This document shows, piece after piece, positions 1 through 64,000 of a DNA stretch of 64,000 nucleotides. This DNA is from an uncultured Lachnospiraceae bacterium (GTDB lineage Bacteria > Bacillota > Clostridia > Lachnospirales > Lachnospiraceae). Where the stretch lies: assembly GCA_903789615.1 (NCBI GenBank), contig CAIFEV010000002.1, forward strand, positions 186,001-250,000. Reading direction: 5' to 3'. How positions within the stretch are numbered: the first letter of the stretch is position 1; each line of letters opens with the position of its first letter. Position numbers and translations under genes: made by a program. The notes beneath the pieces are model-generated. The model was not told the origin of the DNA, did no database searches, and was given only the letters and a program-made list of their open reading frames with translations.

Positions 1-599
1 CGCTTCCAGGGCAGGGGACCATCTGCCAGGAAGGCGCCGGAGAGATTTGCCGCGCGCTCACCGGCCGTCAGCTCTTTCATCGGGCGGGTGGCGCGGGTGC
101 GGATGAGAGCTTCCGGCGCGCAGGGAATGCCGCTGACGCGCGCAAGAGACTGCGCCAACAGTTCGGATTGATTGTAACCGCGGCGGCGCTTTTTTGCCGC
201 GTACATCGGGACCGGAATGATAACCTCCGGCCGGTAAAAGCGGATGCGGCGGCCGGCGTATTTCCACATCAGATAGCCGAGCGGCGCCGCGTATTCGCGT
301 TTGTTCTTATATTTAAAGCGGTAGATGCACTGTCTGGCCGCCTCCGTGTACTGAAACACCGAGATCGTCTGAATGAATTCGTGACGCCTGCGGCGGCAGT
401 CCAGGCACAGACTCTCGCGCCCGTCCGGAAGCTGTTTTCCGCACACGGCGCAGCGCTCGCCGCTCACGGGGACTAGTTTCCTCTCACACTCCGGGTGAAG
501 GTACGCACGGGCCGGAGCCGGCTTTCCGCAAACCGGACAGACCGGCGGGAAGATGAGGTTCAGCGCGGCATCTTTTACCTGACCTGCCAGATCTCTCAT
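1..599 (-). CDS. comF: ComF family protein, 3' end cut by window edge
   Basis: Reading the minus strand from ATG at 599 gives 199 codons open to the window edge. The N-terminus carries paired zinc-ribbon cysteines (C21/C24, C38, C50/C53, C65/C68). A type-I phosphoribosyltransferase fold follows, with the family motif RRRGYNQSELLA. ComF proteins (ComFC in Bacillus) act in DNA uptake during transformation; their enzymatic role is not settled. The usual length is about 230 residues, so roughly 30 C-terminal residues, including the PRPP-binding loop, lie outside the window. The start overlaps the recD2 stop as ATGA, so the two genes are translationally coupled. Frame and motifs are directly visible; function is from family knowledge. 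Confidence 0.9.
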   Translation of the reverse strand, partial: MRDLAGQVKDAALNLIFPPVCPVCGKPAPARAYLHPECERKLVPVSGERCAVCGKQLPDGRESLCLDCRRRRHEFIQTISVFQYTEAARQCIYRFKYKNKREYAAPLGYLMWKYAGRRIRFYRPEVIIPVPMYAAKKRRRGYNQSELLAQSLARVSGIPCAPEALIRTRATRPMKELTAGERAANLSGAFLADGPLPWK

Positions 600-2866
600 A
601 AGCCTGCCACCTCCCGGATCTGCCCGGCAAGCGACGAGTAGCGGCGGGATGCCTGAAGGCTTCTTTCCATCTGTTCAAACACGTCCGCGTGCCCGACCAG
701 CACGACGCACTTCTTCGCGCGGGTCACGGCCGTGTAGAGAAGGTTTCGGTTCATGAGCATCGGCGGGCCCGGGAAGAGCGGCATGACGACCGCCTTGTAC
801 TCGGATCCCTGAGCCTTGTGAATCGTCATGGCATAGGCCAGATCCAGTTCCTCGAGCTCTTCAAACGGATATACCGCCTCGCGGCCGTCATCAAAAGCCA
901 CCGTCAACGTGTTGAAGACGTCGGAAAATGCGCGGATGACGCCCGTGTCGCCGTTGTATACGCCCACGCCCGTCTCATCCGCTGTGCCGGAGACGCTGCG
1001 GCGCGTCCACTCTTTTGTGTAGTTGTTCTTTGTCTGCATCACCTTGTCGCCGAGCCTGAAAGTCACGCTTCCGACTTTGCGCTCCGGCTTCTCCGGCGCC
1101 GCCGGGTTGATCATTTCCTGCATGATCCGGTTCAGCGTTTCAACGCCAAGCGCAGTCTTGCGGGACGGCGTGAGGATCTGGATGTCGGAAGCATTTCCAT
1201 TCACGTACTTTGGAAGTTTGTCGGTCACCAGCGTGTAGATGGCGCCGATGATCTGCTGCGGCGTGTCGCGCTTCAGGTACAGAAAATCCCGGCTGTGCGT
1301 GGTCAGTGTCACCGGCTCACCGTTGTTGATGCGGTGCGCGTTCATGACGATGTCGGACTCCGCGGCCTGCCGGAAGATCTTCGTGAGCTTCACGACCGGA
1401 AAAATGCCCGAGTCGATGATGTCGCGCAGCACGTTGCCGGGACCCACGCTCGGCAGCTGGTCCACGTCGCCCACCAGGATCAGCCGGGTGCCGGGCGAGA
1501 GTGCCGTCAGAAGCGAGCGCATCAGAAAAATGTCAACCATCGACGACTCATCGATGATGAGTACATCCGCATCCAGCGGATTGTCCCGATCCACGGCAAA
1601 TGTCACGTGCGACGCCCCCGCCGTGTCCTTTTCCTGGGCCGCCGGGCCGCCGGAAGCGCCCAGCAGCCGGTGAATCGTCTGCGCCGGCCGCCCCGTGGCC
1701 TCCGACATGCGGCGTGCCGCCCGGCCTGTCGGTGCTGCGAGCGCCACGTCCAGGTCCTGCCACTCAAAATACGAGATGATCGTCCGGATGATCGTGGTTT
1801 TACCGGTTCCCGGGCCGCCGGTGATGACGACGACCGGATTGGTCAGCGCCGTAAAGGCCGCGTCTTCCTGCGTTTCATCCGGCTCCACATTCAGTTTCTG
1901 CGTGATGCGCCGGATGCCGTTCCTGATCTCCGCCTCTTCACTCACGTCTTCGTGGAACTCGTTCAGAGCCGTCAGGTACCCGGCCGTCTCGGATTCCGCG
2001 CGGAAAAGCGCCGGAAGATATACGCGTACCTCCTGCCCCGTCCCGTCTTCGGACTTTTTAAGAATGATTTTTCCTTCTATGGAGAGTTCTTCGAGAGTAT
2101 TGTCAAAATCCGGCAGATCAAGCTGCAGAAGAGCCCCTGATCTGCGCTGAAGAACGTCTGCCGGGAGATATACATTCCCCTCTCCCGAAGCTGCCTGCAG
2201 TGTAAAAAGAATGCCGGCGCGGATGCGGAAATCCGACGTGAGCTCGACGCCTGTCTTGCGCGCGATTTCATCGGCTGTTCCAAACCCGATCCCGGCCACA
2301 TCCTCGGCGAGCCGGTACGGATTTTTCTGCAGGACGGCGAGCGTATCGTCGCCGTAGCGGCTATATACATCCGTCGCCAGCTTCATGCCGATGCCGTACT
2401 GGGTCAGCGCCATCATGACATCACGCATCTGCCGCTTCTCGACAACCTGCGCGCTGATCTTCATCGCGCCGTCATAGGAAATTCCCTTTACCTCCGCGAG
2501 ACGCTCCGGTTCCTCCTCGAGCACATGCAGCGTGTCCTGTCCGAATTTTTTCACGATGCGCGCGGCCATCTTCTCACCGATGCCCTTGATGGCCCCAGAC
2601 CCGAGATAGCGCCTGACCGACGTCAGGTCCTCCGGAATCTTCACCTGATACGCGCTGATCTTAAACTGCCGGTCGTAGACCGGATGTACTGTCCACTGTC
2701 CCGCCGCCTCGATGTACTCTCCCTCGTCCAGGTCAAACGTTTCGCCGACGCAGGTCACATCGCCGCTCTTCCGGTGCAGCGACAGCACCGTATATCCATT
2801 GTCGGAATTGCGGAAAATGATCTTTTCCACAAACCCTTCAATCGTAGTCTCCTGTTCTTCCTGCAA
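596..2866 (-). CDS. recD2: RecD2-type ATP-dependent DNA helicase (SF1)
   Basis: This 756-residue protein matches the RecD2 (RecD-like without RecBC) family, 5'-3' helicases of DNA repair. It has an N-terminal OB-like part (about 1-90), helix-hairpin-helix segments (about 90-200), a Walker A GGPGTGKTT near residue 350, a Walker B DESSMVD near 440, IFRQ, and the C-terminal UvrD-like motif TIHKAQGSEY near 682. The start is a TTG at 2866 preceded by AAGGGG seven bases upstream; no in-frame ATG fits better. It lies 23 bases after mreB and overlaps comF by four bases, suggesting an mreB-recD2-comF operon. Confidence 0.95.
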   Translation of the reverse strand: MQEEQETTIEGFVEKIIFRNSDNGYTVLSLHRKSGDVTCVGETFDLDEGEYIEAAGQWTVHPVYDRQFKISAYQVKIPEDLTSVRRYLGSGAIKGIGEKMAARIVKKFGQDTLHVLEEEPERLAEVKGISYDGAMKISAQVVEKRQMRDVMMALTQYGIGMKLATDVYSRYGDDTLAVLQKNPYRLAEDVAGIGFGTADEIARKTGVELTSDFRIRAGILFTLQAASGEGNVYLPADVLQRRSGALLQLDLPDFDNTLEELSIEGKIILKKSEDGTGQEVRVYLPALFRAESETAGYLTALNEFHEDVSEEAEIRNGIRRITQKLNVEPDETQEDAAFTALTNPVVVITGGPGTGKTTIIRTIISYFEWQDLDVALAAPTGRAARRMSEATGRPAQTIHRLLGASGGPAAQEKDTAGASHVTFAVDRDNPLDADVLIIDESSMVDIFLMRSLLTALSPGTRLILVGDVDQLPSVGPGNVLRDIIDSGIFPVVKLTKIFRQAAESDIVMNAHRINNGEPVTLTTHSRDFLYLKRDTPQQIIGAIYTLVTDKLPKYVNGNASDIQILTPSRKTALGVETLNRIMQEMINPAAPEKPERKVGSVTFRLGDKVMQTKNNYTKEWTRRSVSGTADETGVGVYNGDTGVIRAFSDVFNTLTVAFDDGREAVYPFEELEELDLAYAMTIHKAQGSEYKAVVMPLFPGPPMLMNRNLLYTAVTRAKKCVVLVGHADVFEQMERSLQASRRYSSLAGQIREVAGL

Positions 2867-2889
2867 CTTTCGCCCCTTCAGACTTTTCT

Positions 2890-3885
2890 TCAGGCGTTGC
2901 CGTTATCCCCCGCCAGGAACTCCAGAAACTTTCCGGTCCCGACGGCCACGCACTTCATCGGATCCTGGGCGACCATCGTGTGGATGCCCGTTCCCGACTC
3001 GATCAGCTGATCCAGTCCCTGCAGAAGACTTCCACCTCCGGTCATCACGATGCCGCGGTCCGCGATGTCGCTCGCAAGTTCCGGCGGCGTCTTCTCGAGG
3101 ACGCTGTGAACAGCTTCCACGATCTGACTGGTGGCGTCGCGCAGCGCTTCTTCGGTCTCTTCCGAGGAGACGACCACATTTTTCGGGAGTCCGGTGACAA
3201 GATTTCGCCCCTTGACTTCCATCTTCTTGACTTCCGGGAGCGGATAGGCGCAGCCGACCCGGATCTTGATCTCCTCGGCTGTCTGATCGCCGATGAGCAG
3301 ATTATGCTGCTTGCGCATGTAGCGAACGAGCGCCTCGTCGAAGTCATTGCCGGCGATCTTGATAGATGTTGACACGACCGTGCCGCCAAGCGAGATCACG
3401 GCGATATCACTCGTTCCGCCGCCGATGTCGACGATCATGTTGCCGCAGGGCCGGTTGATGTCGATGCCGGCGCCGATAGCCGCCGCCAGCGGCTCCTCGA
3501 TGATCGCCACCTCTCTGGCGCCCGCCGCCATGGCCGCCTCCTCGACCGCCATGCGCTCCACTTCCGTCGCGCCTGACGGCACACAGACCGAAATCCGCGG
3601 CTTCTTGAGCAGTCTTCTGCCCACAGCCTTCTGGATGAAATATTTCAGCATCTTCTCCGTGACGCGGTAGTCCGAGATTACGCCCTCCTTGAGCGGGCGC
3701 ACCGCCACGATATTCTCCGGCGTTCTCCCGATCATCAGCCGGGCCTCTTCTCCGATGGCACGGATCTTCCCGGAGTCCCTGTCGAATGCCACAACAGACG
3801 GCTCCTTCAGCACGACCCCTTTCCCCCTGACAAATACAAGAATACTCGCAGTTCCAAGGTCGATGCCTATATCAGTAGTCAACAT
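2890..3885 (-). CDS. mreB: Rod-shape-determining actin homologue MreB/Mbl
   Basis: The 331-residue product is a bacterial actin: phosphate-1 motif DIGIDLGTAS at residues 5-14, phosphate-2 motif DIGGGTSDIAV in mid-protein and adenosine motif GGGSLLQG near the C-terminus. MreB filaments under the membrane guide lateral cell-wall synthesis. The length is normal for MreB or Mbl; paralogue identity (MreB versus Mbl) cannot be settled here because mreC/mreD are not adjacent. A GAGGAG ribosome binding site precedes the ATG, and a TATAAT box lies about 40 bases upstream. It is the first gene of an apparent operon with recD2 and comF. Confidence 0.95.
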   Translation of the reverse strand: MLTTDIGIDLGTASILVFVRGKGVVLKEPSVVAFDRDSGKIRAIGEEARLMIGRTPENIVAVRPLKEGVISDYRVTEKMLKYFIQKAVGRRLLKKPRISVCVPSGATEVERMAVEEAAMAAGAREVAIIEEPLAAAIGAGIDINRPCGNMIVDIGGGTSDIAVISLGGTVVSTSIKIAGNDFDEALVRYMRKQHNLLIGDQTAEEIKIRVGCAYPLPEVKKMEVKGRNLVTGLPKNVVVSSEETEEALRDATSQIVEAVHSVLEKTPPELASDIADRGIVMTGGGSLLQGLDQLIESGTGIHTMVAQDPMKCVAVGTGKFLEFLAGDNGNA

Positions 3886-3924
3886 TTCTGTCTCCTCGTA
3901 ATTTTGCGCTCAAGATACAAATTT

Positions 3925-3930
3925 ATTATA
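3925..3930 (-). promoter_or_regulatory. Candidate -10 box for mreB operon
   Basis: The minus strand reads TATAAT here, about 40 bases before the mreB start. No good -35 hexamer is visible 16-18 bases upstream, so this is a weak assignment. The rest of 3886-4056 shows nothing else recognisable. Confidence 0.35.
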
Positions 3931-4056
3931 AACACGTCCGGAAGGAAAATCCACCGGAAGAGAAGACAGTTTGGCTGATTGGCATTTGTCAGGAGGGAAG
4001 TTTGCTTTGGGCCGCCGGTCAGCGGTTATAGTTAGTTGCTTTAACCCCATGCGCCT

Positions 4057-4342
4057 TCAGCGGAAATGAAAATCGAGCCCGTTGCAGCTGTACTTTTGTC
4101 TCTCATTTTTCGGGGCCTGCAACGAAAATAAGATGTGTGTTCCGTTTCCGTTGCACTTTTGGTCCCATTTTCCGGGAGCCTGCAACGGAAATGAGATATG
4201 TGTTCCGTTTCCGTTGCATTTTTGCCCGAAATCGGGCTGACTGCGCAACGAAAAAAGGTCAGAATGTTTTTTTCGTTGCACTTCCTGTCAAAATCAGTCA
4301 AAAAGCGCAACGGAAATCAAGGGTGGGGTGGATTTCCGTTGC
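4057..4342. repeat. Tandem hairpin array A (62-63 bp units, GCAACGGAAA arms)
   Basis: Five units start at about 4057, 4119, 4182, 4245 and 4307 (spacing 62, 63, 63, 62). Units 2-5 are inverted repeats of 35-36 bases with left arm GCAACGGAAA or a variant and right arm TTTCCGTTGC, separated from the next unit by about 27 bases. Unit 4 has GCAACGAAAA paired with TTTTCGTTGC, so both arms changed together. Unit 1 is degenerate and carries CAGCGGAAA on its left side. Spacers contain their own small inverted repeats, for example GCCCGA/TCGGGC at about 4224-4237. The array lies in the 656-base gap between metK (downstream end) and mreB (upstream end). Confidence 0.9.
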
Positions 4343-4383
4343 AGAGCAGAGTCAGCGATGGTGAAAAGTGCAGCGGGTTCAGT

Positions 4384-4403
4384 CAAAAAATCCCCGTCCG
4401 GGG
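4384..4403 (-). terminator. Possible weak terminator downstream of metK
   Basis: Reading the minus strand, a short CCCC/GGGG stem (4392-4403) is followed by TTTTTT. The stem is only about four pairs, so the call is tentative. Confidence 0.35.
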
Positions 4404-4541
4404 CGCCGCAGTAAACCGCAGGCACCCCCGGGCAGGGAAAAATTTGTCAGACTGCCGGAAGTTCACGTCCCGGCCTTCCGGCCGGTCCGCAGCTTCCGCA
4501 CTTTCCGTCTTCTATTGTAGGTTTATCGTATGGTTTTCGAA

Positions 4542-5747
4542 TTACAGATATTTTCTGAGGTCCTTGACCTTGTCGAGTCTCTCCCACGGAAGATCTACAT
4601 CGGTGCGGCCGAAGTGACCGTACGCGGCGGTTGCCTTGTAGATCGGACGGCGCAGGTCGAGCATCTTGATGATGCCGGCCGGGCGCAGGTCGAAGTTCTC
4701 GCGCACGATCTCAGTCAGCTTCTCATCGGAGAGCTTGCCGGTGCCGCTTGTGTTGATGGAGATGGAGGTCGGCTCCGCTACGCCGATTGCGTAGGAAAGC
4801 TGGATCTCGCACTGATCCGCCAGGCCTGCCGCGACGATGTTCTTGGCAACATAGCGGGCAGCGTAAGCAGCCGAGCGGTCAACCTTCGTGCAGTCCTTGC
4901 CGGAGAACGCGCCGCCGCCGTGACGGGCATAGCCGCCGTAGGTGTCGACGATGATCTTGCGGCCGGTGAGACCTGCGTCGCCGTGCGGGCCGCCGATTAC
5001 GAAACGGCCGGTCGGATTTACATAAAACTTGGTCTTGTCGTCGATCAGCTCCTTCGGAAGGATAGGATCAAATACATACTTGCGGATATCCTTGTGAATC
5101 TGCTCCTGGGATACATCCGGATCATGCTGTGTGGAAATGACAACAGCCTCAAGGCGGCTCGGCTTTCCGTTCTCATCGTACTCGACAGAAACCTGGGACT
5201 TGCCGTCCGGACGGAGGTAGCTGAGGGTACCGTCCTTGCGGACTTTGGTCAGCTGGCGGCAGAGCTTGTGTGCCAGGCTGATCGGATACGGCATATACTC
5301 CGGCGTCTCGTTGGTCGCAAAGCCGAACATCATGCCCTGGTCACCGGCGCCGATCTGGCCGATCTCTTCGTCGGTCATGTTCTTCTCGAGAGCACGCAGA
5401 TCTGCCTTTGTCTCCAGGGAATTGTCAACGCCCATGGCGATATCCGGGGACTGCTGGTCGATAGCAACAAATACCGCGCAGGTATTTCCGTCAAAGCCGA
5501 TCTCCGAGTTCGTATAGCCGATCTCGTTGATCGTCTGGCGGGCGATCGCCTGATAGTCAACCTTTGCCTTGGTCGTAATCTCGCCTGTGATCAGGACGAA
5601 ACCGGTGCAGGCAGCTGTCTCGCATGCGACACGGCTCATCGGATCCTGTGCCATGCAGGCGTCCAGAATCGCGTCGGAAATCGCGTCGCAGACCTTGTCC
5701 GGATGTCCTTCTGTCACGGACTCGGATGTGAACAGTCTTTTCTCCAT
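4542..5747 (-). CDS. metK: S-adenosylmethionine synthetase
   Basis: This 401-residue enzyme makes S-adenosylmethionine from methionine and ATP. Signature segments are visible: [18 protein letters not shown] near the N-terminus, [15 protein letters not shown] (ATP-binding hexapeptide region), and GGGAFSGKD with [12 protein letters not shown] in the last third. Length and start agree with the family; an AAGGAG-like site precedes the ATG. It is transcribed alone behind a SAM-I riboswitch (5853-5980) and intrinsic terminator (5796-5832), so its own product should switch it off. Confidence 0.98.
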
Positions 5748-5795
5748 TTGTCTTCTCCTTCTACTCCAATCGATCTTGTCCGCATTTTAAGGATA

Positions 5796-5832
5796 GAAAA
5801 AGGTCCTTCCGGATTGACAGCCAGAAAGGACC
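5796..5832 (-). terminator. Riboswitch-controlled intrinsic terminator of metK leader
   Basis: On the minus strand GGTCCTTTCTGG pairs with CCGGAAGGACC around an eight-base loop and is followed by TTTTTC. The 5' arm (GTCCT, plus-strand complement around 5825-5831) can instead pair with AGGAC at 5850-5854, next to the 3' side of aptamer helix P1. This gives a mutually exclusive antiterminator, as expected for a transcriptional OFF switch. Confidence 0.9.
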
Positions 5833-5852
5833 CAAATCAGTCGATTTGCGTC

Positions 5853-5980
5853 CTCTTATTGCTCGAACCATCTCAGGAAACGGTTGTTCGCTCAGGTTTG
5901 GCACCTTCGCGTCCTGCAGTTGCTGGCGCGGGTTGCCGGGCTTCACAGATCCTATGTATCTCCACCACTCGAAATAAGGG
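5853..5980 (-). promoter_or_regulatory. SAM-I (S-box) riboswitch aptamer upstream of metK
   Basis: The minus strand shows the S-box core: a GGTGGAG block, then GTGAAGCCCGGCAACC and later GGTGCCAAACC. It is closed by helix P1 formed by CTTATT (5978-5973) and AATAAG (5860-5855). Downstream lies an intrinsic terminator, then the metK ribosome binding site. SAM-I aptamers bind S-adenosylmethionine, and metK is a classic target, so sequence, architecture and neighbour all agree. Confidence 0.95.
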
Positions 5981-6009
5981 ACAAAACCTCTATTGAATTT
6001 ACGTCTGGA

Positions 6010-6039
6010 ATCATACTGCGGCAGGGCTCACCCCGTCAA
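6010..6039 (-). promoter_or_regulatory. Promoter of the metK leader
   Basis: The minus strand reads TTGACG (6039-6034), an 18-base spacer and TATGAT (6015-6010), near-consensus for the housekeeping sigma factor. Predicted transcription start is near 6003, about 25 bases before the aptamer. Confidence 0.75.
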
Positions 6040-6135
6040 GAGCTGCGAGGGATACGTTTTTCCCAGTTTGTGAGTAATACGTCCGGTGCCGAAGCGGGCG
6101 AACGGGCCAGACTGCTGCAGAGGCCGCAGCGGGAT

Positions 6136-6963
6136 TCACCGTATATCAAAATACGTCTCGCCTTCTTTCACCGGGCAGTCGTACCGGGCCACATGGCGGA
6201 TTGCGAAGCGGGGCACTTCCTGCATCTTCCTGACAAAGTCTTCCACCTGGCCGGGCGCGCCCTGGACCTCCGCCTCAGTTCTGTCCGGCTGCGGGCAGTT
6301 TCTGACCCAGCCGGTGAGTCCCATTTTTCTTGCCGTATCAAAGGCTGTCACGCGGAAACCGACATGCTGCACGCGGCCCGTGAAGGTCAGATGCACGCGG
6401 ACCGGGACGGAATGCTCTCTTTCCTTCTCTGCCACCAGCAGGCCGTTATCTGCCGTTTCTGCGGCTGCCGGCGGGGCCAGTTCCTTCTTCCAGGCCGCCA
6501 GGAGCTCCGGGAAGCGGACTGCGGCGTTGGCAGGGCTCGTGGACGGAAGGCAGACCGCCTTTATCCCGGTCCGGCTTTCGCTAAATTTCCGGTAATACCG
6601 GTCCGCAAGCTTCCCGTTGGTTACAATTTTTCTAACCTGTGTTTTTTGCAGCAGCGCCGGAATGTCCGAGGCAACAGCGCCGCGGATGCTCGCATCTGAG
6701 CTGCCGCGGATCTCGCAGGCCTCGATGGCGTCCCAGAGCGCAACGCGGTTGCGGATGAGCAGTGCCTCCTTTTCCTCCCGGCTGACCGGCAGCTTTTCAC
6801 GAAAGATGTCCGCAAGAAGCGGCCAGAAGCGGTTCTGCGGGTGGCCGTAGTAAAATCCCGCCTCACGGGACTTTACGGAAGGGAAGGAACCCAGGATCAG
6901 GATTTCGGAATCCGGCCTGAAGAACGGAGGGAATTCATGTGTGTGATATTCTGACTCAGCCAT
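6136..6963 (-). CDS. Hypoxanthine-type DNA glycosylase fused to acylphosphatase
   Basis: Two unrelated domains share one 275-residue chain. Residues 1-165 resemble the uracil-DNA-glycosylase superfamily, closest to DNA-deoxyinosine (hypoxanthine) glycosylases: GSFPSVKS at 25-32, then FYYGHPQNRFWPLL, and LPSTSPANA in the second active-site motif. Residues from about 186 form an acylphosphatase domain, with GRVQHVGFR (usually GRVQGVGFR, carrying the catalytic arginine) and GWVRN with the catalytic asparagine. The first domain would excise damaged bases; the second hydrolyses acyl phosphates. Its ATG overlaps the end of the upstream lipoprotein gene by eight bases, so the two are coupled. Frame is continuous and no stop lies between the domains. 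Confidence 0.85.
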   Translation of the reverse strand: MAESEYHTHEFPPFFRPDSEILILGSFPSVKSREAGFYYGHPQNRFWPLLADIFREKLPVSREEKEALLIRNRVALWDAIEACEIRGSSDASIRGAVASDIPALLQKTQVRKIVTNGKLADRYYRKFSESRTGIKAVCLPSTSPANAAVRFPELLAAWKKELAPPAAAETADNGLLVAEKEREHSVPVRVHLTFTGRVQHVGFRVTAFDTARKMGLTGWVRNCPQPDRTEAEVQGAPGQVEDFVRKMQEVPRFAIRHVARYDCPVKEGETYFDIR

Positions 6964-8209
6964 TTGTCGTCGTCTCGACCGCAGCCGCGTTCACGATTTC
7001 TTCGACCTTGCCGTACAGGTATTCATAGCCGACTTCGCAGTTCATCTCCCTGCCCAGAGAGTTGATGATCGTGTCATATCCGTCGTAGCCGTAGTAGGAG
7101 GCCAGACTGTCGCCCAGGTCATTGATTTCCTCTTCGGTCACGTGGATGTCCTCGGCATCCGCAATCTCGGTCACAAGCATCTTGGTCGTCAGATAATTCT
7201 TCGCATACGTGCCGGCGTAGTCGGTGAAGGCGGCTTCATCTTCCATGCCGTACATGCCCTGCAGATAAGCGTCAAAGCTGGTGTAGCCGCTCGAAGCGCC
7301 GTAATTCTGATACTGCGTCCTGACGTTGTTCACCATTGTGTTGGTGAGGGATGTCAGCTCCTTCTGCGGATAGCTGTCTATCGTGACGCCATCGGCAATC
7401 GTCGCCAGAATATCCTTGAACTTGGTGCTGTCGTTGGATGCGACTTTCTGCGAGACAAGTTCTTCCTTCACCGCCTGGCGGAACTGGTCAGCCGTGGTTT
7501 CCTGTGTGTAGTTGTAGTTGGCGGCGTTCTTCTGCACCCACTCGTCAGTGAGTTCCGGGACGTCCTTGCGGGTGATGCTTTTGATCGTCACGCGGAAGAT
7601 GACCGATTTGCCCGCCAGGTCGCTTGAGGAGTAGTCGTCCGGGAACGTGCAGGGGATATCGGTCTGCACATTGGCCTTGAGGCCGACGAGCCCTGTGTCA
7701 AGGTCCGAGATGAACTTTCCGGAGCCGATGGTGTAGGTCTGGTCGGTGGCCGTGCCGCCGTCAAATGCCACGCCGTCAAGCAGCCCCTGATAGTCCAGCG
7801 TGATGGTATCGCCGCTCTGTGTCACGCCGTCCGCGGTCACATCCACAGACCCGGCCGAATCCGAGAGCATCGACTGGATGGTCTCCTCCACGGTATCTTC
7901 GCTCACGTCTTCCGAGGAGCGGTCCACCGTCACGGCGATGCCCTTGTACTCCGGAAGCGTGAGATATTTCTTGTAGACAGCCGCCGTCATCTGGTAGAAA
8001 CTGTCGTACTCTGAGGCCTCCAGCTCCCGGTTTGACGTGTCTGTGTCCGCCGTGACTGCGTCCGGTGCCACGATCGGCTCTGCCGCCGCCGCACTCGTCG
8101 TGGCCGTGGCAGCCGCCGTCGTCTCCGTATTCGAACTGTTTCCGCAGGCTGCAAGCGGCGCGGCAAGAATCAGAGCGGCAGCCGCCGCCAGAATGCTTTT
8201 CTTTCTCAT
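6956..8209 (-). CDS. Trigger-factor-like FKBP peptidyl-prolyl isomerase lipoprotein
   Basis: From ATG at 8209 the product is 417 residues with a lipoprotein signal (MRKKSILAAAAALIL, then lipobox LAAC). A Ser/Thr/Ala-rich linker follows, then an FKBP-type prolyl isomerase domain (GDTITLDYQGLLDGVAFDGG, IGSGKFISDLDTGLVGLK). A helical C-terminal half resembles the chaperone part of trigger factor. It probably folds exported proteins at the outer face of the membrane. An in-frame ATG at 8230 exists, but AGGAAGG sits better for 8209. It is divergent from apbE and overlaps the DNA glycosylase gene downstream. Confidence 0.85.
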   Translation of the reverse strand: MRKKSILAAAAALILAAPLAACGNSSNTETTAAATATTSAAAAEPIVAPDAVTADTDTSNRELEASEYDSFYQMTAAVYKKYLTLPEYKGIAVTVDRSSEDVSEDTVEETIQSMLSDSAGSVDVTADGVTQSGDTITLDYQGLLDGVAFDGGTATDQTYTIGSGKFISDLDTGLVGLKANVQTDIPCTFPDDYSSSDLAGKSVIFRVTIKSITRKDVPELTDEWVQKNAANYNYTQETTADQFRQAVKEELVSQKVASNDSTKFKDILATIADGVTIDSYPQKELTSLTNTMVNNVRTQYQNYGASSGYTSFDAYLQGMYGMEDEAAFTDYAGTYAKNYLTTKMLVTEIADAEDIHVTEEEINDLGDSLASYYGYDGYDTIINSLGREMNCEVGYEYLYGKVEEIVNAAAVETTTNG

Positions 8210-8245
8210 CTGATGAAAATCCTTCCTCATTCATTGGTCATTTCG

Positions 8246-8275
8246 TTGATTATAGCACAGGCCGCGGCTTATACT
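8246..8275. promoter_or_regulatory. Overlapping divergent promoters between FKBP lipoprotein and apbE
   Basis: Plus strand: TTGATT (8246-8251), 18-base spacer, TATACT (8270-8275), serving apbE. Minus strand: TGCTATAAT, an extended -10 with TATAAT at 8254-8249, serving the lipoprotein gene. The two promoters occupy the same 30 bases, so the transcription units may compete. Confidence 0.55.
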
Positions 8276-8317
8276 TAGCAGGGAATTTGATGAAAGATGC
8301 CGGAGGAAGCCGCAAGC

Positions 8318-9526
8318 ATGCAAATACGGATACCCTTTTTATTTTTCCATACGCCGCGCGGCCGAAACGGCGGAAAATGCAGCCGCCGTAAGAAAGCCTG
8401 CAGAGCCGGCCGCAGATCTGTACGCCGCCGCTCAGGCACCAGGGCTGCCGCTTCAGTGGTTCTGGCCATCCTTTCGGCACTGCTGCTCCCCGCCTCCGCT
8501 CTTTTAAGCGGCTGCCGCCGGACGCTTTCGTCGCCGATAACGGAGCAGGCCTTCGCGCTTGACACCATCATCTCCATCTCCGCTTACGAGACGCTTGATA
8601 ACGACTATTCCGGGCAGAAGACACGGGCGGCCGTCCGGGAAGCCATCTCGGACTGTGAAGCGTACGAGGACATCTTCTCCATGCAGAAGGAGGGAAGCGC
8701 CCTGTGGAAGCTGAACGCCGGGCAGACCGATACAGTTCCCTGGCAGCTCGCCGACTGTCTGCAGACCGCTCTCGACTACTCCTCGCTTTCCGGCGGAGCC
8801 TTCGAGGTCAGCATCGGAAAGGTCAGCCGGCTCTGGGACTTCACCTCCGACAGTCCGGCGGTTCCGGACGATTCGGACATTCAGGCCGCGCTCGCGTTCG
8901 TGGACGACACCAGGATCTCCGTGAGCCCGAAGGATCCGTCCGACCCGCAGGACGACCGGACCGTCACCATGCCGGAAGGGTATGTGCTTGATCTGGGTGC
9001 TGCCGCCAAGGGATACATTGCGGACCGCATGAAGGAAGACCTGCAGGAAAAGGGAATCCGCCGGGCTGTCATCAACCTGGGCGGCAACGTGCTCGTGTTC
9101 GGCGGCAAGTCCGGCGGCACGGAAGGTGACGGGAGCATATCGGGCGCAGAGCCCTTCGCCATCGGGATCCGCAGACCCTTTGCGCAGAGTGACGAGTATC
9201 TGGCGACGGTGCGGGCGGCGGATCTGAGCATCGTGTCCAGCGGGAACTACGAGCGGCAGTTCACGGACGAAAACGGGAACTTCTACTATCACATCCTCGA
9301 CCCGGCAACGGGATACCCCTGTCAGTCCGGGCTGTCGCAGGTGACGATCCTGACATCTTCTTCAGCCGATGCGGACGCACTGAGCACAGTTTGCTTCTGC
9401 CTGGGGCGTGACGCCGGGCTGGCGCTCATCGAGTCTGTTCCTGCCACGGAGGCGGTCTTCGTTTCCACGGACGGGACGATCACAGAATCTTCCGGGGCCG
9501 GCGCGATCGTAAATCTGACACAATGA
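8318..9526 (+). CDS. apbE: FAD:protein FMN transferase (ApbE), lipoprotein
   Basis: ApbE moves FMN from FAD onto threonines of target flavoproteins outside the membrane, for example Rnf/Nqr subunits. Visible motifs: FALDTIISISAYE, a GGAFEVSIGKVSRLWDF block, LDLGAAAKGYIAD, INLGGNVLVFG, YHILDPATGYP and ADALSTVCF. An arginine-rich N-terminus precedes a hydrophobic helix ending in a lipobox-like LLSGC. The ATG at 8318 has GGAGG 12 bases upstream; an ATG at 8297 is an alternative that adds seven residues. Length of 402 is typical once the long basic leader is allowed for. No flavoprotein target is adjacent. Confidence 0.92.
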   Translation: MQIRIPFLFFHTPRGRNGGKCSRRKKACRAGRRSVRRRSGTRAAASVVLAILSALLLPASALLSGCRRTLSSPITEQAFALDTIISISAYETLDNDYSGQKTRAAVREAISDCEAYEDIFSMQKEGSALWKLNAGQTDTVPWQLADCLQTALDYSSLSGGAFEVSIGKVSRLWDFTSDSPAVPDDSDIQAALAFVDDTRISVSPKDPSDPQDDRTVTMPEGYVLDLGAAAKGYIADRMKEDLQEKGIRRAVINLGGNVLVFGGKSGGTEGDGSISGAEPFAIGIRRPFAQSDEYLATVRAADLSIVSSGNYERQFTDENGNFYYHILDPATGYPCQSGLSQVTILTSSSADADALSTVCFCLGRDAGLALIESVPATEAVFVSTDGTITESSGAGAIVNLTQ

Positions 9527-9554
9527 GGCGCATATGCGCTACAATAGAAAAAAG

Positions 9555-9575
9555 CGGTGAGTGTACACCGTTTTT
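9555..9575 (+). terminator. Intrinsic terminator after apbE
   Basis: CGGTG/CACCG stem with six-base loop followed by TTTTT, preceded by an A-run, about 30 bases after the apbE stop. Confidence 0.75.
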
Positions 9576-9619
9576 CACCTCAATGCACGGCGGCCTGGCT
9601 CGCCGGGAGGAGTTTTTGT

Positions 9620-10360
9620 ATGACCTGCAATCCGTTCCGAACCATTCTCTGCCTGCTCTGGCTTGTTGTCTTTTTCGCGGCCAGCCTGATCCTGCTGCCG
9701 GTGGCGGCGCTTATCGGACATTTCTCACCGGAGAAAAAGGACGCATTCTGCTACCCGATCGTAAGGGCCGGTCTGAAGGTGCTGTGGCACCTGGCCGGTG
9801 TAAAGCCGCAGATTTCCGGCATGGAGAACATCCCGAAGGACCAGGCGGTGCTGTACGTGGGCAATCACCGCAGTTTCTTTGACATCATCATTCTGGCGAG
9901 CATCCTTCCGGGCCGCGTCAGCGTTGTGGCCAAGAAAGAGATGGAACACATCCCGCTGCTCTCGGCCTGGATGCGCAACATTCACTGCCTGTTTCTGGAC
10001 CGCAGTAACGTGCGCGCCGGCGCCCAGATGGTGCTCGACGGCATCTCCCTCATGAAAAATGGCATCTCCGTCCTCATCTTCCCGGAGGGGACCCGCAACA
10101 AGGGCGAGGGCATGCTTGAGTTCAAGGGCGGCGCATTCAAGCTGGCCACCAAGCCGGGGCTTCCGATCGTCCCGGTCGTGCAGACCGGCACGCGCGAGAT
10201 GTTCGAGGACCTGAAACCGTTCGGCGTGAAGGCCGCAAAGACCACCGTGACTATTCTCCCTGCGATTGACACCGCCGGCATGCCGCGCACCGGGCAGAAC
10301 CAGCTGTACAGCAGCGTCCACGACGAGATGGAGCGTGTTTTCAATTCATTGCAAAAATAA
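9620..10360 (+). CDS. plsC: 1-acyl-sn-glycerol-3-phosphate acyltransferase
   Basis: The 246-residue protein has an N-terminal membrane helix (residues about 8-33) and the acyltransferase motifs NHRSFFD (NHx4D block) at 82-88 and FPEGTRNKG at 154-162. It would acylate lysophosphatidic acid to phosphatidic acid in phospholipid synthesis. The start at 9620 is chosen because GGGAGGAG lies seven bases upstream; the longer reading from 9557 begins inside the apbE terminator. Confidence 0.93.
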   Translation: MTCNPFRTILCLLWLVVFFAASLILLPVAALIGHFSPEKKDAFCYPIVRAGLKVLWHLAGVKPQISGMENIPKDQAVLYVGNHRSFFDIIILASILPGRVSVVAKKEMEHIPLLSAWMRNIHCLFLDRSNVRAGAQMVLDGISLMKNGISVLIFPEGTRNKGEGMLEFKGGAFKLATKPGLPIVPVVQTGTREMFEDLKPFGVKAAKTTVTILPAIDTAGMPRTGQNQLYSSVHDEMERVFNSLQK

Positions 10361-10376
10361 AGGTTCGTGTTATAAT
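10349..10376 (+). promoter_or_regulatory. Candidate promoter for the small membrane protein at 10468
   Basis: TTGCAA (10349-10354), 16-base spacer, TATAAT (10371-10376), overlapping the plsC stop region. It implies an untranslated leader of about 85 bases. Confidence 0.5.
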
Positions 10377-10467
10377 TTTCCCAAATGCGCGCTTTCCAGC
10401 TTCCGGCCTGCCTCAAGGGCCTTAAGAAGCCGGTTTTGCGGCACTTATTTTCAGGAGGTATCCTTTC

Positions 10468-10965
10468 ATGCCAGTCTGGGCTATTGTCCTCATCGTACTC
10501 GCCGCTGCCACCGTCGTTCTCGTGATCGTCGGCAACCGTCTGCGCAAAAAGCAGGCTGTCCAGCAGGATCAGATTGAAGCGGCCAAGCAGGTTGTATCTA
10601 TGCTGATCATCGACAAAAAGAAAATGAAATTCCGGGACGCCGGTTTCCAGCAGTCCGTCATGGACCAGGTTCCGAAGTATCTTCGGGGCCGCAAGATGCC
10701 GGTCGTCAAGGTCAAGATCGGCCCCCGCATCATGACGATGCTCTGCGACCCGGATGTGTATGACACAGTTCCGGTCAAGGCGCAGGTCAAGGCTGAGATC
10801 AGCGGCATTTATCTCACGGGGATCAAGTCCATTCGCGGCGGAAAGGCCGAGATCCCGAAGAAGAAGAGTCTCTCGGGCCGTCTGTCCGCAAGCCTTAAGA
10901 AGGCAGAAAAGACGGTGCGCGATCAGAGCAAAGACACCGCCGACACGAAGAAGAAAACCAAATAA
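10468..10965 (+). CDS. Small membrane-anchored protein of unknown function
   Basis: The 165-residue product has one N-terminal membrane helix (residues about 3-22), then a soluble basic region containing KKKMKFRDAGFQQSVMDQVPK and a lysine-rich tail. AGGAGG sits well before the ATG. I do not recognise a domain. The predicted topology is a short outside end and a cytoplasmic basic domain. It stands between plsC and pncB with its own candidate promoter and a strong hairpin after it, so it is probably a single-gene unit. Confidence 0.8.
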   Translation: MPVWAIVLIVLAAATVVLVIVGNRLRKKQAVQQDQIEAAKQVVSMLIIDKKKMKFRDAGFQQSVMDQVPKYLRGRKMPVVKVKIGPRIMTMLCDPDVYDTVPVKAQVKAEISGIYLTGIKSIRGGKAEIPKKKSLSGRLSASLKKAEKTVRDQSKDTADTKKKTK

Positions 10966-10976
10966 CTGCGCTGTCT

Positions 10977-11013
10977 TTCAGCCTGTCGGCACTTTTGCTG
11001 CCGGCAGGCTGAA
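10977..11013 (+). terminator. Strong hairpin after the small membrane protein gene
   Basis: TTCAGCCTGTCGGC pairs with GCCGGCAGGCTGAA around a short loop. No T-run follows, so it may stabilise the 3' end or attenuate rather than fully terminate before pncB. Confidence 0.5.
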
Positions 11014-11058
11014 GTGCGCATAAAAGCGGTTCTCACTTCAGAACCCGGAAGGAATGAT

Positions 11059-12504
11059 ATGTCAAGAAATCTCACCATGCTCACCGACCTGTATGAGCTC
11101 ACCATGATGCAGGGCTACTTCAAGACCGGCAGCAACCGCACGGTCGTGTTCGACGCGTTTCACCGGCGCAACCCGGACGACGGCGGCTATTCCATCTCCT
11201 GCGGCCTGGAACAGGTCATCGACTACATCAACGATCTTCATTTTTCCGATGAAGACATCGCCTACCTTCGCAGCACCGGCCTGTTCGAGGAAGATTTCCT
11301 TGATTATCTGGGCACCTTCCGCTTCACCGGCGACATCTACGCGATTCCCGAAGGCACAGTCATGTTCCCGCGCGAGCCGATTGTCAAGGTCATCGCGCCG
11401 ATCATGCAGGCGCAGCTTCTGGAGACCACAATTCTCAACATCATCAACCACCAGTCTCTGATCGCCACCAAAGCGGCGCGAATTGTCTACGCGGCTGACG
11501 GCGGCGGGATCATGGAATTCGGCCTCCGCCGCGCGCAGGGGCCGGACGCCGGCATATACGGCGCCAGAGCCGCGGTCATCGCCGGGTGCGTCGGAACCTC
11601 CAACGTGCTCACCGGCCAGATGTTCGGCGTCCCGATCATGGGAACTCACGCCCACAGCTGGATCATGAGCTTCCCGGACGAGCTGACGGCCTTCCGCGAG
11701 TACGCGAAGATTTATCCGAACGCCTGCACACTTCTCGTCGACACATACGACACGCTGAAGTCCGGCGTTCCGAACGCCATCAAAGTGTTTGGCGAGATGC
11801 GCGCGGCCGGAATCCCGCTCCACAACTACGGCATCCGGCTTGACTCCGGCGACCTCGCCTACCTGACGAAGAAGGCGAGAAAGATGCTTGACGACGCAGG
11901 CTTTGCGGATGCAAAGATCGCGGCCAGCTCTGACCTGGACGAATACCTGATTTCTTCTCTGAAGGCGCAGGGAGCCCGGATCGACTCCTGGGGTGTGGGC
12001 ACCAACCTGATCACCTCCAAGGATACGCCGGCATTCGGCGGCGTCTACAAGCTCGCGGCAATCATGGGCGACGACGGAAACTTCGTCCCGAAGATCAAGC
12101 TGTCCGAGAACTCCGAGAAGATCACCAATCCGGGCAACAAAACCATCTACCGCGTGTACGACCGCAACGGCATGATCGTAGCCGACCTCATCGCGCTCGC
12201 GGACGAGAAAATCGACGGCAACCAGCCGCTGCTGCTCTTCGACCCGGTCGAGACCTGGAAGAAGACGCTCCTGAAACCGGGCGAGTACACGCTGCGCGAG
12301 ATCCTCGTGCCGATCTTCAAGTCCGGCCAGTGCATCTACAAGACGCCGAAGGTCATGGACATTCAGGCATACTGCAAGAAAGAAATGGCGACGCTCTGGG
12401 ATGAGAGCAAGCGCCTCGTGAACCCGCATCAGGTGCATGTCGATCTGAGCCAGCGGCTCTACGACGTCAAGAAGAGTCTGCTCGACGAGTACGCGAAGGT
12501 ATAA
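11059..12504 (+). CDS. pncB: Nicotinate phosphoribosyltransferase
   Basis: The enzyme joins nicotinate and PRPP to give nicotinate mononucleotide in NAD salvage. Family features: NLTMLTDLYELTMMQGYF at the N-terminus, EFGLRRAQGPDAG, the HAHSWIMSF block, LLVDTYDT, and IRLDSGDLAYL for phosphate binding. The 481-residue length is typical of Firmicute PncB. The start at 11059 has GGAAGGA upstream; the reading from 11014 would begin just after a hairpin and adds 15 non-conserved residues. A terminator follows at 12585-12626. Confidence 0.96.
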   Translation: MSRNLTMLTDLYELTMMQGYFKTGSNRTVVFDAFHRRNPDDGGYSISCGLEQVIDYINDLHFSDEDIAYLRSTGLFEEDFLDYLGTFRFTGDIYAIPEGTVMFPREPIVKVIAPIMQAQLLETTILNIINHQSLIATKAARIVYAADGGGIMEFGLRRAQGPDAGIYGARAAVIAGCVGTSNVLTGQMFGVPIMGTHAHSWIMSFPDELTAFREYAKIYPNACTLLVDTYDTLKSGVPNAIKVFGEMRAAGIPLHNYGIRLDSGDLAYLTKKARKMLDDAGFADAKIAASSDLDEYLISSLKAQGARIDSWGVGTNLITSKDTPAFGGVYKLAAIMGDDGNFVPKIKLSENSEKITNPGNKTIYRVYDRNGMIVADLIALADEKIDGNQPLLLFDPVETWKKTLLKPGEYTLREILVPIFKSGQCIYKTPKVMDIQAYCKKEMATLWDESKRLVNPHQVHVDLSQRLYDVKKSLLDEYAKV

Positions 12505-12584
12505 AGGCATCCATCCTGCCGCTCCCGTCCTGCACGAAATGAACCGGAAGGCAAATAACGAATGGCAAATAACAAATAACAATG

Positions 12585-12626
12585 TCACCGGAAACAAGCC
12601 AGCCAGCCTGCTTCCGGTGACTTTTT
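12585..12626 (+). terminator. Intrinsic terminator after pncB
   Basis: TCACCGGAA pairs with TTCCGGTGA around an 18-base loop, followed by CTTTTT. The stretch from here to 12739 also holds three imperfect 11-base repeats of GAAGAGTGCGG (12661-12695) and no gene. Confidence 0.75.
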
Positions 12627-12739
12627 GGTTCTGTCTGTACTTCCAGATGGTCAGATCGGGGAAGAGTGCGGGAAGAGTGCGGAAAACTGCGGGAAGGCTT
12701 TGAGAAGACTGTGGGGAGGCTGAAGGTTCCGGCCGGGAT

Positions 12740-13115
12740 TTCAGCAAAAATCAAGATTTATATCAATCTCGCTGAATATTTTATAGGATATTTGCATGCT
12801 TTTAAGCAAGGCAGGGAATTTCTACTGTTTCCGCTTATATTTTCGCAGGATTCGGCCCGAAAAATCCAGCGGAAAGCAGGCTGATATCCATTCTAGCTGA
12901 AACCACCACAAAACTGGCTCCTGAATATTCAGCAAAAAGCAAGTTAGGGTTCATTTTAGCTGGGGCCGCCACGGACCCGGTCCCCTGATATTCAGCAAAA
13001 AGCAAGATGGGGTCCATTTAGCTGAAACCACCGCCAAACCAGACCCCTGAATACTCAGCAAAAGCAGGCCGGGGTCATTTCTAGCTGAAACCACCACAAC
13101 ACCGGCCCACTTTAA
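12740..13115. repeat. Tandem hairpin array C (62-63 bp units, TTCAGC/GCTGAA arms)
   Basis: Six units start at about 12740, 12803, 12865, 12928, 12991 and 13054, 62-63 bases apart. Each has a left arm like TTCAGCAAAA and, 35-37 bases from its start, a right arm like TTTAGCTGAA. About 27 bases of spacer follow. Unit 2 instead carries TAAGC and GCTTA, a paired change. Unit 3 begins CCAGCGGAAA, intermediate with arrays A and B. The array fills the gap between the convergent ends of pncB and the GntR gene. Confidence 0.85.
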
Positions 13116-13191
13116 CAATCCGCAAAATAGCCAAAAGTACCGAGTGCCGGGGACCGCCGGGGTTCTTGACCGCCTGATCCTTTTCAGTCTT

Positions 13192-13914
13192 TCAGTCTCC
13201 CTCAATGTGCCTCTGGCGGCCTTCCTGCCTCTCCTCCTCGTGCTCGTGGAGAAGCCGAAGGATTTCCTTCTCCTGGTTGGAGATGTGGGTGACGACGATC
13301 TCCTCCGCCTTTTTCTCGTCGCGCTCTTCAAGCGCGCGGATGATCTCCGTGTGCTCGGCGATGAGGTTCTCGTGGCTGCTCAGATCGCGCACGTACTCCA
13401 TGCGGTAGCGGTACATCTGCTCCTGCAGGTTCTGCACAATCTGGATCAGCCGTCTGTTCCCGGTCGCCTGGTAGATTACATCGTGGAAATGTACGTCGGC
13501 GTTGGTGATATCCACCACGCTCTTGTTCTTGAGGCGCGCGAGGTGGGCAAATTCCCGGTTCGCCTTCTCCAGATTCTTGTATCCTTCTTCCGTGAAGCGC
13601 TCGCAGGCAAGCCGCGCCGCCAGGCGCTCCAGCGTAGCGCGCACCTCCAGCACATCCCGCAGATCCTGCTCCGTGATGGCCGCGACCTGCGCGCCGCGCC
13701 GCGGGATCATGACAACCAGTCCTTCCAGCTCCAGCATCCGGATCGCTTCCCGGACCGGGGTGCGGGAGACGCCAAGTTCCTCAGCAAGCTGGACCTCCAT
13801 CAGACGCTCGCCGGGCTCCATCTGTCCGGTCAGGATCGACTGCCGCAGGGTCTGAAAGACCACATCCCGCAGCGGAAGATAGTCGTTTGAATTTAATACC
13901 AGTTCACCTTTCAT
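13192..13914 (-). CDS. GntR family transcriptional regulator (FadR/FCD subfamily)
   Basis: This 240-residue protein has an N-terminal winged helix (about 13-75, with AEELGVSRTPVREAIRMLELEGLV) and a helical FCD ligand domain (about 85-215). That domain has acidic and histidine residues such as DVHFHDVIY that bind metal in this subfamily. Such regulators usually sense organic or sugar acids. The target is not visible: it follows ispE by 90 bases with AAGGAAATG upstream of its ATG. The charged tail (HEHEEERQEGRQRH) is unusual. It may be cotranscribed with ispE. Confidence 0.9.
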   Translation of the reverse strand: MKGELVLNSNDYLPLRDVVFQTLRQSILTGQMEPGERLMEVQLAEELGVSRTPVREAIRMLELEGLVVMIPRRGAQVAAITEQDLRDVLEVRATLERLAARLACERFTEEGYKNLEKANREFAHLARLKNKSVVDITNADVHFHDVIYQATGNRRLIQIVQNLQEQMYRYRMEYVRDLSSHENLIAEHTEIIRALEERDEKKAEEIVVTHISNQEKEILRLLHEHEEERQEGRQRHIEGD

Positions 13915-14004
13915 GTTTCATTTCCTTACGTTGCGTTAAAGCCGGATACACAGCCGCGCCCGCAAATGTGCGCGCGTCTTCCGGAAATCCGGCATTTTTG
14001 AAAC

Positions 14005-14895
14005 TTAAAAATCACGGCCCGCTGCGCCTGGCGGGTTGAATGTCTCTGTCGTGTACACCTGTCTGGCGTCTCCGGCTCTCCGGAGTACGTCTCTTGCCCG
14101 GGCGCAGCTCTCCGCGTCCGGGTAGATACCGAAGACCGTCGGGCCGCTGCCGCTCATCATGGCGCCGATGGCGCCGGTGTCAAGCATCTGACGCTTGAGC
14201 CTGGCGATGACCGGATACATCGGGATCGTCACGCTCTCAAGAACATTGCCCATGGAGGCGCAGAGGGCCTTCACGTCGCCGGCCGCGATGGCTTTTAAAA
14301 TCGCCATGGTGTCCGGATGTGACGGAATCGGCGTGGAATCAAGCTTCTCGTACACCATCCGGGTCGAGACGCTGATGCGGGGTTTCGCCAGCAGAATATC
14401 CATGTGCGGTGCCGCCGGGATACGGGTCAGCTTCTCGCCGATGCCCTCCGCCAGTGCTGTCCCGCGCATCAGACAGTACGGGACATCGGCGCCCAGCTTC
14501 AGCCCCATCTCCATCATCTGCGGCAGGTCAAAGTTCAGATTGTACAGCTTGTTGACGCCGAACATCACGCCGGCCGCGTCCGTCGAGCCGCCCGCCATGC
14601 CGGCGGACACCGGGATGAACTTGTGCAGGTCAACCGTGACGCCGCCCGCAAACCCGGCTGTCTCCTTCATCAGGCGGACAGCCTTGTAGACAAGATTGTT
14701 CTCGTCAACCGGGAGATACTTCAGATTGGTCCGGATGCGGATTTCATCTTCCGGAATTTTCGTGATCTCAAGACTGTCATACAGACCGACCGTCTGCATA
14801 ACCATGCGGACCTCGTGGTACCCGTCTGCCCGCCGCCCGAGCACATCCAGCCCGAGATTGATCTTCCCTCTGGCTTTCACCTTAATCGTATCCAT
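14005..14895 (-). CDS. ispE: 4-diphosphocytidyl-2-C-methyl-D-erythritol kinase
   Basis: IspE phosphorylates CDP-methylerythritol in the non-mevalonate isoprenoid pathway. The 296-residue protein has KARGKINLGLDVLGRRADGYHEV at its start, the GHMP-kinase ATP motif PVSAGMAGGSTDAAG near residue 95, and SGSGPTVFGI near the C-terminus. Length and motifs are canonical. GAAGGG precedes the ATG. Confidence 0.96.
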   Translation of the reverse strand: MDTIKVKARGKINLGLDVLGRRADGYHEVRMVMQTVGLYDSLEITKIPEDEIRIRTNLKYLPVDENNLVYKAVRLMKETAGFAGGVTVDLHKFIPVSAGMAGGSTDAAGVMFGVNKLYNLNFDLPQMMEMGLKLGADVPYCLMRGTALAEGIGEKLTRIPAAPHMDILLAKPRISVSTRMVYEKLDSTPIPSHPDTMAILKAIAAGDVKALCASMGNVLESVTIPMYPVIARLKRQMLDTGAIGAMMSGSGPTVFGIYPDAESCARARDVLRRAGDARQVYTTETFNPPGAAGRDF

Positions 14896-14965
14896 AGCAA
14901 CCCTTCTGTCACGGAGCTTTCAACTGTCATCATTATATCACGGGGTATTCCGGTGTGCCTGCCGT

Positions 14966-15613
14966 TCAGGCGTTCTTCTTCCCACCGGCAGCGGAGACGC
15001 CGGACGAACCGGGCTTCCCGCCAGCACCGGAGGCAGCGGACGAACCGGACTTCCCGGGCGCGCCGGCGCTTTTCTTTAACACGATCCGCATGTAGACCAT
15101 CATCAGCGCGGTCTGGTAGATGATAAGCCCGGCCAGTGCGACAAGACCGCCAAGCCCCGGTGAGACATGCGAGCCGGCGCCAAGGAACGTCCTTCCCGTC
15201 AGCGCCGAGACGACGAGCGTGACGGCGAGCAGGAACAGCGAGATCATCCCGCCAAGCAGCGCGCCCCGGATCCGGGAGGTGACAAGACACACGACGCCAA
15301 GGATGAGAAAGGCGGCGGAAAGCTTCCCGAGGACAGCTCCCGCACCAAATCCGCCGAGCAAAGACACGGATACGCTCTTTGCCCCCGCGGCGTCCGTCAC
15401 GGTGAGCATCATCAGATTGGCGCCCAGGAAAAAGACGGCCGCGCCGATGAGCGCGATCACGCGCTTCGGATCGCTGGTCAGCCGGTAAATGGCCGGCTGG
15501 CCTTCCGACGCTGCTTCCGCCTTTTCAATCTCCCTGTCCGCGTCAATAAAAGCCGGCGCTCTGCCGTCGGCGTCCGCTTTCCCCGCGCTTGTATTTTCTT
15601 CTCTGTCACTCAT
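14966..15613 (-). CDS. Membrane protein of unknown function
   Basis: From ATG at 15613 the product has 215 residues. A hydrophilic acidic N-terminus of about 55 residues is followed by four predicted membrane helices (starting near residues 58, 85, 118 and 150). The tail is low-complexity and Gly/Ser/Ala-rich with repeated GKPGSSG-like blocks. The start overlaps the glmM stop as ATGA, so it is translated with glmM. I recognise no family. Confidence 0.75.
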   Translation of the reverse strand: MSDREENTSAGKADADGRAPAFIDADREIEKAEAASEGQPAIYRLTSDPKRVIALIGAAVFFLGANLMMLTVTDAAGAKSVSVSLLGGFGAGAVLGKLSAAFLILGVVCLVTSRIRGALLGGMISLFLLAVTLVVSALTGRTFLGAGSHVSPGLGGLVALAGLIIYQTALMMVYMRIVLKKSAGAPGKSGSSAASGAGGKPGSSGVSAAGGKKNA

Positions 15614-16965
15614 GAAACCGCATACCCCTTGTCCCGGATGCAGGAGACGACCTGCCCGACATACCGGGCGCACGTTTCCCTGTCCGATGCCTCCGCCATG
15701 ACGCGGATGAGCGGCTCCGTGCCGCTCGGGCGCACCAGAATCCGGCCGTCACCGCCAAGCGCCTGTGCCGCCGCATCAACCGAAGCCTTCACATCCGGGT
15801 CGGACAGAACCTTTGTCTTGTCGGCGACACGGACATTCTCAAGAACCTGCGGATACATCGTGAAGCCCTCGCACAGCTGCGACAGCGTCTTCTTCTCGGC
15901 GATCATGATCTCCATCAGCTTGAGGGCGGTCACCAGCCCGTCGCCGGTGGTCTCATACTTGCTGAAGATGATGTGTCCGGACTGCTCGCCGCCGACGCGG
16001 TACCCGTGCTCCACCATGTCCTCGTAGACATATTTGTCACCGACTTTCGTCTTGTCGTACTGGATGCCGCACGCGTCGAAGGCCTTGTACAGGCCGAAAT
16101 TGCTCATGACCGTGGTGACGACTTTGTTGCCGTCAAGCTGGCCCTTCTTCTGCATGTAGCGCCCGGCGATGTACAGGATGTGATCGCCGGTCACGACCTC
16201 GCCGCGCTCGTTCACGGCGAGGCACCGGTCCGCATCACCGTCAAAGGCAAACCCCGCGTCCAGATGCTCCCGCAGAACCAGCTCCTGCAGGCTTTCGATG
16301 TGCGTCGAGCCGCAGCCGCTGTTGATGTTGAATCCGTCCGGCTCCGCATGGATGACATACGTCTTCGCGCCCAGCGCGTCGAAGATATTCTTGGCGAGCT
16401 GCCAGGACGAGCCGTTGGCCGCGTCCAGGCCGATGCGGTAATGGCGGAACGAGTACACGCCGAGACTGATGAGATACCCCATGTAGCGGTTCCGGCCCGC
16501 AACGTAGTCCACCGTGCAGCCAATTTTCTCTCTCTTGGCAAATGGGATCTCCCCCGCCTCGCCGTCAAGATACTTCTCCACACCGTCCAGCACATCCTCG
16601 CGCATCTTCTCGCCGTGCTCATTGATGAGCTTGATGCCGTTGTCATAGAACGGGTTGTGGCTGGCGGAGATCATAATGCCGCAGTCAAAGTCGTCGGTGC
16701 GCGTCACGTACGCCACGCTCGGCGTGGTCGTCACGTGCAGCAGATACGCATCGGCGCCCGACGCCACCAGGCCGGAGACAAGCGAGTACTCGAACATGTA
16801 GCTGCTGCGGCGGGTGTCCTTGCCGATCACGATCTTCGCCTTGCCGTCCGCATGATTCCTGCCGTAAAACCAGCCGAGATACCGCCCTACCTTGTAAGCG
16901 TGTTCCACGGTCAGCGTCACGTTTGCTTCTCCCCGGAAACCGTCTGTCCCGAAATATTTACCCAT
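15610..16965 (-). CDS. glmM: Phosphoglucosamine mutase
   Basis: GlmM converts glucosamine-6-phosphate to glucosamine-1-phosphate for UDP-GlcNAc synthesis. The 451-residue protein starts MGKYFGTDGFRG, has the phosphoserine loop GIMISASHNPF near residue 100 (SASHNP rather than TASHNP, typical of GlmM), the metal loop DGDADRC near 240 and the sugar-phosphate loop RPSGTEPLIRVM near the C-terminus. AGGAGA lies upstream of ATG. It is 52 bases after galE and overlaps the next membrane gene by four bases. Confidence 0.97.
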   Translation of the reverse strand: MGKYFGTDGFRGEANVTLTVEHAYKVGRYLGWFYGRNHADGKAKIVIGKDTRRSSYMFEYSLVSGLVASGADAYLLHVTTTPSVAYVTRTDDFDCGIMISASHNPFYDNGIKLINEHGEKMREDVLDGVEKYLDGEAGEIPFAKREKIGCTVDYVAGRNRYMGYLISLGVYSFRHYRIGLDAANGSSWQLAKNIFDALGAKTYVIHAEPDGFNINSGCGSTHIESLQELVLREHLDAGFAFDGDADRCLAVNERGEVVTGDHILYIAGRYMQKKGQLDGNKVVTTVMSNFGLYKAFDACGIQYDKTKVGDKYVYEDMVEHGYRVGGEQSGHIIFSKYETTGDGLVTALKLMEIMIAEKKTLSQLCEGFTMYPQVLENVRVADKTKVLSDPDVKASVDAAAQALGGDGRILVRPSGTEPLIRVMAEASDRETCARYVGQVVSCIRDKGYAVS

Positions 16966-17017
16966 CCTTTTCTCCTGCCGTCATCTGTCCGTCAATTCTC
17001 ATCTGTATCAGAGGCCA

Positions 17018-18028
17018 TCAATAGCCGTTCGGATTCATCTGCTGGAAGCGCCAGGAATCCTCGCACATCTGCTTCAGCGTCTTTTCCGCTTTCCAGCCCA
17101 TCTCCTTCTCAGCCAGGCTGGCGTCACAGTAACACTCTGCGATGTCGCCCGGTCTTCTGGCGACGATCTCATACGGAATCTTTACGCCGGTCGCCGCCTC
17201 GAAGTTCTTCACGATGTCAAGGACAGACGACCCCTTTCCGGTGCCCAGATTGTAGATCTTAAGCCCCGGCTTTTCGGTTATCTTCTTCACAGCGCACACA
17301 TGGCCCTTCGCCAGGTCCACGACGTGGATGTAGTCACGCACGCCCGTGCCGTCCGGCGTCGGATAATCATTTCCGAACACGCGCAGCTTCGGAAGCTTGC
17401 CGATGGCGACCTGCGTGATGTAGGGCATCAGGTTGTTCGGAATGCCGTTCGGATTTTCGCCGATGAGCCCGGACTCGTGCGCGCCGATCGGATTGAAGTA
17501 GCGCAGCAGGATGACGTTCCAGTCCGGGTCCGCCGTGTGGATGTCCGTCAGGATCTGCTCCAGCATCCACTTGGTCCAACCGTACGGGTTCGTACAGGTC
17601 CCCTTCGGACACTCCTCCGTGATCGGAACAAATGCCGGCGCGCCGTAAACGGTTGCGGACGACGAGAAAATGATGTTCTTCACGCCGTGCTTTCTCATGA
17701 CGTCAAACAGCGCAAGAGAGCCTGCGATGTTGTTGGTGTAATACTCGACCGGCTTTCCCACCGACTCGCCGACGGCCTTGAGGCCCGCGAAATGGATGAC
17801 GCAGTCAAACTGCCATTTGTCAAAGATGGCATTCATGGCATCGCGGTCGCCGATGTCCGCCCTGACAAAAGGAACCGGTTTTCCGGTGATCTTTTCCACG
17901 CGCGCAAGCGACTCCTCGCTGGCGTTCACGAGATTGTCCACAACAACGACGTCGTACCCTGCCTGCTGCAGTTCCACAACCGTATGGCTGCCGATGAAGC
18001 CGGCGCCGCCTGTCACAAGAATCCTCAT
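17018..18028 (-). CDS. galE: UDP-glucose 4-epimerase
   Basis: This 336-residue SDR enzyme interconverts UDP-glucose and UDP-galactose. It begins MRILVTGGAGFIGSH (NAD-binding Rossmann motif), with catalytic FSSSATVYG and YGWTKWMLEQ (YxxxK) in the middle. The start at 18028 is chosen over 18046 because AGGAGA lies six bases before it. It sits between trpS and glmM. No other Leloir gene is adjacent, so a role in envelope sugar nucleotides is as likely as galactose use. Confidence 0.97.
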   Translation of the reverse strand: MRILVTGGAGFIGSHTVVELQQAGYDVVVVDNLVNASEESLARVEKITGKPVPFVRADIGDRDAMNAIFDKWQFDCVIHFAGLKAVGESVGKPVEYYTNNIAGSLALFDVMRKHGVKNIIFSSSATVYGAPAFVPITEECPKGTCTNPYGWTKWMLEQILTDIHTADPDWNVILLRYFNPIGAHESGLIGENPNGIPNNLMPYITQVAIGKLPKLRVFGNDYPTPDGTGVRDYIHVVDLAKGHVCAVKKITEKPGLKIYNLGTGKGSSVLDIVKNFEAATGVKIPYEIVARRPGDIAECYCDASLAEKEMGWKAEKTLKQMCEDSWRFQQMNPNGY

Positions 18029-18073
18029 AGCTTCTCCTTTTCGCATGAGCCTCCGCCTGTCCGGGCTGTCCGC

Positions 18074-19174
18074 TCACTGATTGTTGTACTTTTCCTGCTG
18101 CTCGCGCACCATGGCGTCGTCGTCAAAGTAGTTGATCTTCATGGCCGCCTTGACCTCGTCGACCGTGTTCTGCGCCACCTCGCGCGCCTCTTCCGTCCCC
18201 TTCTTCAGGATCTCGTAGACTCCGGCGATGTCCTTCTCGTACTCGTGCCGGTGCGCGCGGATTGGGGTGAGCGTCTCCTCCAGCACGCTGTACAGGAACT
18301 TCTTGCACTTCATGTCGCCGATGCCGCCGTGCGTGTACGCCGCCTTCAGCTCGTCCATCGACGTAAACTGCGGCCAGTACTTCGCAAACGAATCCTCCAT
18401 GACAAATGCATCCAGATACGTGAACACCGTGTTGCCCTCAATGTGTCCCGGATCGGACACCTGCAGGTGCTGCGGGTCGGTGTACATGTTGCGGACCTTC
18501 TCCCACACGGCTTTGGAGTCGTCAGAGAGGTATATGCAGTTGCCCAGCGACTTACTCATCTTGGCCTTGCCGTCCGTGCCCGGAAGACGCAGGCACGCCT
18601 GGTTGTCCGGCAGATCGATCTTCGGCTCGACGAGAACCGGTTTGTCCGGGCAGTAGATGCGGTTGAAGCTGCGCACGATCTCGCGGGCCTGCTCGAGCAT
18701 CGGCTCCTGGTCCTCACCGACCGGAACATCCGTCGCCTTGAAGGCCGTGATGTCGGCCGTCTGGCTGATCGGGTAGGTGAAGAATCCGACCGGGATGTCG
18801 GCGTTAAACCCGCGCATCTGGATCTCGGACTTTACGGTCGGGTTTCTCTGCAGTCTGGCGACCGTGACCAGATCCGCATAGTAGAACGTCAGCTCGGTGA
18901 GCTGCGGAACCTGGCTCTGAATCAGGATCGTCGCCTTTGCAGGGTCAATGCCGACGGACAGGTAGTCCAGCGCCACCTCGATGATGTTCTGGCGCACCTT
19001 CTCCGGATTCTTGAAATTGTCCGTCAGCGCCTGGGCGTCGGCGATCATGATGAATACCTTGCTGAAACGCCCCGAATTCTGCAGGATCACGCGGTTACGG
19101 AGCGATCCCACGAAATGTCCGATGTGAAGCCGTCCGGTCGGACGGTCCCCGGTAAGAATAATCTTGTCACTCAT
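18074..19174 (-). CDS. trpS: Tryptophanyl-tRNA synthetase
   Basis: Class I aminoacyl-tRNA synthetase, 366 residues, with [10 protein letters not shown] (HIGH) at about 17-26 and AKMSKSLGN (KMSKS) in the second half. It is somewhat longer than the usual 330 residues, with a long helical C-terminus ending YNNQ. GGAGGAG precedes the ATG. The 33-base gap to the upstream reductase leaves no room for a T-box leader, so it is probably transcribed from further upstream. Confidence 0.97.
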
Positions 19175-19207
19175 AAATCCTCTCCTCCATTTGCCGGCTG
19201 GTATGTA

Positions 19208-20134
19208 TCATTCATTGTCTGTATAGTCAAATTTTCCGTCGTTCTTCTCTTCCAGAGCGCGGATGGCATGATAGGTATATTCGGTGTACGGAAGCTTCAG
19301 GCCGTGCTTTGCGGCGGCCGCAAGAAGCGTCCCGGCAAACATCTCAATCTCCGTGTGCCGCTTTGCCCGGATGTCCTGCAGCGTCGAGTACGCGGCGGCC
19401 TTCCGGTCTTTTCTCTTTCTGACCAGCGGTCCGAGCGTGATGCCTTCCGCCGCTGCCGTCCGTCTCACTTCCTCCTCCAGCGCCCTGGAGATCCACGCGA
19501 CGTGCTCACTGTCATAGAACGCACCCACGCCCACGCCCAGGATCGCCTGCGGCAGGTTGAAGCAGATGTTGCGCATGTACTTGTCCCAGATGTCGTGCAC
19601 GATGTCTTCGCAGATACGCCATCGGACACCGGACCCCTTGAAAATATCCGCTGTCCTTTTCACCGCTTCCTCCGGCGCTCCGTCCGGGAGCTTCCCGAAG
19701 AAGATGCCGTCCGTCTTTTCCGGGTCAAACACAACGCTCTGCCCGACGCGCTCGGACGCGATGCGCATGAACGAGCCGATCATGTGTTCCTTCCCGATGA
19801 CTCTTCCGATGACCTCCTCGGAATCGATGCCGTTCATAGGGCTTAAGACGATCGTGTCTTTTCCCGTCACGGTCCGGATATCCGGCAGGATCTCCTGCAG
19901 GGCTCCGTGCTTCACGCACACGAGCAGCAGATCGGTCCCGGCTGCCGCCTGTTCCTGCGGCGTCCGTACCGTCAGGTCATACCGCCGCCCGTTTATTGTC
20001 AGGCCTTCCGTTTCCAGTCTTTTCTTTCTCTCGCCGGATGCAATGACAGAGAGATTAATACGGCTGCAGTCATAAAGACCATAAATGTAGTACGCGCCGA
20101 TCGCGCCGGCGCCGATGACGGCAACATCTGCCAT
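19208..20134 (-). CDS. Ketopantoate reductase family protein
   Basis: A 308-residue member of the PanE/ApbA family: NADP-binding VIGAGAIGAYY at residues 5-15, VCVKHGALQEIL, and a helical C-terminal catalytic domain (EEVRRTAAAEGITLG, and a KHGLKLPYTE block). PanE reduces 2-dehydropantoate for coenzyme A, but the family also holds reductases for other 2-keto acids. It starts two bases after the yesL-like gene, with its ribosome binding site inside that gene's last codons. Cotranslation with a pectin locus gene is therefore likely; whether it works in pantothenate synthesis cannot be told from sequence. Confidence 0.85.
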   Translation of the reverse strand: MADVAVIGAGAIGAYYIYGLYDCSRINLSVIASGERKKRLETEGLTINGRRYDLTVRTPQEQAAAGTDLLLVCVKHGALQEILPDIRTVTGKDTIVLSPMNGIDSEEVIGRVIGKEHMIGSFMRIASERVGQSVVFDPEKTDGIFFGKLPDGAPEEAVKRTADIFKGSGVRWRICEDIVHDIWDKYMRNICFNLPQAILGVGVGAFYDSEHVAWISRALEEEVRRTAAAEGITLGPLVRKRKDRKAAAYSTLQDIRAKRHTEIEMFAGTLLAAAAKHGLKLPYTEYTYHAIRALEEKNDGKFDYTDNE

Positions 20135-20136
20135 AG

Positions 20137-20772
20137 TCAGCTGTCTCCCTCCTGATGCTGAGTCTTCTCTTCCAGCAGCGCCTCCAGCACAGGTGCGTCA
20201 CTGTACGCCGTTACGTAAAGCCACAGCGGCAGAAGCGGCAGAACGATCCACCAGAAAGTGCGCTCCGCCAGCAGAAGAATGAAGAGAAGCCCTGCCGTCA
20301 TTATAATCGTAGACTGGGCAAAATGGAATGCCGCGTACACGGCGATGCGCAGAGTTTCTCCCACCGTATTGTCAAAGCGCGAAAGCAGCGGGAAGGCATA
20401 GACGGCAGCCGAGGCGTACGTTGCGAACACCAGAAGCAGCACAATGTAGAGCACTCCTGCCGTAGTGCTGCCCGCAGCTCTTGCCAGACGCGCCTTTTCA
20501 AGTGCGAAGACGATCAGTCCGCCCGGAATAAAGACGGAAAGTCCCAGCGCGATGCCGGGCCGCATGTTTTCGGTGAAAGAATGCCAGAAGCCCTTCCGGA
20601 CCTGATACGGCTTTCCTTCAACCGCCTTGAGCGCCACGTAGTAACCGGCCGTAAAGGCCGGCCCCGCCGTCACAACCGGAAGGCTGAACACAAGAACAAG
20701 CCCGGCCAGGGCGATGAACGTCATGACCAGGCTCACAGTTCTGACAAATGGATTTTTACCGGTATTTTTCAT
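20137..20772 (-). CDS. yesL: YesL-like DUF624 membrane protein
   Basis: The 211-residue protein has about five membrane helices and the family's early LPVVTAGPAFTAGYYVALKAV block. YesL/DUF624 proteins occur almost only beside carbohydrate importer operons in Firmicutes and have no established activity. Here it closes the rhamnogalacturonan operon after the GH106-like gene (33-base gap) and is coupled to the PanE-like gene. No ribosome binding site is visible before its ATG. An extended -10 box lies so close that the transcript might be nearly leaderless. Confidence 0.85.
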   Translation of the reverse strand: MKNTGKNPFVRTVSLVMTFIALAGLVLVFSLPVVTAGPAFTAGYYVALKAVEGKPYQVRKGFWHSFTENMRPGIALGLSVFIPGGLIVFALEKARLARAAGSTTAGVLYIVLLLVFATYASAAVYAFPLLSRFDNTVGETLRIAVYAAFHFAQSTIIMTAGLLFILLLAERTFWWIVLPLLPLWLYVTAYSDAPVLEALLEEKTQHQEGDS

Positions 20773-20781
20773 AATGTAATC

Positions 20782-20790
20782 AGTATAGCA
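20782..20790 (-). promoter_or_regulatory. Extended -10 box immediately before yesL-like gene
   Basis: The minus strand reads TGCTATACT, an extended -10, ending about nine bases before the ATG at 20772. No -35 is evident. If used, transcription would begin within a few bases of the start codon. Confidence 0.35.
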
Positions 20791-20805
20791 TACTTCGGGC
20801 TCCGC

Positions 20806-23007
20806 TCACAGCAGGCCGCTGCCGTCTTTGTTGTCAAGGCCGGAGCCGAACGGGATGCGGTGCCGGGTATAGAGATTCGCGGCGTTTCCGGTCACGACGA
20901 GCCGCAGCGTGTGGGAGATCCGGCCATCCCCGCCTGTCAGCTTTCCCCTCAGGTCAAAGACATGCGGATTCCAGAAGGACACGTCAAGCAGTTTCCCGTC
21001 CGCATACAGCTCGCACATCTCCTCGGCCGTGAGACGAAATACCGCTTCCCGGCTCTCATCTGCCGTAAGAGAAAGCGAATAGACTTTCCGGTTTTCACCC
21101 GCTTCGCCTGTCTCCTCTTTAAATCGCCCCGTCCAGTCCGGGAGACTATCCGGGTCCGGACACGGCTCTCTTTCAAGATCGCCCGGAACACCGCCTGTTA
21201 TGAGCAGAAGTGTGCACTCCGGCGGCAGAACGGCCTGCGCCGCGCCTCCCGGCGCCGGAAGGGCCCAGGCTCTCCCGCGCCACAGATCCACAGCCGTAAA
21301 GCAATCTGCTTCCTCTGCTCCCGGTATGCGGATCTCTGTCCGGATGGTACATTTCCCGTCATTGCCAAGCAGGATGCAGCCGCATCCCATTTTCTGAAAG
21401 CGCGCGGCCCGCAGGTCCGGCTGCGGCGTGCTGGTGAAAACTGCCCGCCACAGCGGATGCGTCTGCGCTTCTCTCCTCACCTGTTCCGCCGTTTTCAGCA
21501 CGGTAAGCTGCCCTGAGCCAGCCGGGAGTTCTTCCGGCCGGACTTCCTTCTGCAGGAGATCAAGCGGATCAAAGACGGCGTCAAATTCCTGATCCCGGCA
21601 GATCAGTTTCCCATGATCCACGTGAAGTTTTTGCAGAAGCCGGACCGGGAGATACTGAAATCCTGTCTGCGTGCGGTACAGCTCCGCCACTTCTTCGTGC
21701 GGCACCTCCTGCCCCGCGCACAGCACGGCGATCTTCGCGCCGCTTATGTTCCCGGTGTTCAGCCAGGAGAGCCTCCGGAAATACACGGCAAATGCCCGGT
21801 AGTGCGGCCACCAGATATTGTGCGGTCCGACATCCGGCGGCCGCTCGGCGCTGCGCTTCCCGTCCGCTCCGTCCCTCACCGAATAAAAAAAGGCATGCGG
21901 CACGAACAGGCTGCAGCCGCGCATCCCGAGCCAGTCAGTGTACCACTTCATGTCCTGTGCCGTCATATACCACGGCCAGCCGTTCCGAAAGCAGACGCCG
22001 AAGCACTCATTTGCACTCCGTTTTCTTCCCAGGGCACGCGCGATGTCCGCCGCGAGCTTTGCCTGCACGCTCTCCATGCCGCTTATCCCGCCCTCTTCCG
22101 GCTCGATGCGCCGCTGGATGAGGTCCTGTCCCGGAATCTGGAAGCAGAATTCCTCCTCCACGTCATCAGACGCAGCCGGGTGCCCCATCAGGGCGATCCC
22201 GTGTGCGGCGCACCAGTCCGAGAGCGGACGGTAAAATATCTCCCGCAGCCGCCGTTTCAGAAGACGCGTATAAATCCTCGTCGTGCGGTTTTCCTCACCG
22301 TCAAAAAGCCCGGACAGCTTTGCCAGTTCACCGCCCTGCTCCCGGATCTCCTTTTCAAGACCCGCTGCCCAGGGCCGAAAGGCGGCGGCATTCCGCCCGA
22401 CCGGGTCCGGTTCGTCCGTAAAGAATGCAAAGATTGTGGTGCCAAAATACTCTTTCAATTCCCGGTAGTAACGGTCGTGCGTCAGACGGATAAACGCTGC
22501 AACCGCGTCCGGGTTCAGCAGATCAGCCGCCGGCGGCGGATTTTCCCCGTCGTCCTCGCCGAAATGAATCCCGCGGATGGTGCCGCCGGTAAAGGTGTAC
22601 ACCAGATATCTTCCGTCCGGCAGTGCGGCGATCGTCACATCGCCGGGCGTTTTTGCCACACACAGCCCTCTGGCCGCCCAGTCCGGGTTCTCGGCCACAA
22701 CCGCGCCGTGCGCCGAGCCCGACGGATACATTCCCTCGTCGTACAGACAGACCTTCATCTCAAGAGATGCCGCCGTACGCACGATAAACCGCACCGCGTC
22801 AAAGAAGCGGTCCGACAGATACGGGATATCTTTTGGAATCCCGATCCGGGGGTGCAGCACAAAGGCGCTCACGCCCTTCTCTTTCATATCCAGGAGCTGT
22901 GCCCGCACTTTTCCGGCATCAAACGCATCGTTGTAGAACCAGAACGGGACGGCGCTGTAATCATCCCCCGGGCACTTCATCTCTTTTAAGAATTCATCCT
23001 GCAGCAA
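20806..23007 (-). CDS. GH106-like family protein, predicted alpha-L-rhamnosidase
   Basis: The 733-residue protein opens with PFWFYNDAFD, then KGVSAFVLHPRIG and LYDEGMYPSGSAHG near residue 90, and IFAFFTDEPD near 200. These belong to the large GH106-type family, whose characterised members remove L-rhamnose. A second acidic cluster, SANECFGVCFRNGWPW, lies in mid-protein. There is no signal peptide. At 733 residues it is shorter than many GH106 enzymes. The start is a TTG at 23007 with GGGAGGAAC just upstream; the next in-frame ATG (22980) lacks a good site. It follows the deacetylase gene by 12 bases. Specificity is inferred from the operon. Confidence 0.65.
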   Translation of the reverse strand: MLQDEFLKEMKCPGDDYSAVPFWFYNDAFDAGKVRAQLLDMKEKGVSAFVLHPRIGIPKDIPYLSDRFFDAVRFIVRTAASLEMKVCLYDEGMYPSGSAHGAVVAENPDWAARGLCVAKTPGDVTIAALPDGRYLVYTFTGGTIRGIHFGEDDGENPPPAADLLNPDAVAAFIRLTHDRYYRELKEYFGTTIFAFFTDEPDPVGRNAAAFRPWAAGLEKEIREQGGELAKLSGLFDGEENRTTRIYTRLLKRRLREIFYRPLSDWCAAHGIALMGHPAASDDVEEEFCFQIPGQDLIQRRIEPEEGGISGMESVQAKLAADIARALGRKRSANECFGVCFRNGWPWYMTAQDMKWYTDWLGMRGCSLFVPHAFFYSVRDGADGKRSAERPPDVGPHNIWWPHYRAFAVYFRRLSWLNTGNISGAKIAVLCAGQEVPHEEVAELYRTQTGFQYLPVRLLQKLHVDHGKLICRDQEFDAVFDPLDLLQKEVRPEELPAGSGQLTVLKTAEQVRREAQTHPLWRAVFTSTPQPDLRAARFQKMGCGCILLGNDGKCTIRTEIRIPGAEEADCFTAVDLWRGRAWALPAPGGAAQAVLPPECTLLLITGGVPGDLEREPCPDPDSLPDWTGRFKEETGEAGENRKVYSLSLTADESREAVFRLTAEEMCELYADGKLLDVSFWNPHVFDLRGKLTGGDGRISHTLRLVVTGNAANLYTRHRIPFGSGLDNKDGSGLL

Positions 23008-23019
23008 CTGTTCCTCCCT

Positions 23020-23892
23020 TTACTCCAGAGGCGTGATTTCTCCCGGCCTGCACTCGATGAACGTATCGTCATTGACCGCCAGCCAGACGGAGCGGGCACC
23101 CGGGTTATAAGCAAAATCTCCGTTCACGCCGACCTGCAGACGGTTCACGGCATCCATATAATCCACAATCTCAATGTTCGTCGCGTACCAGATATCATCC
23201 TTTCTGCCGGCCTTCCGGCAGAAATTTTCGATCACTTCCCAGTTATTGTCCGTGTCAAATTCATAACTGTGGCCCCAGAGATAGAACATATAGGTGTACT
23301 GCTTCTTGTACAACTTCACAAAGTCGTCCGTCAGCTGCGGAAGTTCCGGATCCGTGTGATGCGCCGTCGGATTCCAGAGCAGAAAATCCTCCGGCATATC
23401 AAAGCCGTGGCTGGATACAACCGTGCGGCCGTAGGCGATCCCGCAGTCTTTCATCAGCCCGGCGATGTGCCGGTCACAGGAGCCGTTCGGATAGGCCATA
23501 CCCCGCACCGGGTATCCCATGATATGCTCGAGAATGCGGCGGTCTTCCATCACCTGGCAGATGACCGACTCGTCCGGACTGCGCCGGATGGTCGGGTGCT
23601 GTGCCGTGTGACAGGCCACCTCATGACCCCTGTACAGTTCCCGGTACTCCTCAAACGGGATCCGGTCATTCTGTGTGAGCATCCCGTTGATATTAAACGT
23701 CCCTTTGATCCCGTATTCATTAAACAGCTCCACAAGGCGCCTGTCCTGACTCCGGCCGTCATCATAGCTCACGGTCAGCACCTTGTGCTTTCCTCCCGGA
23801 AAGCAGTAGTAGAGCACCTTCAGCGGCGCCGTGTCCCGCATTTCAATTTTCTGCGTGAGCGGGTTGAATACTCTGTATTTCTGTGCCACCAT
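23020..23892 (-). CDS. Polysaccharide deacetylase family protein (NodB homology)
   Basis: The 290-residue protein carries NodB motifs: SYDDGRSQD at 42-50 (metal-binding D45) and CHTAQHP at 94-100 (H95 and H99). Later motifs include YPNGSCD and HSYEFD. It has no signal peptide, unlike peptidoglycan deacetylases, and starts directly after the PL11 stop with AAGGAGG upstream. In this operon it probably removes acetyl groups from imported rhamnogalacturonan oligosaccharides. That is inference: pectin esterases are usually in other families. Confidence 0.8.
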   Translation of the reverse strand: MVAQKYRVFNPLTQKIEMRDTAPLKVLYYCFPGGKHKVLTVSYDDGRSQDRRLVELFNEYGIKGTFNINGMLTQNDRIPFEEYRELYRGHEVACHTAQHPTIRRSPDESVICQVMEDRRILEHIMGYPVRGMAYPNGSCDRHIAGLMKDCGIAYGRTVVSSHGFDMPEDFLLWNPTAHHTDPELPQLTDDFVKLYKKQYTYMFYLWGHSYEFDTDNNWEVIENFCRKAGRKDDIWYATNIEIVDYMDAVNRLQVGVNGDFAYNPGARSVWLAVNDDTFIECRPGEITPLE

Positions 23893-26145
23893 TTATTTTT
23901 CCTCCTTGTCCAGCGGTATTTTCGAAAAATCGCAGTCGTGCGCATAGTAGTAACTGGTGTAATTGGTCTGATTGTATACATTGTTCTGCCAAGCAATGCC
24001 CACGCGGTACATGGCATCGTCCATCGGCGTATACAGTTCATAATCCGTGAGCTCTGTATTCATGTAAATGCGAAAGGCCGAGCTGTCCGCCAGCCGCAGC
24101 ACGATCTCTTCCCGGAAATCGCCGAAAAGGTCAGCCACAAGACACGGATTGCCCTTCGTGTAATTGTTGGTGAGCATCCCCTCCGGGCGCAGCATCACGC
24201 CGTGCTGCGGGTCGGAGATCACACCGGTCCTATCCCGCATGTCCGTCCAGTCAGACGGACCGATGAGCTGTGTCGTCAGGTCGCCGGCCCAGCGGATTGC
24301 CTGATCGGTGGAGGGAAACGGGATATCTTTCTTTTCTCCGCGGCAGTTGTACACAACACCTCCGCACCAGCATTCAAGGCCTGTTTCCGAACTGTCGATG
24401 TCACCGATCATGCAGCGGTCCATATCCTTCTCACAGTATACGCCAAACGGATGTCCGCTGCTGTTTTGAATTACCTCTCCACTAGCAGCGTCGCGCAGAG
24501 CATATCCGTACGGGGCCTCTTTGCCCGCCTCAAACACGTTGAAAATCTGAAACCCCGACCGGTCCGGGTCAATGTGCGCCACGTGCATGGAATCTCCGTG
24601 TCCGAATTTTGCCTCTGTACCGTCCGGAAGACGGCCGCAGCTGCTGTACAGAAGACTTCCGTCGTGGTCGATGCAGGCAGCTCCGTAGATAATCTCCTGC
24701 TTCCCGTCACCGTCCACGTCCGCCACGGAAAGACTGTGATCCCCCTGCCCGGCAAGTTTCCCGTACACCGGATCCAGGCCGAACCGGATATGCGGCGTGT
24801 CGTTGAACGGATTTTTCATCGGAACGAAGCCGGAATCCACTTTCCAGTTTTCCCGGAAATGACCGTCAAAAAAGTCAAATGCCGCCAGTGTCGTGCGGGT
24901 ATAGTAGCCGCGGCACACAATCAGGTACGGCCGCTGTCCGTCCAGATACGCAACACCTGCCTGAAAACGGTCCACGCGGTTGCAGGGCTCGATGCGCCTC
25001 ATCGCGTAGTCGCCCCAGGCCAGTCCGTCGTCCACTCTCGGGAACGGATACCGGATGGTCTCCAGTTCCCTCCCGTCTCCCGCAAACATACTCAGGTATT
25101 CCGGTCCGCGAAAGATGAAGCCTTCAAACTTCCGGAGTTCATTCGCGGGGCTGCGGGACGGCGCATACACATCAAGAAAGTAATCGGTCAGCGCCTCCGC
25201 GTCCGCGCGGTTCAGCGGATACGGATACTTCACCGGAATCCCGAAGCACTCCTCCAGTGTTCCCGGCCACTGACCGGATGCAACCTCCGGCCTCTCGCGC
25301 CACGCCTGAAAACTCCGGATCAGATGCTCTCTGTATTCCCCGGCACCGGCGGCGTACCGGTCTGTATTTCTCACGCCTTTCCTCCTGTCCTCTTCCGGGA
25401 TTGTGATATAAACTGTCTCCTTCACGCTTCCGTCCGGATTAAAACGGGTCATTCTCGTCCCCGGAGCCGTGACAAGCGCCATCTCGGCTCTGCCGTCGCC
25501 GTCAAAGTCATAGACCATGAACTGCGTGTAGTGAGCGCCGGAACGGATATTCGGCCCCATGTCAAGCCGCCAGAGAAGCTGCCCGGAGAGCATGTAGCAG
25601 TCCAGGTATGTCGGCCCTGTCCATCCTTTCTGCGACACATCCTTTGCGTTGGATGGGTACCATTTCACGATATATTCATACTCTCCGTCCCCGTTCACAT
25701 CGCCCACGCTCATGTCATTAAGACTGTAGGTATATCTCTCCCCTGCCGGAGTCACGCCGTCAGACGGCTTTTTCACCGGCACATCGATATAATTTTTACC
25801 GCTCTTCCAGACAGCAGCGGGCGCGCTGCGGCTGTCCGCACGATGTGTGACGCAGGCACCGGATGAAAGCTGCTTTGGGCCGCCGCTTTTCCTCCCGCAG
25901 AGCGCCTGCCCTATCGGCTCCACCTGATATGTGTCCTTCATACTTCCGCCACGATCCAGAAAATTGGTCGTGTGACTCACAACGGCAATCCGCGTTCCGT
26001 TCCGGTACACGGCAAATGCCGGCCCCGTGAGTCCCTTCGGTCCGTATCCGTCCGCCTCCCGCCTGAAAAGCCGCCACGAAAGAAAGATTCCGTTTTCTGT
26101 TTTCACCGCCGCAAGACCGCGGTTCATGTCCTCCCGCTGCTCCAT
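23893..26145 (-). CDS. Rhamnogalacturonan lyase, polysaccharide lyase family 11
   Basis: The 750-residue protein is a YesW/YesX-type PL11 lyase, which cleaves the rhamnose-galacturonate backbone of RG-I by beta-elimination. Evidence: an N-terminal Ig-like part (NGIFLSWRLF), then the eight-bladed propeller with calcium-binding repeats DVNGDGEYEYIVKW, DFDGDGRAEMALV, DVDGDGKQEIIYG and DIDSSETGLE, and GFIFRGPEYLSMF. No signal peptide is present, so it acts on imported fragments, like YesX rather than the secreted YesW. It lies between PL26 and the deacetylase with gaps of 14 and 0 bases. Confidence 0.93.
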   Translation of the reverse strand: MEQREDMNRGLAAVKTENGIFLSWRLFRREADGYGPKGLTGPAFAVYRNGTRIAVVSHTTNFLDRGGSMKDTYQVEPIGQALCGRKSGGPKQLSSGACVTHRADSRSAPAAVWKSGKNYIDVPVKKPSDGVTPAGERYTYSLNDMSVGDVNGDGEYEYIVKWYPSNAKDVSQKGWTGPTYLDCYMLSGQLLWRLDMGPNIRSGAHYTQFMVYDFDGDGRAEMALVTAPGTRMTRFNPDGSVKETVYITIPEEDRRKGVRNTDRYAAGAGEYREHLIRSFQAWRERPEVASGQWPGTLEECFGIPVKYPYPLNRADAEALTDYFLDVYAPSRSPANELRKFEGFIFRGPEYLSMFAGDGRELETIRYPFPRVDDGLAWGDYAMRRIEPCNRVDRFQAGVAYLDGQRPYLIVCRGYYTRTTLAAFDFFDGHFRENWKVDSGFVPMKNPFNDTPHIRFGLDPVYGKLAGQGDHSLSVADVDGDGKQEIIYGAACIDHDGSLLYSSCGRLPDGTEAKFGHGDSMHVAHIDPDRSGFQIFNVFEAGKEAPYGYALRDAASGEVIQNSSGHPFGVYCEKDMDRCMIGDIDSSETGLECWCGGVVYNCRGEKKDIPFPSTDQAIRWAGDLTTQLIGPSDWTDMRDRTGVISDPQHGVMLRPEGMLTNNYTKGNPCLVADLFGDFREEIVLRLADSSAFRIYMNTELTDYELYTPMDDAMYRVGIAWQNNVYNQTNYTSYYYAHDCDFSKIPLDKEEK

Positions 26146-26159
26146 GTTCTTCTCCGTTC

Positions 26160-28895
26160 TCAGTCTTTTTTCCGGTACGCCGCCGCCATCTCATCTGTGG
26201 GGACAGCCAAACGCTCCGGCAGAGCGTCTCTGGCGAATTCAAGCGCCACGATTGTATTCAGGCACCACTGTGAGAACACATTGGTCGAAACCCCCGGAAT
26301 TTCAAACAGTACCGGCCGGTTTCCCTTGTTCATGGCAGGCCGGATGCGGAAATACACATCCTGCACTTCGTCCGGGAGGGCGTCAATGAGTATCTGCCAC
26401 ACTTTCCTGCCCAGACTGCGGTCGCGGTTATACCACGCGGCAAATGCGATAAGTCCCGCCGCCATGAAAGGATATGTGAACTGCCTCTGCCCTATGGCAC
26501 CGTCCGTCAGGCGGTTCTGGACGTCACTGTCCAGCGGATAAAAGGCGCCAAGCTGCGCGAGCATCCGCGTCCATTCCGGGTCATCAAGCAGTCCGGCAAG
26601 TTCAAGCCATATCTGCTCTGCTCCCTGGCAGATCATCAGATGGCTGCCTCCGCTTTTGCGGTCTCCTTTCCGGATGAGATGAAACGAGCCGGGATCAAAC
26701 TCAAAATCCGGACCGGAGAGCAGGCCATGCGGCATTTCCTTCAGATCGGCAATACCGGTCAGAATCCGATCCTTATAGCGCACGTCCCCGGTCCGCTCCC
26801 AGGCACTCATCCAGTCGCTGACAAGCGAAGACCAGTCCGGACCGCTTCTGGCGTGGGTCGGTGCGCTCATCTTCGATTTGTCCGTGAAGAATCTCAGCGG
26901 ATCTTCCACCAACAGGGCGTCCTGTGCATCGCAGAGCTCGTCCATAACGTCCCCGAGCCGGAAGTCTCCGGTCAGATAATACGCAAAACGGTCATGCCCG
27001 GCCATGGCGATGCGCGCCTCCTTGCACGGACAGCCCCAGTGGCGGACGTTATGCCGAGAACCCAGTCCCTGCAGCGGCCCGAAATGATAGATATCGATCT
27101 CCGAGCAGTGCCGCGTCATCGCTGACGCCATCTCAAAGACATCTGTTCTCTGCGTCCTGAGGAATTCGTACCAGAGCCAGTACGTCGGGACCAGTTCCGT
27201 GTTCTGCCAGGCGTAGCCGCCCATGTCGTAACGCCAGGTATGCCGCTCGGGGTCATACGTGTGCATGAAATCGCCATAGTCAAACATCCCGTACCAGCTC
27301 CGCACGTCCTGCTCGCGCAGATAGAAATTCACGGCTTCTTCAAGCTGGTCCTCAAGAAACGCCTCCGCAGGCGTGTTCCGGCGCGGCAGGCTCCAGTATC
27401 CGAAAGCGTGCAGACGGTGATAGTACTCCGGCGAGGCCATATAGAGCGCTTTTTTCTGCACCTTTCTGTCAAACCGGGAAAGCTCATCCTCACCGGGAAT
27501 CTGCCCTCTGAAGCCGGCGAGGAGAAACTCACAGGTCGCCGCGATCCCGTATGCGCTGGCGCCGCAAACATCAAATCCTTCGTAATACGTCTGCGAATAT
27601 CCGGTATCTTCATAGTGCCGGAAGTCCGCCGCAGGGGACTCCGGCGGCCAGAACCACAGCTGCATCGTCCCCGTGTCACCGGTTATCCCTGAGACGCGCA
27701 CAGCAGACGGATACCGCTGCCAGAAATCCTTGACACCGCAGACAAGCCCTCCGTTTTCTCCGCCAACTGCCACGATGCCGTCACTCCGGTGTCCGTGCAG
27801 ACCGGTAATCCGGCATACGTTCTGCTTTCCCGTCTTCTTGCTGATCTGATAATGGTCCGGACTGTCCTGCCAGAGCAGATACTCATCCCAGGACGGCATT
27901 TCCCCCACTGCCGTGAGAATCATCTTTCCTTCCTCCGTTCCCGGATCCGGATTCAGGAATTCTCCCTGCATCTGATGATAGTACACCGATTTGGGAATCC
28001 TCGGCCGCCAGGTCAGCATCATCTGCCCCGCCTCGTGAAAGCTTCCGTGATCCGTCAGCACGCGGATATGGCGGTTGTACAGCGCGCCGCTAAGCGGAAA
28101 GTGCACCGAAAGTCCGATTCCTTTCAGGAAATCCTTCTTTTCGTCCCCGTCATACCCGAACGTGTATGAAAACTGCAGTTCCCGGCAGTCCCGGTAAACC
28201 TGCATATACAGGGCAAATGGCACCAGCTCATCCTCACGGCTTTCCGTCCCGGTGCGCTTTTCCTTCACATCGTCAGACACCGGGAGCCTGCGTATGTCTT
28301 CCCGGACTTCTCCCGCGTGCGAACCGGTGATTTTCACCACCACGCGCAGCGGTCCCTTTTCTACGACTCTGGCGCTGTGAATGCGCCCGATCCGCTCCTC
28401 CGTACAGATGCCGGACGGCACACCCGTCTCTTTTTCAGAGTCCGGACTGCCTGTCCGGTGCTCCAGCAGCAGGATGAGCTTTGCATCGCAGGCCGTCAGG
28501 CGCCCTTCTGTGTACAGGTCCGAAAAAACCACATCTCCCATCCTATGCACGCGGACCTTCGTGCTGCCTGCCGCAATATTGATCGTCTCCGGCGTCTCCG
28601 TCACCGCGCAGCCGTTGTCGTCTCCGTCGTCATCTTCTTCGCCGTTTACGGCGCGCAGTTTCACTTCATTCCCCATTTTCCCGGCATCCGCTGTGTGAGC
28701 GGCCCATTTCACGGAGCCGTCTGGCCAGTACGCCGTAATGCGGGACTGAACAGGGATCTCCCCGTCTTCTCCGGCAAGGTGCCAGTGAAGCCCGTCCGGG
28801 CGCACACTCCCGCGCGCAAAGAAACTGCCGAATGTCGTAAACCCGCTCTCTGCCCGTCCGGGCAGGCGGTGCAGAATCATCTCTGTTTCCTGCAT
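26160..28895 (-). CDS. YetA/PcRGLX-like exo-rhamnogalacturonan lyase (PL26)
   Basis: This 911-residue protein matches the YetA family, related to the exo-acting PL26 lyase of Penicillium. It has a beta-rich N-terminal RIFT-barrel region (about 1-430, with TYWPDGSVKWAAHTAD), then a helical toroid (about 450-880, with MFDYGDFMHTYDPERHTWRYDMGGYAWQ) containing conserved His and Tyr. No signal peptide, so it is cytoplasmic. GGGAGAAGAG precedes the ATG. It directly follows the solute-binding protein gene and precedes PL11, which suggests exo and endo lyases work together on imported RG-I. Confidence 0.85.
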   Translation of the reverse strand: MQETEMILHRLPGRAESGFTTFGSFFARGSVRPDGLHWHLAGEDGEIPVQSRITAYWPDGSVKWAAHTADAGKMGNEVKLRAVNGEEDDDGDDNGCAVTETPETINIAAGSTKVRVHRMGDVVFSDLYTEGRLTACDAKLILLLEHRTGSPDSEKETGVPSGICTEERIGRIHSARVVEKGPLRVVVKITGSHAGEVREDIRRLPVSDDVKEKRTGTESREDELVPFALYMQVYRDCRELQFSYTFGYDGDEKKDFLKGIGLSVHFPLSGALYNRHIRVLTDHGSFHEAGQMMLTWRPRIPKSVYYHQMQGEFLNPDPGTEEGKMILTAVGEMPSWDEYLLWQDSPDHYQISKKTGKQNVCRITGLHGHRSDGIVAVGGENGGLVCGVKDFWQRYPSAVRVSGITGDTGTMQLWFWPPESPAADFRHYEDTGYSQTYYEGFDVCGASAYGIAATCEFLLAGFRGQIPGEDELSRFDRKVQKKALYMASPEYYHRLHAFGYWSLPRRNTPAEAFLEDQLEEAVNFYLREQDVRSWYGMFDYGDFMHTYDPERHTWRYDMGGYAWQNTELVPTYWLWYEFLRTQRTDVFEMASAMTRHCSEIDIYHFGPLQGLGSRHNVRHWGCPCKEARIAMAGHDRFAYYLTGDFRLGDVMDELCDAQDALLVEDPLRFFTDKSKMSAPTHARSGPDWSSLVSDWMSAWERTGDVRYKDRILTGIADLKEMPHGLLSGPDFEFDPGSFHLIRKGDRKSGGSHLMICQGAEQIWLELAGLLDDPEWTRMLAQLGAFYPLDSDVQNRLTDGAIGQRQFTYPFMAAGLIAFAAWYNRDRSLGRKVWQILIDALPDEVQDVYFRIRPAMNKGNRPVLFEIPGVSTNVFSQWCLNTIVALEFARDALPERLAVPTDEMAAAYRKKD

Positions 28896-28946
28896 TTCTC
28901 TTCTCCCGTGAAGACAGCTGGTTCGTCTGTCTTCTGTAAACAGAAC

Positions 28947-29021
28947 AAGGCAGGCAGTTTCCGCATTCCTTCCACTGCCCGCCTTTGTCTGACCCAGGGT
29001 CCCGCACTGGCGTGCGAGACC
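28947..29021 (-). other. Two 3' hairpins between binding-protein gene and PL26
   Basis: On the minus strand the first hairpin (29021-28998) pairs GGTCTCGCAC with GTGCGGGACC. The second (28985-28947) pairs AAGGCGGGCAGT with ACTGCCTGCCTT and is followed by TTCTGTTT. They resemble the processing or partial-termination hairpins that keep binding-protein mRNA more abundant than downstream genes. Confidence 0.65.
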
Positions 29022-29024
29022 GTT

Positions 29025-30632
29025 TTATTTTGAGGTATCTGCCTTGTACGCTTCGTTCACTTCGTCAATGATCTTGGAGTATCCCTTGTCCATTACGCTC
29101 TGGATCGCCGCATTCAGGCCGTCCTTGTCAATCTCCCCGCAGATATACTGTGTGCGGGCCGCCGAGATATCCTTATCGAGCTGACCACCGTTGGACGCGT
29201 AGGTCGTGGAGCTGTTCAGATACGGAAGCGCCAGGTTCATAATGGCCACCTTGCTGTTGGCACTAATAACCTCTGTCTCAAGCTTCTTCTGCTCCGTCTT
29301 CTTCAGCGTCTTGTTCTGCGGCTCGGTGTACGGAATGTACGGAACGAGCTGGTTCAGGCCGTTGTGGTTCGCGGAGAGTGCTTTGTCAGCCAGGTCATCC
29401 TGAACGATGTTGCCGTCCTCCATGTGATAGTTGATGCCTTCAAGGCCATAGCTGGTAAGGACCATCATATCCTCGTCGCACATCTTGTCCAGGAAGTGAA
29501 GTGCCGCTTCAACCTTCTCCGGTGTGTCGCAGGTCTTGGCGGAAAGTGTAAAGTATCCGTTGTATCCGGATGTCGCCATGGTCTTGCCGCCGATCGTTCC
29601 GACAAGATTCATGAATGCGGTCTCGTCCGGGTTAGTCACAGACTTCACATCATTTTTCTGGAAGTAGTCGGTAATACGGGTCGCGCCGTCCAGAACATCG
29701 ATGTACACACCGTTCTGTCCCTTCTTGCATCCGTCCGACCAGGAGTCGGTCTGGCGGGTTGCCCAGTCAGACGGCATATAGCCGGCGTCATAAATCTTCT
29801 TGAACCAGTCGAGTGCCGTGAAATACTCATCCTGCTGCCATACCGGTATCAGCTTTCCGTCCTTTTCCGTCCAGCCGTTTCCGCATCCGAACCATGTCTG
29901 CATGATGTCAAAAGGTCCGGTGTAGGATGTCATCTCCATTCCCACGGTGTCGTCCTGTCCGTCCCCATCCGGGTCATCCTCGGTAAAGGCTCTCAGCATC
30001 TCCTCAACATCGTCGATCGTCTGCGGCTCGGACAGGCCGAGCTTTTCCGCCCAGTCTTTGCGGTAGCTCAGGCCGTACCGTCCGATGACACGGGCACGGT
30101 AGATTCCAAACTGTTTCCCGTTGACAGAAAGGGACTTGGCGACCTGTGCGTTCTGCTGGGAGAGATTCGGATATTTCGTCGAATCACTCAGATACGGCGT
30201 CAGATCGACGAATGCCCCCTGCTTTGCCCAGGTTACAATATTGCCCGTCACCGCGCCGTTCCATGTCATGATCATCGGCATCGTGTCCGGAGACTGCATG
30301 GCCAGGGAGTTCTTCTCATCGAGTGTATCGAGCGGGACCCACTGAATCTGCACATCGGTGTTGGTGTAATCCTTTATCGCATCCAGTGTTTTTTCCGCGT
30401 TGTCGCCTGTGTTGGACGCTCCTGCGTTAAAGTCGATCGTGCTGAATGTAACCGTCGGCCGGCTGCCTGACGACGCTGCCGTCGTCTCACCCGCCTTTGT
30501 CGTCGACGAAGTGCTTCCGGCGGTACTTCCCGTCGTCTGACTTCCTCCTCCGGCTCCGCATCCGGCCAGCGTGCCGGCTGCGATGACACCTGCTGCCAGA
30601 GAGGCAGCTGTGCGTCTGATGATTGTTCTCAT
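29025..30632 (-). CDS. Extracellular solute-binding lipoprotein of RG-I oligosaccharide ABC importer
   Basis: The 535-residue lipoprotein has a signal peptide ending in lipobox TLAGC, a Ser/Thr-rich linker, and a family 1 binding fold like LplA/YtcQ. It has the calcium-loop-like segment DDPDGDGQDDTVGM in mid-protein, seen in many members. It would capture oligosaccharides for the two permeases encoded just upstream. AAGGAGG precedes the ATG. Two hairpins after the stop probably set its higher expression. Substrate is inferred from the neighbouring lyases. Confidence 0.92.
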   Translation of the reverse strand: MRTIIRRTAASLAAGVIAAGTLAGCGAGGGSQTTGSTAGSTSSTTKAGETTAASSGSRPTVTFSTIDFNAGASNTGDNAEKTLDAIKDYTNTDVQIQWVPLDTLDEKNSLAMQSPDTMPMIMTWNGAVTGNIVTWAKQGAFVDLTPYLSDSTKYPNLSQQNAQVAKSLSVNGKQFGIYRARVIGRYGLSYRKDWAEKLGLSEPQTIDDVEEMLRAFTEDDPDGDGQDDTVGMEMTSYTGPFDIMQTWFGCGNGWTEKDGKLIPVWQQDEYFTALDWFKKIYDAGYMPSDWATRQTDSWSDGCKKGQNGVYIDVLDGATRITDYFQKNDVKSVTNPDETAFMNLVGTIGGKTMATSGYNGYFTLSAKTCDTPEKVEAALHFLDKMCDEDMMVLTSYGLEGINYHMEDGNIVQDDLADKALSANHNGLNQLVPYIPYTEPQNKTLKKTEQKKLETEVISANSKVAIMNLALPYLNSSTTYASNGGQLDKDISAARTQYICGEIDKDGLNAAIQSVMDKGYSKIIDEVNEAYKADTSK

Positions 30633-30692
30633 AAACTTTTTCCTCCTTTTTCAGCTCCCTTTATTTCCTGATTACCAGGGTCTTTGCGGAAT

Positions 30693-31598
30693 TTATCCCT
30701 TTACCGCACCGACCATTACACCCTTTGTGAAGAACTTCTGTACAAACGGATACACGATCAGAATCGGAACGGTCGCGATGACCGTCGTTGCCATCTTCAC
30801 GGCCTTGTCCGGCGGAGCTCCGTTTGCGTCATAGAAATCCAGACTGGCCTCGTTGATCTGGGAGGCCTGAAGCACAATGTTGCGCAGCATGATCTGCACC
30901 GTGAATTTTTTTGTATCCGACAGGTAGATCATGGCATTGAAGTAATCGTTCCAGTATCCGACCGCGTAGAACAGAGAGATGGAAGCGATCACTGGTTTGG
31001 AGAGCGGAAGCACAATCTTCCAGAAAGTCTTGATCTCACTGGCCCCGTCGATGTAAGCCGCCTCCTCCAGTTCAACCGGCATTTCCTGAAAGAAGTTCTT
31101 GATGATGATCATGTTGAACGGGCTGATGGCGCCGATCAGAACCAGCGCCCAGTACGAATCATACAGACCGTACGCCTTGATGACCATAAAGGTCGGGATC
31201 ATGCCTCCGGAAAAGACCATCGTCACAATGACCAGGTTCAGAATGAAATTCCGGCCTTTCAGATACGCTTTGGACAGCGGATAGGCAAAGCTGGTCGACA
31301 GCGCCATGGAAACGACTGTTCCCAGAACCGTGAGTTTGATGGAGTTCCAGAGACCGGCCAGAATATTGGCCGTCCGCACCGCATAGGTATACGCATTCAG
31401 AGACCACACGCTCGGGATGATGAAAAATGCCCGCTCCGTCAGCTCCTTGTCCGTCGCAAAAGAGCCTGCGACAATGTACAGAAACGGAAGAACTGTGATC
31501 AGTCCGATGATTCCCAGCAGCGTGTAAATAATGACATCTGCGACACGGTATCCGACACTCATTTTGATACCATGTCTGTCCCGCCTTATTTTCGACAT
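30693..31598 (-). CDS. ABC importer permease, LplC/YtcP type
   Basis: CUT1 permease of 301 residues with six predicted helices and the EAA loop EEAAYIDGASEIKTFWKIVLPLSKP, which contacts the ATPase. The start at 31598 (GGAGG upstream) is preferred; a longer reading from 31655 would overlap the previous gene. It pairs with the LplB-type gene 23 bases upstream. No ATPase gene is present: in Firmicutes such importers commonly share a general MsmX-type ATPase encoded elsewhere. Confidence 0.93.
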   Translation of the reverse strand: MSKIRRDRHGIKMSVGYRVADVIIYTLLGIIGLITVLPFLYIVAGSFATDKELTERAFFIIPSVWSLNAYTYAVRTANILAGLWNSIKLTVLGTVVSMALSTSFAYPLSKAYLKGRNFILNLVIVTMVFSGGMIPTFMVIKAYGLYDSYWALVLIGAISPFNMIIIKNFFQEMPVELEEAAYIDGASEIKTFWKIVLPLSKPVIASISLFYAVGYWNDYFNAMIYLSDTKKFTVQIMLRNIVLQASQINEASLDFYDANGAPPDKAVKMATTVIATVPILIVYPFVQKFFTKGVMVGAVKG

Positions 31599-31620
31599 AT
31601 CTGACTCGTTCCTCCCTTCA

Positions 31621-32589
31621 TTAATAAATTCCGCTCTCGCCGGCCGCCTTGGCAATCCGGTTTGCGCCGAGCACCATGATCATCCCGACAATGGACTTGA
31701 ACATGCCGGCCGCCGTGGTGTATGAATACTGTCCCTGTACGATGCCGCGCGTATAAATGTACGTGTCAAATACCTCAGATGTCGCGATGTTGAGATCATT
31801 TCTCATCAGGAAGATCTGCTCGTACCCTGTGTTGAGAATGGAGCCGACCCGGAGAATCAGCATGATGATGATGACGCTCTTGATTGCCGGCAGCGTGATG
31901 TGCCACATCATCTGCCATCTCCCGGCACCGTCCACCCGGGCCGCCTCGTACATCTCCTGATCGACGCCGGAAAGCGCCGCCAGATAGATGATGGTGCCGT
32001 AGCCTGTCTCCTTCCAGATGTCCTGGCCGACAATAAGCCCCCAGAAGGTGCCCGAAGACTCCAGGATTCTCGGTGCACTTCCGCCTGACATCTGGATCAG
32101 CTGCGTCAGAAGACCGTCGCTGCTGTTGAACAGCTGGTACGTGAGCGACGCGACGATAACCCACGAAACAAAGTGTGGGATGTAGACAAATGTCTGAATC
32201 GTCCGCTTGTACCACTGATGCCGGAGCTCGTTGAGCAGCAGTGCCAGGATGATGGGCGCCGGGAACTGAAGAGCCAGCTGCAGCAGGGAAATCCCGAGTG
32301 TATTGCGCAGCAGCCTTCCGAAATCCCCCGACGTCATGAAGAAATCCGTGAAATTCTTAAAGCCGACCCACGGGCTTTCCCAAAGACCGAGAAATGGCGA
32401 ATAGTCCTTGAAGGCAATGACCAGACCTGCCATCGGCACATACCGGAACAGGATAAAGTACAGGAGTCCCGGGATGAGCATGACATACAGCCATTTGTGC
32501 TTCTTCATGCTCCTGCGAAGCGTCGTCTTGTTCGGTGTGATTTCTTTTCCGTCAACCATGACGGTTATTTCTTTTTTTCTTTTCAACAT
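31621..32589 (-). CDS. ABC importer permease, LplB/YteP type
   Basis: CUT1 permease of 322 residues with six helices; the family segment FRYVPMAGLVIAFKDYSPF is near residue 50, and the EAA loop YEAARVDGAGRWQMMWHITLP lies in the second half. GGGAGG abuts the ATG at 32589, so a TTG one codon later may be the real start. It forms a heterodimer with the LplC-type protein to import oligosaccharides. It follows oligogalacturonate lyase by 17 bases. Confidence 0.93.
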   Translation of the reverse strand: MLKRKKEITVMVDGKEITPNKTTLRRSMKKHKWLYVMLIPGLLYFILFRYVPMAGLVIAFKDYSPFLGLWESPWVGFKNFTDFFMTSGDFGRLLRNTLGISLLQLALQFPAPIILALLLNELRHQWYKRTIQTFVYIPHFVSWVIVASLTYQLFNSSDGLLTQLIQMSGGSAPRILESSGTFWGLIVGQDIWKETGYGTIIYLAALSGVDQEMYEAARVDGAGRWQMMWHITLPAIKSVIIIMLILRVGSILNTGYEQIFLMRNDLNIATSEVFDTYIYTRGIVQGQYSYTTAAGMFKSIVGMIMVLGANRIAKAAGESGIY

Positions 32590-32606
32590 TCCCTCCCCGA
32601 TTCCCC

Positions 32607-33848
32607 TCAGGAATCCAGTTTCACCATGAAAACGGCCGGCTTGCCGAACAGATCGGAGGTGTAGAAGACTTTGGTATTATCTTCCGAGAAGCACGGATGC
32701 GGATGGGAATCCTGCGGATTTCCGTAGACCGCCAGCCAACTCGTTCCGTGCCAGACCAGTCTGCTCTCTTCCCGCTTTCCGGCATCGACCAGATAGATAA
32801 AGTCATTTCCGGGTTCTGTCCTTTCCCCCGCCAGCAGCCGGGCCGCCCGGCTCTGCTGCTTCTTTTTCTGTTCCTCCTGATTCAGCAGATGGATCGGAAG
32901 ATCGGACGTCTGGGCATCTCCGACGAAAAACTGCTGCTTTCTGTCGCAGATAAAATGCGCGTAGGGCGAACAGTCCATGAACGTTTCTTCCTTCAGCGTT
33001 TCCGGATCCATCACGCAGATGCTCTCCTGTTTCTTTCCGCTCATCTCCCGGCGCACATACCCCAGATGCCTTCCGTCCGGGAACCAGAACTCATGCGTCA
33101 GGATCAGATCATCAGGCTGCTGCCGGCAGCATCGCAGATTTTTTCCGCACACACCGCCGCCTGCGTGTTCCGTGTCCGCCTCAATGAGCCAGAGTCTTGC
33201 ATCGATCCGGTTGTACGGTCCCTCATGTGCAAAAAGGATAAGATCCGGTCTTGCCGGATTTATCTGCGTGTGGCTCAGCCAGCAGCGGGTATCATACACG
33301 GTGAATACATGCCCCGTATGACTGTCCAGATACCGGATCCGGCAGTGCGGCTTCGCCAGACAGTTCTGCTCGAAGCTGTTCCAGAACACACCGGGCTTTG
33401 GCTCCGGGAACGTACTTTCCTCGTCCTCTGTGAACGCAAAATACCGGAAATCCGCTGACGGGCACGGTGCGCCCATCCGCCACCCCTCCGGCGGACTATA
33501 CAGTCTGCGTCTTTCCCCCGTGTTAATTTCCTGCCGCCAGAAACTTCCGTCCTGCACATACAGAACAGCTCTGTCCCCGGTTTCTATCTGTCCGGAATAA
33601 TCGTCGGGCTCTGCCCCTTCTGTCAGCTGGAGCGCCTCACCGCTCTTCAGATTCAGAAGATAGAGCTGCCTGCCCTCCTCCCGTTTCATGCAGATAAGAA
33701 GACGGCTTCCATCTGATATCGTCATACGGTTGTAAAAATACATATGATGACTGACATACTCCGGATCCGTCAGCCGGGTCACCTCTCTCCCGGTAAACGG
33801 GTCCCGGTACCGGCTGAAGCGGCAGCTTACTGTTTTCCCCGCTGGCAT
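32607..33848 (-). CDS. ogl: Oligogalacturonate lyase (PL22)
   Basis: The enzyme splits unsaturated digalacturonate into 5-keto-4-deoxyuronate in the cytoplasm. The 413-residue seven-bladed propeller matches PL22: an early DPFTGREVTRLTDP block, SHHMYFYNRM, SHTQINPARPDLILFAHEGP, LTHEFWFPDG and the SHPHP metal/active-site cluster near the C-terminus. The start at 33848 has AAAGGAGG nine bases upstream, so the longer reading from 33923 is rejected. It is the first gene of the importer/lyase operon. PL22 shows that homogalacturonan-derived or RG-derived uronides are also consumed. Confidence 0.92.
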   Translation of the reverse strand: MPAGKTVSCRFSRYRDPFTGREVTRLTDPEYVSHHMYFYNRMTISDGSRLLICMKREEGRQLYLLNLKSGEALQLTEGAEPDDYSGQIETGDRAVLYVQDGSFWRQEINTGERRRLYSPPEGWRMGAPCPSADFRYFAFTEDEESTFPEPKPGVFWNSFEQNCLAKPHCRIRYLDSHTGHVFTVYDTRCWLSHTQINPARPDLILFAHEGPYNRIDARLWLIEADTEHAGGGVCGKNLRCCRQQPDDLILTHEFWFPDGRHLGYVRREMSGKKQESICVMDPETLKEETFMDCSPYAHFICDRKQQFFVGDAQTSDLPIHLLNQEEQKKKQQSRAARLLAGERTEPGNDFIYLVDAGKREESRLVWHGTSWLAVYGNPQDSHPHPCFSEDNTKVFYTSDLFGKPAVFMVKLDS

Positions 33849-33957
33849 CCTTCCCGGCCTCCTTTCATGCATTCTCCCGCCGCATCCCGCAGCCCGCGCA
33901 AACGTTTCAGTGTGGTTGGGCATTCTGCACAGATGCTTCTGTTTGTCTGACGCGTTT

Positions 33958-33986
33958 ATTATTCAATTTTTATGGAATTACAACAA
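33958..33986 (-). promoter_or_regulatory. Candidate promoter of the importer/lyase operon
   Basis: Minus strand TTGTTG (33986-33981), 17-base spacer, AATAAT (33963-33958), in an AT-rich island after the regulator's terminator. This leaves a leader of about 100 bases before ogl. Confidence 0.5.
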
Positions 33987-34003
33987 TAATCATTTTCTTG
34001 ACC

Positions 34004-34033
34004 CAAAAAGAAAAGGCCGGTTTTACGGCCTTT
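34004..34033 (-). terminator. Intrinsic terminator after the YesS-like regulator
   Basis: Minus strand AAGGCCG/CGGCCTT stem with six-base loop followed by TTCTTTTT. It separates the regulator unit from the importer/lyase operon. Confidence 0.8.
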
Positions 34034-34099
34034 CTGATCGAAACAGATGCGTTTCGGATACCATTGTGGAATTTTCGGGTTCACCGGCTTTCCGGATAT

Positions 34100-36478
34100 T
34101 CATGCCTGCTCCCGTGCCTGCTTCCGGAATTTTCCCGGTGTCGTCCCGGTCATTTTGCTGAAAAAGCGGATGAAATTCTGCGCATTCGTATATCCCAGCT
34201 CCTCCGCAATGCTGGCAACCGTATCGCCCGTATTCAGGAGCCTGTTCTTAGCCAGTTCCAGGCGGTACGCATCGGTGTACTCCGTGAACGTCATGTTCTT
34301 TTCCTGTTTCAGAATCTTCCACAGATACCCCGTGTGATAATTCAGTGCCTGCGCACACTCTGAAAGTGTGATATTGCCCTTGTGATCCTCCACCATCTTT
34401 TCGATGGACATCAATATAAGATGAGACTGGGATGTCATGTTCTCCCCGACGCTGAACAGAATCGGATCGATCATCTTGTATTTCAGATATCCGCGGACAT
34501 AATTCAGATCAACGGAGTTCAGAACCGTCTTATAGATTTCATCCATGCTGTCACGCAGCACACTCTCAATGGCGATGCCGTTTTCCTGCGCACTCACAAT
34601 GACCGAGTTGACAAATTGCAGAAGAACCGTCGCTGCAGCCTCACGGGAAAGTCCCTGTTCCCGGATCGCCTCCGTCACGCTGTTGATGACATCATAGGCA
34701 TTTTCCTTGTCCGCCTGCCGGATCGCCAGATTTATCTTCTGCGCCCACTCACTGTTGTAGACTCCGGTCGCAGCCTGCTCATCGCCCATATAAAACTGAT
34801 AGTAGCTCTCACTTCCCGGGTTCGGGTGATTTCTGCTCACTCCGGCGGCCTCCTCAACCTCATGCCGGCTGTTGAGCGCCCGAACGCTCTCCCGGTAAGC
34901 CTGAGGGATCTTGTGAATATCCCGTCCCGCGCGGCTTATTCCCATGCCGATCTCCGTCCCGTACTGCGCGTTTACATGCTGCACCAGCGCCTTGTACAGC
35001 TGCACAGCCGGTTCTGTCAGAATATCCGTCGGCACCGCATCGTCTGCCGCCGAACCGGACTCCGGGACCAGGCATACGATCGATTTCATATACGGAACCG
35101 GAGGAAAGAAGCTGTCTCCAGGCCCATGCTTTCGGCAGAACTGTACGATATCGGCCGTTATTTCCTTTACTTTCTGATCGGAAAGCATCTGCTCATCGGA
35201 AGTGCGCAGAATGATCGTCACGACCCTGTACGCTGCCGGAATCCGGTCTGCAATGGCAAGACCTTCCGAAAAAGCGTCTATATCGGCATCCGTGAGCTCG
35301 CCCTGCAGCAGACGCCGCACAAAAAGTTCCTGTACCTGTCCCCGCAGTTCCACATTGCGGGCACTCAGGCGATTGATGTTTTCGGCGACATATGCGAGTT
35401 CATCCTCGCCGGGCTGAAGCTTGGTGTCGGAGCCCGCCGAGATTTCACCGGCCATACGGCTGACCGGACGATAGATCATCCGGAAGGAGAAAAACACGGC
35501 GCCGAAGACAATGATGGCAAGCAGAACCATAGAAAACAGCACATACATATCCGCCACCTGGTTCGCCATGTGCAGATTCATGCCATAGTACACATCCCAG
35601 CTGACCTTGGTCAGGCTGTATCCGGCCGTCATGTATGAGCCGTTTTCTCCTTTGAATTTTCCTCCGATGACATCCGGATCTTCCTGCTTCTGCAAAGCCA
35701 GAAGAACAGCGGACGCGAAATCATCGTCCGATGAATAGCGTACGGCTCCCGTATTCCGGTCAATTACCACGACCGCCTGTCCCTTTCCGAGTCCGCTCAT
35801 GGCGTCTTTCCAGAGCTGATTCAGATTCAGCCGCACCGCTGCCACGCAGTCCGGATTCAGTGTATTGTTGGGCATGAACGATATCAGGTACAGGCCGTCA
35901 AACGGAACGACAGAATTGGAAGAAGCTGCCGCTGTGCTCCCCGCATTCTCCGCGTCAAACCACTGAAAGGATGTCCCGGTATAGGCCAGAGACCGGTTCT
36001 CCCACAGCCGGGAAAACTCCTCCGAATGCCCGAGCTCATCTTTCGAGTACACCCCATTGCCTGTGATGACATTCCCCGTATTCCGGTTCACGAATGCAAA
36101 TGCGCGGACATAATCCCCGACAAGATTGCTGCCCGAGAGCAGCCTCTGCGCCTTCAGAATATCCGAAACGCGCTCAAAGCTCACCGCCTCCGACATGATG
36201 TAGTCCAGGCTGTCATTGTCGTCCTGTACCAGATTGGCATAATAATTCCATGTGTTCTGCAGTGTGCGGTCAAGATTCTGCCCGATACCATTCACGGTAT
36301 TACGGGAATTTTCCGCGTATCTCTCATCCGAGCGTCTGGAATAATATATGAAAAATATCGCCGAAAACGTAAGCAGAAGCACAAGAATAAGTCCCATCGA
36401 CACAAAAATCACCCGCCGGTGGAACCCTACTTTTCTGGTCTTCTTCTGTTTCTTCCGGTTGTCTCTTTTATCCGTCAT
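34100..36478 (-). CDS. yesS: Membrane-bound AraC family regulator, YesS-like
   Basis: The 792-residue protein has a basic N-terminus, a first membrane helix (about 24-47), an extracellular sensing region (about 50-300, Cache-like), a second helix (about 308-332), a HAMP-like stretch and a cytoplasmic middle domain. A C-terminal AraC double helix-turn-helix (about 690-790) includes SIAEELGYTNAQNFIRFF and the MTGTTPGKFRKQ signature. YesS-type regulators sense sugars outside the cell and activate adjacent pectin operons. It lies in the middle of the locus, after a YesU-like gene and before the operon it presumably controls. AGGAAAAGG precedes the ATG. Confidence 0.92.
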   Translation of the reverse strand: MTDKRDNRKKQKKTRKVGFHRRVIFVSMGLILVLLLTFSAIFFIYYSRRSDERYAENSRNTVNGIGQNLDRTLQNTWNYYANLVQDDNDSLDYIMSEAVSFERVSDILKAQRLLSGSNLVGDYVRAFAFVNRNTGNVITGNGVYSKDELGHSEEFSRLWENRSLAYTGTSFQWFDAENAGSTAAASSNSVVPFDGLYLISFMPNNTLNPDCVAAVRLNLNQLWKDAMSGLGKGQAVVVIDRNTGAVRYSSDDDFASAVLLALQKQEDPDVIGGKFKGENGSYMTAGYSLTKVSWDVYYGMNLHMANQVADMYVLFSMVLLAIIVFGAVFFSFRMIYRPVSRMAGEISAGSDTKLQPGEDELAYVAENINRLSARNVELRGQVQELFVRRLLQGELTDADIDAFSEGLAIADRIPAAYRVVTIILRTSDEQMLSDQKVKEITADIVQFCRKHGPGDSFFPPVPYMKSIVCLVPESGSAADDAVPTDILTEPAVQLYKALVQHVNAQYGTEIGMGISRAGRDIHKIPQAYRESVRALNSRHEVEEAAGVSRNHPNPGSESYYQFYMGDEQAATGVYNSEWAQKINLAIRQADKENAYDVINSVTEAIREQGLSREAAATVLLQFVNSVIVSAQENGIAIESVLRDSMDEIYKTVLNSVDLNYVRGYLKYKMIDPILFSVGENMTSQSHLILMSIEKMVEDHKGNITLSECAQALNYHTGYLWKILKQEKNMTFTEYTDAYRLELAKNRLLNTGDTVASIAEELGYTNAQNFIRFFSKMTGTTPGKFRKQAREQA

Positions 36479-36540
36479 ACCTTTTCCTACCGGTTCCCCT
36501 GCCTTCAGGCCCCGCCGCTTAAAAATTGCGGCACAGACGT

Positions 36541-37203
36541 TTACGGCAGCGCCTCAACCTGCAGGTTTCTGTATTGCCCTTTCATCGGCGCGAGCTGCCG
36601 CAGCCCGATGCATCCGCCGCCAAGCAGCGGGCCAAACGCCTTGCCGTCATCGCGGAACGTGAACACGGTCAAATCATTGACGGCAAATGTCACCATATTC
36701 CCCTTCTTCACAATCGTCAGCGTATACCAGTCGGCATCCGGCGAAGCGTCCGGAATCGGATCCGCGCCCTGACTCACCAGATAAAATCCGTAGCTCTTGC
36801 GCAGATTGCAGGTGTGAAAGGCTCTCTCATCCGGTTCCTTGCGGCGGAAATAGGAAATATGAAACGCATTGATATCTCCGTGATGGTACTGCGGATACTG
36901 TCCGTCCCGCTTTGCAAGCCCGGCGTCAAATATGCTCTGACCGTTTTTCCCTTTTGCGGCGAAGAAAATCATTGCAAGTCCCGGCTCCCGAACGGGGCGG
37001 AACTCCCAGCAAATCCGGATATCCGAAGGAAATTCTACCGGACACCAGAAGACGTAGTTGGCTTTCTGTCCGTCCGATGACGGCAGGGCATTCTCCATGG
37101 TGAGCGCACCGTCCTCAAACGTGATATTCGCTCTTCCCTCGAGAATGAAATCGCGGACATCATCCGGCGATGACAGCGGATTACTGTAAAGAATCGTTCC
37201 CAA
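36541..37203 (-). CDS. yesU: YesU-like DUF1961 protein
   Basis: The 220-residue protein is a jelly-roll-type protein of the DUF1961 family, with FWCPVEFPSDIRICWEFRPV, YHHGDINAFHISYFRR and WYTLTIVKKGNMVTFAVNDL. No signal peptide. The family lies in pectin loci but its activity is not established; a carbohydrate-binding or lyase-like role is plausible. The start is TTG at 37203 with CGGAG nine bases upstream; the nearby ATG at 37223 is in another frame. Confidence 0.85.
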   Translation of the reverse strand: MGTILYSNPLSSPDDVRDFILEGRANITFEDGALTMENALPSSDGQKANYVFWCPVEFPSDIRICWEFRPVREPGLAMIFFAAKGKNGQSIFDAGLAKRDGQYPQYHHGDINAFHISYFRRKEPDERAFHTCNLRKSYGFYLVSQGADPIPDASPDADWYTLTIVKKGNMVTFAVNDLTVFTFRDDGKAFGPLLGGGCIGLRQLAPMKGQYRNLQVEALP

Positions 37204-37280
37204 TTTTGTACACTCCGTTCCATGTAAAGTTTTCAGCCGGGCTGCCGCCCCGCCGGTTTTCGTTTGAGCATCTGAAGCGT

Positions 37281-37289
37281 ATTATATCA
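37281..37289 (-). promoter_or_regulatory. Extended -10 promoter before yesU-yesS
   Basis: Minus strand TGATATAAT (TATAAT at 37286-37281) with no clear -35. It lies in the 89-base gap after the acetylesterase gene and could give the regulator independent basal expression. Confidence 0.45.
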
Positions 37290-37292
37290 CAT

Positions 37293-38105
37293 TTACCGGA
37301 AAAAGACCGTGTCCGCCCTCGTCGCCGTCTTCTCGTCCGTTTTTAGCACACCGGCCGGAAATCCCGGCACCTCCTCAAGCGCCCGTGCAAGGATGCCGGC
37401 ATACAGATAGGCCCCGCCGTACTGAAGATGCGCGTTGTCCCGGTCTCCGTCCGGCCACCCTTCAAAAACGCCTTCGGGTATCCACATGTAAAGTGCCTTG
37501 CACTTCTCCGGACCGATTTTTGTATTGAACTCCGATGTCAGGCGGCCAAGATCAATGACCGGAACTCCTTTTTCTTCTCCCAGACTCAGCATGGCACGAC
37601 GATACCCATCAAAAGAAGGCCTGCAGATATTTTCTCCGTCAAATTTCCGCATGGCTATGGGCGTCACGAGAACCGTATGCACGCCGCGCTCCTGCGCCGG
37701 AGTGACATAGCTCTCCCACAGAATCTTTTTAAACGTTTCCGGCTCACTAAACCGCTCCAGCTTTTCTCTGTACGCATCATTGTGGCCAAACTGGATGAGA
37801 AGCCAGTCCTCCTGCCTCATTGCAGCCAGACAGTCCTCAAACCGGCCCTCTGCCAGGTAGTTTCTTGCTCCGCGCCCGGCCATGGCCCGGTTGTCGATCT
37901 TCACGGTATCCGTCTCGTATGTCACCGCATTGGGAAATGCAGAATGCTCCGAATGATACACCCTGTATGCACCCGCCGTCATATATTTCACGAGCATCTG
38001 GCCCCAGCCGCACTGCGGTGCCATAGAGCGCGGATAACTCTGCACGGTCGAGTCGGACACCAGAAAAATCGTTGGTTTTTTCACAGCTTCCATCGGATCA
38101 CGCAT
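37293..38105 (-). CDS. yesT: Rhamnogalacturonan acetylesterase, YesT-like (CE12)
   Basis: SGNH-hydrolase of 270 residues. Block I is SDSTVQSYP with nucleophile Ser19, block II NRAMAGRGARNY, block III FGHND, and the catalytic Asp-His pair is in DNAHLQ (about 223-226). These are characteristic of family CE12, which removes acetyl esters from RG-I galacturonate. No signal peptide, so it acts on imported oligosaccharides. The ATG is three bases after the beta-mannosidase stop and uses an AAGGAG inside that gene's end. Confidence 0.92.
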   Translation of the reverse strand: MRDPMEAVKKPTIFLVSDSTVQSYPRSMAPQCGWGQMLVKYMTAGAYRVYHSEHSAFPNAVTYETDTVKIDNRAMAGRGARNYLAEGRFEDCLAAMRQEDWLLIQFGHNDAYREKLERFSEPETFKKILWESYVTPAQERGVHTVLVTPIAMRKFDGENICRPSFDGYRRAMLSLGEEKGVPVIDLGRLTSEFNTKIGPEKCKALYMWIPEGVFEGWPDGDRDNAHLQYGGAYLYAGILARALEEVPGFPAGVLKTDEKTATRADTVFFR

Positions 38106-38108
38106 CGC

Positions 38109-40835
38109 TTATTCTACTCCTTCGTGTTCATACGAATCATACAGGCTCTGCACCCTGAACGGTCCTTCCGGCTGCCTGGCGGCGCACCACGCGGCCGGCG
38201 GCAGGATTTCAAGCGTTCTCTCGCCCGCCTCCATGTCAAAGAAGTTGTCGGAAAGCTGGAGATTGCCGTCTTCCGAGGAGATTGCCACTCCCTTGGCAAA
38301 GCTTTCGGCTCGCACCCTGATGTGCCGTCCGTCCGGTGAAAGTGCGAGGGTGAGCTTCGGATCCGCGAGATGATAGTGCTTCGGCGCGCAGAAGAGCGCC
38401 GTCGCTTCGGAAACGCGTCCGTCATCCGCGAAGAAATGCATGCACAGGTGAGCGTCCATCGGGCTGACAAGCCCGTCCGGGAAGAGAGGCCCGGCTTCCG
38501 GCGCATTCTGGCGGATGCGGTCCGTGAAGTCAAGCTCCGGAAGCCATGTGGACGCATACGCGGCGGCCGTGACATCCGCTGCTTTTCCGGACGCGATCAC
38601 ATGGCTGTCCGGCAGGCGCAGCTCCCACGTGAGATACCCGTGAACAGGGGTATCCGTCTCATTGGTGAGGCAGGGCACGGCACAAAAGCGTATGGCACGC
38701 TGCTGGCTGTTCACGTTCGGCTTCTGGTTAATCTCCCCGCTTTCCTCCAAAGAGAGCAGAAGCGGGGCGAACATGCGCTTTTCCGCGTACTGCAGCGCTT
38801 TCCAGCGGCCGAAGTAGTCGATGCCGGCCCAGGACGCCACCGGCCAGATGTCGTCAAGCTGCCACACGACGGTGCCCATGCACAGCCCGCGGAAACGGCG
38901 GAAATGCTCAACGCCGTAGCGGATGGCCTCCGCCTGAAGCAGCTGCGACACGTACAGAAGCTGCGTAAAGTCCTTCGGATACCGGTATGTGCGCGAGATG
39001 TAGCTCAGAACTTTTCCGTTGGCCGCGGCGTTGCGCTGATGCATCTCCATGACACGCGAGAAACAGTTCCTGTCCTGCGGCAGCGTGAAGCTCTTCACCG
39101 TCGCCATGCACGGAAACGACTGGAACCCGAACTCCGACAGGAACCGGAAGTGATGGTCCCGGTACGCCGTGAACGGCTCCTCCCCGTGCCAGACGCCCCA
39201 GTAGTGTATATCGCCCTCATTTTCCGCGTGTGTGCGCGAAAAGTTGCCGCCCGAGGACGGGGAACTCGGCCAGTAGAAACGGTCCGGGTCCAGCTGCTTC
39301 ATGAGCCGCGGCATCAGCGTCTCATACAGGCGGATGTAGTCATAGTGCTGCTTCGGCGAGCTGTGCCAGTCCCCCGCCTCAATCTCCTCCTCGATCTCGT
39401 TGTTCCCGCACCAGAGCGCGATGCAGGCGTGATGCCGCAGCCTCCGGACGTTGTCCGTCAGCTCCGCGCGCACATTCTCCTCCATCTCATCCGTCAGTTC
39501 GTACGACGCACAGGCAAACAGAAAATCCTGCCACACCAGAAGTCCCAGTTCGTCGCACGCGTCGTAAAAGGCGTCATCCGGGAAGTACCCGCCGCCCCAC
39601 ACGCGCACGCAGTTCATATGCGACTTTGCCGCACTCTCAAGCAGCATCCGGGTTCGCCGCGGACTCTGCCTCACCAGAATGCTGTCCTCCGGAATATAAT
39701 CCGCGCCCATCGCAAAAAGAGGCAGCCCGTTGATGACAAATGCGAAATTGCGCCCTTCTCCCTCATCGGCGCACTGTCTGTCATTCAGATGTTTCCGGTA
39801 CGGTCTGTCATCTGCCGGTGACTGGTCCACCCGGATGGTCCGCAGGCCGGTGCGCTTCTCCCAGACATCGATTTCCCCGCTCTTATCCGAAAGGCTCACC
39901 CGCACCGTGTAAAGCGGCTGCTTTCCGTATCCGTTCGGCCACCACAGCTGCGGACTTTGTATCATCACAACAAGCCCGCCGGACGCCATGAAAACAAGAC
40001 CGTCGCACCTGTCTGCCTGAACGGACCTGACGCATCTTGCGGCTTCCTGCCCGTCCGGGTCCGTGACGGTGAGCGTGAGCGTAAAGGTCTGACAGGCGTC
40101 CGGACGTTCTTCAGGAGTGTGCACATCCACGCGCACATCCGCCTGAACAAGCATTTCCACAGCGCTCACGACATCCCCGTGCACCCCGTGCCCGGACACA
40201 CTGTGTTTCTGCGAAATCCGCACATCCTCAAGACGAGCCGGCTTTCCGCTCTCCAGATACACGTCCCGAAACAGCCCGGCGTCCGGAAGCCGCGGACCCC
40301 AGTCCCATCCGAACATGCAAGCCGCCTTGCGCAGCTGCGGGAAGCCTGCCATGCTGTCCGTCGAACCGCCCGTGTACGTCTTTTCCTGCCGTTCCCGGAT
40401 GATCCGGGTCGGCGAGTGCAGGAAAACGACAAGCGTGAACACATGATCCGGATCCGCCTTCAGGGCCGCTTTCACCAGTTCCGTAATATCAAATACCCAG
40501 CGGCGGTTCATGTCCTCGACATACCCGAGGGGCTGCCCGTCAAGCGTCACGTCCCCCGCCGTGTCGATTCCCTCAAAGACCAGCCGCAGCGACTCCTGCT
40601 TCGCCTCGTCTCTTTCGATGGTAAAATTTTTCTCAAAGCGGAAATCATTTTCCATCAGGCGCGTAGCTGAAAGTTCATTGTCACGGTAGAACGGGTCGGG
40701 CATGAGGCCCTTTGCTGTCAGAATGCTGTACACCGTCGCCGGGATGCCGGTGCGGATCGGTGTCTGCGGGATGCCGTACACATTCTCACCGATGACGGTA
40801 AAATCCCAGTCTGAGTCAAGAAGTCTGGATTTCAT
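38109..40835 (-). CDS. Beta-mannosidase, glycoside hydrolase family 2
   Basis: The 908-residue protein is a GH2 beta-mannosidase: sandwich domain at the N-terminus, MFGWDWGPRLPDAGLFRDV near residue 180, acid/base glutamate in WCGNNEIEE near 478, nucleophile in LSEFGFQSFP near 566, and C-terminal sandwich domains. Such enzymes release terminal beta-mannose and, in the family, sometimes other sugars. No signal peptide. It is the first gene of the unit with the CE12 esterase, YesU and YesS. Mannose is not a normal RG-I sugar, so another substrate is possible. Confidence 0.93.
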   Translation of the reverse strand: MKSRLLDSDWDFTVIGENVYGIPQTPIRTGIPATVYSILTAKGLMPDPFYRDNELSATRLMENDFRFEKNFTIERDEAKQESLRLVFEGIDTAGDVTLDGQPLGYVEDMNRRWVFDITELVKAALKADPDHVFTLVVFLHSPTRIIRERQEKTYTGGSTDSMAGFPQLRKAACMFGWDWGPRLPDAGLFRDVYLESGKPARLEDVRISQKHSVSGHGVHGDVVSAVEMLVQADVRVDVHTPEERPDACQTFTLTLTVTDPDGQEAARCVRSVQADRCDGLVFMASGGLVVMIQSPQLWWPNGYGKQPLYTVRVSLSDKSGEIDVWEKRTGLRTIRVDQSPADDRPYRKHLNDRQCADEGEGRNFAFVINGLPLFAMGADYIPEDSILVRQSPRRTRMLLESAAKSHMNCVRVWGGGYFPDDAFYDACDELGLLVWQDFLFACASYELTDEMEENVRAELTDNVRRLRHHACIALWCGNNEIEEEIEAGDWHSSPKQHYDYIRLYETLMPRLMKQLDPDRFYWPSSPSSGGNFSRTHAENEGDIHYWGVWHGEEPFTAYRDHHFRFLSEFGFQSFPCMATVKSFTLPQDRNCFSRVMEMHQRNAAANGKVLSYISRTYRYPKDFTQLLYVSQLLQAEAIRYGVEHFRRFRGLCMGTVVWQLDDIWPVASWAGIDYFGRWKALQYAEKRMFAPLLLSLEESGEINQKPNVNSQQRAIRFCAVPCLTNETDTPVHGYLTWELRLPDSHVIASGKAADVTAAAYASTWLPELDFTDRIRQNAPEAGPLFPDGLVSPMDAHLCMHFFADDGRVSEATALFCAPKHYHLADPKLTLALSPDGRHIRVRAESFAKGVAISSEDGNLQLSDNFFDMEAGERTLEILPPAAWCAARQPEGPFRVQSLYDSYEHEGVE

Positions 40836-40878
40836 ATTTTCCTCTTTTCATCACAAGGTCACAAACGCATCTGAGCCT

Positions 40879-40907
40879 ATTATGATACAAGGAGAGCCCG
40901 GGCACAA
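40879..40907 (-). promoter_or_regulatory. Candidate promoter of beta-mannosidase unit
   Basis: Minus strand TTGTGC (40907-40902), 17-base spacer, CATAAT (40884-40879), about 40 bases before the start codon. It is divergent from the NifX-FKBP promoter. Confidence 0.5.
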
Positions 40908-40952
40908 CGGACAAATCGTCTGCCTCATCTGCCGCGGCTCTTTTTCTGTGTA

Positions 40953-40981
40953 TTGACCTTTCAGCCGCATTCTGCAATACT
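40953..40981 (+). promoter_or_regulatory. Candidate promoter of the NifX-FKBP gene
   Basis: TTGACC (40953-40958), 17-base spacer, AATACT (40976-40981), about 50 bases before the ATG. Confidence 0.55.
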
Positions 40982-41032
40982 TTTTTATATACAGTCCGTG
41001 AATTCGGATATTTTATCTTTAAGGAGAATTTT

Positions 41033-41914
41033 ATGCGCATTGCGGTTCCATATGAGGACGGAGAGGTCTTCCAGCATTTCGGGAGAACGGAAAATTTCAA
41101 ACTGTACGACATCGACGGCGGTGAGGTCGTCAGCACACAGATCCTTGACGGTGAGGGCATCGGCCACGAGGCGCTGGCAGAACTGCTGGCCAGACATGAC
41201 GTAAACACGCTGATCTGCGGGGGACTTGGAGAAGGCGCCATGAGCGCGCTGCAGGCGGCCGGGATTCAGGTGTACCCGGGCGCTTCCGGCAGCGCTGACG
41301 CGGCGGTCGCTGCATTTCTTGACGGAGAGCTTGTCCCCGGCGAGGCAAACTGCGACCATCACCACGGGGAAGAAGCAGAAGAAGACTGCGAAAGCGGCTG
41401 CGGGTGCGGCGAAGGCTGCGGCGGCGGATGCGCTGGAGGCTGCGGCGGCGGATGCGGCGGCGAGAGGCCTGTCATCCTGCAGGGGAAAAATGCGGGCAAG
41501 ACCGTCCGCGTGCACTACCGGGGCACATTTGACGACGGGTCGCAGTTTGACTCTTCGTATGACCGCGGAGAGCCGCTGGAATATGTCTGCGGAACCGGCA
41601 TGATGATTCCGGGATTTGATGCGGCGGTTGTCAACATGGAAGTAGGCGAAAGTCTCGACATTCATCTGATGCCGGAGGATGCATACGGAATGCCGGATCC
41701 GGACCGTGTGCTGAGGCTTGCGATTGCCGAGCTGCCGGGGTCTGAAGACCTCACTGTCGGCCAGAAAGTATACCTGAGCGGTCCGTCAGGACAGTCCTTC
41801 CCGGTCGTCGTAACAGCAAAGGACGATGAAAACATCACCCTTGACGCCAACCACGAGATGGCCGGCAAAGAGCTGAACTTCCATATTGAACTGCTCTCTG
41901 CCATCGGAGACTGA
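41033..41914 (+). CDS. Fusion of NifX/NifB-like cofactor domain and SlyD-like FKBP isomerase
   Basis: This 293-residue protein has three parts. Residues 1-105 match the dinitrogenase iron-molybdenum cofactor fold (MRIAVPYEDGEVFQHFGRTENF, TLICGGLGEGAMSAL). Residues about 107-148 form a linker with three histidines and eight cysteines in Gly-Cys repeats, strongly suggestive of metal binding. Residues 150-293 are a SlyD-type FKBP prolyl isomerase (KTVRVHYRGTFDDGSQFDSSYDRGEP, an inserted flap, LDANHEMAGKELNFHIELL). SlyD normally carries a Cys/His tail for nickel; here the Cys/His run is placed before the FKBP. AAGGAG precedes the ATG. No nif genes are nearby. Confidence 0.9.
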   Translation: MRIAVPYEDGEVFQHFGRTENFKLYDIDGGEVVSTQILDGEGIGHEALAELLARHDVNTLICGGLGEGAMSALQAAGIQVYPGASGSADAAVAAFLDGELVPGEANCDHHHGEEAEEDCESGCGCGEGCGGGCAGGCGGGCGGERPVILQGKNAGKTVRVHYRGTFDDGSQFDSSYDRGEPLEYVCGTGMMIPGFDAAVVNMEVGESLDIHLMPEDAYGMPDPDRVLRLAIAELPGSEDLTVGQKVYLSGPSGQSFPVVVTAKDDENITLDANHEMAGKELNFHIELLSAIGD

Positions 41915-41937
41915 AGGGAAACCTCTGAAGGAAAATC

Positions 41938-42600
41938 ATGGAATGCACGATAATTCGTGACGATATCACGAGGGTCGTATCCGACGCCCTGATTCTGCCG
42001 GCCGGCCCCGGACTTGTGATCGAAAGCGGTGTGTCCAAAGCTGTCTTTGACGCGGCCGGCCGGAAATTTCTGACCGAAAGCTGCCACAAGGCGCTCAAAG
42101 ACGCCAGAGACCGGAAAAAGTCTGGTGTGCGCGGTCTTCCGGAAGGATCGGCCGTGCGGACACTTGCCGGCGATCTGCCGGATACATTTGTCATACACGT
42201 GGTCATTCCGGTCTGGAAAGGCGGAAAGGACGGGGAAGAGGAGCGGCTTGCCGCCGCGCTTGAGGCGGCTCTTGCGCAGGCGGATCTCATCGGTGCCTCC
42301 AGGGTCGCTCTGCCGCTTCTTGGCGCCGGCAGCCGGCACTTTGACAGTGTGGCTGCTTTCACGCTGCTGCGCGACACCATCCGCGCGTACCAGCCGTCCG
42401 GCAGCCTTACCGGCGCGATACTCTGTCTGTACGACACGGAAACCTGCCGGAGGCTGAAAGGTCTTGGTGTCACATTCCCGGAGAATATCGATGAGGCGTA
42501 TGTTCTTTCGCACGACGAGACGCTCCCGCCCCCTGCCGTCGAGGTGATGAGCAGCGCGGCCAGAAGTGCCGGCGCGGCCAGCAAGGCGCTGCAGAAGTAG
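41938..42600 (+). CDS. Macro domain protein, ending at an in-frame amber codon
   Basis: The 220-residue reading matches macro domains, which bind or hydrolyse ADP-ribose derivatives: DALILPAGPGLVIESGVSKAVFDAAG in the front loop, FVIHVVIPVW, and LPLLGAGSRHFDSVAAF in the second loop. GAAGGA precedes the ATG, 23 bases after the FKBP fusion. The last residues (SSAARSAGAASKALQK) begin a helix that continues in the same frame past the TAG at 42598-42600 for a further 96 codons. The gene may therefore be a truncated version of a 316-residue protein. Confidence 0.85.
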   Translation: MECTIIRDDITRVVSDALILPAGPGLVIESGVSKAVFDAAGRKFLTESCHKALKDARDRKKSGVRGLPEGSAVRTLAGDLPDTFVIHVVIPVWKGGKDGEEERLAAALEAALAQADLIGASRVALPLLGAGSRHFDSVAAFTLLRDTIRAYQPSGSLTGAILCLYDTETCRRLKGLGVTFPENIDEAYVLSHDETLPPPAVEVMSSAARSAGAASKALQK

Positions 42601-42891
42601 GCGGGCGAAACCGCGGAAAAAGTGACCCGGCGCGCCGCATTCCTGCACTCGCAGGCCCGGCAGGCGGCTTTTGACTTCAACCAGCACGCGGCCCAGGCCG
42701 GGCGCGACGCGCGCTTCCTGGCCGGTGAAGCGTCAAAAGCTTTTCACGAGGCCATGAAAGATCCGCAGACAAAGGAATACGCAAAGCAGGCCGCGCAGAT
42801 CGTCGGCGAAGTCGCCTTAAGCATCGCCGCGGACAAAGCACTCCGGAAAGCCTTCGGCGCGGCATCTGACATTCTGCGGAAAAAGAAATAA
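42601..42891 (+). pseudogene. In-frame helical C-terminal continuation of the macro-domain gene
   Basis: After the TAG the same frame runs 96 codons to TAA at 42891 without a break. It encodes an alanine-rich amphipathic helical segment (AGETAEKVTRRAAFLHSQ, then FNQHAAQAGRDARFLAGEASKAF, and a final DILRKKK). The only start inside is a GTG at 42622 with no ribosome binding site, so it is unlikely to be an independent gene. Options are a nonsense mutation, a sequencing error or stop-codon readthrough. Confidence 0.6.
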
Positions 42892-42920
42892 TAAGAGAAC
42901 AAAAAACAAGAAGACTTTCT

Positions 42921-43107
42921 GCAACGGAAATCCTGATTTTCAAGATTTCCGTTGCACTTTTCTCTTTATTTTTGAAAAAAGTGCAACGAGAACAGCTTTT
43001 CCTGCCATTTCCGTTGCAGACGGCCGGTTTTCCGGTCAAAAACTGCAACGAAATCACACGTATTTCTTCATTTCCGTTGCAGGCGGCCGGTTTCCCGGCT
43101 TAGGGCA
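42921..43107. repeat. Tandem hairpin array B (62 bp units, GCAACGGAAA arms)
   Basis: Three units start at 42921, 42983 and 43045, exactly 62 bases apart. Unit 1 pairs GCAACGGAAATC with GATTTCCGTTGC perfectly; units 2 and 3 have the same right arm and altered left arms. Spacers contain inverted repeats of unrelated sequence: ACTTTT/AAAAGT, ACCGG/CCGGT and GCCGG/CCGGC. The arms are those of array A, 38 kb away. The array lies between the convergent ends of the macro-domain gene and the phosphohexomutase; 43108-43151 holds nothing else. Confidence 0.9.
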
Positions 43108-43151
43108 CCGGCTCAAGACACCGGCTCAGGGCAACAATTTTTAGCGCCAAT

Positions 43152-44864
43152 TTATGACACCCTCTGTACTTCCTTCCGGAGCGCATTATCAAGGCTGTCG
43201 AGCCGGCATCTGGCCTGATCACGGTCACGGCTGACCGTGTAGACATAGAATTTGAGCTTCGGCTCGGTGCCGGACGGGCGCATGGCGAACCAGCTTCCGT
43301 CTTCCATTCTGAAAATCAGCGCGTCCTGCGGCGGAATGTCCCCGCGGCCGTGCTGAAAGTCGAGGACTTCCTTCACGCGGCATGGGCCGAACACGCCCGG
43401 CGGCGTCTGCCTGAAATGCTGCAGGATGGCTTCAATCTTTCTTTTACCCTCTGCGCCGGCGAGCACGAGTGAGCTCTCTTTTTCAAGATAATACCCGTAC
43501 TTTTTAAACACCTCTTCCAGCGCGTCAGCAAGGGACACGCCGCGCTTCCGGCAGTATGCGGCCCATTCTGTAAGCAGCATGCCCGCTGCGATCCCGTCCT
43601 TGTCCCGGACTTCCTCTCCCGGCGCGCAGCCGATACTTTCCTCATACCCGAAGAAGTACGAATATCCCTTTTCCTCCAGCTCAGAAATCCGGCCGCAGAT
43701 ATTCTTGAAGCCCGTCAGCGCCTCAAAAACTTCGATGCCGTAGTGGCGGCAGATGGCCGCGCCGAAATCGTCTGTCACGATGGACCTGATCATGGCCGGC
43801 CGGCGGCCATGGCCGTGCAGGCGCCCGTTTTCCGTCTGCGCCTTCGCCATATAGTCGATCAGAATGGCGCCTGTCTGGTTGCCGGAAAGCGGCATGAAGC
43901 TGCCCTTTCCGTCGGCGATCTCCGCCGCCATGCGGTCGGAATCCGGGTCCGTCGCGATCAGAAGCTGCGCGCCCGTCCGCTTCCCGAGCTCCTCCGCCAG
44001 CGCAAAAGCCTGCGGGTTTTCCGGATTCGGATACGGGACCGACTTAAAATCCGGGTCCGGATCCTGCTGCTCCCGCACCGTCTGAAACGCCGAAAAGCCT
44101 CTGCGGCGCGCCATCTCGCGCATCGGAATGCTTCCGGCGCCGTTTAGCGGCGTATACACGACCGGAACGCTTCTGTCCAGCTGTTCATCCGGTCTCTGGC
44201 GCAGACTCAGAACATACTGCATGTACGCCTCGTCCTGCTCTTCTCCCAGCCTGTGTACAAGTCCTTTCCCGGCCGCTTCCTCAAGCGGCAGCCCCGGCAA
44301 ATGGTCAAAAACATCCAGCGCTTCGATTTCTCTCTGCATTCCCTCGGACACGGAACCTGAGATCTGCGCGCCGTCCTTCCAGTACACCTTGTAGCCGTTG
44401 TACTCCTTCGGATTGTGGCTGGCCGTCATGTTGACGCCGGCGACGCAGTGCAGCTGCCGGATCACAAAGGAAAGTTCCGGTGTCGGCCGCATGGACGCAA
44501 ACAGATACACCGGAATCCCCGCTGCCGCGAAAATCTCAGCCGTAAGTTCCGAGAATTCCTTCGAATGGCGGCGGCAGTCGTACGCAATCGCGATGCCGCG
44601 CGAGACGTCTTCCCCGGATTTAAGCACATACCGGGCAATGCCGAAGGAAGCTCTGCCAACCGTGAACCGGTTCATGCGGTTGGTTCCGGCACCGCACACT
44701 CCGCGCAGGCCGGCCGTTCCGAAAACGATATCCTGGTAGAAGCGGTCCGTGATCTGCGGGATATCACCGCGTATCGCCGTAAGCTCTCTGGCGAGCGGAT
44801 CCGCCGGGTCCAGGGTCTGCAGCCATTTGTCATAGAGTTTCATGCAGCCGGTTTCGTCTCTCAT
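43152..44864 (-). CDS. pgcA: Phosphoglucomutase/phosphomannomutase
   Basis: The 570-residue alpha-D-phosphohexomutase interconverts hexose 1- and 6-phosphates. Motifs: FGTAGLRGVCGAG, phosphoserine loop NMTASHNPKEYNGYKVYW near residue 146, metal loop ATDPDSDRMA near 306, sugar loop GYEESIGC and phosphate loop RPSGTEPKLKFY at the C-terminus. The start at 44864 is chosen because GAGGAA lies upstream; the longer reading starts at a TTG. It follows the ABC exporter gene by 11 bases. With GH38 in the same unit, a mannose-phosphate role is plausible. Confidence 0.95.
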   Translation of the reverse strand: MRDETGCMKLYDKWLQTLDPADPLARELTAIRGDIPQITDRFYQDIVFGTAGLRGVCGAGTNRMNRFTVGRASFGIARYVLKSGEDVSRGIAIAYDCRRHSKEFSELTAEIFAAAGIPVYLFASMRPTPELSFVIRQLHCVAGVNMTASHNPKEYNGYKVYWKDGAQISGSVSEGMQREIEALDVFDHLPGLPLEEAAGKGLVHRLGEEQDEAYMQYVLSLRQRPDEQLDRSVPVVYTPLNGAGSIPMREMARRRGFSAFQTVREQQDPDPDFKSVPYPNPENPQAFALAEELGKRTGAQLLIATDPDSDRMAAEIADGKGSFMPLSGNQTGAILIDYMAKAQTENGRLHGHGRRPAMIRSIVTDDFGAAICRHYGIEVFEALTGFKNICGRISELEEKGYSYFFGYEESIGCAPGEEVRDKDGIAAGMLLTEWAAYCRKRGVSLADALEEVFKKYGYYLEKESSLVLAGAEGKRKIEAILQHFRQTPPGVFGPCRVKEVLDFQHGRGDIPPQDALIFRMEDGSWFAMRPSGTEPKLKFYVYTVSRDRDQARCRLDSLDNALRKEVQRVS

Positions 44865-44875
44865 ACTGTTCCTCT

Positions 44876-46543
44876 TCAATCTGTCTCCTTCTCCCCCACA
44901 AAAACGACCCGCTCGCCGCTGCCGGCAAGCGCTCTGTGCGACACGGAGAGAACCGTGCGCCCCGCGGCGGCGCGCTGCAGAGCTTCCATGACCGTCTTTT
45001 CGGTCGCCGAGTCAAGGCCCGACGTGATCTCATCCAGAAGCAAAACCGGCGGGTCGGTGACGATCGCCCGCGCAATGGCAAGCAGCTGATGCTGCCCGTG
45101 CGAGAGTCTCTCCGGCGCGAACGGCTCATCCAGGTGGGTTTCAAGCGGCGAAAGTCCCACGACGGAAAGCGCCCGGCTGCACTGAGCATCGGTTATGCCG
45201 GTGCTGCCCAGGGTTATCTGGTCCCGGAATGACCCCAGCACCGGGCGGAAGCTCTGTTCCACGCAGCCGTACAGTTTCCGCTTTTCTTCCGGCAGAAGCG
45301 CCGCCGGGTTTCTGCCGGCAAGTCTGACGGAACCTTCCTGCGGCGTGTACAGGCCCAGCACCAGGCGAAAGACCGTCGATTTGCCGGCGCCTGTGCGGCC
45401 GCGCAGAACAACCCTCTCACCTTTTTCCACGATCATGCTGAAATGCGAGAGAACCGGTGCCTTCCCGTCATAGGAAAACGAGACGTCGCGAAGAGCAATC
45501 ACCGGCTCCTTGCGCGCGGCGGGTGCCGTCCCTGCCGTCTGCGGTTTCTCCTGTAAAACCTCTTTTGCCGGGCTTTCCCTCTCCGGAAGCGCCAGGAACC
45601 CGCGGATGCGCCGTATGCCGGCGGCCGCCGACTGGATCGTCTGGATCTCCATTCCGATGGATTCCAGCGGCGAGAAGATCTTGCCGACATAGGAAATCAC
45701 CGTGACCGCCGTGCCGACCGTGATGCCAAACAGGGCCAGGAACGGGCCCTGCCGGCCGGCAAGCGTCATCATGATGCCGATTACGGCGGCGGAGGTTGTG
45801 AGAATCACCGGCGAGTAAACGGCATCGTAGAAGTTCGTCTTTTCGATGGCCGCGAAGCTCTCGCCGATTACCTTGTCGTATTTTTCCTCCGCAAAGCGCT
45901 CGCTGTTAAACACATGAATCGTCCGGATGTTGCTTAGCGTCTCCGGCAGAAACCCGGTGACTTTCGCAATCGCGCGCCGGTTTTCCCCGTGCGCAGCAAG
46001 CATTCGTTTCTGAATCTGGCGGGTGAACACGAATAGCAGAGGCAGCACAACCAGCAGGAGCAAACCCAGTCCGGGACTCTTTGTGAAGATCACAACCGTC
46101 ATGCCAACGACGGTCCCGAGATCCGTGAACAGCGACACGATGCCGGATGAAAACATCTCCTCAAAGGCGTCCGCGTCACTTGTGAAACGGGCGGCGATGC
46201 TTCCGCTGGTGTCTGTCGTAAAGACTTCCGCCGGCAGACGGCTGAGTTTGCGGCTCATAGCCGAGCGCAGTGCGTGGGTCATCTTCCCGCCCACCGCCGT
46301 CACAAGCCCCTCCCGGACAGCGCGGCACACGCCGGCGGCTGCCGTGAGGGCGAAGTACCCGAAGCAAAGCCCCGCTGTCAGCATCCTGTCCGCTGTCAGG
46401 CTGTCGACCGCACGGCCTAAAAGCAGCGGCGGCAGAAGCTCCAGAATGATCGAAGAGACGATGGAAACGGACAGAAGGACCGTCAGTCCCAGATTTGCCG
46501 CAAGAGCCCCCAGCAGAACAGAACGAATCTTATTGTTCTTCAT
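44876..46543 (-). CDS. ABC exporter half-transporter (catalytic partner)
   Basis: The 555-residue protein has a six-helix exporter domain (about 1-310) and an ATPase domain with Walker A GRTGAGKST near 384 and Walker B VLLLDEIT near 503 carrying the normal catalytic glutamate. Its signature is LSHGQ in place of LSGGQ. The start at 46543 follows AAGGAGG and lies inside the previous gene by 14 bases. Together with the upstream half it forms a heterodimeric exporter with one regular and one degenerate ATP site, as in BmrCD-type pumps. Substrate unknown. Confidence 0.92.
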   Translation of the reverse strand: MKNNKIRSVLLGALAANLGLTVLLSVSIVSSIILELLPPLLLGRAVDSLTADRMLTAGLCFGYFALTAAAGVCRAVREGLVTAVGGKMTHALRSAMSRKLSRLPAEVFTTDTSGSIAARFTSDADAFEEMFSSGIVSLFTDLGTVVGMTVVIFTKSPGLGLLLLVVLPLLFVFTRQIQKRMLAAHGENRRAIAKVTGFLPETLSNIRTIHVFNSERFAEEKYDKVIGESFAAIEKTNFYDAVYSPVILTTSAAVIGIMMTLAGRQGPFLALFGITVGTAVTVISYVGKIFSPLESIGMEIQTIQSAAAGIRRIRGFLALPERESPAKEVLQEKPQTAGTAPAARKEPVIALRDVSFSYDGKAPVLSHFSMIVEKGERVVLRGRTGAGKSTVFRLVLGLYTPQEGSVRLAGRNPAALLPEEKRKLYGCVEQSFRPVLGSFRDQITLGSTGITDAQCSRALSVVGLSPLETHLDEPFAPERLSHGQHQLLAIARAIVTDPPVLLLDEITSGLDSATEKTVMEALQRAAAGRTVLSVSHRALAGSGERVVFVGEKETD

Positions 46544-48263
46544 GTCCGGTGCCTCCTTCCCCTTCCTGGAGCGCAAAAAGCTTTGCATATGACGGACAGC
46601 CGGATAGAAGCTCTTCATGCGTTCCGGCTATGAGACGTCCTTTTTCCAGCATCAGGACCGCATCTGTGTACGGAAACATCGCCAGCCGGTGCGAGATAAA
46701 AAGAATGATGCGGTTTTTCGCGTCCCGGCGCAGCGCCGCGAAAATCTCCGCCTCTGTCTTTGCATCAACCGCGGCAAACGGGTCGTCCAGCACAAGGACC
46801 GGGGCAGGAGAATACAGGGCACGGGCCAGAGACAGCCTGCCGGCCTGCCCGCCGGAAACACCGGCGCCCTTCTCGCCCACGCGGGAGTCGGCGGTAAATT
46901 CCCGGTCCAGTCTGACGTCTGAGAGCACCCGGGCAAACCGCTTTTCGTCCCACGCTCCGAACGTCACATTTTCCGCCGCCGTACCGGCAAAAAGCTCCGG
47001 ATCATGCCCGGAATACGCAAAAATCTGACTTTGCTGCTGCTTTCGGATATCTTTCCCTCCGTATAGGATCTCTCCCGTCCAGGCGTCCTCGTTCAGAAAC
47101 AGCCGCCCCAGAGAGCTTTTTCCGGAAGCGACCGTCCCCGTTATGCCGATGATCTGCCCCGGCGCGGCCGCAAACGAAATATCCTTCAGAACATCGCGTC
47201 CGTCAAAGGAAAGGCTGACATGCGAGACTGTGAGTTTCTCCGGCGCGGCAGGGGAAAGCCGGGGGATCTCCCTTGTGTCGCCCAGATACGACTGTATGCG
47301 CTCCCAGGACACCTCGGCCTTGTGGATGGCATTGAACAGCTTCGCCGCGTGGGAGCTCTTCGTCGCCAGCTTCAGGAAACACGCCAGGAATGTGGAAAAT
47401 GCCGCGATTGACCAGGACGTCCAGCCGCTCCCGGTGACATTTCTGCCGCCGAACCAGAAGATCGGGATCACACTCACCATGCTGATCGTCAGATACAGCG
47501 GCTCCGTGCTGTTCTGCCAGATGCCGGCCGCGATGTTCTTTCTCTCATAGTCCCCGAGAGCCTCCTCATACGCCGCCTCGCGCCCCGGCTCCTCACCGTA
47601 GATCCGGTACGTTAAAGCATTGGACACGCGGTCGACGGTTGCGGCGGAAAGGCGCGACAAACTTTTGCGGCTCCCGGCGGCAGCTCCGGTCACATATCCC
47701 TTGATCTTCCCGGCCGTAAAGTAGGCAAATGGCGGAAAAATCATGGAAATCAGCGCCAGACGAAAGTCTAAGACCAGCAGCATCACGACGTAGGCAATCA
47801 TCACGACGCCCGTGTCGAAGATTTCCGTCGTGAACTTGCGCATACCCTCCGCGAGCGCCTCCGCGTCAGCCACCGCCTTCGTCATCAGCGCCCCGGTATC
47901 CTCCCGCCGGAGTTTCTCCGTGCTCTCCAGCATCAGGTGATGATAGATCTCTTCTTTAAGCCGCCTCGTCGTATTGTTGGCAAATTTACGGACATACAGA
48001 CGCTTCAGAAAGCGGTTAAACTGCACGAGGGCAATTGTAAGAACATACGCCAGCGACAGGCGCGCTATGGCCCCTGCCGTCCGGGACCCTGACAGTGTGT
48101 CTTTCAGATACTGGGCGAGCTGTCCTTCAAACCAGGGCCCGGCTATCATTCCGATGTTATAGATGAGCCCTGTGACCGTTACGACGGCCAGCATCTTTTT
48201 CTCCTTCGAGAAATACGCGAGCAGGCGCGGATCCAGTCTGTGCCTGGTTTTCCCTTTTTCCAT
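46530..48263 (-). CDS. ABC exporter half-transporter (degenerate-site partner)
   Basis: The 577-residue protein has an exporter transmembrane domain (about 1-330) and an ATPase domain with Walker A GTVASGKSS near 379, signature VSGGQ and Walker B VLVLDDPFAAVD near 490. The residue after the Walker B aspartate is Asp instead of the catalytic Glu, the hallmark of the non-hydrolysing half of heterodimeric exporters. It starts 22 bases after the GH38 gene and overlaps its partner by 14 bases. Confidence 0.92.
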   Translation of the reverse strand: MEKGKTRHRLDPRLLAYFSKEKKMLAVVTVTGLIYNIGMIAGPWFEGQLAQYLKDTLSGSRTAGAIARLSLAYVLTIALVQFNRFLKRLYVRKFANNTTRRLKEEIYHHLMLESTEKLRREDTGALMTKAVADAEALAEGMRKFTTEIFDTGVVMIAYVVMLLVLDFRLALISMIFPPFAYFTAGKIKGYVTGAAAGSRKSLSRLSAATVDRVSNALTYRIYGEEPGREAAYEEALGDYERKNIAAGIWQNSTEPLYLTISMVSVIPIFWFGGRNVTGSGWTSWSIAAFSTFLACFLKLATKSSHAAKLFNAIHKAEVSWERIQSYLGDTREIPRLSPAAPEKLTVSHVSLSFDGRDVLKDISFAAAPGQIIGITGTVASGKSSLGRLFLNEDAWTGEILYGGKDIRKQQQSQIFAYSGHDPELFAGTAAENVTFGAWDEKRFARVLSDVRLDREFTADSRVGEKGAGVSGGQAGRLSLARALYSPAPVLVLDDPFAAVDAKTEAEIFAALRRDAKNRIILFISHRLAMFPYTDAVLMLEKGRLIAGTHEELLSGCPSYAKLFALQEGEGGTGHEEQ

Positions 48264-48285
48264 AGAAACGGCCTTCCCGCCGCGT

Positions 48286-51200
48286 TTACTTCAGCCGCAG
48301 CGTTACAATCTCATATGGTTTCAGTTCCAGATTCAGTGTCCGACCGCCTCCGGACTCTGTAAGCGTCAGTTCTTTTTTCTTTTCCTCCGTCAGGCTGGAA
48401 AGAAACGCCTTCCGGAAGTTTCCGTCAAGCCGCATCACCGCCTGCGTGCGGCGGCCCCAGTTCTCAAACAGCCGGACGATCATGCCGTCGCCGTCCTCCG
48501 CCCGCTTGATCGTCTCTGCCTGAATATTGTCCGCATCAAGCGTGAAAAGCGAAATCTTCCGGTTTTTGCCGGCCGCCGCAAGCGGCAGCACCTTCGGCGG
48601 GCAGTTGAGCGCCAGCGCCTCTTTTGCGACGCCGCCCTCCCGCCAGCCGCCCTCATGCACAAACAGCGAGTACGTCACGTCATGCGCCCCCTGATCCGCC
48701 TGCGGATTCGGGTCTATGCCGGATTTGAGGAGGCTCAGCGACATTTCCGCGTCATGAACGCCGTACCCGTAGCGCCCGTCGTTCAGCAGCGCCGCGCCGT
48801 ACCCGTCCTCGGACACGTCCGCCCACTTGTGGCCGCACACCTCAAACTGCGCCTCATTCCAGGTGGTATTGCGGTGCGTCGGCCTCTTCAGGTTTCCGAA
48901 CGGAATATCATACACCGCCTCTTCGCATACAAGCGCCATCGGGAAATACACGCGCAGCAGCGTCTGGTGCTCGTGCCAGTCGATATGCGTCACAAAGTCG
49001 ATGCGGTCCGTGTGCCGGTAAAACAAAATCGTCTGCCGGATATCCGAGTGCGCGTAGCGCCTCGTGAACCGGACTGCGGCGCGAAGCGGCCCGTTTTCCG
49101 TAATTTCGATCTTCTCCGGCATTTCCGGCGTCCAGCTTTTTCTCTCGTACCCCTCGTCGATGTTCCAGGCGTCATACTCCTTCGGGATATCCTGAAACGC
49201 CGCAAGGTGGTTCAGCGTCTTTCCCGCCGCGGCCAGCTCGCGCGAAACAGCCTTGTCAAACAGACTGCTGATTTCCCCGTCAGCATCAAAGCGGATGCAG
49301 AACCGTTTTGTCTCGAGGCAAAGCCCGCCGTCTTCCATTCTTTCCGCGCGGGTAAACACTTTTTCTACGTCAGAAACGTCAGCCGGACGGGTGATGGCCG
49401 CGCCTGAAGGTGCGGCACCGTCAAGCAGCACCAGCTCGCCGTTTCCGTCCCCCGTCTTCTGTGCCTTCCAGTCCGCTCCGGCAGGAACCTCATCTGCCGG
49501 AATTTCCGCAAGAAAAGGTCCCGCGAAGTTCAGGCGGTTAAAGACCGCAAGCGCCGGAGAAGCCTTTTCACCCGGCTGCGCGGCTCCCAGCGCCTTTGCC
49601 ACGATTCCTTCGGCACGCGCACACTCCGCATAACCGCTCTTGAAAATCTCCCGGTACTGCCTGGCGGACGTCCGGTACACGTCCTCAATCGCCGACCCCG
49701 GCAGAATATCGTGGAACTGGTTTAACAGCGTGAGCTTCCAGTTCTTCTCCAGCAGCTCCTCCGGATAGGTCTGATCCTCTGTCAGACGGTTTTTGAGCAC
49801 GGAGAGGAACTCCAGATCCTGATTCAGGAACTCCGCTCTCCGGTTGTTTCTCTTGTTTTCGGCCGCGCTCGTCAGCGTGCCGCGGTGATACTCCAGATAC
49901 AGCTCGCCGTACCAGACCGGGACATCCTTCCCGGCCAGATTTTCTTCCAGTCTGTGGAAAAACTCTTTCACCGACACCTGCTTCACCCGCGGCGTGCGGC
50001 CGATGCTCTTCTCCATCCGCCGGCTGTTCTCCAGCATCTCCTCAGTCGGGCCGCCGCCCCCGTCGCCGTACCCGTAGCAGGTCAGTAGATCCCGGTTCAG
50101 CTCCTTGTCGCTGTAGCGCGCCCACGTGCCGTTAATCTGGCTCACGTCCTGCCGGCCGTTGTACGTCACATTTTTCGTGTGGGCCTTGTCAAAGTCAGTG
50201 GTCGTGATGAAGTGCGTCAGCACCTCCGAACCGTCGATCCCACGCAGCCGGAACGTATCGTGCGGGAACTTGTCATGGTCGTTCCAGCCGATCTTTGTCG
50301 TCATCAGGTATTTCAGCCCCGACTTTTTCATGATCTGCGCGATCTGCGCGTTGATGCCGAATGTGTCCGGCAGCCAGAGCACCTCATTTTTTGGGGCGTC
50401 CAGGTGCTGCTCAAAGTAGCGCCGCCCGTACAGAATCTGGCGCACCAGCGACTCACCCGACGGCAGCATCGCATCCGGCTCCAGCCACATGCCGCCCTCG
50501 GCCTCCCATCTGCCTTCCCGGATTCGTTCCCGTATCCTTTCAAACGTCTGCGGAGCCGCCTCCTCGACAAATGCATACAGCTGCGGCTGGGACAGCATAA
50601 AGCGGTACTCCGGGTAGCGCTCCATCAGACGCAGGGCCGTGTTCACACTGCGCACAGCCTTCTCGCGGGTCTGCCGCAGCGGCCACTTCCAGGCGACGTC
50701 AATGTGCGTCGAACCTGTCGAATACACCGTCACCGGAGATGCCGGCCGCTCTGCCATGTAAGTATTTTCCAGGCAGTCCGCCGCCGCTCGGATGCTCTCT
50801 TCCTCTGCCTCCGAGCCCGGATCCCGCAGATCAACAGCCCCGAGAGCCTCGTCCAGTGCTTCCAGTGCCTTTGTTTTTTCCACATCGCCGTCGCTCAGCA
50901 GCCTTGCCGCTTCAAAGACATTTTTCGCGTCTAAATACAGGCGCGCCGTGTCCCGGTCGCAGTCGGCGAGTGTCAGCCGGAAGAACAGATCCGGAGCCGG
51001 CTTTCCCGAATAGGCATAAAATCCGATATCATATGTATCCCCTGCCTTCGCACACTCCGAAAGAATCAGATCCTGATGATTCATGTCAAGCGTCGCGGCC
51101 ATCTTTCCGTCCACATAGCTTATCACCTGCGGATTGTCGGTGTTCCAGATATTTGTGGCGCCCGTGTGCAGTGTCAGACGCAGCTGCGTGCCCGAGAGCT

Positions 51201-51426
51201 CCTGCGGCACGCGCACCCTGGCGCGGAAGACGAAGTGCCTGTCATCACCGCCCCAGGTCTCGTTTTCCGGGAACGGCCGGAACGAAAAGCGCCCCTCGTC
51301 AAATGTCTCGCGCAAATCGTACCCGCAGTCCGCGATCTCCACTCCCGTGACCGGCACACTGTTCCGGTATATCCTGCCCTTCAGCAGGCTGATCAGCGCC
51401 TGCAGGCGGTCTTCAAGCATACTCAT
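48286..51426 (-). CDS. Alpha-mannosidase, glycoside hydrolase family 38
   Basis: The 1046-residue protein is a class II alpha-mannosidase. The zinc-binding motif GSTHIDVAWKWPL is near residue 238, GGMWLEPDAMLPSGESL near 310 and the nucleophile aspartate in WLPDTFG near 352. Large C-terminal beta domains follow. No signal peptide, so it trims imported alpha-mannosides in the cytoplasm. It leads a unit with the two ABC exporter halves and the phosphohexomutase. The start at 51426 has GAGGGG eight bases upstream. Confidence 0.95.
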   Translation of the reverse strand: MSMLEDRLQALISLLKGRIYRNSVPVTGVEIADCGYDLRETFDEGRFSFRPFPENETWGGDDRHFVFRARVRVPQELSGTQLRLTLHTGATNIWNTDNPQVISYVDGKMAATLDMNHQDLILSECAKAGDTYDIGFYAYSGKPAPDLFFRLTLADCDRDTARLYLDAKNVFEAARLLSDGDVEKTKALEALDEALGAVDLRDPGSEAEEESIRAAADCLENTYMAERPASPVTVYSTGSTHIDVAWKWPLRQTREKAVRSVNTALRLMERYPEYRFMLSQPQLYAFVEEAAPQTFERIRERIREGRWEAEGGMWLEPDAMLPSGESLVRQILYGRRYFEQHLDAPKNEVLWLPDTFGINAQIAQIMKKSGLKYLMTTKIGWNDHDKFPHDTFRLRGIDGSEVLTHFITTTDFDKAHTKNVTYNGRQDVSQINGTWARYSDKELNRDLLTCYGYGDGGGGPTEEMLENSRRMEKSIGRTPRVKQVSVKEFFHRLEENLAGKDVPVWYGELYLEYHRGTLTSAAENKRNNRRAEFLNQDLEFLSVLKNRLTEDQTYPEELLEKNWKLTLLNQFHDILPGSAIEDVYRTSARQYREIFKSGYAECARAEGIVAKALGAAQPGEKASPALAVFNRLNFAGPFLAEIPADEVPAGADWKAQKTGDGNGELVLLDGAAPSGAAITRPADVSDVEKVFTRAERMEDGGLCLETKRFCIRFDADGEISSLFDKAVSRELAAAGKTLNHLAAFQDIPKEYDAWNIDEGYERKSWTPEMPEKIEITENGPLRAAVRFTRRYAHSDIRQTILFYRHTDRIDFVTHIDWHEHQTLLRVYFPMALVCEEAVYDIPFGNLKRPTHRNTTWNEAQFEVCGHKWADVSEDGYGAALLNDGRYGYGVHDAEMSLSLLKSGIDPNPQADQGAHDVTYSLFVHEGGWREGGVAKEALALNCPPKVLPLAAAGKNRKISLFTLDADNIQAETIKRAEDGDGMIVRLFENWGRRTQAVMRLDGNFRKAFLSSLTEEKKKELTLTESGGGRTLNLELKPYEIVTLRLK

Positions 51427-51527
51427 TACGGTTGCCCCTCATTTCTTATGTTTCCCCGCGGCAAAGAGGCGCCGCGCTCTGCCCTCCTATTGTATCATAC
51501 GGGCTTTATAAATATCGGATATCTGTA

Positions 51528-52226
51528 TCAGGGATTCAGCTTCTCCTTTGCCGTCCCGTAGAAATCCGGAAACGCCTCCTTCAGAAACAGCGCGTTGGAC
51601 ACCCAGTTGGCCAGAAGCAGCCGGAGGACTCTTTTAAAATCTTCATTGAAATGGCGGATATCCGCCTCCTTCAGGCCGGAAAAATCCCCGCGCAGGCGGA
51701 ATTCGTCAGTCAGATGCAGAATGCCCCAGAGCAGCTGGGCGAAGCTCTCCTGCGTAAGAAGCAGCGGGTTGGAGGCGAGCGTGAGCAGCTCCGGCTGCCA
51801 GTTTAAAATCCGTTCCCGGATCCTGTTGTAGTGCTCCTCGTCCACCTGCACTCCAAGCGGCATATCCTGAATAAGGGCTTGCTTTTCTTTTACTTCTTTT
51901 TCTGTCTGCGCCAGCAGCTGTGTCATATCCGGCTTTGTCTGCAAGGTCTCCATCATGTCCGAGAGCAGTCCGGCGCCGATCGCCGTGAAAAAGGAACTGG
52001 TCAGCATCCGGGTCTTGCGGATGCTGTCCCGCTTTTCATGCGCGTCCATGATCTTTCCCACCACAATAGTGGTCACAGCGAAGCTCAGCGGCACAAAAGC
52101 CAGGTCCTGCAGGATGTAGAACTCCGTTGTCCGCACGTCGTGAAACAGATGTATCTGCAGGCCGTAAAGAGAAGCCGAGAGTGCAATGAGTGCCGCAACC
52201 AGCAGCCAGGTCCTGTCTTTTTTCAT
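51528..52226 (-). CDS. Two-helix membrane protein of unknown function
   Basis: The 232-residue product has two predicted membrane helices (about 7-25 and 42-62, plus a weaker one near 80-93). The rest is a charged, helical cytoplasmic domain with KEVKEKQALIQDMPLGVQVD and RIRERILNWQPELL. AGGAGG precedes the ATG. I do not recognise a family. It follows the acetyltransferase by 18 bases and is probably cotranscribed with it. The 100 bases between it and GH38 hold only a weak TACAAT box. Confidence 0.8.
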   Translation of the reverse strand: MKKDRTWLLVAALIALSASLYGLQIHLFHDVRTTEFYILQDLAFVPLSFAVTTIVVGKIMDAHEKRDSIRKTRMLTSSFFTAIGAGLLSDMMETLQTKPDMTQLLAQTEKEVKEKQALIQDMPLGVQVDEEHYNRIRERILNWQPELLTLASNPLLLTQESFAQLLWGILHLTDEFRLRGDFSGLKEADIRHFNEDFKRVLRLLLANWVSNALFLKEAFPDFYGTAKEKLNP

Positions 52227-52244
52227 GGGAGTCCTCCTGCTGCT

Positions 52245-52856
52245 TCAGAATAACTCCGGATGGTTTTGAAGAGAATCTGTTTCCGTTATTTCGCGTATAA
52301 CCCGGCACGGTACTCCCACGGCAAGCGAACCGGCCGGAATATCTCTGGTGACAACACTGCCCGCACCGATTACACATCCGTCCCCGATCGTCACGCCACC
52401 GCATATGGTGACATTTCCTGCAATCCAGCAGTTGCTGCCGATTGTGATCGGTTTTGCGTACTCGCGATCCGTCTGAATGCCATCCTGCCGGATGTACGCA
52501 TTCCGGTCCTGCCAGCAAAGCGGATGCACCGGCGTCAGAATGGAGACGTTCGGCCCGAAGAACACGTTATCGCCAATGGTCACAGGGCAGCAGTCGACAC
52601 ATGTAAAGTTGAAGTTTGCATAAAAATTCTTCCCAACCGTGGTAAAACACCCATAATCAAACTGAACCGGTCCCTGAAAGTATGCCGAATTCCCCGCTAT
52701 CCCCAGCTTTTTCATGATGTCTGCACGTCTGATGTCTGTCTCCGGAAGGCTGTTGTACTCCTGGCTAAGTCTGTGTGCCTTCTCCCTCATCGTGACAAGT
52801 TCCCCGTCTGCCGGATCGTATACTTTTCCTGCCAGCATCTTTTCTTTTTCCGTCAT
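52245..52856 (-). CDS. Maltose/galactoside O-acetyltransferase family protein
   Basis: The 203-residue protein begins MTEKEKMLAGKVYDPADGEL, typical of the Maa/LacA/NodL group. Left-handed hexapeptide repeats follow (TIGDNVFFGPNVSILTPVHPL, with the catalytic histidine; ITIGSNCWIAGNVTICGGVTIGDGCVIGAGSVVTRDI). It transfers acetyl from acetyl-CoA to sugars, probably to non-metabolised glycosides. A G-rich ribosome binding site precedes the ATG. Exact substrate cannot be told. Confidence 0.93.
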   Translation of the reverse strand: MTEKEKMLAGKVYDPADGELVTMREKAHRLSQEYNSLPETDIRRADIMKKLGIAGNSAYFQGPVQFDYGCFTTVGKNFYANFNFTCVDCCPVTIGDNVFFGPNVSILTPVHPLCWQDRNAYIRQDGIQTDREYAKPITIGSNCWIAGNVTICGGVTIGDGCVIGAGSVVTRDIPAGSLAVGVPCRVIREITETDSLQNHPELF

Positions 52857-53017
52857 TTCTTTTTCCCCCCCTTCTCAATCCGTCTGCTGCCTGTCACGAA
52901 GAAAACGGATGCACCTGTTTTCCCCGGACTTTCAGCGTCAGGCACATAACCGGATTCCAGCTCTGAATCACTCATTTCCTATTCTACTTTAGGCTGAATC
53001 CCGGGTAAACCTTTCTG

Positions 53018-53054
53018 CAAAAAAGGACTTCCGGCAATTGCTCACCGGAAGTCC
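53018..53054 (-). terminator. Intrinsic terminator after sugar-binding lipoprotein gene
   Basis: Minus strand GGACTTCCGG/CCGGAAGTCC stem with ten-base loop followed by TTTTTTG. The remainder of 52857-53108 shows no gene. Confidence 0.9.
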
Positions 53055-53108
53055 TCTCTTCACAAAACCGCATTCACGCGGTGCGGTTAACTGTCTGTAA
53101 TTCCAGTC

Positions 53109-54500
53109 TCACGACGACGCTTTGGCAGCCAGAGATGCGTTGCCCTCTGTCACAACCTGCTGCGCCGCATCCTGCGGGGTCACGGCTCCGTAGGCAACCT
53201 GCTCGAGCATGGAGTTCAGGTTCTTGTCAACCTCTGAGTATCCGTTCGGATACGGCGGGTTGATGGCGGAACTGCTCGGAATCACAACGTTGTAAACAAA
53301 ATCATAAACCTTTACCTCATCCGGGCTGAGCTGTCCCTTCACGTAATCCGCGATCTCGGAGTTGATCGGAATGCCGCGCTCGCCCTTCAGGTAATCGTTG
53401 GCTTTCTCGCTGTTGATCAGCCAGTTGACAAATGCAACCGCTGCCTTCGGATCCTTCGCGTTTGCGGATACCGAGAAGAACTGGCCCGGCTTTACGTACT
53501 GGGACTTTGCCGGATCATTGCTCGGCCATGTGGTGATGCCGAGATTCTTGCCGTTTGCGGCCTTCATATAGGAAACATACTGGTTGGACCAGGAAAGGGT
53601 GCACCAGGACATGTTGTCCGGGTCGGAGCCGTAAACCATCGGGCTCTGCTCAACCGAACCGATGGAGATTTCCGCGTACACACCCGGCTCGATCATCCAG
53701 CCGTCCTTCATGCCGTCCGCGTAGAACTGATAGTACTTTGCGAGCTGGTCAGCCGTTACGTTCAGCTTTCCGTCGCCGAACATCTGCACACCGTCGCCGC
53801 GGAGCATGTACTCGATCAGACCGAGCGATGTTCCGTATGCGCAGTCGGTGCGGTATCCGGTCTTTTCCTTGATGGTCTTGCACACCTGGATGAACTCGTC
53901 CAGGGTCATGTTATCCTTGATCGTGACGCCGGCCGCGTCGGTAACGTCCTTGTTGTAGATCAGCGCCGGTGCGTTCATGCCGGCGCAGACACCGACGAAC
54001 TTACCGCCTATGGTTCCGGCGGAAATCATGTTGGAATCCCACTTGGAGCTGTCCAGCGTTCCGTCCGACACATAGGAGGAAAGGTCCAGAAGCAGGCCGC
54101 TGTTCGCATACTGCGTGATGTACTGATAATCCATCTGCATGACGTCCGGAAGCGAACCGCCGGCGGAATTGGTGGCAAGTTTCTGCCAGTAGTCAGCCCA
54201 CTGGGAGAACTGTCCGTCGATCGTCACACCCGGATTCTCTGTCTGGTACTCGTTGATCGCGTTCTGTGTCTGTTCGTTGCGGGTCTGATTGCCCCACCAG
54301 GTAAATGTCATGCTTGTGCTTCCGGATGCGGAAGAAGAGCTCTTCGATGCAGCCGCCGTTGTAGCGGTCGGGCTGCCTGCAGCACTGCTGGCTGCTGACG
54401 ATCCGGTTGTTGTGGCTGCTGAACTGCTGCCGCAGCCTGCGAGCAGGCCTGCGCTCATGACGGCGCTTGCCGCAACGGCCATAACTCTTTTGAATTTCAT
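53109..54500 (-). CDS. Orphan sugar-binding lipoprotein, paralogue 1
   Basis: From ATG at 54500 (AAGGAGG seven bases upstream) the product has 463 residues: lipoprotein signal with lipobox LLAGC, a Ser/Ala/Thr-rich linker, then a family 1 ABC binding fold beginning FTWWGNQTRNEQ. It is homologous along its whole length to the protein at 62391-63773, sharing for example SVEQSPMVY and CAGMNAPALIYNK versus CAGVNAPAMMYNK. No permease genes are adjacent and a terminator follows, so it is a single-gene unit. It probably feeds a CUT1 importer encoded elsewhere; substrate unknown. Confidence 0.92.
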   Translation of the reverse strand: MKFKRVMAVAASAVMSAGLLAGCGSSSAATTTGSSAASSAAGSPTATTAAASKSSSSASGSTSMTFTWWGNQTRNEQTQNAINEYQTENPGVTIDGQFSQWADYWQKLATNSAGGSLPDVMQMDYQYITQYANSGLLLDLSSYVSDGTLDSSKWDSNMISAGTIGGKFVGVCAGMNAPALIYNKDVTDAAGVTIKDNMTLDEFIQVCKTIKEKTGYRTDCAYGTSLGLIEYMLRGDGVQMFGDGKLNVTADQLAKYYQFYADGMKDGWMIEPGVYAEISIGSVEQSPMVYGSDPDNMSWCTLSWSNQYVSYMKAANGKNLGITTWPSNDPAKSQYVKPGQFFSVSANAKDPKAAVAFVNWLINSEKANDYLKGERGIPINSEIADYVKGQLSPDEVKVYDFVYNVVIPSSSAINPPYPNGYSEVDKNLNSMLEQVAYGAVTPQDAAQQVVTEGNASLAAKASS

Positions 54501-54538
54501 ATTGCCTCCTTCAAAATCTTTCGGAACGGTATGTTCCT

Positions 54539-54606
54539 GCACATGTGCTATGTGTGCATCTTCATTTACCATGAATCATACATGATATTGCACAAAAATG
54601 TGTGCA
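54539..54606. promoter_or_regulatory. Inverted repeats upstream of sugar-binding gene 53109-54500
   Basis: Two operator-like elements: GCACATGTGC, a perfect 10-base palindrome at 54539-54548, and TGCACA/TGTGCA with a six-base spacer at 54589-54606. A TATGAT-like box lies between them on the minus strand. The shared TGCACA core suggests one regulator. Confidence 0.4.
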
Positions 54607-54673
54607 GATAACCTACTCTTTTGATGCATGTATTCCGACAGATTTTATTGTATAAGTCCGGTCGCATGGAAGT

Positions 54674-55504
54674 TTACTGTACAAAGCTCCCGTCGCGCCC
54701 GTGACGGCGGGCATAGAAAAAGAGGTACTGCTGGGCGAGTCCCGGAGCGGCAATTCCGGTAAAGGCATCCGGGCAGCGCTCTTTCACCCGCCGGATCCAG
54801 ACATCGGCGGGCACGCGGTCCGTTCTGCCGTACGCAAACAGCATCACGCAGTCGGCCACCTTGACCCCGACACCCTTCACGTTCATCAGCTCCGCCTGCA
54901 GAGCTTCATCATCAAGCTTCCCGGCGGCAGCCAGGTTGAGCTTACCGCCTGCGACTTTGAGGGCCGCGTCGTGAAGATACGCGGCGCGGTACCCTGTCCC
55001 GCACGCCAGAAGCTGCTGGCTGGTGAGACTCAGGAGTCTGTCAGGGGAGGGGAGACGGCGCAGGCCGGGAAGACCGGCGCACACGGCTCCCGGGACGATC
55101 GGTCCGAAGTCAGAGAGCTTCGCGAGGCAGGTTCTGATCGCCGGAATGCTCTTGCGCTGGGACACAATGAAGGAGATGAGCATCTCCCACGGGTCCTGAC
55201 GCAGGACCCGCAGCCCCGCACCTTCCTGCGCCGCCGCAGCGCTGATTCCGCCTTTTTCACGCATCACCTGCCGCAGCGGTCTGTAGTCCCTTTCCGCGTC
55301 AAAAAAGGCGCTCCAGAACGAGTCCCAGATGCCGGACTCGCAGAACGCCTCGATGTGCTGCGGATCAATCTGACGCGCCGTCAGAAGATTTCCTGCGGAC
55401 AGGAACCAGAAGTGATCCGGCTCCTCCATCTGTCCGCAGGAAAATATCTGTCCGCTCTCCGCGATTTTCTTCAGGTCAATTTCATCCGGAAATGCAGCGA
55501 TCAT
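54674..55504 (-). CDS. OGG1-type 8-oxoguanine DNA glycosylase/lyase
   Basis: The 276-residue protein follows the OGG1 plan: an N-terminal beta domain (HFWFLSAGN), a helical core with SFIVSQRKSIPAI at the position of the substrate-pocket helix, and a helix-hairpin-helix with MNVKGVGVKVADCVMLFAYG (catalytic lysine near 211), then VPADVWIRR (catalytic aspartate near 232). It removes 8-oxoguanine and nicks the strand. Clostridial OGG1-like proteins are known. It overlaps the ADP-ribosylglycohydrolase gene by four bases (ATGA). Confidence 0.92.
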   Translation of the reverse strand: MIAAFPDEIDLKKIAESGQIFSCGQMEEPDHFWFLSAGNLLTARQIDPQHIEAFCESGIWDSFWSAFFDAERDYRPLRQVMREKGGISAAAAQEGAGLRVLRQDPWEMLISFIVSQRKSIPAIRTCLAKLSDFGPIVPGAVCAGLPGLRRLPSPDRLLSLTSQQLLACGTGYRAAYLHDAALKVAGGKLNLAAAGKLDDEALQAELMNVKGVGVKVADCVMLFAYGRTDRVPADVWIRRVKERCPDAFTGIAAPGLAQQYLFFYARRHGRDGSFVQ

Positions 55505-56733
55505 GCCTTTTCTCCCACAATCGCCGCGATTCCTTTTTTCTCAAGGGAAAGACCGTTTCTGTTCCAGGGATTAATGACCATGCCTGACACCGACTCGTCC
55601 CGAAGGCAGGCATAATACAGGTTGTCCATGTACGCCAGAAGAACTTCTCCGGAAGCATCCCCGCCTGCTGCGAGCTCCTGCCGGGAGGTAAAGACCGGGA
55701 GCATAGCCTCTCCCGACTCCCCCGCAAGAAGTCTGGGTACTTTCTCCCCTCTCTCATTTTCTTCGCATGGCACCAGAAACTGCCCGTCCTCAAACATCCG
55801 CGAGCGCAGAACCAGAACAACGTCCTGCCCCGGGGCGCTGCCCGCCGCCACTTCCGGCAGGAGCAGCTCGATCCGGTCGTTGTCCGTGAGCGGCGTCGTG
55901 CCCTTGCGGCCGTGGTAACGGCGGGGTGCATGGCGGCGGAAGCGTTCCAGGACCTTGACCATCGGCCTGGAAAGCCGGCGCCTCCCTTCCCGCTTCAGAT
56001 ACTCCGGAATGCCGAAATACCCTTCGGCGATGGCGCCGGCGATGGCCGCCTGCGTATCCGCGTCGCCTCCCAGCGATACCGCCAGCCGGACGGCGTCCTC
56101 ATAGGACTCCGCCGCCAGGAAACACGCGAGCGCCTGCGGAACGCTCACCTGACACGACGAGTCAAACCGGCAGGTTTCCCGGATTTCGTCCGGATCGGAA
56201 TGCAGATCATACCCGAACCGCTCCGAGAGTTCGCGCCGGATTTCCTTTTTCGGCGCTCCTCTTCTTGCCAGAAAGACGGCGAGCGCCACGGCCTGTGCAC
56301 CTTTGATGCCCTCCGGATGGCTGTGCGTCACCTGCGCGCCAAGTTTTGCAAGCTCAAGTGCCGCCTCCCCGCTTCCCGCGAGCCACCCGGCCGGTGAAAC
56401 CCGCATGGCCGATCCGTTTCCGAAACTGCCATACGGCTGCGGGTCATCTGCAAGTATCCAGCTCTGAAACCACCCGCCATACCCGGCGTCAGGATACCTT
56501 CTGCCCCAGGTCTGCATGCACTCCGTAAATTTCTTCTGTATACCTTCCGCATACTCTTCCGGCGCGTCAAGCCAGTCTCCGGGAACAGACAAAAGCGCGT
56601 CGGCGAAAGCCACCGTCATGACCGTGTCATCCGTAAAGCGCGATTTCTCTTCAAACAGATGAAATTCCGTGGTCTTTACCGGTGCGCTCTCCCGCGTACT
56701 CCCGACGATATCCCCGATAATGGCTCCAAGCAT
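55501..56733 (-). CDS. ADP-ribosylglycohydrolase fused to SseB-like domain
   Basis: The 410-residue protein has two domains. Residues 1-270 are a DraG-type ADP-ribosylglycohydrolase: MLGAIIGDIVGSTRE, metal-binding FTDDTVMT at 33-40, GSFGNGSAMRVSP, and GGDADTQAAIAGAIAEGYFG with the second metal site. Residues about 285-405 resemble the SseB N-terminal domain (MLPVFTSRQEL, then a late VINPWN). The first domain removes ADP-ribose from proteins or nucleic acids; SseB-like domains have no firm biochemical role. Start has GAGGAG upstream. It is coupled to the OGG1 gene. Confidence 0.88.
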   Translation of the reverse strand: MLGAIIGDIVGSTRESAPVKTTEFHLFEEKSRFTDDTVMTVAFADALLSVPGDWLDAPEEYAEGIQKKFTECMQTWGRRYPDAGYGGWFQSWILADDPQPYGSFGNGSAMRVSPAGWLAGSGEAALELAKLGAQVTHSHPEGIKGAQAVALAVFLARRGAPKKEIRRELSERFGYDLHSDPDEIRETCRFDSSCQVSVPQALACFLAAESYEDAVRLAVSLGGDADTQAAIAGAIAEGYFGIPEYLKREGRRRLSRPMVKVLERFRRHAPRRYHGRKGTTPLTDNDRIELLLPEVAAGSAPGQDVVLVLRSRMFEDGQFLVPCEENERGEKVPRLLAGESGEAMLPVFTSRQELAAGGDASGEVLLAYMDNLYYACLRDESVSGMVINPWNRNGLSLEKKGIAAIVGEKA

Positions 56734-56775
56734 AGCTCTCTCCTCTCCGGCACCAGGGGCGCTGCCTCCGGTGCG

Positions 56776-60030
<3,255 letters not shown>

Positions 60031-60060
60031 TTATTCTGTCTTCAGTATGCCACAGACAGG

Positions 60061-60094
60061 AAGAAAGCGGGAGATTATTTTCAATCTCCCGCTT
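60061..60094 (-). terminator. Strong hairpin terminator after the GPH symporter
   Basis: Minus strand AAGCGGGAGATT/AATCTCCCGCTT stem with six-base loop, followed by TCTTCCTG. The T-run is imperfect, so some readthrough into the beta-galactosidase gene is possible. Confidence 0.7.
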
Positions 60095-60155
60095 CACATT
60101 TTCCATATTTGTTTACCGGGGCGCAAAGCGCGGCCCCGACCGTAATGCCTGCGCT

Positions 60156-61517
60156 TCACGCGTCTTTCTTCGGCACAATGATTCCCAGAATCTTCTTTTC
60201 GTCGTAGCGGGACAAAATCACCGCTCCCAGCAGGCAGATGATCGTCGCGGTAACAGCGGCGATGCGGTACCCGAGGCCTGTTTCCGGGCTTATGGACGCA
60301 AAGGCCGTGAACAGCAGCATCGACAGACTCTGGCCCATCTTGAACGCAAAGGTTCTGGCTGCGAAGAACATGCCCTCGCGCTTCTCGCCGGTCATCATCG
60401 CGTCCGCCTGGGCGATGTCGGCCACAATCGCCTGCGGCAGGATGCCCAGAATAGCCATCGGGAACGCCGCCACGACGACCACCAGCACACCCCAGACAAT
60501 GCCGCCGGGTCCGAAAAGCCCGGATACGGCCGTCACAACGTAGGCGCAGGAAAGACCGGTGAAGCCGATCAGCACCAGCTTCTTCTTGTTCAGCCGGTGC
60601 GCCAGCATGTTGACCAGAGGATAGCAGGCAAACGACAGCAGCGTCATCGCGATGTACAGGATCGTCGTCATCGTCTCCGGCAGCTTCATCAGCGTCGTGA
60701 TGAAGAACGGAAGACCGGTCTGAAAGATCGTCAGCGCGACGAAGTACAGGACATCCGATCCGACAAATACGCGGAAATCCCTGTTTTTGAACGTCTTGGC
60801 AAGTGACGAGAACGCATTGTCATTTGACGGGGCTGCTTTGATGTAATCCTTCTCGCGGATCGTGAACGTCGGCACAAACAGCGCCGCCAGTCCGACCGCC
60901 GCCAGAATGACAAATGTTGCCCGGATCGCCCCGATACGCCCGAGAGCGGGAGTGAGCGGTTCCCAGATATAGGGCGCCGCATAGCCGATAGCGCTCCCCA
61001 GCAGGAATGTCACGCTGATGTAAGTGGAAATGCTGATTCTCGTGTCCTGCGTCGTGCCGAGCTCGGAGATCAGCGCATTGTACGGCGTGCAGTATGTCGT
61101 CATGAACAGATAGAACAGCAGCAGCGTCACGAGCAGCCAGACGCTGTTCACGCCGGATATACCGTTCACGGGCGTCCAGAAGACCAGCACCGTGATGAGG
61201 GCAAACGGAATCGCAATCCGGCGCATGAACGGAATCCGGCGCCCTTCCGGATTCTTTGAGCGGTCCGAGAGATTGGCGATCAGCGGATCGGTGACGGCGT
61301 CAAAAATCCGCCCGACGGCGGCAATGGCGCCGATGATGGTGGCCACACCGAGGATGACACGCCCCTGCGGTATAAACAGCGTCTGTCCCGCAGCCTGCGA
61401 GGCCTCGTCCGGCTGATAAAAATATACCAGCCAGTTGGTGATCAGGGCCGACAGAAGGCTCCAGCCGAACTGCCCGATGGCAAAGCACCACATCTTCCCT
61501 TTCGTGAGTTTCTTCAT
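60156..61517 (-). CDS. GPH family glycoside-cation symporter
   Basis: The 453-residue, twelve-helix protein matches the glycoside-pentoside-hexuronide symporters: a WCFAIGQFGWSLLSALITNW start, GRIFDAVTDPLIANLSDRSKN (the DxxTDP motif of the family) and PEGRRIPFMRR after helix 2. It would take up a glycoside with a cation. The ATG overlaps the TetR stop by four bases. With beta-galactosidase downstream it may import a galactoside. Confidence 0.92.
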   Translation of the reverse strand: MKKLTKGKMWCFAIGQFGWSLLSALITNWLVYFYQPDEASQAAGQTLFIPQGRVILGVATIIGAIAAVGRIFDAVTDPLIANLSDRSKNPEGRRIPFMRRIAIPFALITVLVFWTPVNGISGVNSVWLLVTLLLFYLFMTTYCTPYNALISELGTTQDTRISISTYISVTFLLGSAIGYAAPYIWEPLTPALGRIGAIRATFVILAAVGLAALFVPTFTIREKDYIKAAPSNDNAFSSLAKTFKNRDFRVFVGSDVLYFVALTIFQTGLPFFITTLMKLPETMTTILYIAMTLLSFACYPLVNMLAHRLNKKKLVLIGFTGLSCAYVVTAVSGLFGPGGIVWGVLVVVVAAFPMAILGILPQAIVADIAQADAMMTGEKREGMFFAARTFAFKMGQSLSMLLFTAFASISPETGLGYRIAAVTATIICLLGAVILSRYDEKKILGIIVPKKDA

Positions 61518-62215
61518 GATTCTTTCCCTCTTTTCTCTGCCGGATGCGTTTCTTTTGTGCGTGCCTCTCCCGGATGCACCAGAATGCCGTCCACGAGAAG
61601 ATCCGTGACTTCCTGCAGCCCCTCGCGGTAAGTCATCGCATTTTTCTTGAGAATGTCGCGCCGGAAAAACTGTTCGAGTGCGGACTCATACATCATCTTG
61701 AGCAGCGGAATCGAAAACGGCCGTACGCATCCTTCCGCGATCCCCTGCTCCAGCAGCCGGATGGTCGGCTCCCAGCCGCTCTCCAGATACTGTTCCACTC
61801 TCGTATAAATCTTCGGATACGTCTCCCGCAGCACATAGAGATTCTCAAGATTCACGCCCTGCAGCTGCTCCGGAAAGGCTCCCAGAAGCGCGCGGATCCG
61901 ACCCGGCGTGTCAAGGTCCGGTGCTGCCAGCACCTTTGCCTCGCTCTCCTTTACCGACGCAAAACAGGAGTCCACCATCTGGTTCAGCAGGTCTTCCTTG
62001 CTGTCAAACAGTACATAAAGCGTCTTCTTGCTCATTCCCAGCTTCCGGGCAAGACTGTTCATGGTGAATTTCAGTCCGTACTCGTTAAACAGGTCGATGA
62101 CCGCTCTCAGAACCTTTCTTTTCGTATCTTCTGTATCCACGAAGCCCCCTGTTCTTCCGCCCCTGCGGCCGGATCCTGTGGAAACCGTCATCACGTTTTT
62201 GGTTTCCTCTATCAT
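61514..62215 (-). CDS. TetR family transcriptional regulator
   Basis: The protein has a TetR helix-turn-helix (NSLARKLGMSKKTLYVLFDSKEDLLNQMV) and a helical ligand domain ending with a basic hydrophilic tail. The start is uncertain: ATG at 62215 lacks a ribosome binding site, while GTG at 62194 or ATG at 62191 lie behind GAGGA. It is translationally coupled to the GPH symporter and divergent from the sugar-binding lipoprotein at 62391. A palindrome at 62253-62275 is a likely operator. Confidence 0.88.
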   Translation of the reverse strand: MIEETKNVMTVSTGSGRRGGRTGGFVDTEDTKRKVLRAVIDLFNEYGLKFTMNSLARKLGMSKKTLYVLFDSKEDLLNQMVDSCFASVKESEAKVLAAPDLDTPGRIRALLGAFPEQLQGVNLENLYVLRETYPKIYTRVEQYLESGWEPTIRLLEQGIAEGCVRPFSIPLLKMMYESALEQFFRRDILKKNAMTYREGLQEVTDLLVDGILVHPGEARTKETHPAEKRGKES

Positions 62216-62252
62216 AATCGCTGTATATTTGGTTATCAAGGTGTTGAATCTG

Positions 62253-62275
62253 ACAAATTTCAATATGATATTTGT
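62253..62275. promoter_or_regulatory. Candidate TetR operator palindrome
   Basis: ACAAATTTCA and TGATATTTGT are 10-base half-sites, complementary at nine of ten positions, around a three-base centre. The element lies in the divergent region between the TetR gene and the sugar-binding gene, upstream of the plus-strand -35 box. Confidence 0.6.
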
Positions 62276-62293
62276 GCATATTGTATGTAAATA

Positions 62294-62322
62294 TTGTAAT
62301 ACGCACTCCAATCCGTTATACT
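62294..62322 (+). promoter_or_regulatory. Promoter of sugar-binding lipoprotein 62391-63773
   Basis: TTGTAA (62294-62299), 17-base spacer, TATACT (62317-62322). Predicted transcription start is about 62329, leaving a 60-base leader. A minus-strand TTGATA-N17-TATGAT (62239-62211) may serve the TetR gene. Confidence 0.65.
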
Positions 62323-62390
62323 TACTGATAATAATCGGCGCTCTGATTCGTATCAGGCGCGGGGGAAAACACGGAAAAGGAGGGTGTTTT

Positions 62391-63773
62391 ATGAAACGAA
62401 AATTACCTGGAGTACCCGTTTTAGCTCTGATTCTTACAGGCTCACTGCTGGCAGGATGCGGAGCCGGAAGTGGAGGAGCTGTCTCTGGATCTGCTTCCGC
62501 TTCTGCCGCATCTTCATCACCTCAGACAACTGTCGGAAGCACCTCATCCGGGAACGGCAGTGACGTGAAACTGTCTATCGCCTGGTGGGGGAATCAGGTG
62601 CGCAATGACCGGACCTCAAAAATTCTGGAGATGTATACAGAAAAGCACCCGAACGTGACTTTCGACCTTCAGCCTGCATCCTGGGGTGACTATTTTACAA
62701 AAATCTCTACCGCTGCAGCCAGCCAGAATGAGCCGGACATTCTGCAGCTTGGCTACAATTCGTATCTCCCTCAATACGCCTCGAACGGCACTCTTCTGGA
62801 CCTCCAGCCTTACGTTGACAGCGGCGCTCTGGACGTATCAACCATCGACCAGTCCATTATCGACTCCGGAACCATTGACGGCAAACTGGTCGCCATTTGC
62901 GCCGGCGTAAATGCTCCGGCCATGATGTACAACAAAACACTGACGGATTCTCTTGGCATCACGATTCCTGACCAGATGACGATGGATGAGTTCGAAGAGA
63001 TCTGCCGTCAGATTTATGAGAAGAGCGGTGTGCGCACCGATCTGGGATACGGCAACGCCGAATCCATCATGCAGTACATAATGCGCGGCGAAGGAATGGC
63101 CGATATGTTCAGCAACGGCAAGCTCTCCTCTTCTGATCCGTCAGCTTTTGTCCCGTTTTTCAAGGTTTATGAAGACGGTCTGAAAGAGGGATGGATGCTG
63201 GATGCTGCGACCTATGCCGAGCTCACCCTGAATTCTGTTGAGCAGAGTCCGATGGTATATTATTCTTCACCGGAAACGCAGTCCTGGTGTGCCTGCAACT
63301 GGTCCAATCAGCTGACCGCTTTCCGAAAAGCCGCACCGGAAGGAACAGAAATTGCGTACAGTTCCTGGCCGGCTGCCGATCCGAAAAAAGCGGATTACCT
63401 GCATCCTTCTCAGTATTTCAGCTGTGGCGCACACAGCAAAAATCCGGATGAAGCCGTCGCCGTTCTGAATTACATTATTAACGATATCGATGCCAATAAA
63501 GTTCTTCTGGCGGAAAGAGGCATTCCCGCTGCTTCAGCCGTATCAAACGCTATCGCACCGGAACTCTCAGAAGACAACCAGGCTGAAATCGCTTTTATCC
63601 AGAATGTTGTAACGCCCAATTCATCGGCTATTACACCAATCGGCCCTGCAAAATCCGCTGAAGTATTTCAAAATGCCAACACACTTGTGGAACAGGTTCT
63701 CTATGGTCAGATGACCGCAGAGGATGCTTCCGCCCAGTTTGTCTCACAAGCTTCCTCAATCTTAGGCAGCTGA
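62391..63773 (+). CDS. Orphan sugar-binding lipoprotein, paralogue 2
   Basis: From ATG at 62391 (AAAAGGAGGG upstream) the 460-residue product has a lipoprotein signal with lipobox LLAGC, a Ser/Ala-rich linker and a family 1 binding fold starting LSIAWWGNQVRNDR. It aligns end to end with the protein at 53109-54500. No permeases follow; a terminator does. By eye it uses more A/T-ending codons than most of the window. Divergence from the TetR gene with a palindrome between them suggests coregulation with the GPH/beta-galactosidase set. Confidence 0.92.
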   Translation: MKRKLPGVPVLALILTGSLLAGCGAGSGGAVSGSASASAASSSPQTTVGSTSSGNGSDVKLSIAWWGNQVRNDRTSKILEMYTEKHPNVTFDLQPASWGDYFTKISTAAASQNEPDILQLGYNSYLPQYASNGTLLDLQPYVDSGALDVSTIDQSIIDSGTIDGKLVAICAGVNAPAMMYNKTLTDSLGITIPDQMTMDEFEEICRQIYEKSGVRTDLGYGNAESIMQYIMRGEGMADMFSNGKLSSSDPSAFVPFFKVYEDGLKEGWMLDAATYAELTLNSVEQSPMVYYSSPETQSWCACNWSNQLTAFRKAAPEGTEIAYSSWPAADPKKADYLHPSQYFSCGAHSKNPDEAVAVLNYIINDIDANKVLLAERGIPAASAVSNAIAPELSEDNQAEIAFIQNVVTPNSSAITPIGPAKSAEVFQNANTLVEQVLYGQMTAEDASAQFVSQASSILGS

Positions 63774-63794
63774 CATGTAAGTGCAGCTGCTTCC

Positions 63795-63820
63795 GGTCCC
63801 GGGCCCGGACGCCCGGGACC
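63795..63820 (+). terminator. Intrinsic terminator after sugar-binding lipoprotein paralogue 2
   Basis: GGTCCCGGGC/GCCCGGGACC stem with six-base loop followed by ATTTTCC. Confidence 0.85.
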
Positions 63821-63859
63821 ATTTTCCTGTATCAGGCTGTCTTTCTCACCTGAAAGATA

Positions 63860-64000
63860 TCAGAACGTCAGCCGCATCTGATACCACGTCACTCCGCCAT
63901 GGCTTGACTTCTCCGTGATTCCCTCGTTCACGAATCCGAACTTCGCATAATACGGGACCAGTCTCTCCTTGCAGGTGAGCACGAGGCCGAGCCTGCCCTG
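63860..64000 (-). CDS. GNAT family acetyltransferase, C-terminal part only
   Basis: The minus strand is open from the window edge to TGA at 63862-63860, encoding the last 46 residues. VLTCKERLVPYYAKFGFVNEG is the conserved end of GNAT N-acetyltransferases (the YYxKFGF segment). The substrate cannot be judged from this fragment. Confidence 0.75.
   Translation of the reverse strand, partial: QGRLGLVLTCKERLVPYYAKFGFVNEGITEKSSHGGVTWYQMRLTF

Follow-up and report, generated by a model that had tools for sequence, protein, structure and literature searches.

Results

The repeat array between metK and mbl

The window analysed here is a stretch of 64,000 nucleotides, positions 186001-250000 of contig C2, from the 2.45-Mb, 21-contig genome of an uncultured Lachnospiraceae bacterium (G000). 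Between the 3' end of metK (4542, minus strand) and the start of mbl (3885, minus strand), two genes named from Pfam matches of their orthologues in genome G007, it carries an array of five units at 4057-4342. Upstream of metK lies a SAM riboswitch (5853-5980, minus strand; Rfam RF00162, 58.1 bits). The array is built of arms of the form GCAACGRAA / TTYCGTTGC in alternating orientation, the 9-mers being 27 bp apart across linkers and 17 or 18 bp apart across loops. Left arms start at 4057, 4119, 4182, 4245 and 4307, which reproduces the spacing of 62, 63, 63 and 62 bp given in the initial annotation. Unit 1 (4057-4085, plus strand) is degenerate and reads TCAGCGGAA ... CCGTTGC, with a shortened loop and two mismatches in the left arm; unit 2 starts 62 bp on. 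The remaining units, all on the plus strand, are unit 2 (4119-4154; arms GCAACGAAA / TTCCGTTGC), unit 3 (4182-4217; GCAACGGAA / TTCCGTTGC), unit 4 (4245-4279; GCAACGAAA / TTTCGTTGC) and unit 5 (4307-4342; GCAACGGAA / TTCCGTTGC), and their arm pairs measure 36, 36, 35 and 36 bp end to end, within the 35-36 bases reported before. As also described there, both arms of unit 4 carry the same change (A on the left, T on the right). The proposal that co-varying arms are a rule was not confirmed, however, given that unit 2 has A opposite C and that co-variation is weak across arrays.

The initial annotation had made its reading depend on the unit recurring outside this locus, and the unit is in fact dispersed in G000 and in other Lachnospiraceae. 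When both strands are counted, the window contains 11 matches, at six places, to the pattern GCAACGRAA-N(8-28)-TTYCGTTGC, compared with none in 100 dinucleotide shuffles; the whole genome contains 18 forward and 20 reverse matches to it and none to the reversed control pattern. Two further arrays in the window had gone unlisted: one at 12887-13099 with arms TTCAGCAAAA / TTTTAGCTGAA (TTCAGC), a period of 63 and the architecture of the 4057-4342 array, and one at 42921-43080 with three units of the GCAACG family between predicted genes that are convergent. In the first 400 kb of contig C2, 27 of the 28 exact arm 9-mers fall inside five arrays, and contigs C1, C9, C15 and C18 carry arrays as well. 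Measured start to start, the distance in G000 from a plus arm to the next minus arm is 26 or 27 bp (once 25) and that from a minus to a plus arm is 36 bp (rarely 35).

Searching C2 for the architecture instead of the arm sequence returned the additional arm families GCATCGG, TCATCGG and TTCAGC at the same period; 12 clusters scored at least 28 of 36, compared with 0, 1 and 0 in three shuffles, and among the 12 at least the one at 290937 resembles a chance hit. C2 also has a 61-bp tandem repeat of about three copies at 135982-136170, at which the alternating-arm search detected nothing.

Outside G000 the GCAACG palindrome was found in G005 and G127 (one 27-bp palindrome in the latter), that is, in 3 of 145 genomes in all. 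A scan of genome contigs returned 22 stretches, six of which contain an array (L077, L088, L090, L093, L094 and L097; Lachnospiraceae or Clostridiales records); the other 16 have at most one extra weak arm each and were taken as chance, as were two stretches on viral contigs. Long hairpins of the form CGTTGCTTTTGTCTT...AAGACAAAAGCAACG occur at four isolated places in G002 (L070-L072), a member of the window's genus in which the gene described below has no match; they are not tandem and were set aside. A similar stretch bearing TTTCGTTGCAGTTT is present at two places in Jiella endophytica and in J. mangrovi (L080, L085, L086), with no surrounding array.

Arrays adjoin a gene for a nuclease-like protein

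Arrays are linked to a solitary gene for a protein of 268-283 aa with a C-terminal PD-(D/E)XK-type domain. All three copies of this gene in G000 adjoin an array with arms of its own: GCAACG on C1, CATCGG on both sides of the copy on C9, and TTCAGC on C7. The C1 copy (G000:C1:30742-31560) lies 237 bp from a 7-unit GCAACG array and is the putative partner for the GCAACG arms, outside the window; the C7 copy (G000:C7:68278-69075), with the same arms beside it as the 12887-13099 array, is the likely partner of the latter. The same holds elsewhere. In G005 one copy (C110) is found with TTCAGC and another (C86) with CATCGG, the latter weakly (26 of 32); this assembly, which is 83% complete, also has GCAACG arrays, and its gene copies are linked only to CATCGG and TTCAGC. 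The full-length copy in G007 (C15) has CACCGG arrays on both sides, and alongside a 66-codon fragment in that genome no array was detected. Among the six array-bearing stretches of the contig scan, only L097, from a metagenome-assembled Clostridiales genome, includes the gene within the scanned stretch, and here two arrays flank a single gene of 283 aa.

The association was quantified at 73 loci, 60 from the upper part of the family match list and 13 others (72 are distinct; L140 and L166, both negative, are the same), with a detector of four alternating arms that scores up to 32 with spans of 24-61 and periods of 44-117. A score of at least 28 was reached by 52 of the 73 nuclease loci, while none of 73 shuffled loci scored above 26. 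Real controls reached 28 at 5 of 17 unrelated loci and, in a second group drawn from the window's genus or from one genome of the same order, at 1 of 15 (15 of 18 were kept; three were too short or masked). Because five of the 17 unrelated loci reach 28, we counted the association at 30, a score attained by 37/73 nuclease loci and by 0/32 control loci from other genomes (Fisher p 3e-8). With the flank as read, 36 of the 73 loci remain below 30 and 21 below 28. Nine of 67 tiles of the window's own contig also reach 30, mostly on its dispersed arrays; one of them (153401, period 114) is unrecognised. Of the 52 loci, 41 have their best-scoring array upstream of the gene and 11 downstream. Most arrays alternate in orientation and the longest has 33 arms.

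Units are whole numbers of helical turns

The 37 unit lengths at a score of at least 30 are not spread evenly: they fall at 53-55 (9), 62-64 (17), 73-74 (6), 84 and 86 (2) and 105-106 bp (3). A period of 10.5 bp fits them best (R 0.88; the phase is 0.4 bp off whole multiples), and R is likewise 0.88 at a score of at least 28 when only the 40 distinct arms are used. For the 52 loci the observed Z is 38.8, compared with values of up to 10.4 in 2,000 trials with random lengths. Unit lengths of 105-107 probably span two 5-turn units. The steps also occur within a single arm family. In G277 the plus-to-minus distance is 30 in 86 of 94 cases, and the 82 minus-to-plus distances are 21 (17), 32-33 (49), 42 (1), 29 and 34 (one each), together with longer distances of 83-86 (8), 95-98 (4) and 106 (1) that could extend across decayed units. 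Similarly, distances within one array differ by 10-12 bp at L145, L153 and L156. Judged from these lengths, whole-turn spacing speaks for sites bound by a protein and not for an RNA.

This bears on whether the array is a structured RNA, that is, tandem hairpins that are transcribed and used as RNA. The arms of a unit are complementary, and both change jointly between families (GCAACG/CGTTGC, GCATCG/CGATGC, TTCAGC/GCTGAA), as pairing would have it. In a pairing test on 71 within-unit pairs from 18 arrays of the GCAACG family, the two arms of one unit match at the R/Y position in 59% of cases compared with 48% by chance (p 0.035), and arms facing each other across the linker in 47% compared with 49%; the two A positions after R/Y do no better than chance. 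Matching is above chance within units at arm position 3 (A; 87% compared with 78%; across the linker 82%, p 0.098) and at arm position 5 (G; 94% compared with 88%; across the linker 95% compared with 86%), and the two bases preceding the core match above chance within units and across the linker too. Pairing is best supported at position 3. Most of the above-chance matching is common to both neighbours of an arm, as expected if arrays and species differ. Among 93 pairs of the G277 arm family, agreement at the variable position next to the core, on its inner side, is below chance (33% of pairs compared with 50%), and that at two inner, loop positions is slightly above chance (p 0.053 and 0.028). 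In the GCAACG family, the logo built from 149 half-sites of the 18 arrays has the core GCAACG(R)AA with weak flanks on both sides, and Rfam has no match at gathering scores at the 4057-4342 array. Since the positions that vary most pair only weakly and the spacing follows the helical turn, a step that an RNA does not require, we regard an RNA function as very improbable. Of the three options left by the initial annotation, a protein-binding array and a mobile palindrome stand, while the structured RNA finds little support in covariation.

Arms differ between gene copies and are conserved in arrays dispersed as blocks

Arms differ from one gene copy to the next. G271 has six copies, four of them with clear arrays and differing arms, and exact arm copies are concentrated at the own locus for these four (15, 30, 13 and 10, compared with 0-3 at the other five); the arrays of the remaining two, L257 and L258, are weak (2 compared with up to 2, and 3 compared with up to 1), counts that say little. 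The palindrome ATACATCGG, formed by the arms of G277, occurs 133 times in G277 and is absent from G005, G244 and G184. Across 52 loci, the more identical two proteins are, the more similar are their arms (Mantel r 0.33, p 0.0005), with no clear difference between the N-terminal (0.30) and C-terminal (0.32) parts of the protein.

Arrays are dispersed as blocks. Ten of 12 array stretches in G277 share collinear blocks of about 0.3-0.8 kb in both orientations, and the blocks shared by the other two are limited to 0.12-0.28 kb (in one of these the best hit reaches 0.36 kb but is a weak 67% match). The stretches on either side of the gene are mutually inverted over 440 bp at 89% identity. Arms are conserved in the dispersed copies: in 55 pairs from G277 arm columns are 99.7% identical and other columns 82.2%, and in 40 pairs from G000 the values are 95.3% and 72.0%. 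The 55 pairs leave out those shorter than 150 bp or above 96% identity, and since arms were located by the exact pattern in one sequence of each pair, the comparison somewhat favours arm identity. In the blastn alignments we found no uniform element end and no target-site duplication; block ends vary, and the flanks in G005 are too diverged to place ends.

The claim that the array is not a simple minisatellite is borne out. Some adjacent units, as in the C1 array, look recently duplicated, which is what passive tandem duplication beside an unrelated gene would give. Under that explanation, however, one gene family would hardly be associated in many genomes with different arms, and the alternation, phasing and arm conservation would be left aside; we consider it scarcely credible. 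Nor is the array a CRISPR array, as had been stated: identical direct repeats separated by unrelated spacers were not seen, the sites alternate in orientation, and loops are homologous from one array copy to another, with gradual divergence.

The positions of the arrays are relevant to a further explanation. With gene calls from a simple codon model, none of ten arrays in the 400 kb of C2 overlaps a gene, and five lie between convergent genes, five between tandem genes and none between divergent genes, compared with 16, 42 and 30 of 88 intergenic regions of at least 150 bp. Similarly, none of 14 array places in G277 overlaps a predicted gene (40-120 bp allowed at ends) and the sole divergent one is upstream of the nuclease gene; one array on C18 overlaps a weak gene call. 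Roles proposed for BIMEs are shaping the nucleoid, insulating gene ends or ending transcription, and the arrays could do the same for their host if the protein were domesticated and no longer mobilised them. This would fit with the avoidance of genes and of divergent regions, with the near-complete preservation of arms in dispersed copies, and with the lack of any plasmid or phage record covering 80% of the protein (72,556 plasmid and 50,697 phage records). On the other hand, the metK-mbl interval differs in its content in three sister species, being free of an array in G005 (about 250 bp), carrying the GCAACG array in G000 and the gene with CACCGG arrays in G007, and 279 of 397 genomes of the family have no match to the protein at E 1e-20. 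Both observations fit a selfish or dispensable element better, and we consider the host-serving role unlikely. On the mbl side G000 and G005 are 96% identical to within about 80 bp of the array; beyond this, divergence is too great for a junction to be visible.

The partner protein and its distribution

Neither Pfam above cut-off nor NCBIfam has a family for the partner protein. Its last ~110 residues match the C-terminus of PADLOC PDC-S68 (E 8e-28), and a region of ~150 residues at the N-terminus stands in place of the first ~1,100 positions of that profile. In an alignment of 46 sequences R169, S170, K171, E173, D204, F205, E219, H220 and G222, among others, are invariant (first-row numbering). 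The invariant acidic residues E173, D204 and E219, together with matches to nuclease folds, place the domain in the PD-(D/E)XK superfamily. The canonical (D/E)XK lysine, two positions after E219, is not kept and is R, L or C; because of this, catalysis may be altered or lost. The AlphaFold2 model of the L097 protein is good for residues ~160-280 only (block pLDDT mostly 84-93), and a single-sequence model of the N-terminal half, the part presumed to read the DNA, is poor, with a mean pLDDT of 44. Structural neighbours of the C-terminal domain by VIA-align are the homing endonuclease catalytic domain of I-Bth0305I (Z 8.8 over 94 residues), TnsA (8.6) and Bax1 (8.6), and Foldseek matches it to DrdV (E 3e-4); a Z near 8 can mean a mere common arrangement, and these model-based matches do not establish a common function. 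Three matches from a sequence search of the PDB (E 0.15 to 0.59) were rejected as relatives.

With a seven-sequence query and E <= 1e-20, 118 of 397 Lachnospiraceae genomes have a match, with up to six copies each; among the matches listed, which do not include the weakest, nearly all are close to full length. Of 11 genomes of the window's genus, 3 have homologues: G000 with three copies, and G005 and G007 with two each, one of those in G007 being the fragment. The other eight genomes lack the GCAACG palindrome. Sampled across the phylum, 11 of 398 genomes have a match. It is near full length solely in five genomes of Lachnospiraceae; in the other six it extends over no more than positions 80-268 of 269 and lies within an open frame of 213-1269 aa. 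Viral contigs yielded one partial relative with the seven-sequence query and nine with the 46-sequence query, all nine of them located at the C-terminal end of longer open frames (747-1353 aa), and relatives of the C-terminal domain on plasmids are proteins annotated as AAA ATPase or RecD-like helicase.

These relatives raise the question of a role in defence, in which the arrays would hold the nuclease and serve as a mark of self, and their disturbance would release the nuclease or direct it at foreign DNA. The kinship of the C-terminal domain with the PDC-S68 candidate, with the plasmid ATPase- and helicase-like proteins and with the large proteins of viral contigs is in line with such a guard, as is the finding that several pairs can share one genome. 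However, the eight neighbouring genes at four loci encode metabolic proteins or MreB, with no defence gene, recombinase, ATPase or target selector among them; nothing in the protein corresponds to the first ~1,100 profile positions of PDC-S68; and a guard has no need of mass dispersal such as that of the 133 palindromes in G277. We therefore regard a defence function as improbable.

Discussion

The initial annotation named REP/BIME elements as the nearest concept, and this comparison is supported: a different repeat lies beside each gene copy (in G271 for four of six copies) and the repeats are dispersed in trans. It had also remarked that the window lacks a RAYT gene. This is correct insofar as contig C2 has no Y1 match. 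It misleads all the same, since the genome carries the partner gene at another place, and that gene is of the PD-(D/E)XK type. RAYT/REPIN systems are described as a single gene flanked by its own palindromic repeat, which differs from gene to gene and is dispersed in trans (PMC3116915), and their palindromes as having a GTAG or CGTC tag at the base (PMC3733652). With the former description our system shares a lone nuclease-type gene beside its own repeat, a different repeat for each copy and dispersal in trans. It differs in that RAYT is a Y1 HUH transposase while the enzyme here is of the PD-(D/E)XK type, and in that the arrays alternate, are phased to whole helical turns and have arms of ~6-10 bp with long loops. 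The GTAG or CGTC tag is absent in the GCAACG family, in which the logo of 149 half-sites has AAGT-like bases before GCAACG, and membership in REP/RAYT was rejected in that neither of the full-length Y1 genes in G000, two in number, adjoins an array. With neither a Y1 partner nor a tag, the parallel with RAYT/REPIN concerns design and not descent.

Other known systems resemble ours in part. Tn7-like ends have arrays of inverted TnsB sites linked to an enzyme (PMC8649781), and TnsA is among the best fold matches; in contrast, tnsB and tnsC are absent among the eight neighbours at four loci, and the arrays described here also stand alone at many sites. PDC-S68 has a related C-terminal domain, but its ~1,200-position profile is matched at the C-terminus only and not as a whole. 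I-Bth0305I has the highest VIA-align Z, but the genes described here carry phased arrays of their own. In the open-access literature we found no description of this gene/array pair.

Combining the linkage of gene and array with the phasing and the constraint on arms, we suggest that the array between metK and mbl is a helically phased array of half-sites in a two-part system with a solitary PD-(D/E)XK-type protein, each protein having arrays specific to it. We hold this reading with a probability of about 0.6. Weighing against it are the 36 loci that stay below a score of 30, the G007 fragment and the two G271 copies beside which a clear array is lacking, the GCAACG arrays of G005, the changed lysine of the nuclease motif and the varying block ends, all seen in draft assemblies. 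From the alternating, phased array and the linked nuclease-like protein, we therefore suggest that the system works like RAYT/REPIN with an unrelated enzyme, the linked protein being the factor that would bind, cleave and mobilise the arrays. In this model, (i) the protein would read a half-site of 6-9 bp, (ii) a dimer would take each palindromic pair, and (iii) successive dimers would lie on one face of the DNA, because each unit is a whole number of helical turns, and might form a cooperative filament or a looped complex. Whole arrays, which are found as block copies at other intergenic sites, would be copied in the manner of a non-autonomous element served in trans; this copying may be driven by the nuclease domain, while the arms stay conserved. 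The array adjacent to the gene, mostly upstream of it, may also regulate the gene. A bolder and tentative version, possible but well short of probable, is that Lachnospiraceae harbour several (up to six) pairs of protein and DNA address, in which each protein polymerises on phased half-sites and its nuclease domain copies the arrays, giving rise to self-spreading, sequence-specific filaments.

If the two-part system is real, it would represent a second, unrelated solution to the problem solved by RAYT/REPIN, namely how a single nuclease gene can be maintained together with a very short palindrome in bacterial chromosomes. The many natural pairs of protein and site would make the coevolution of recognition testable by sequence alone, and the whole-helical-turn rule is a clear physical rule that can be tested at the bench. 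For the Lachnospiraceae, the system provides a lead to the function of an unnamed protein family that is matched in 118 of the 397 genomes sampled from the family.
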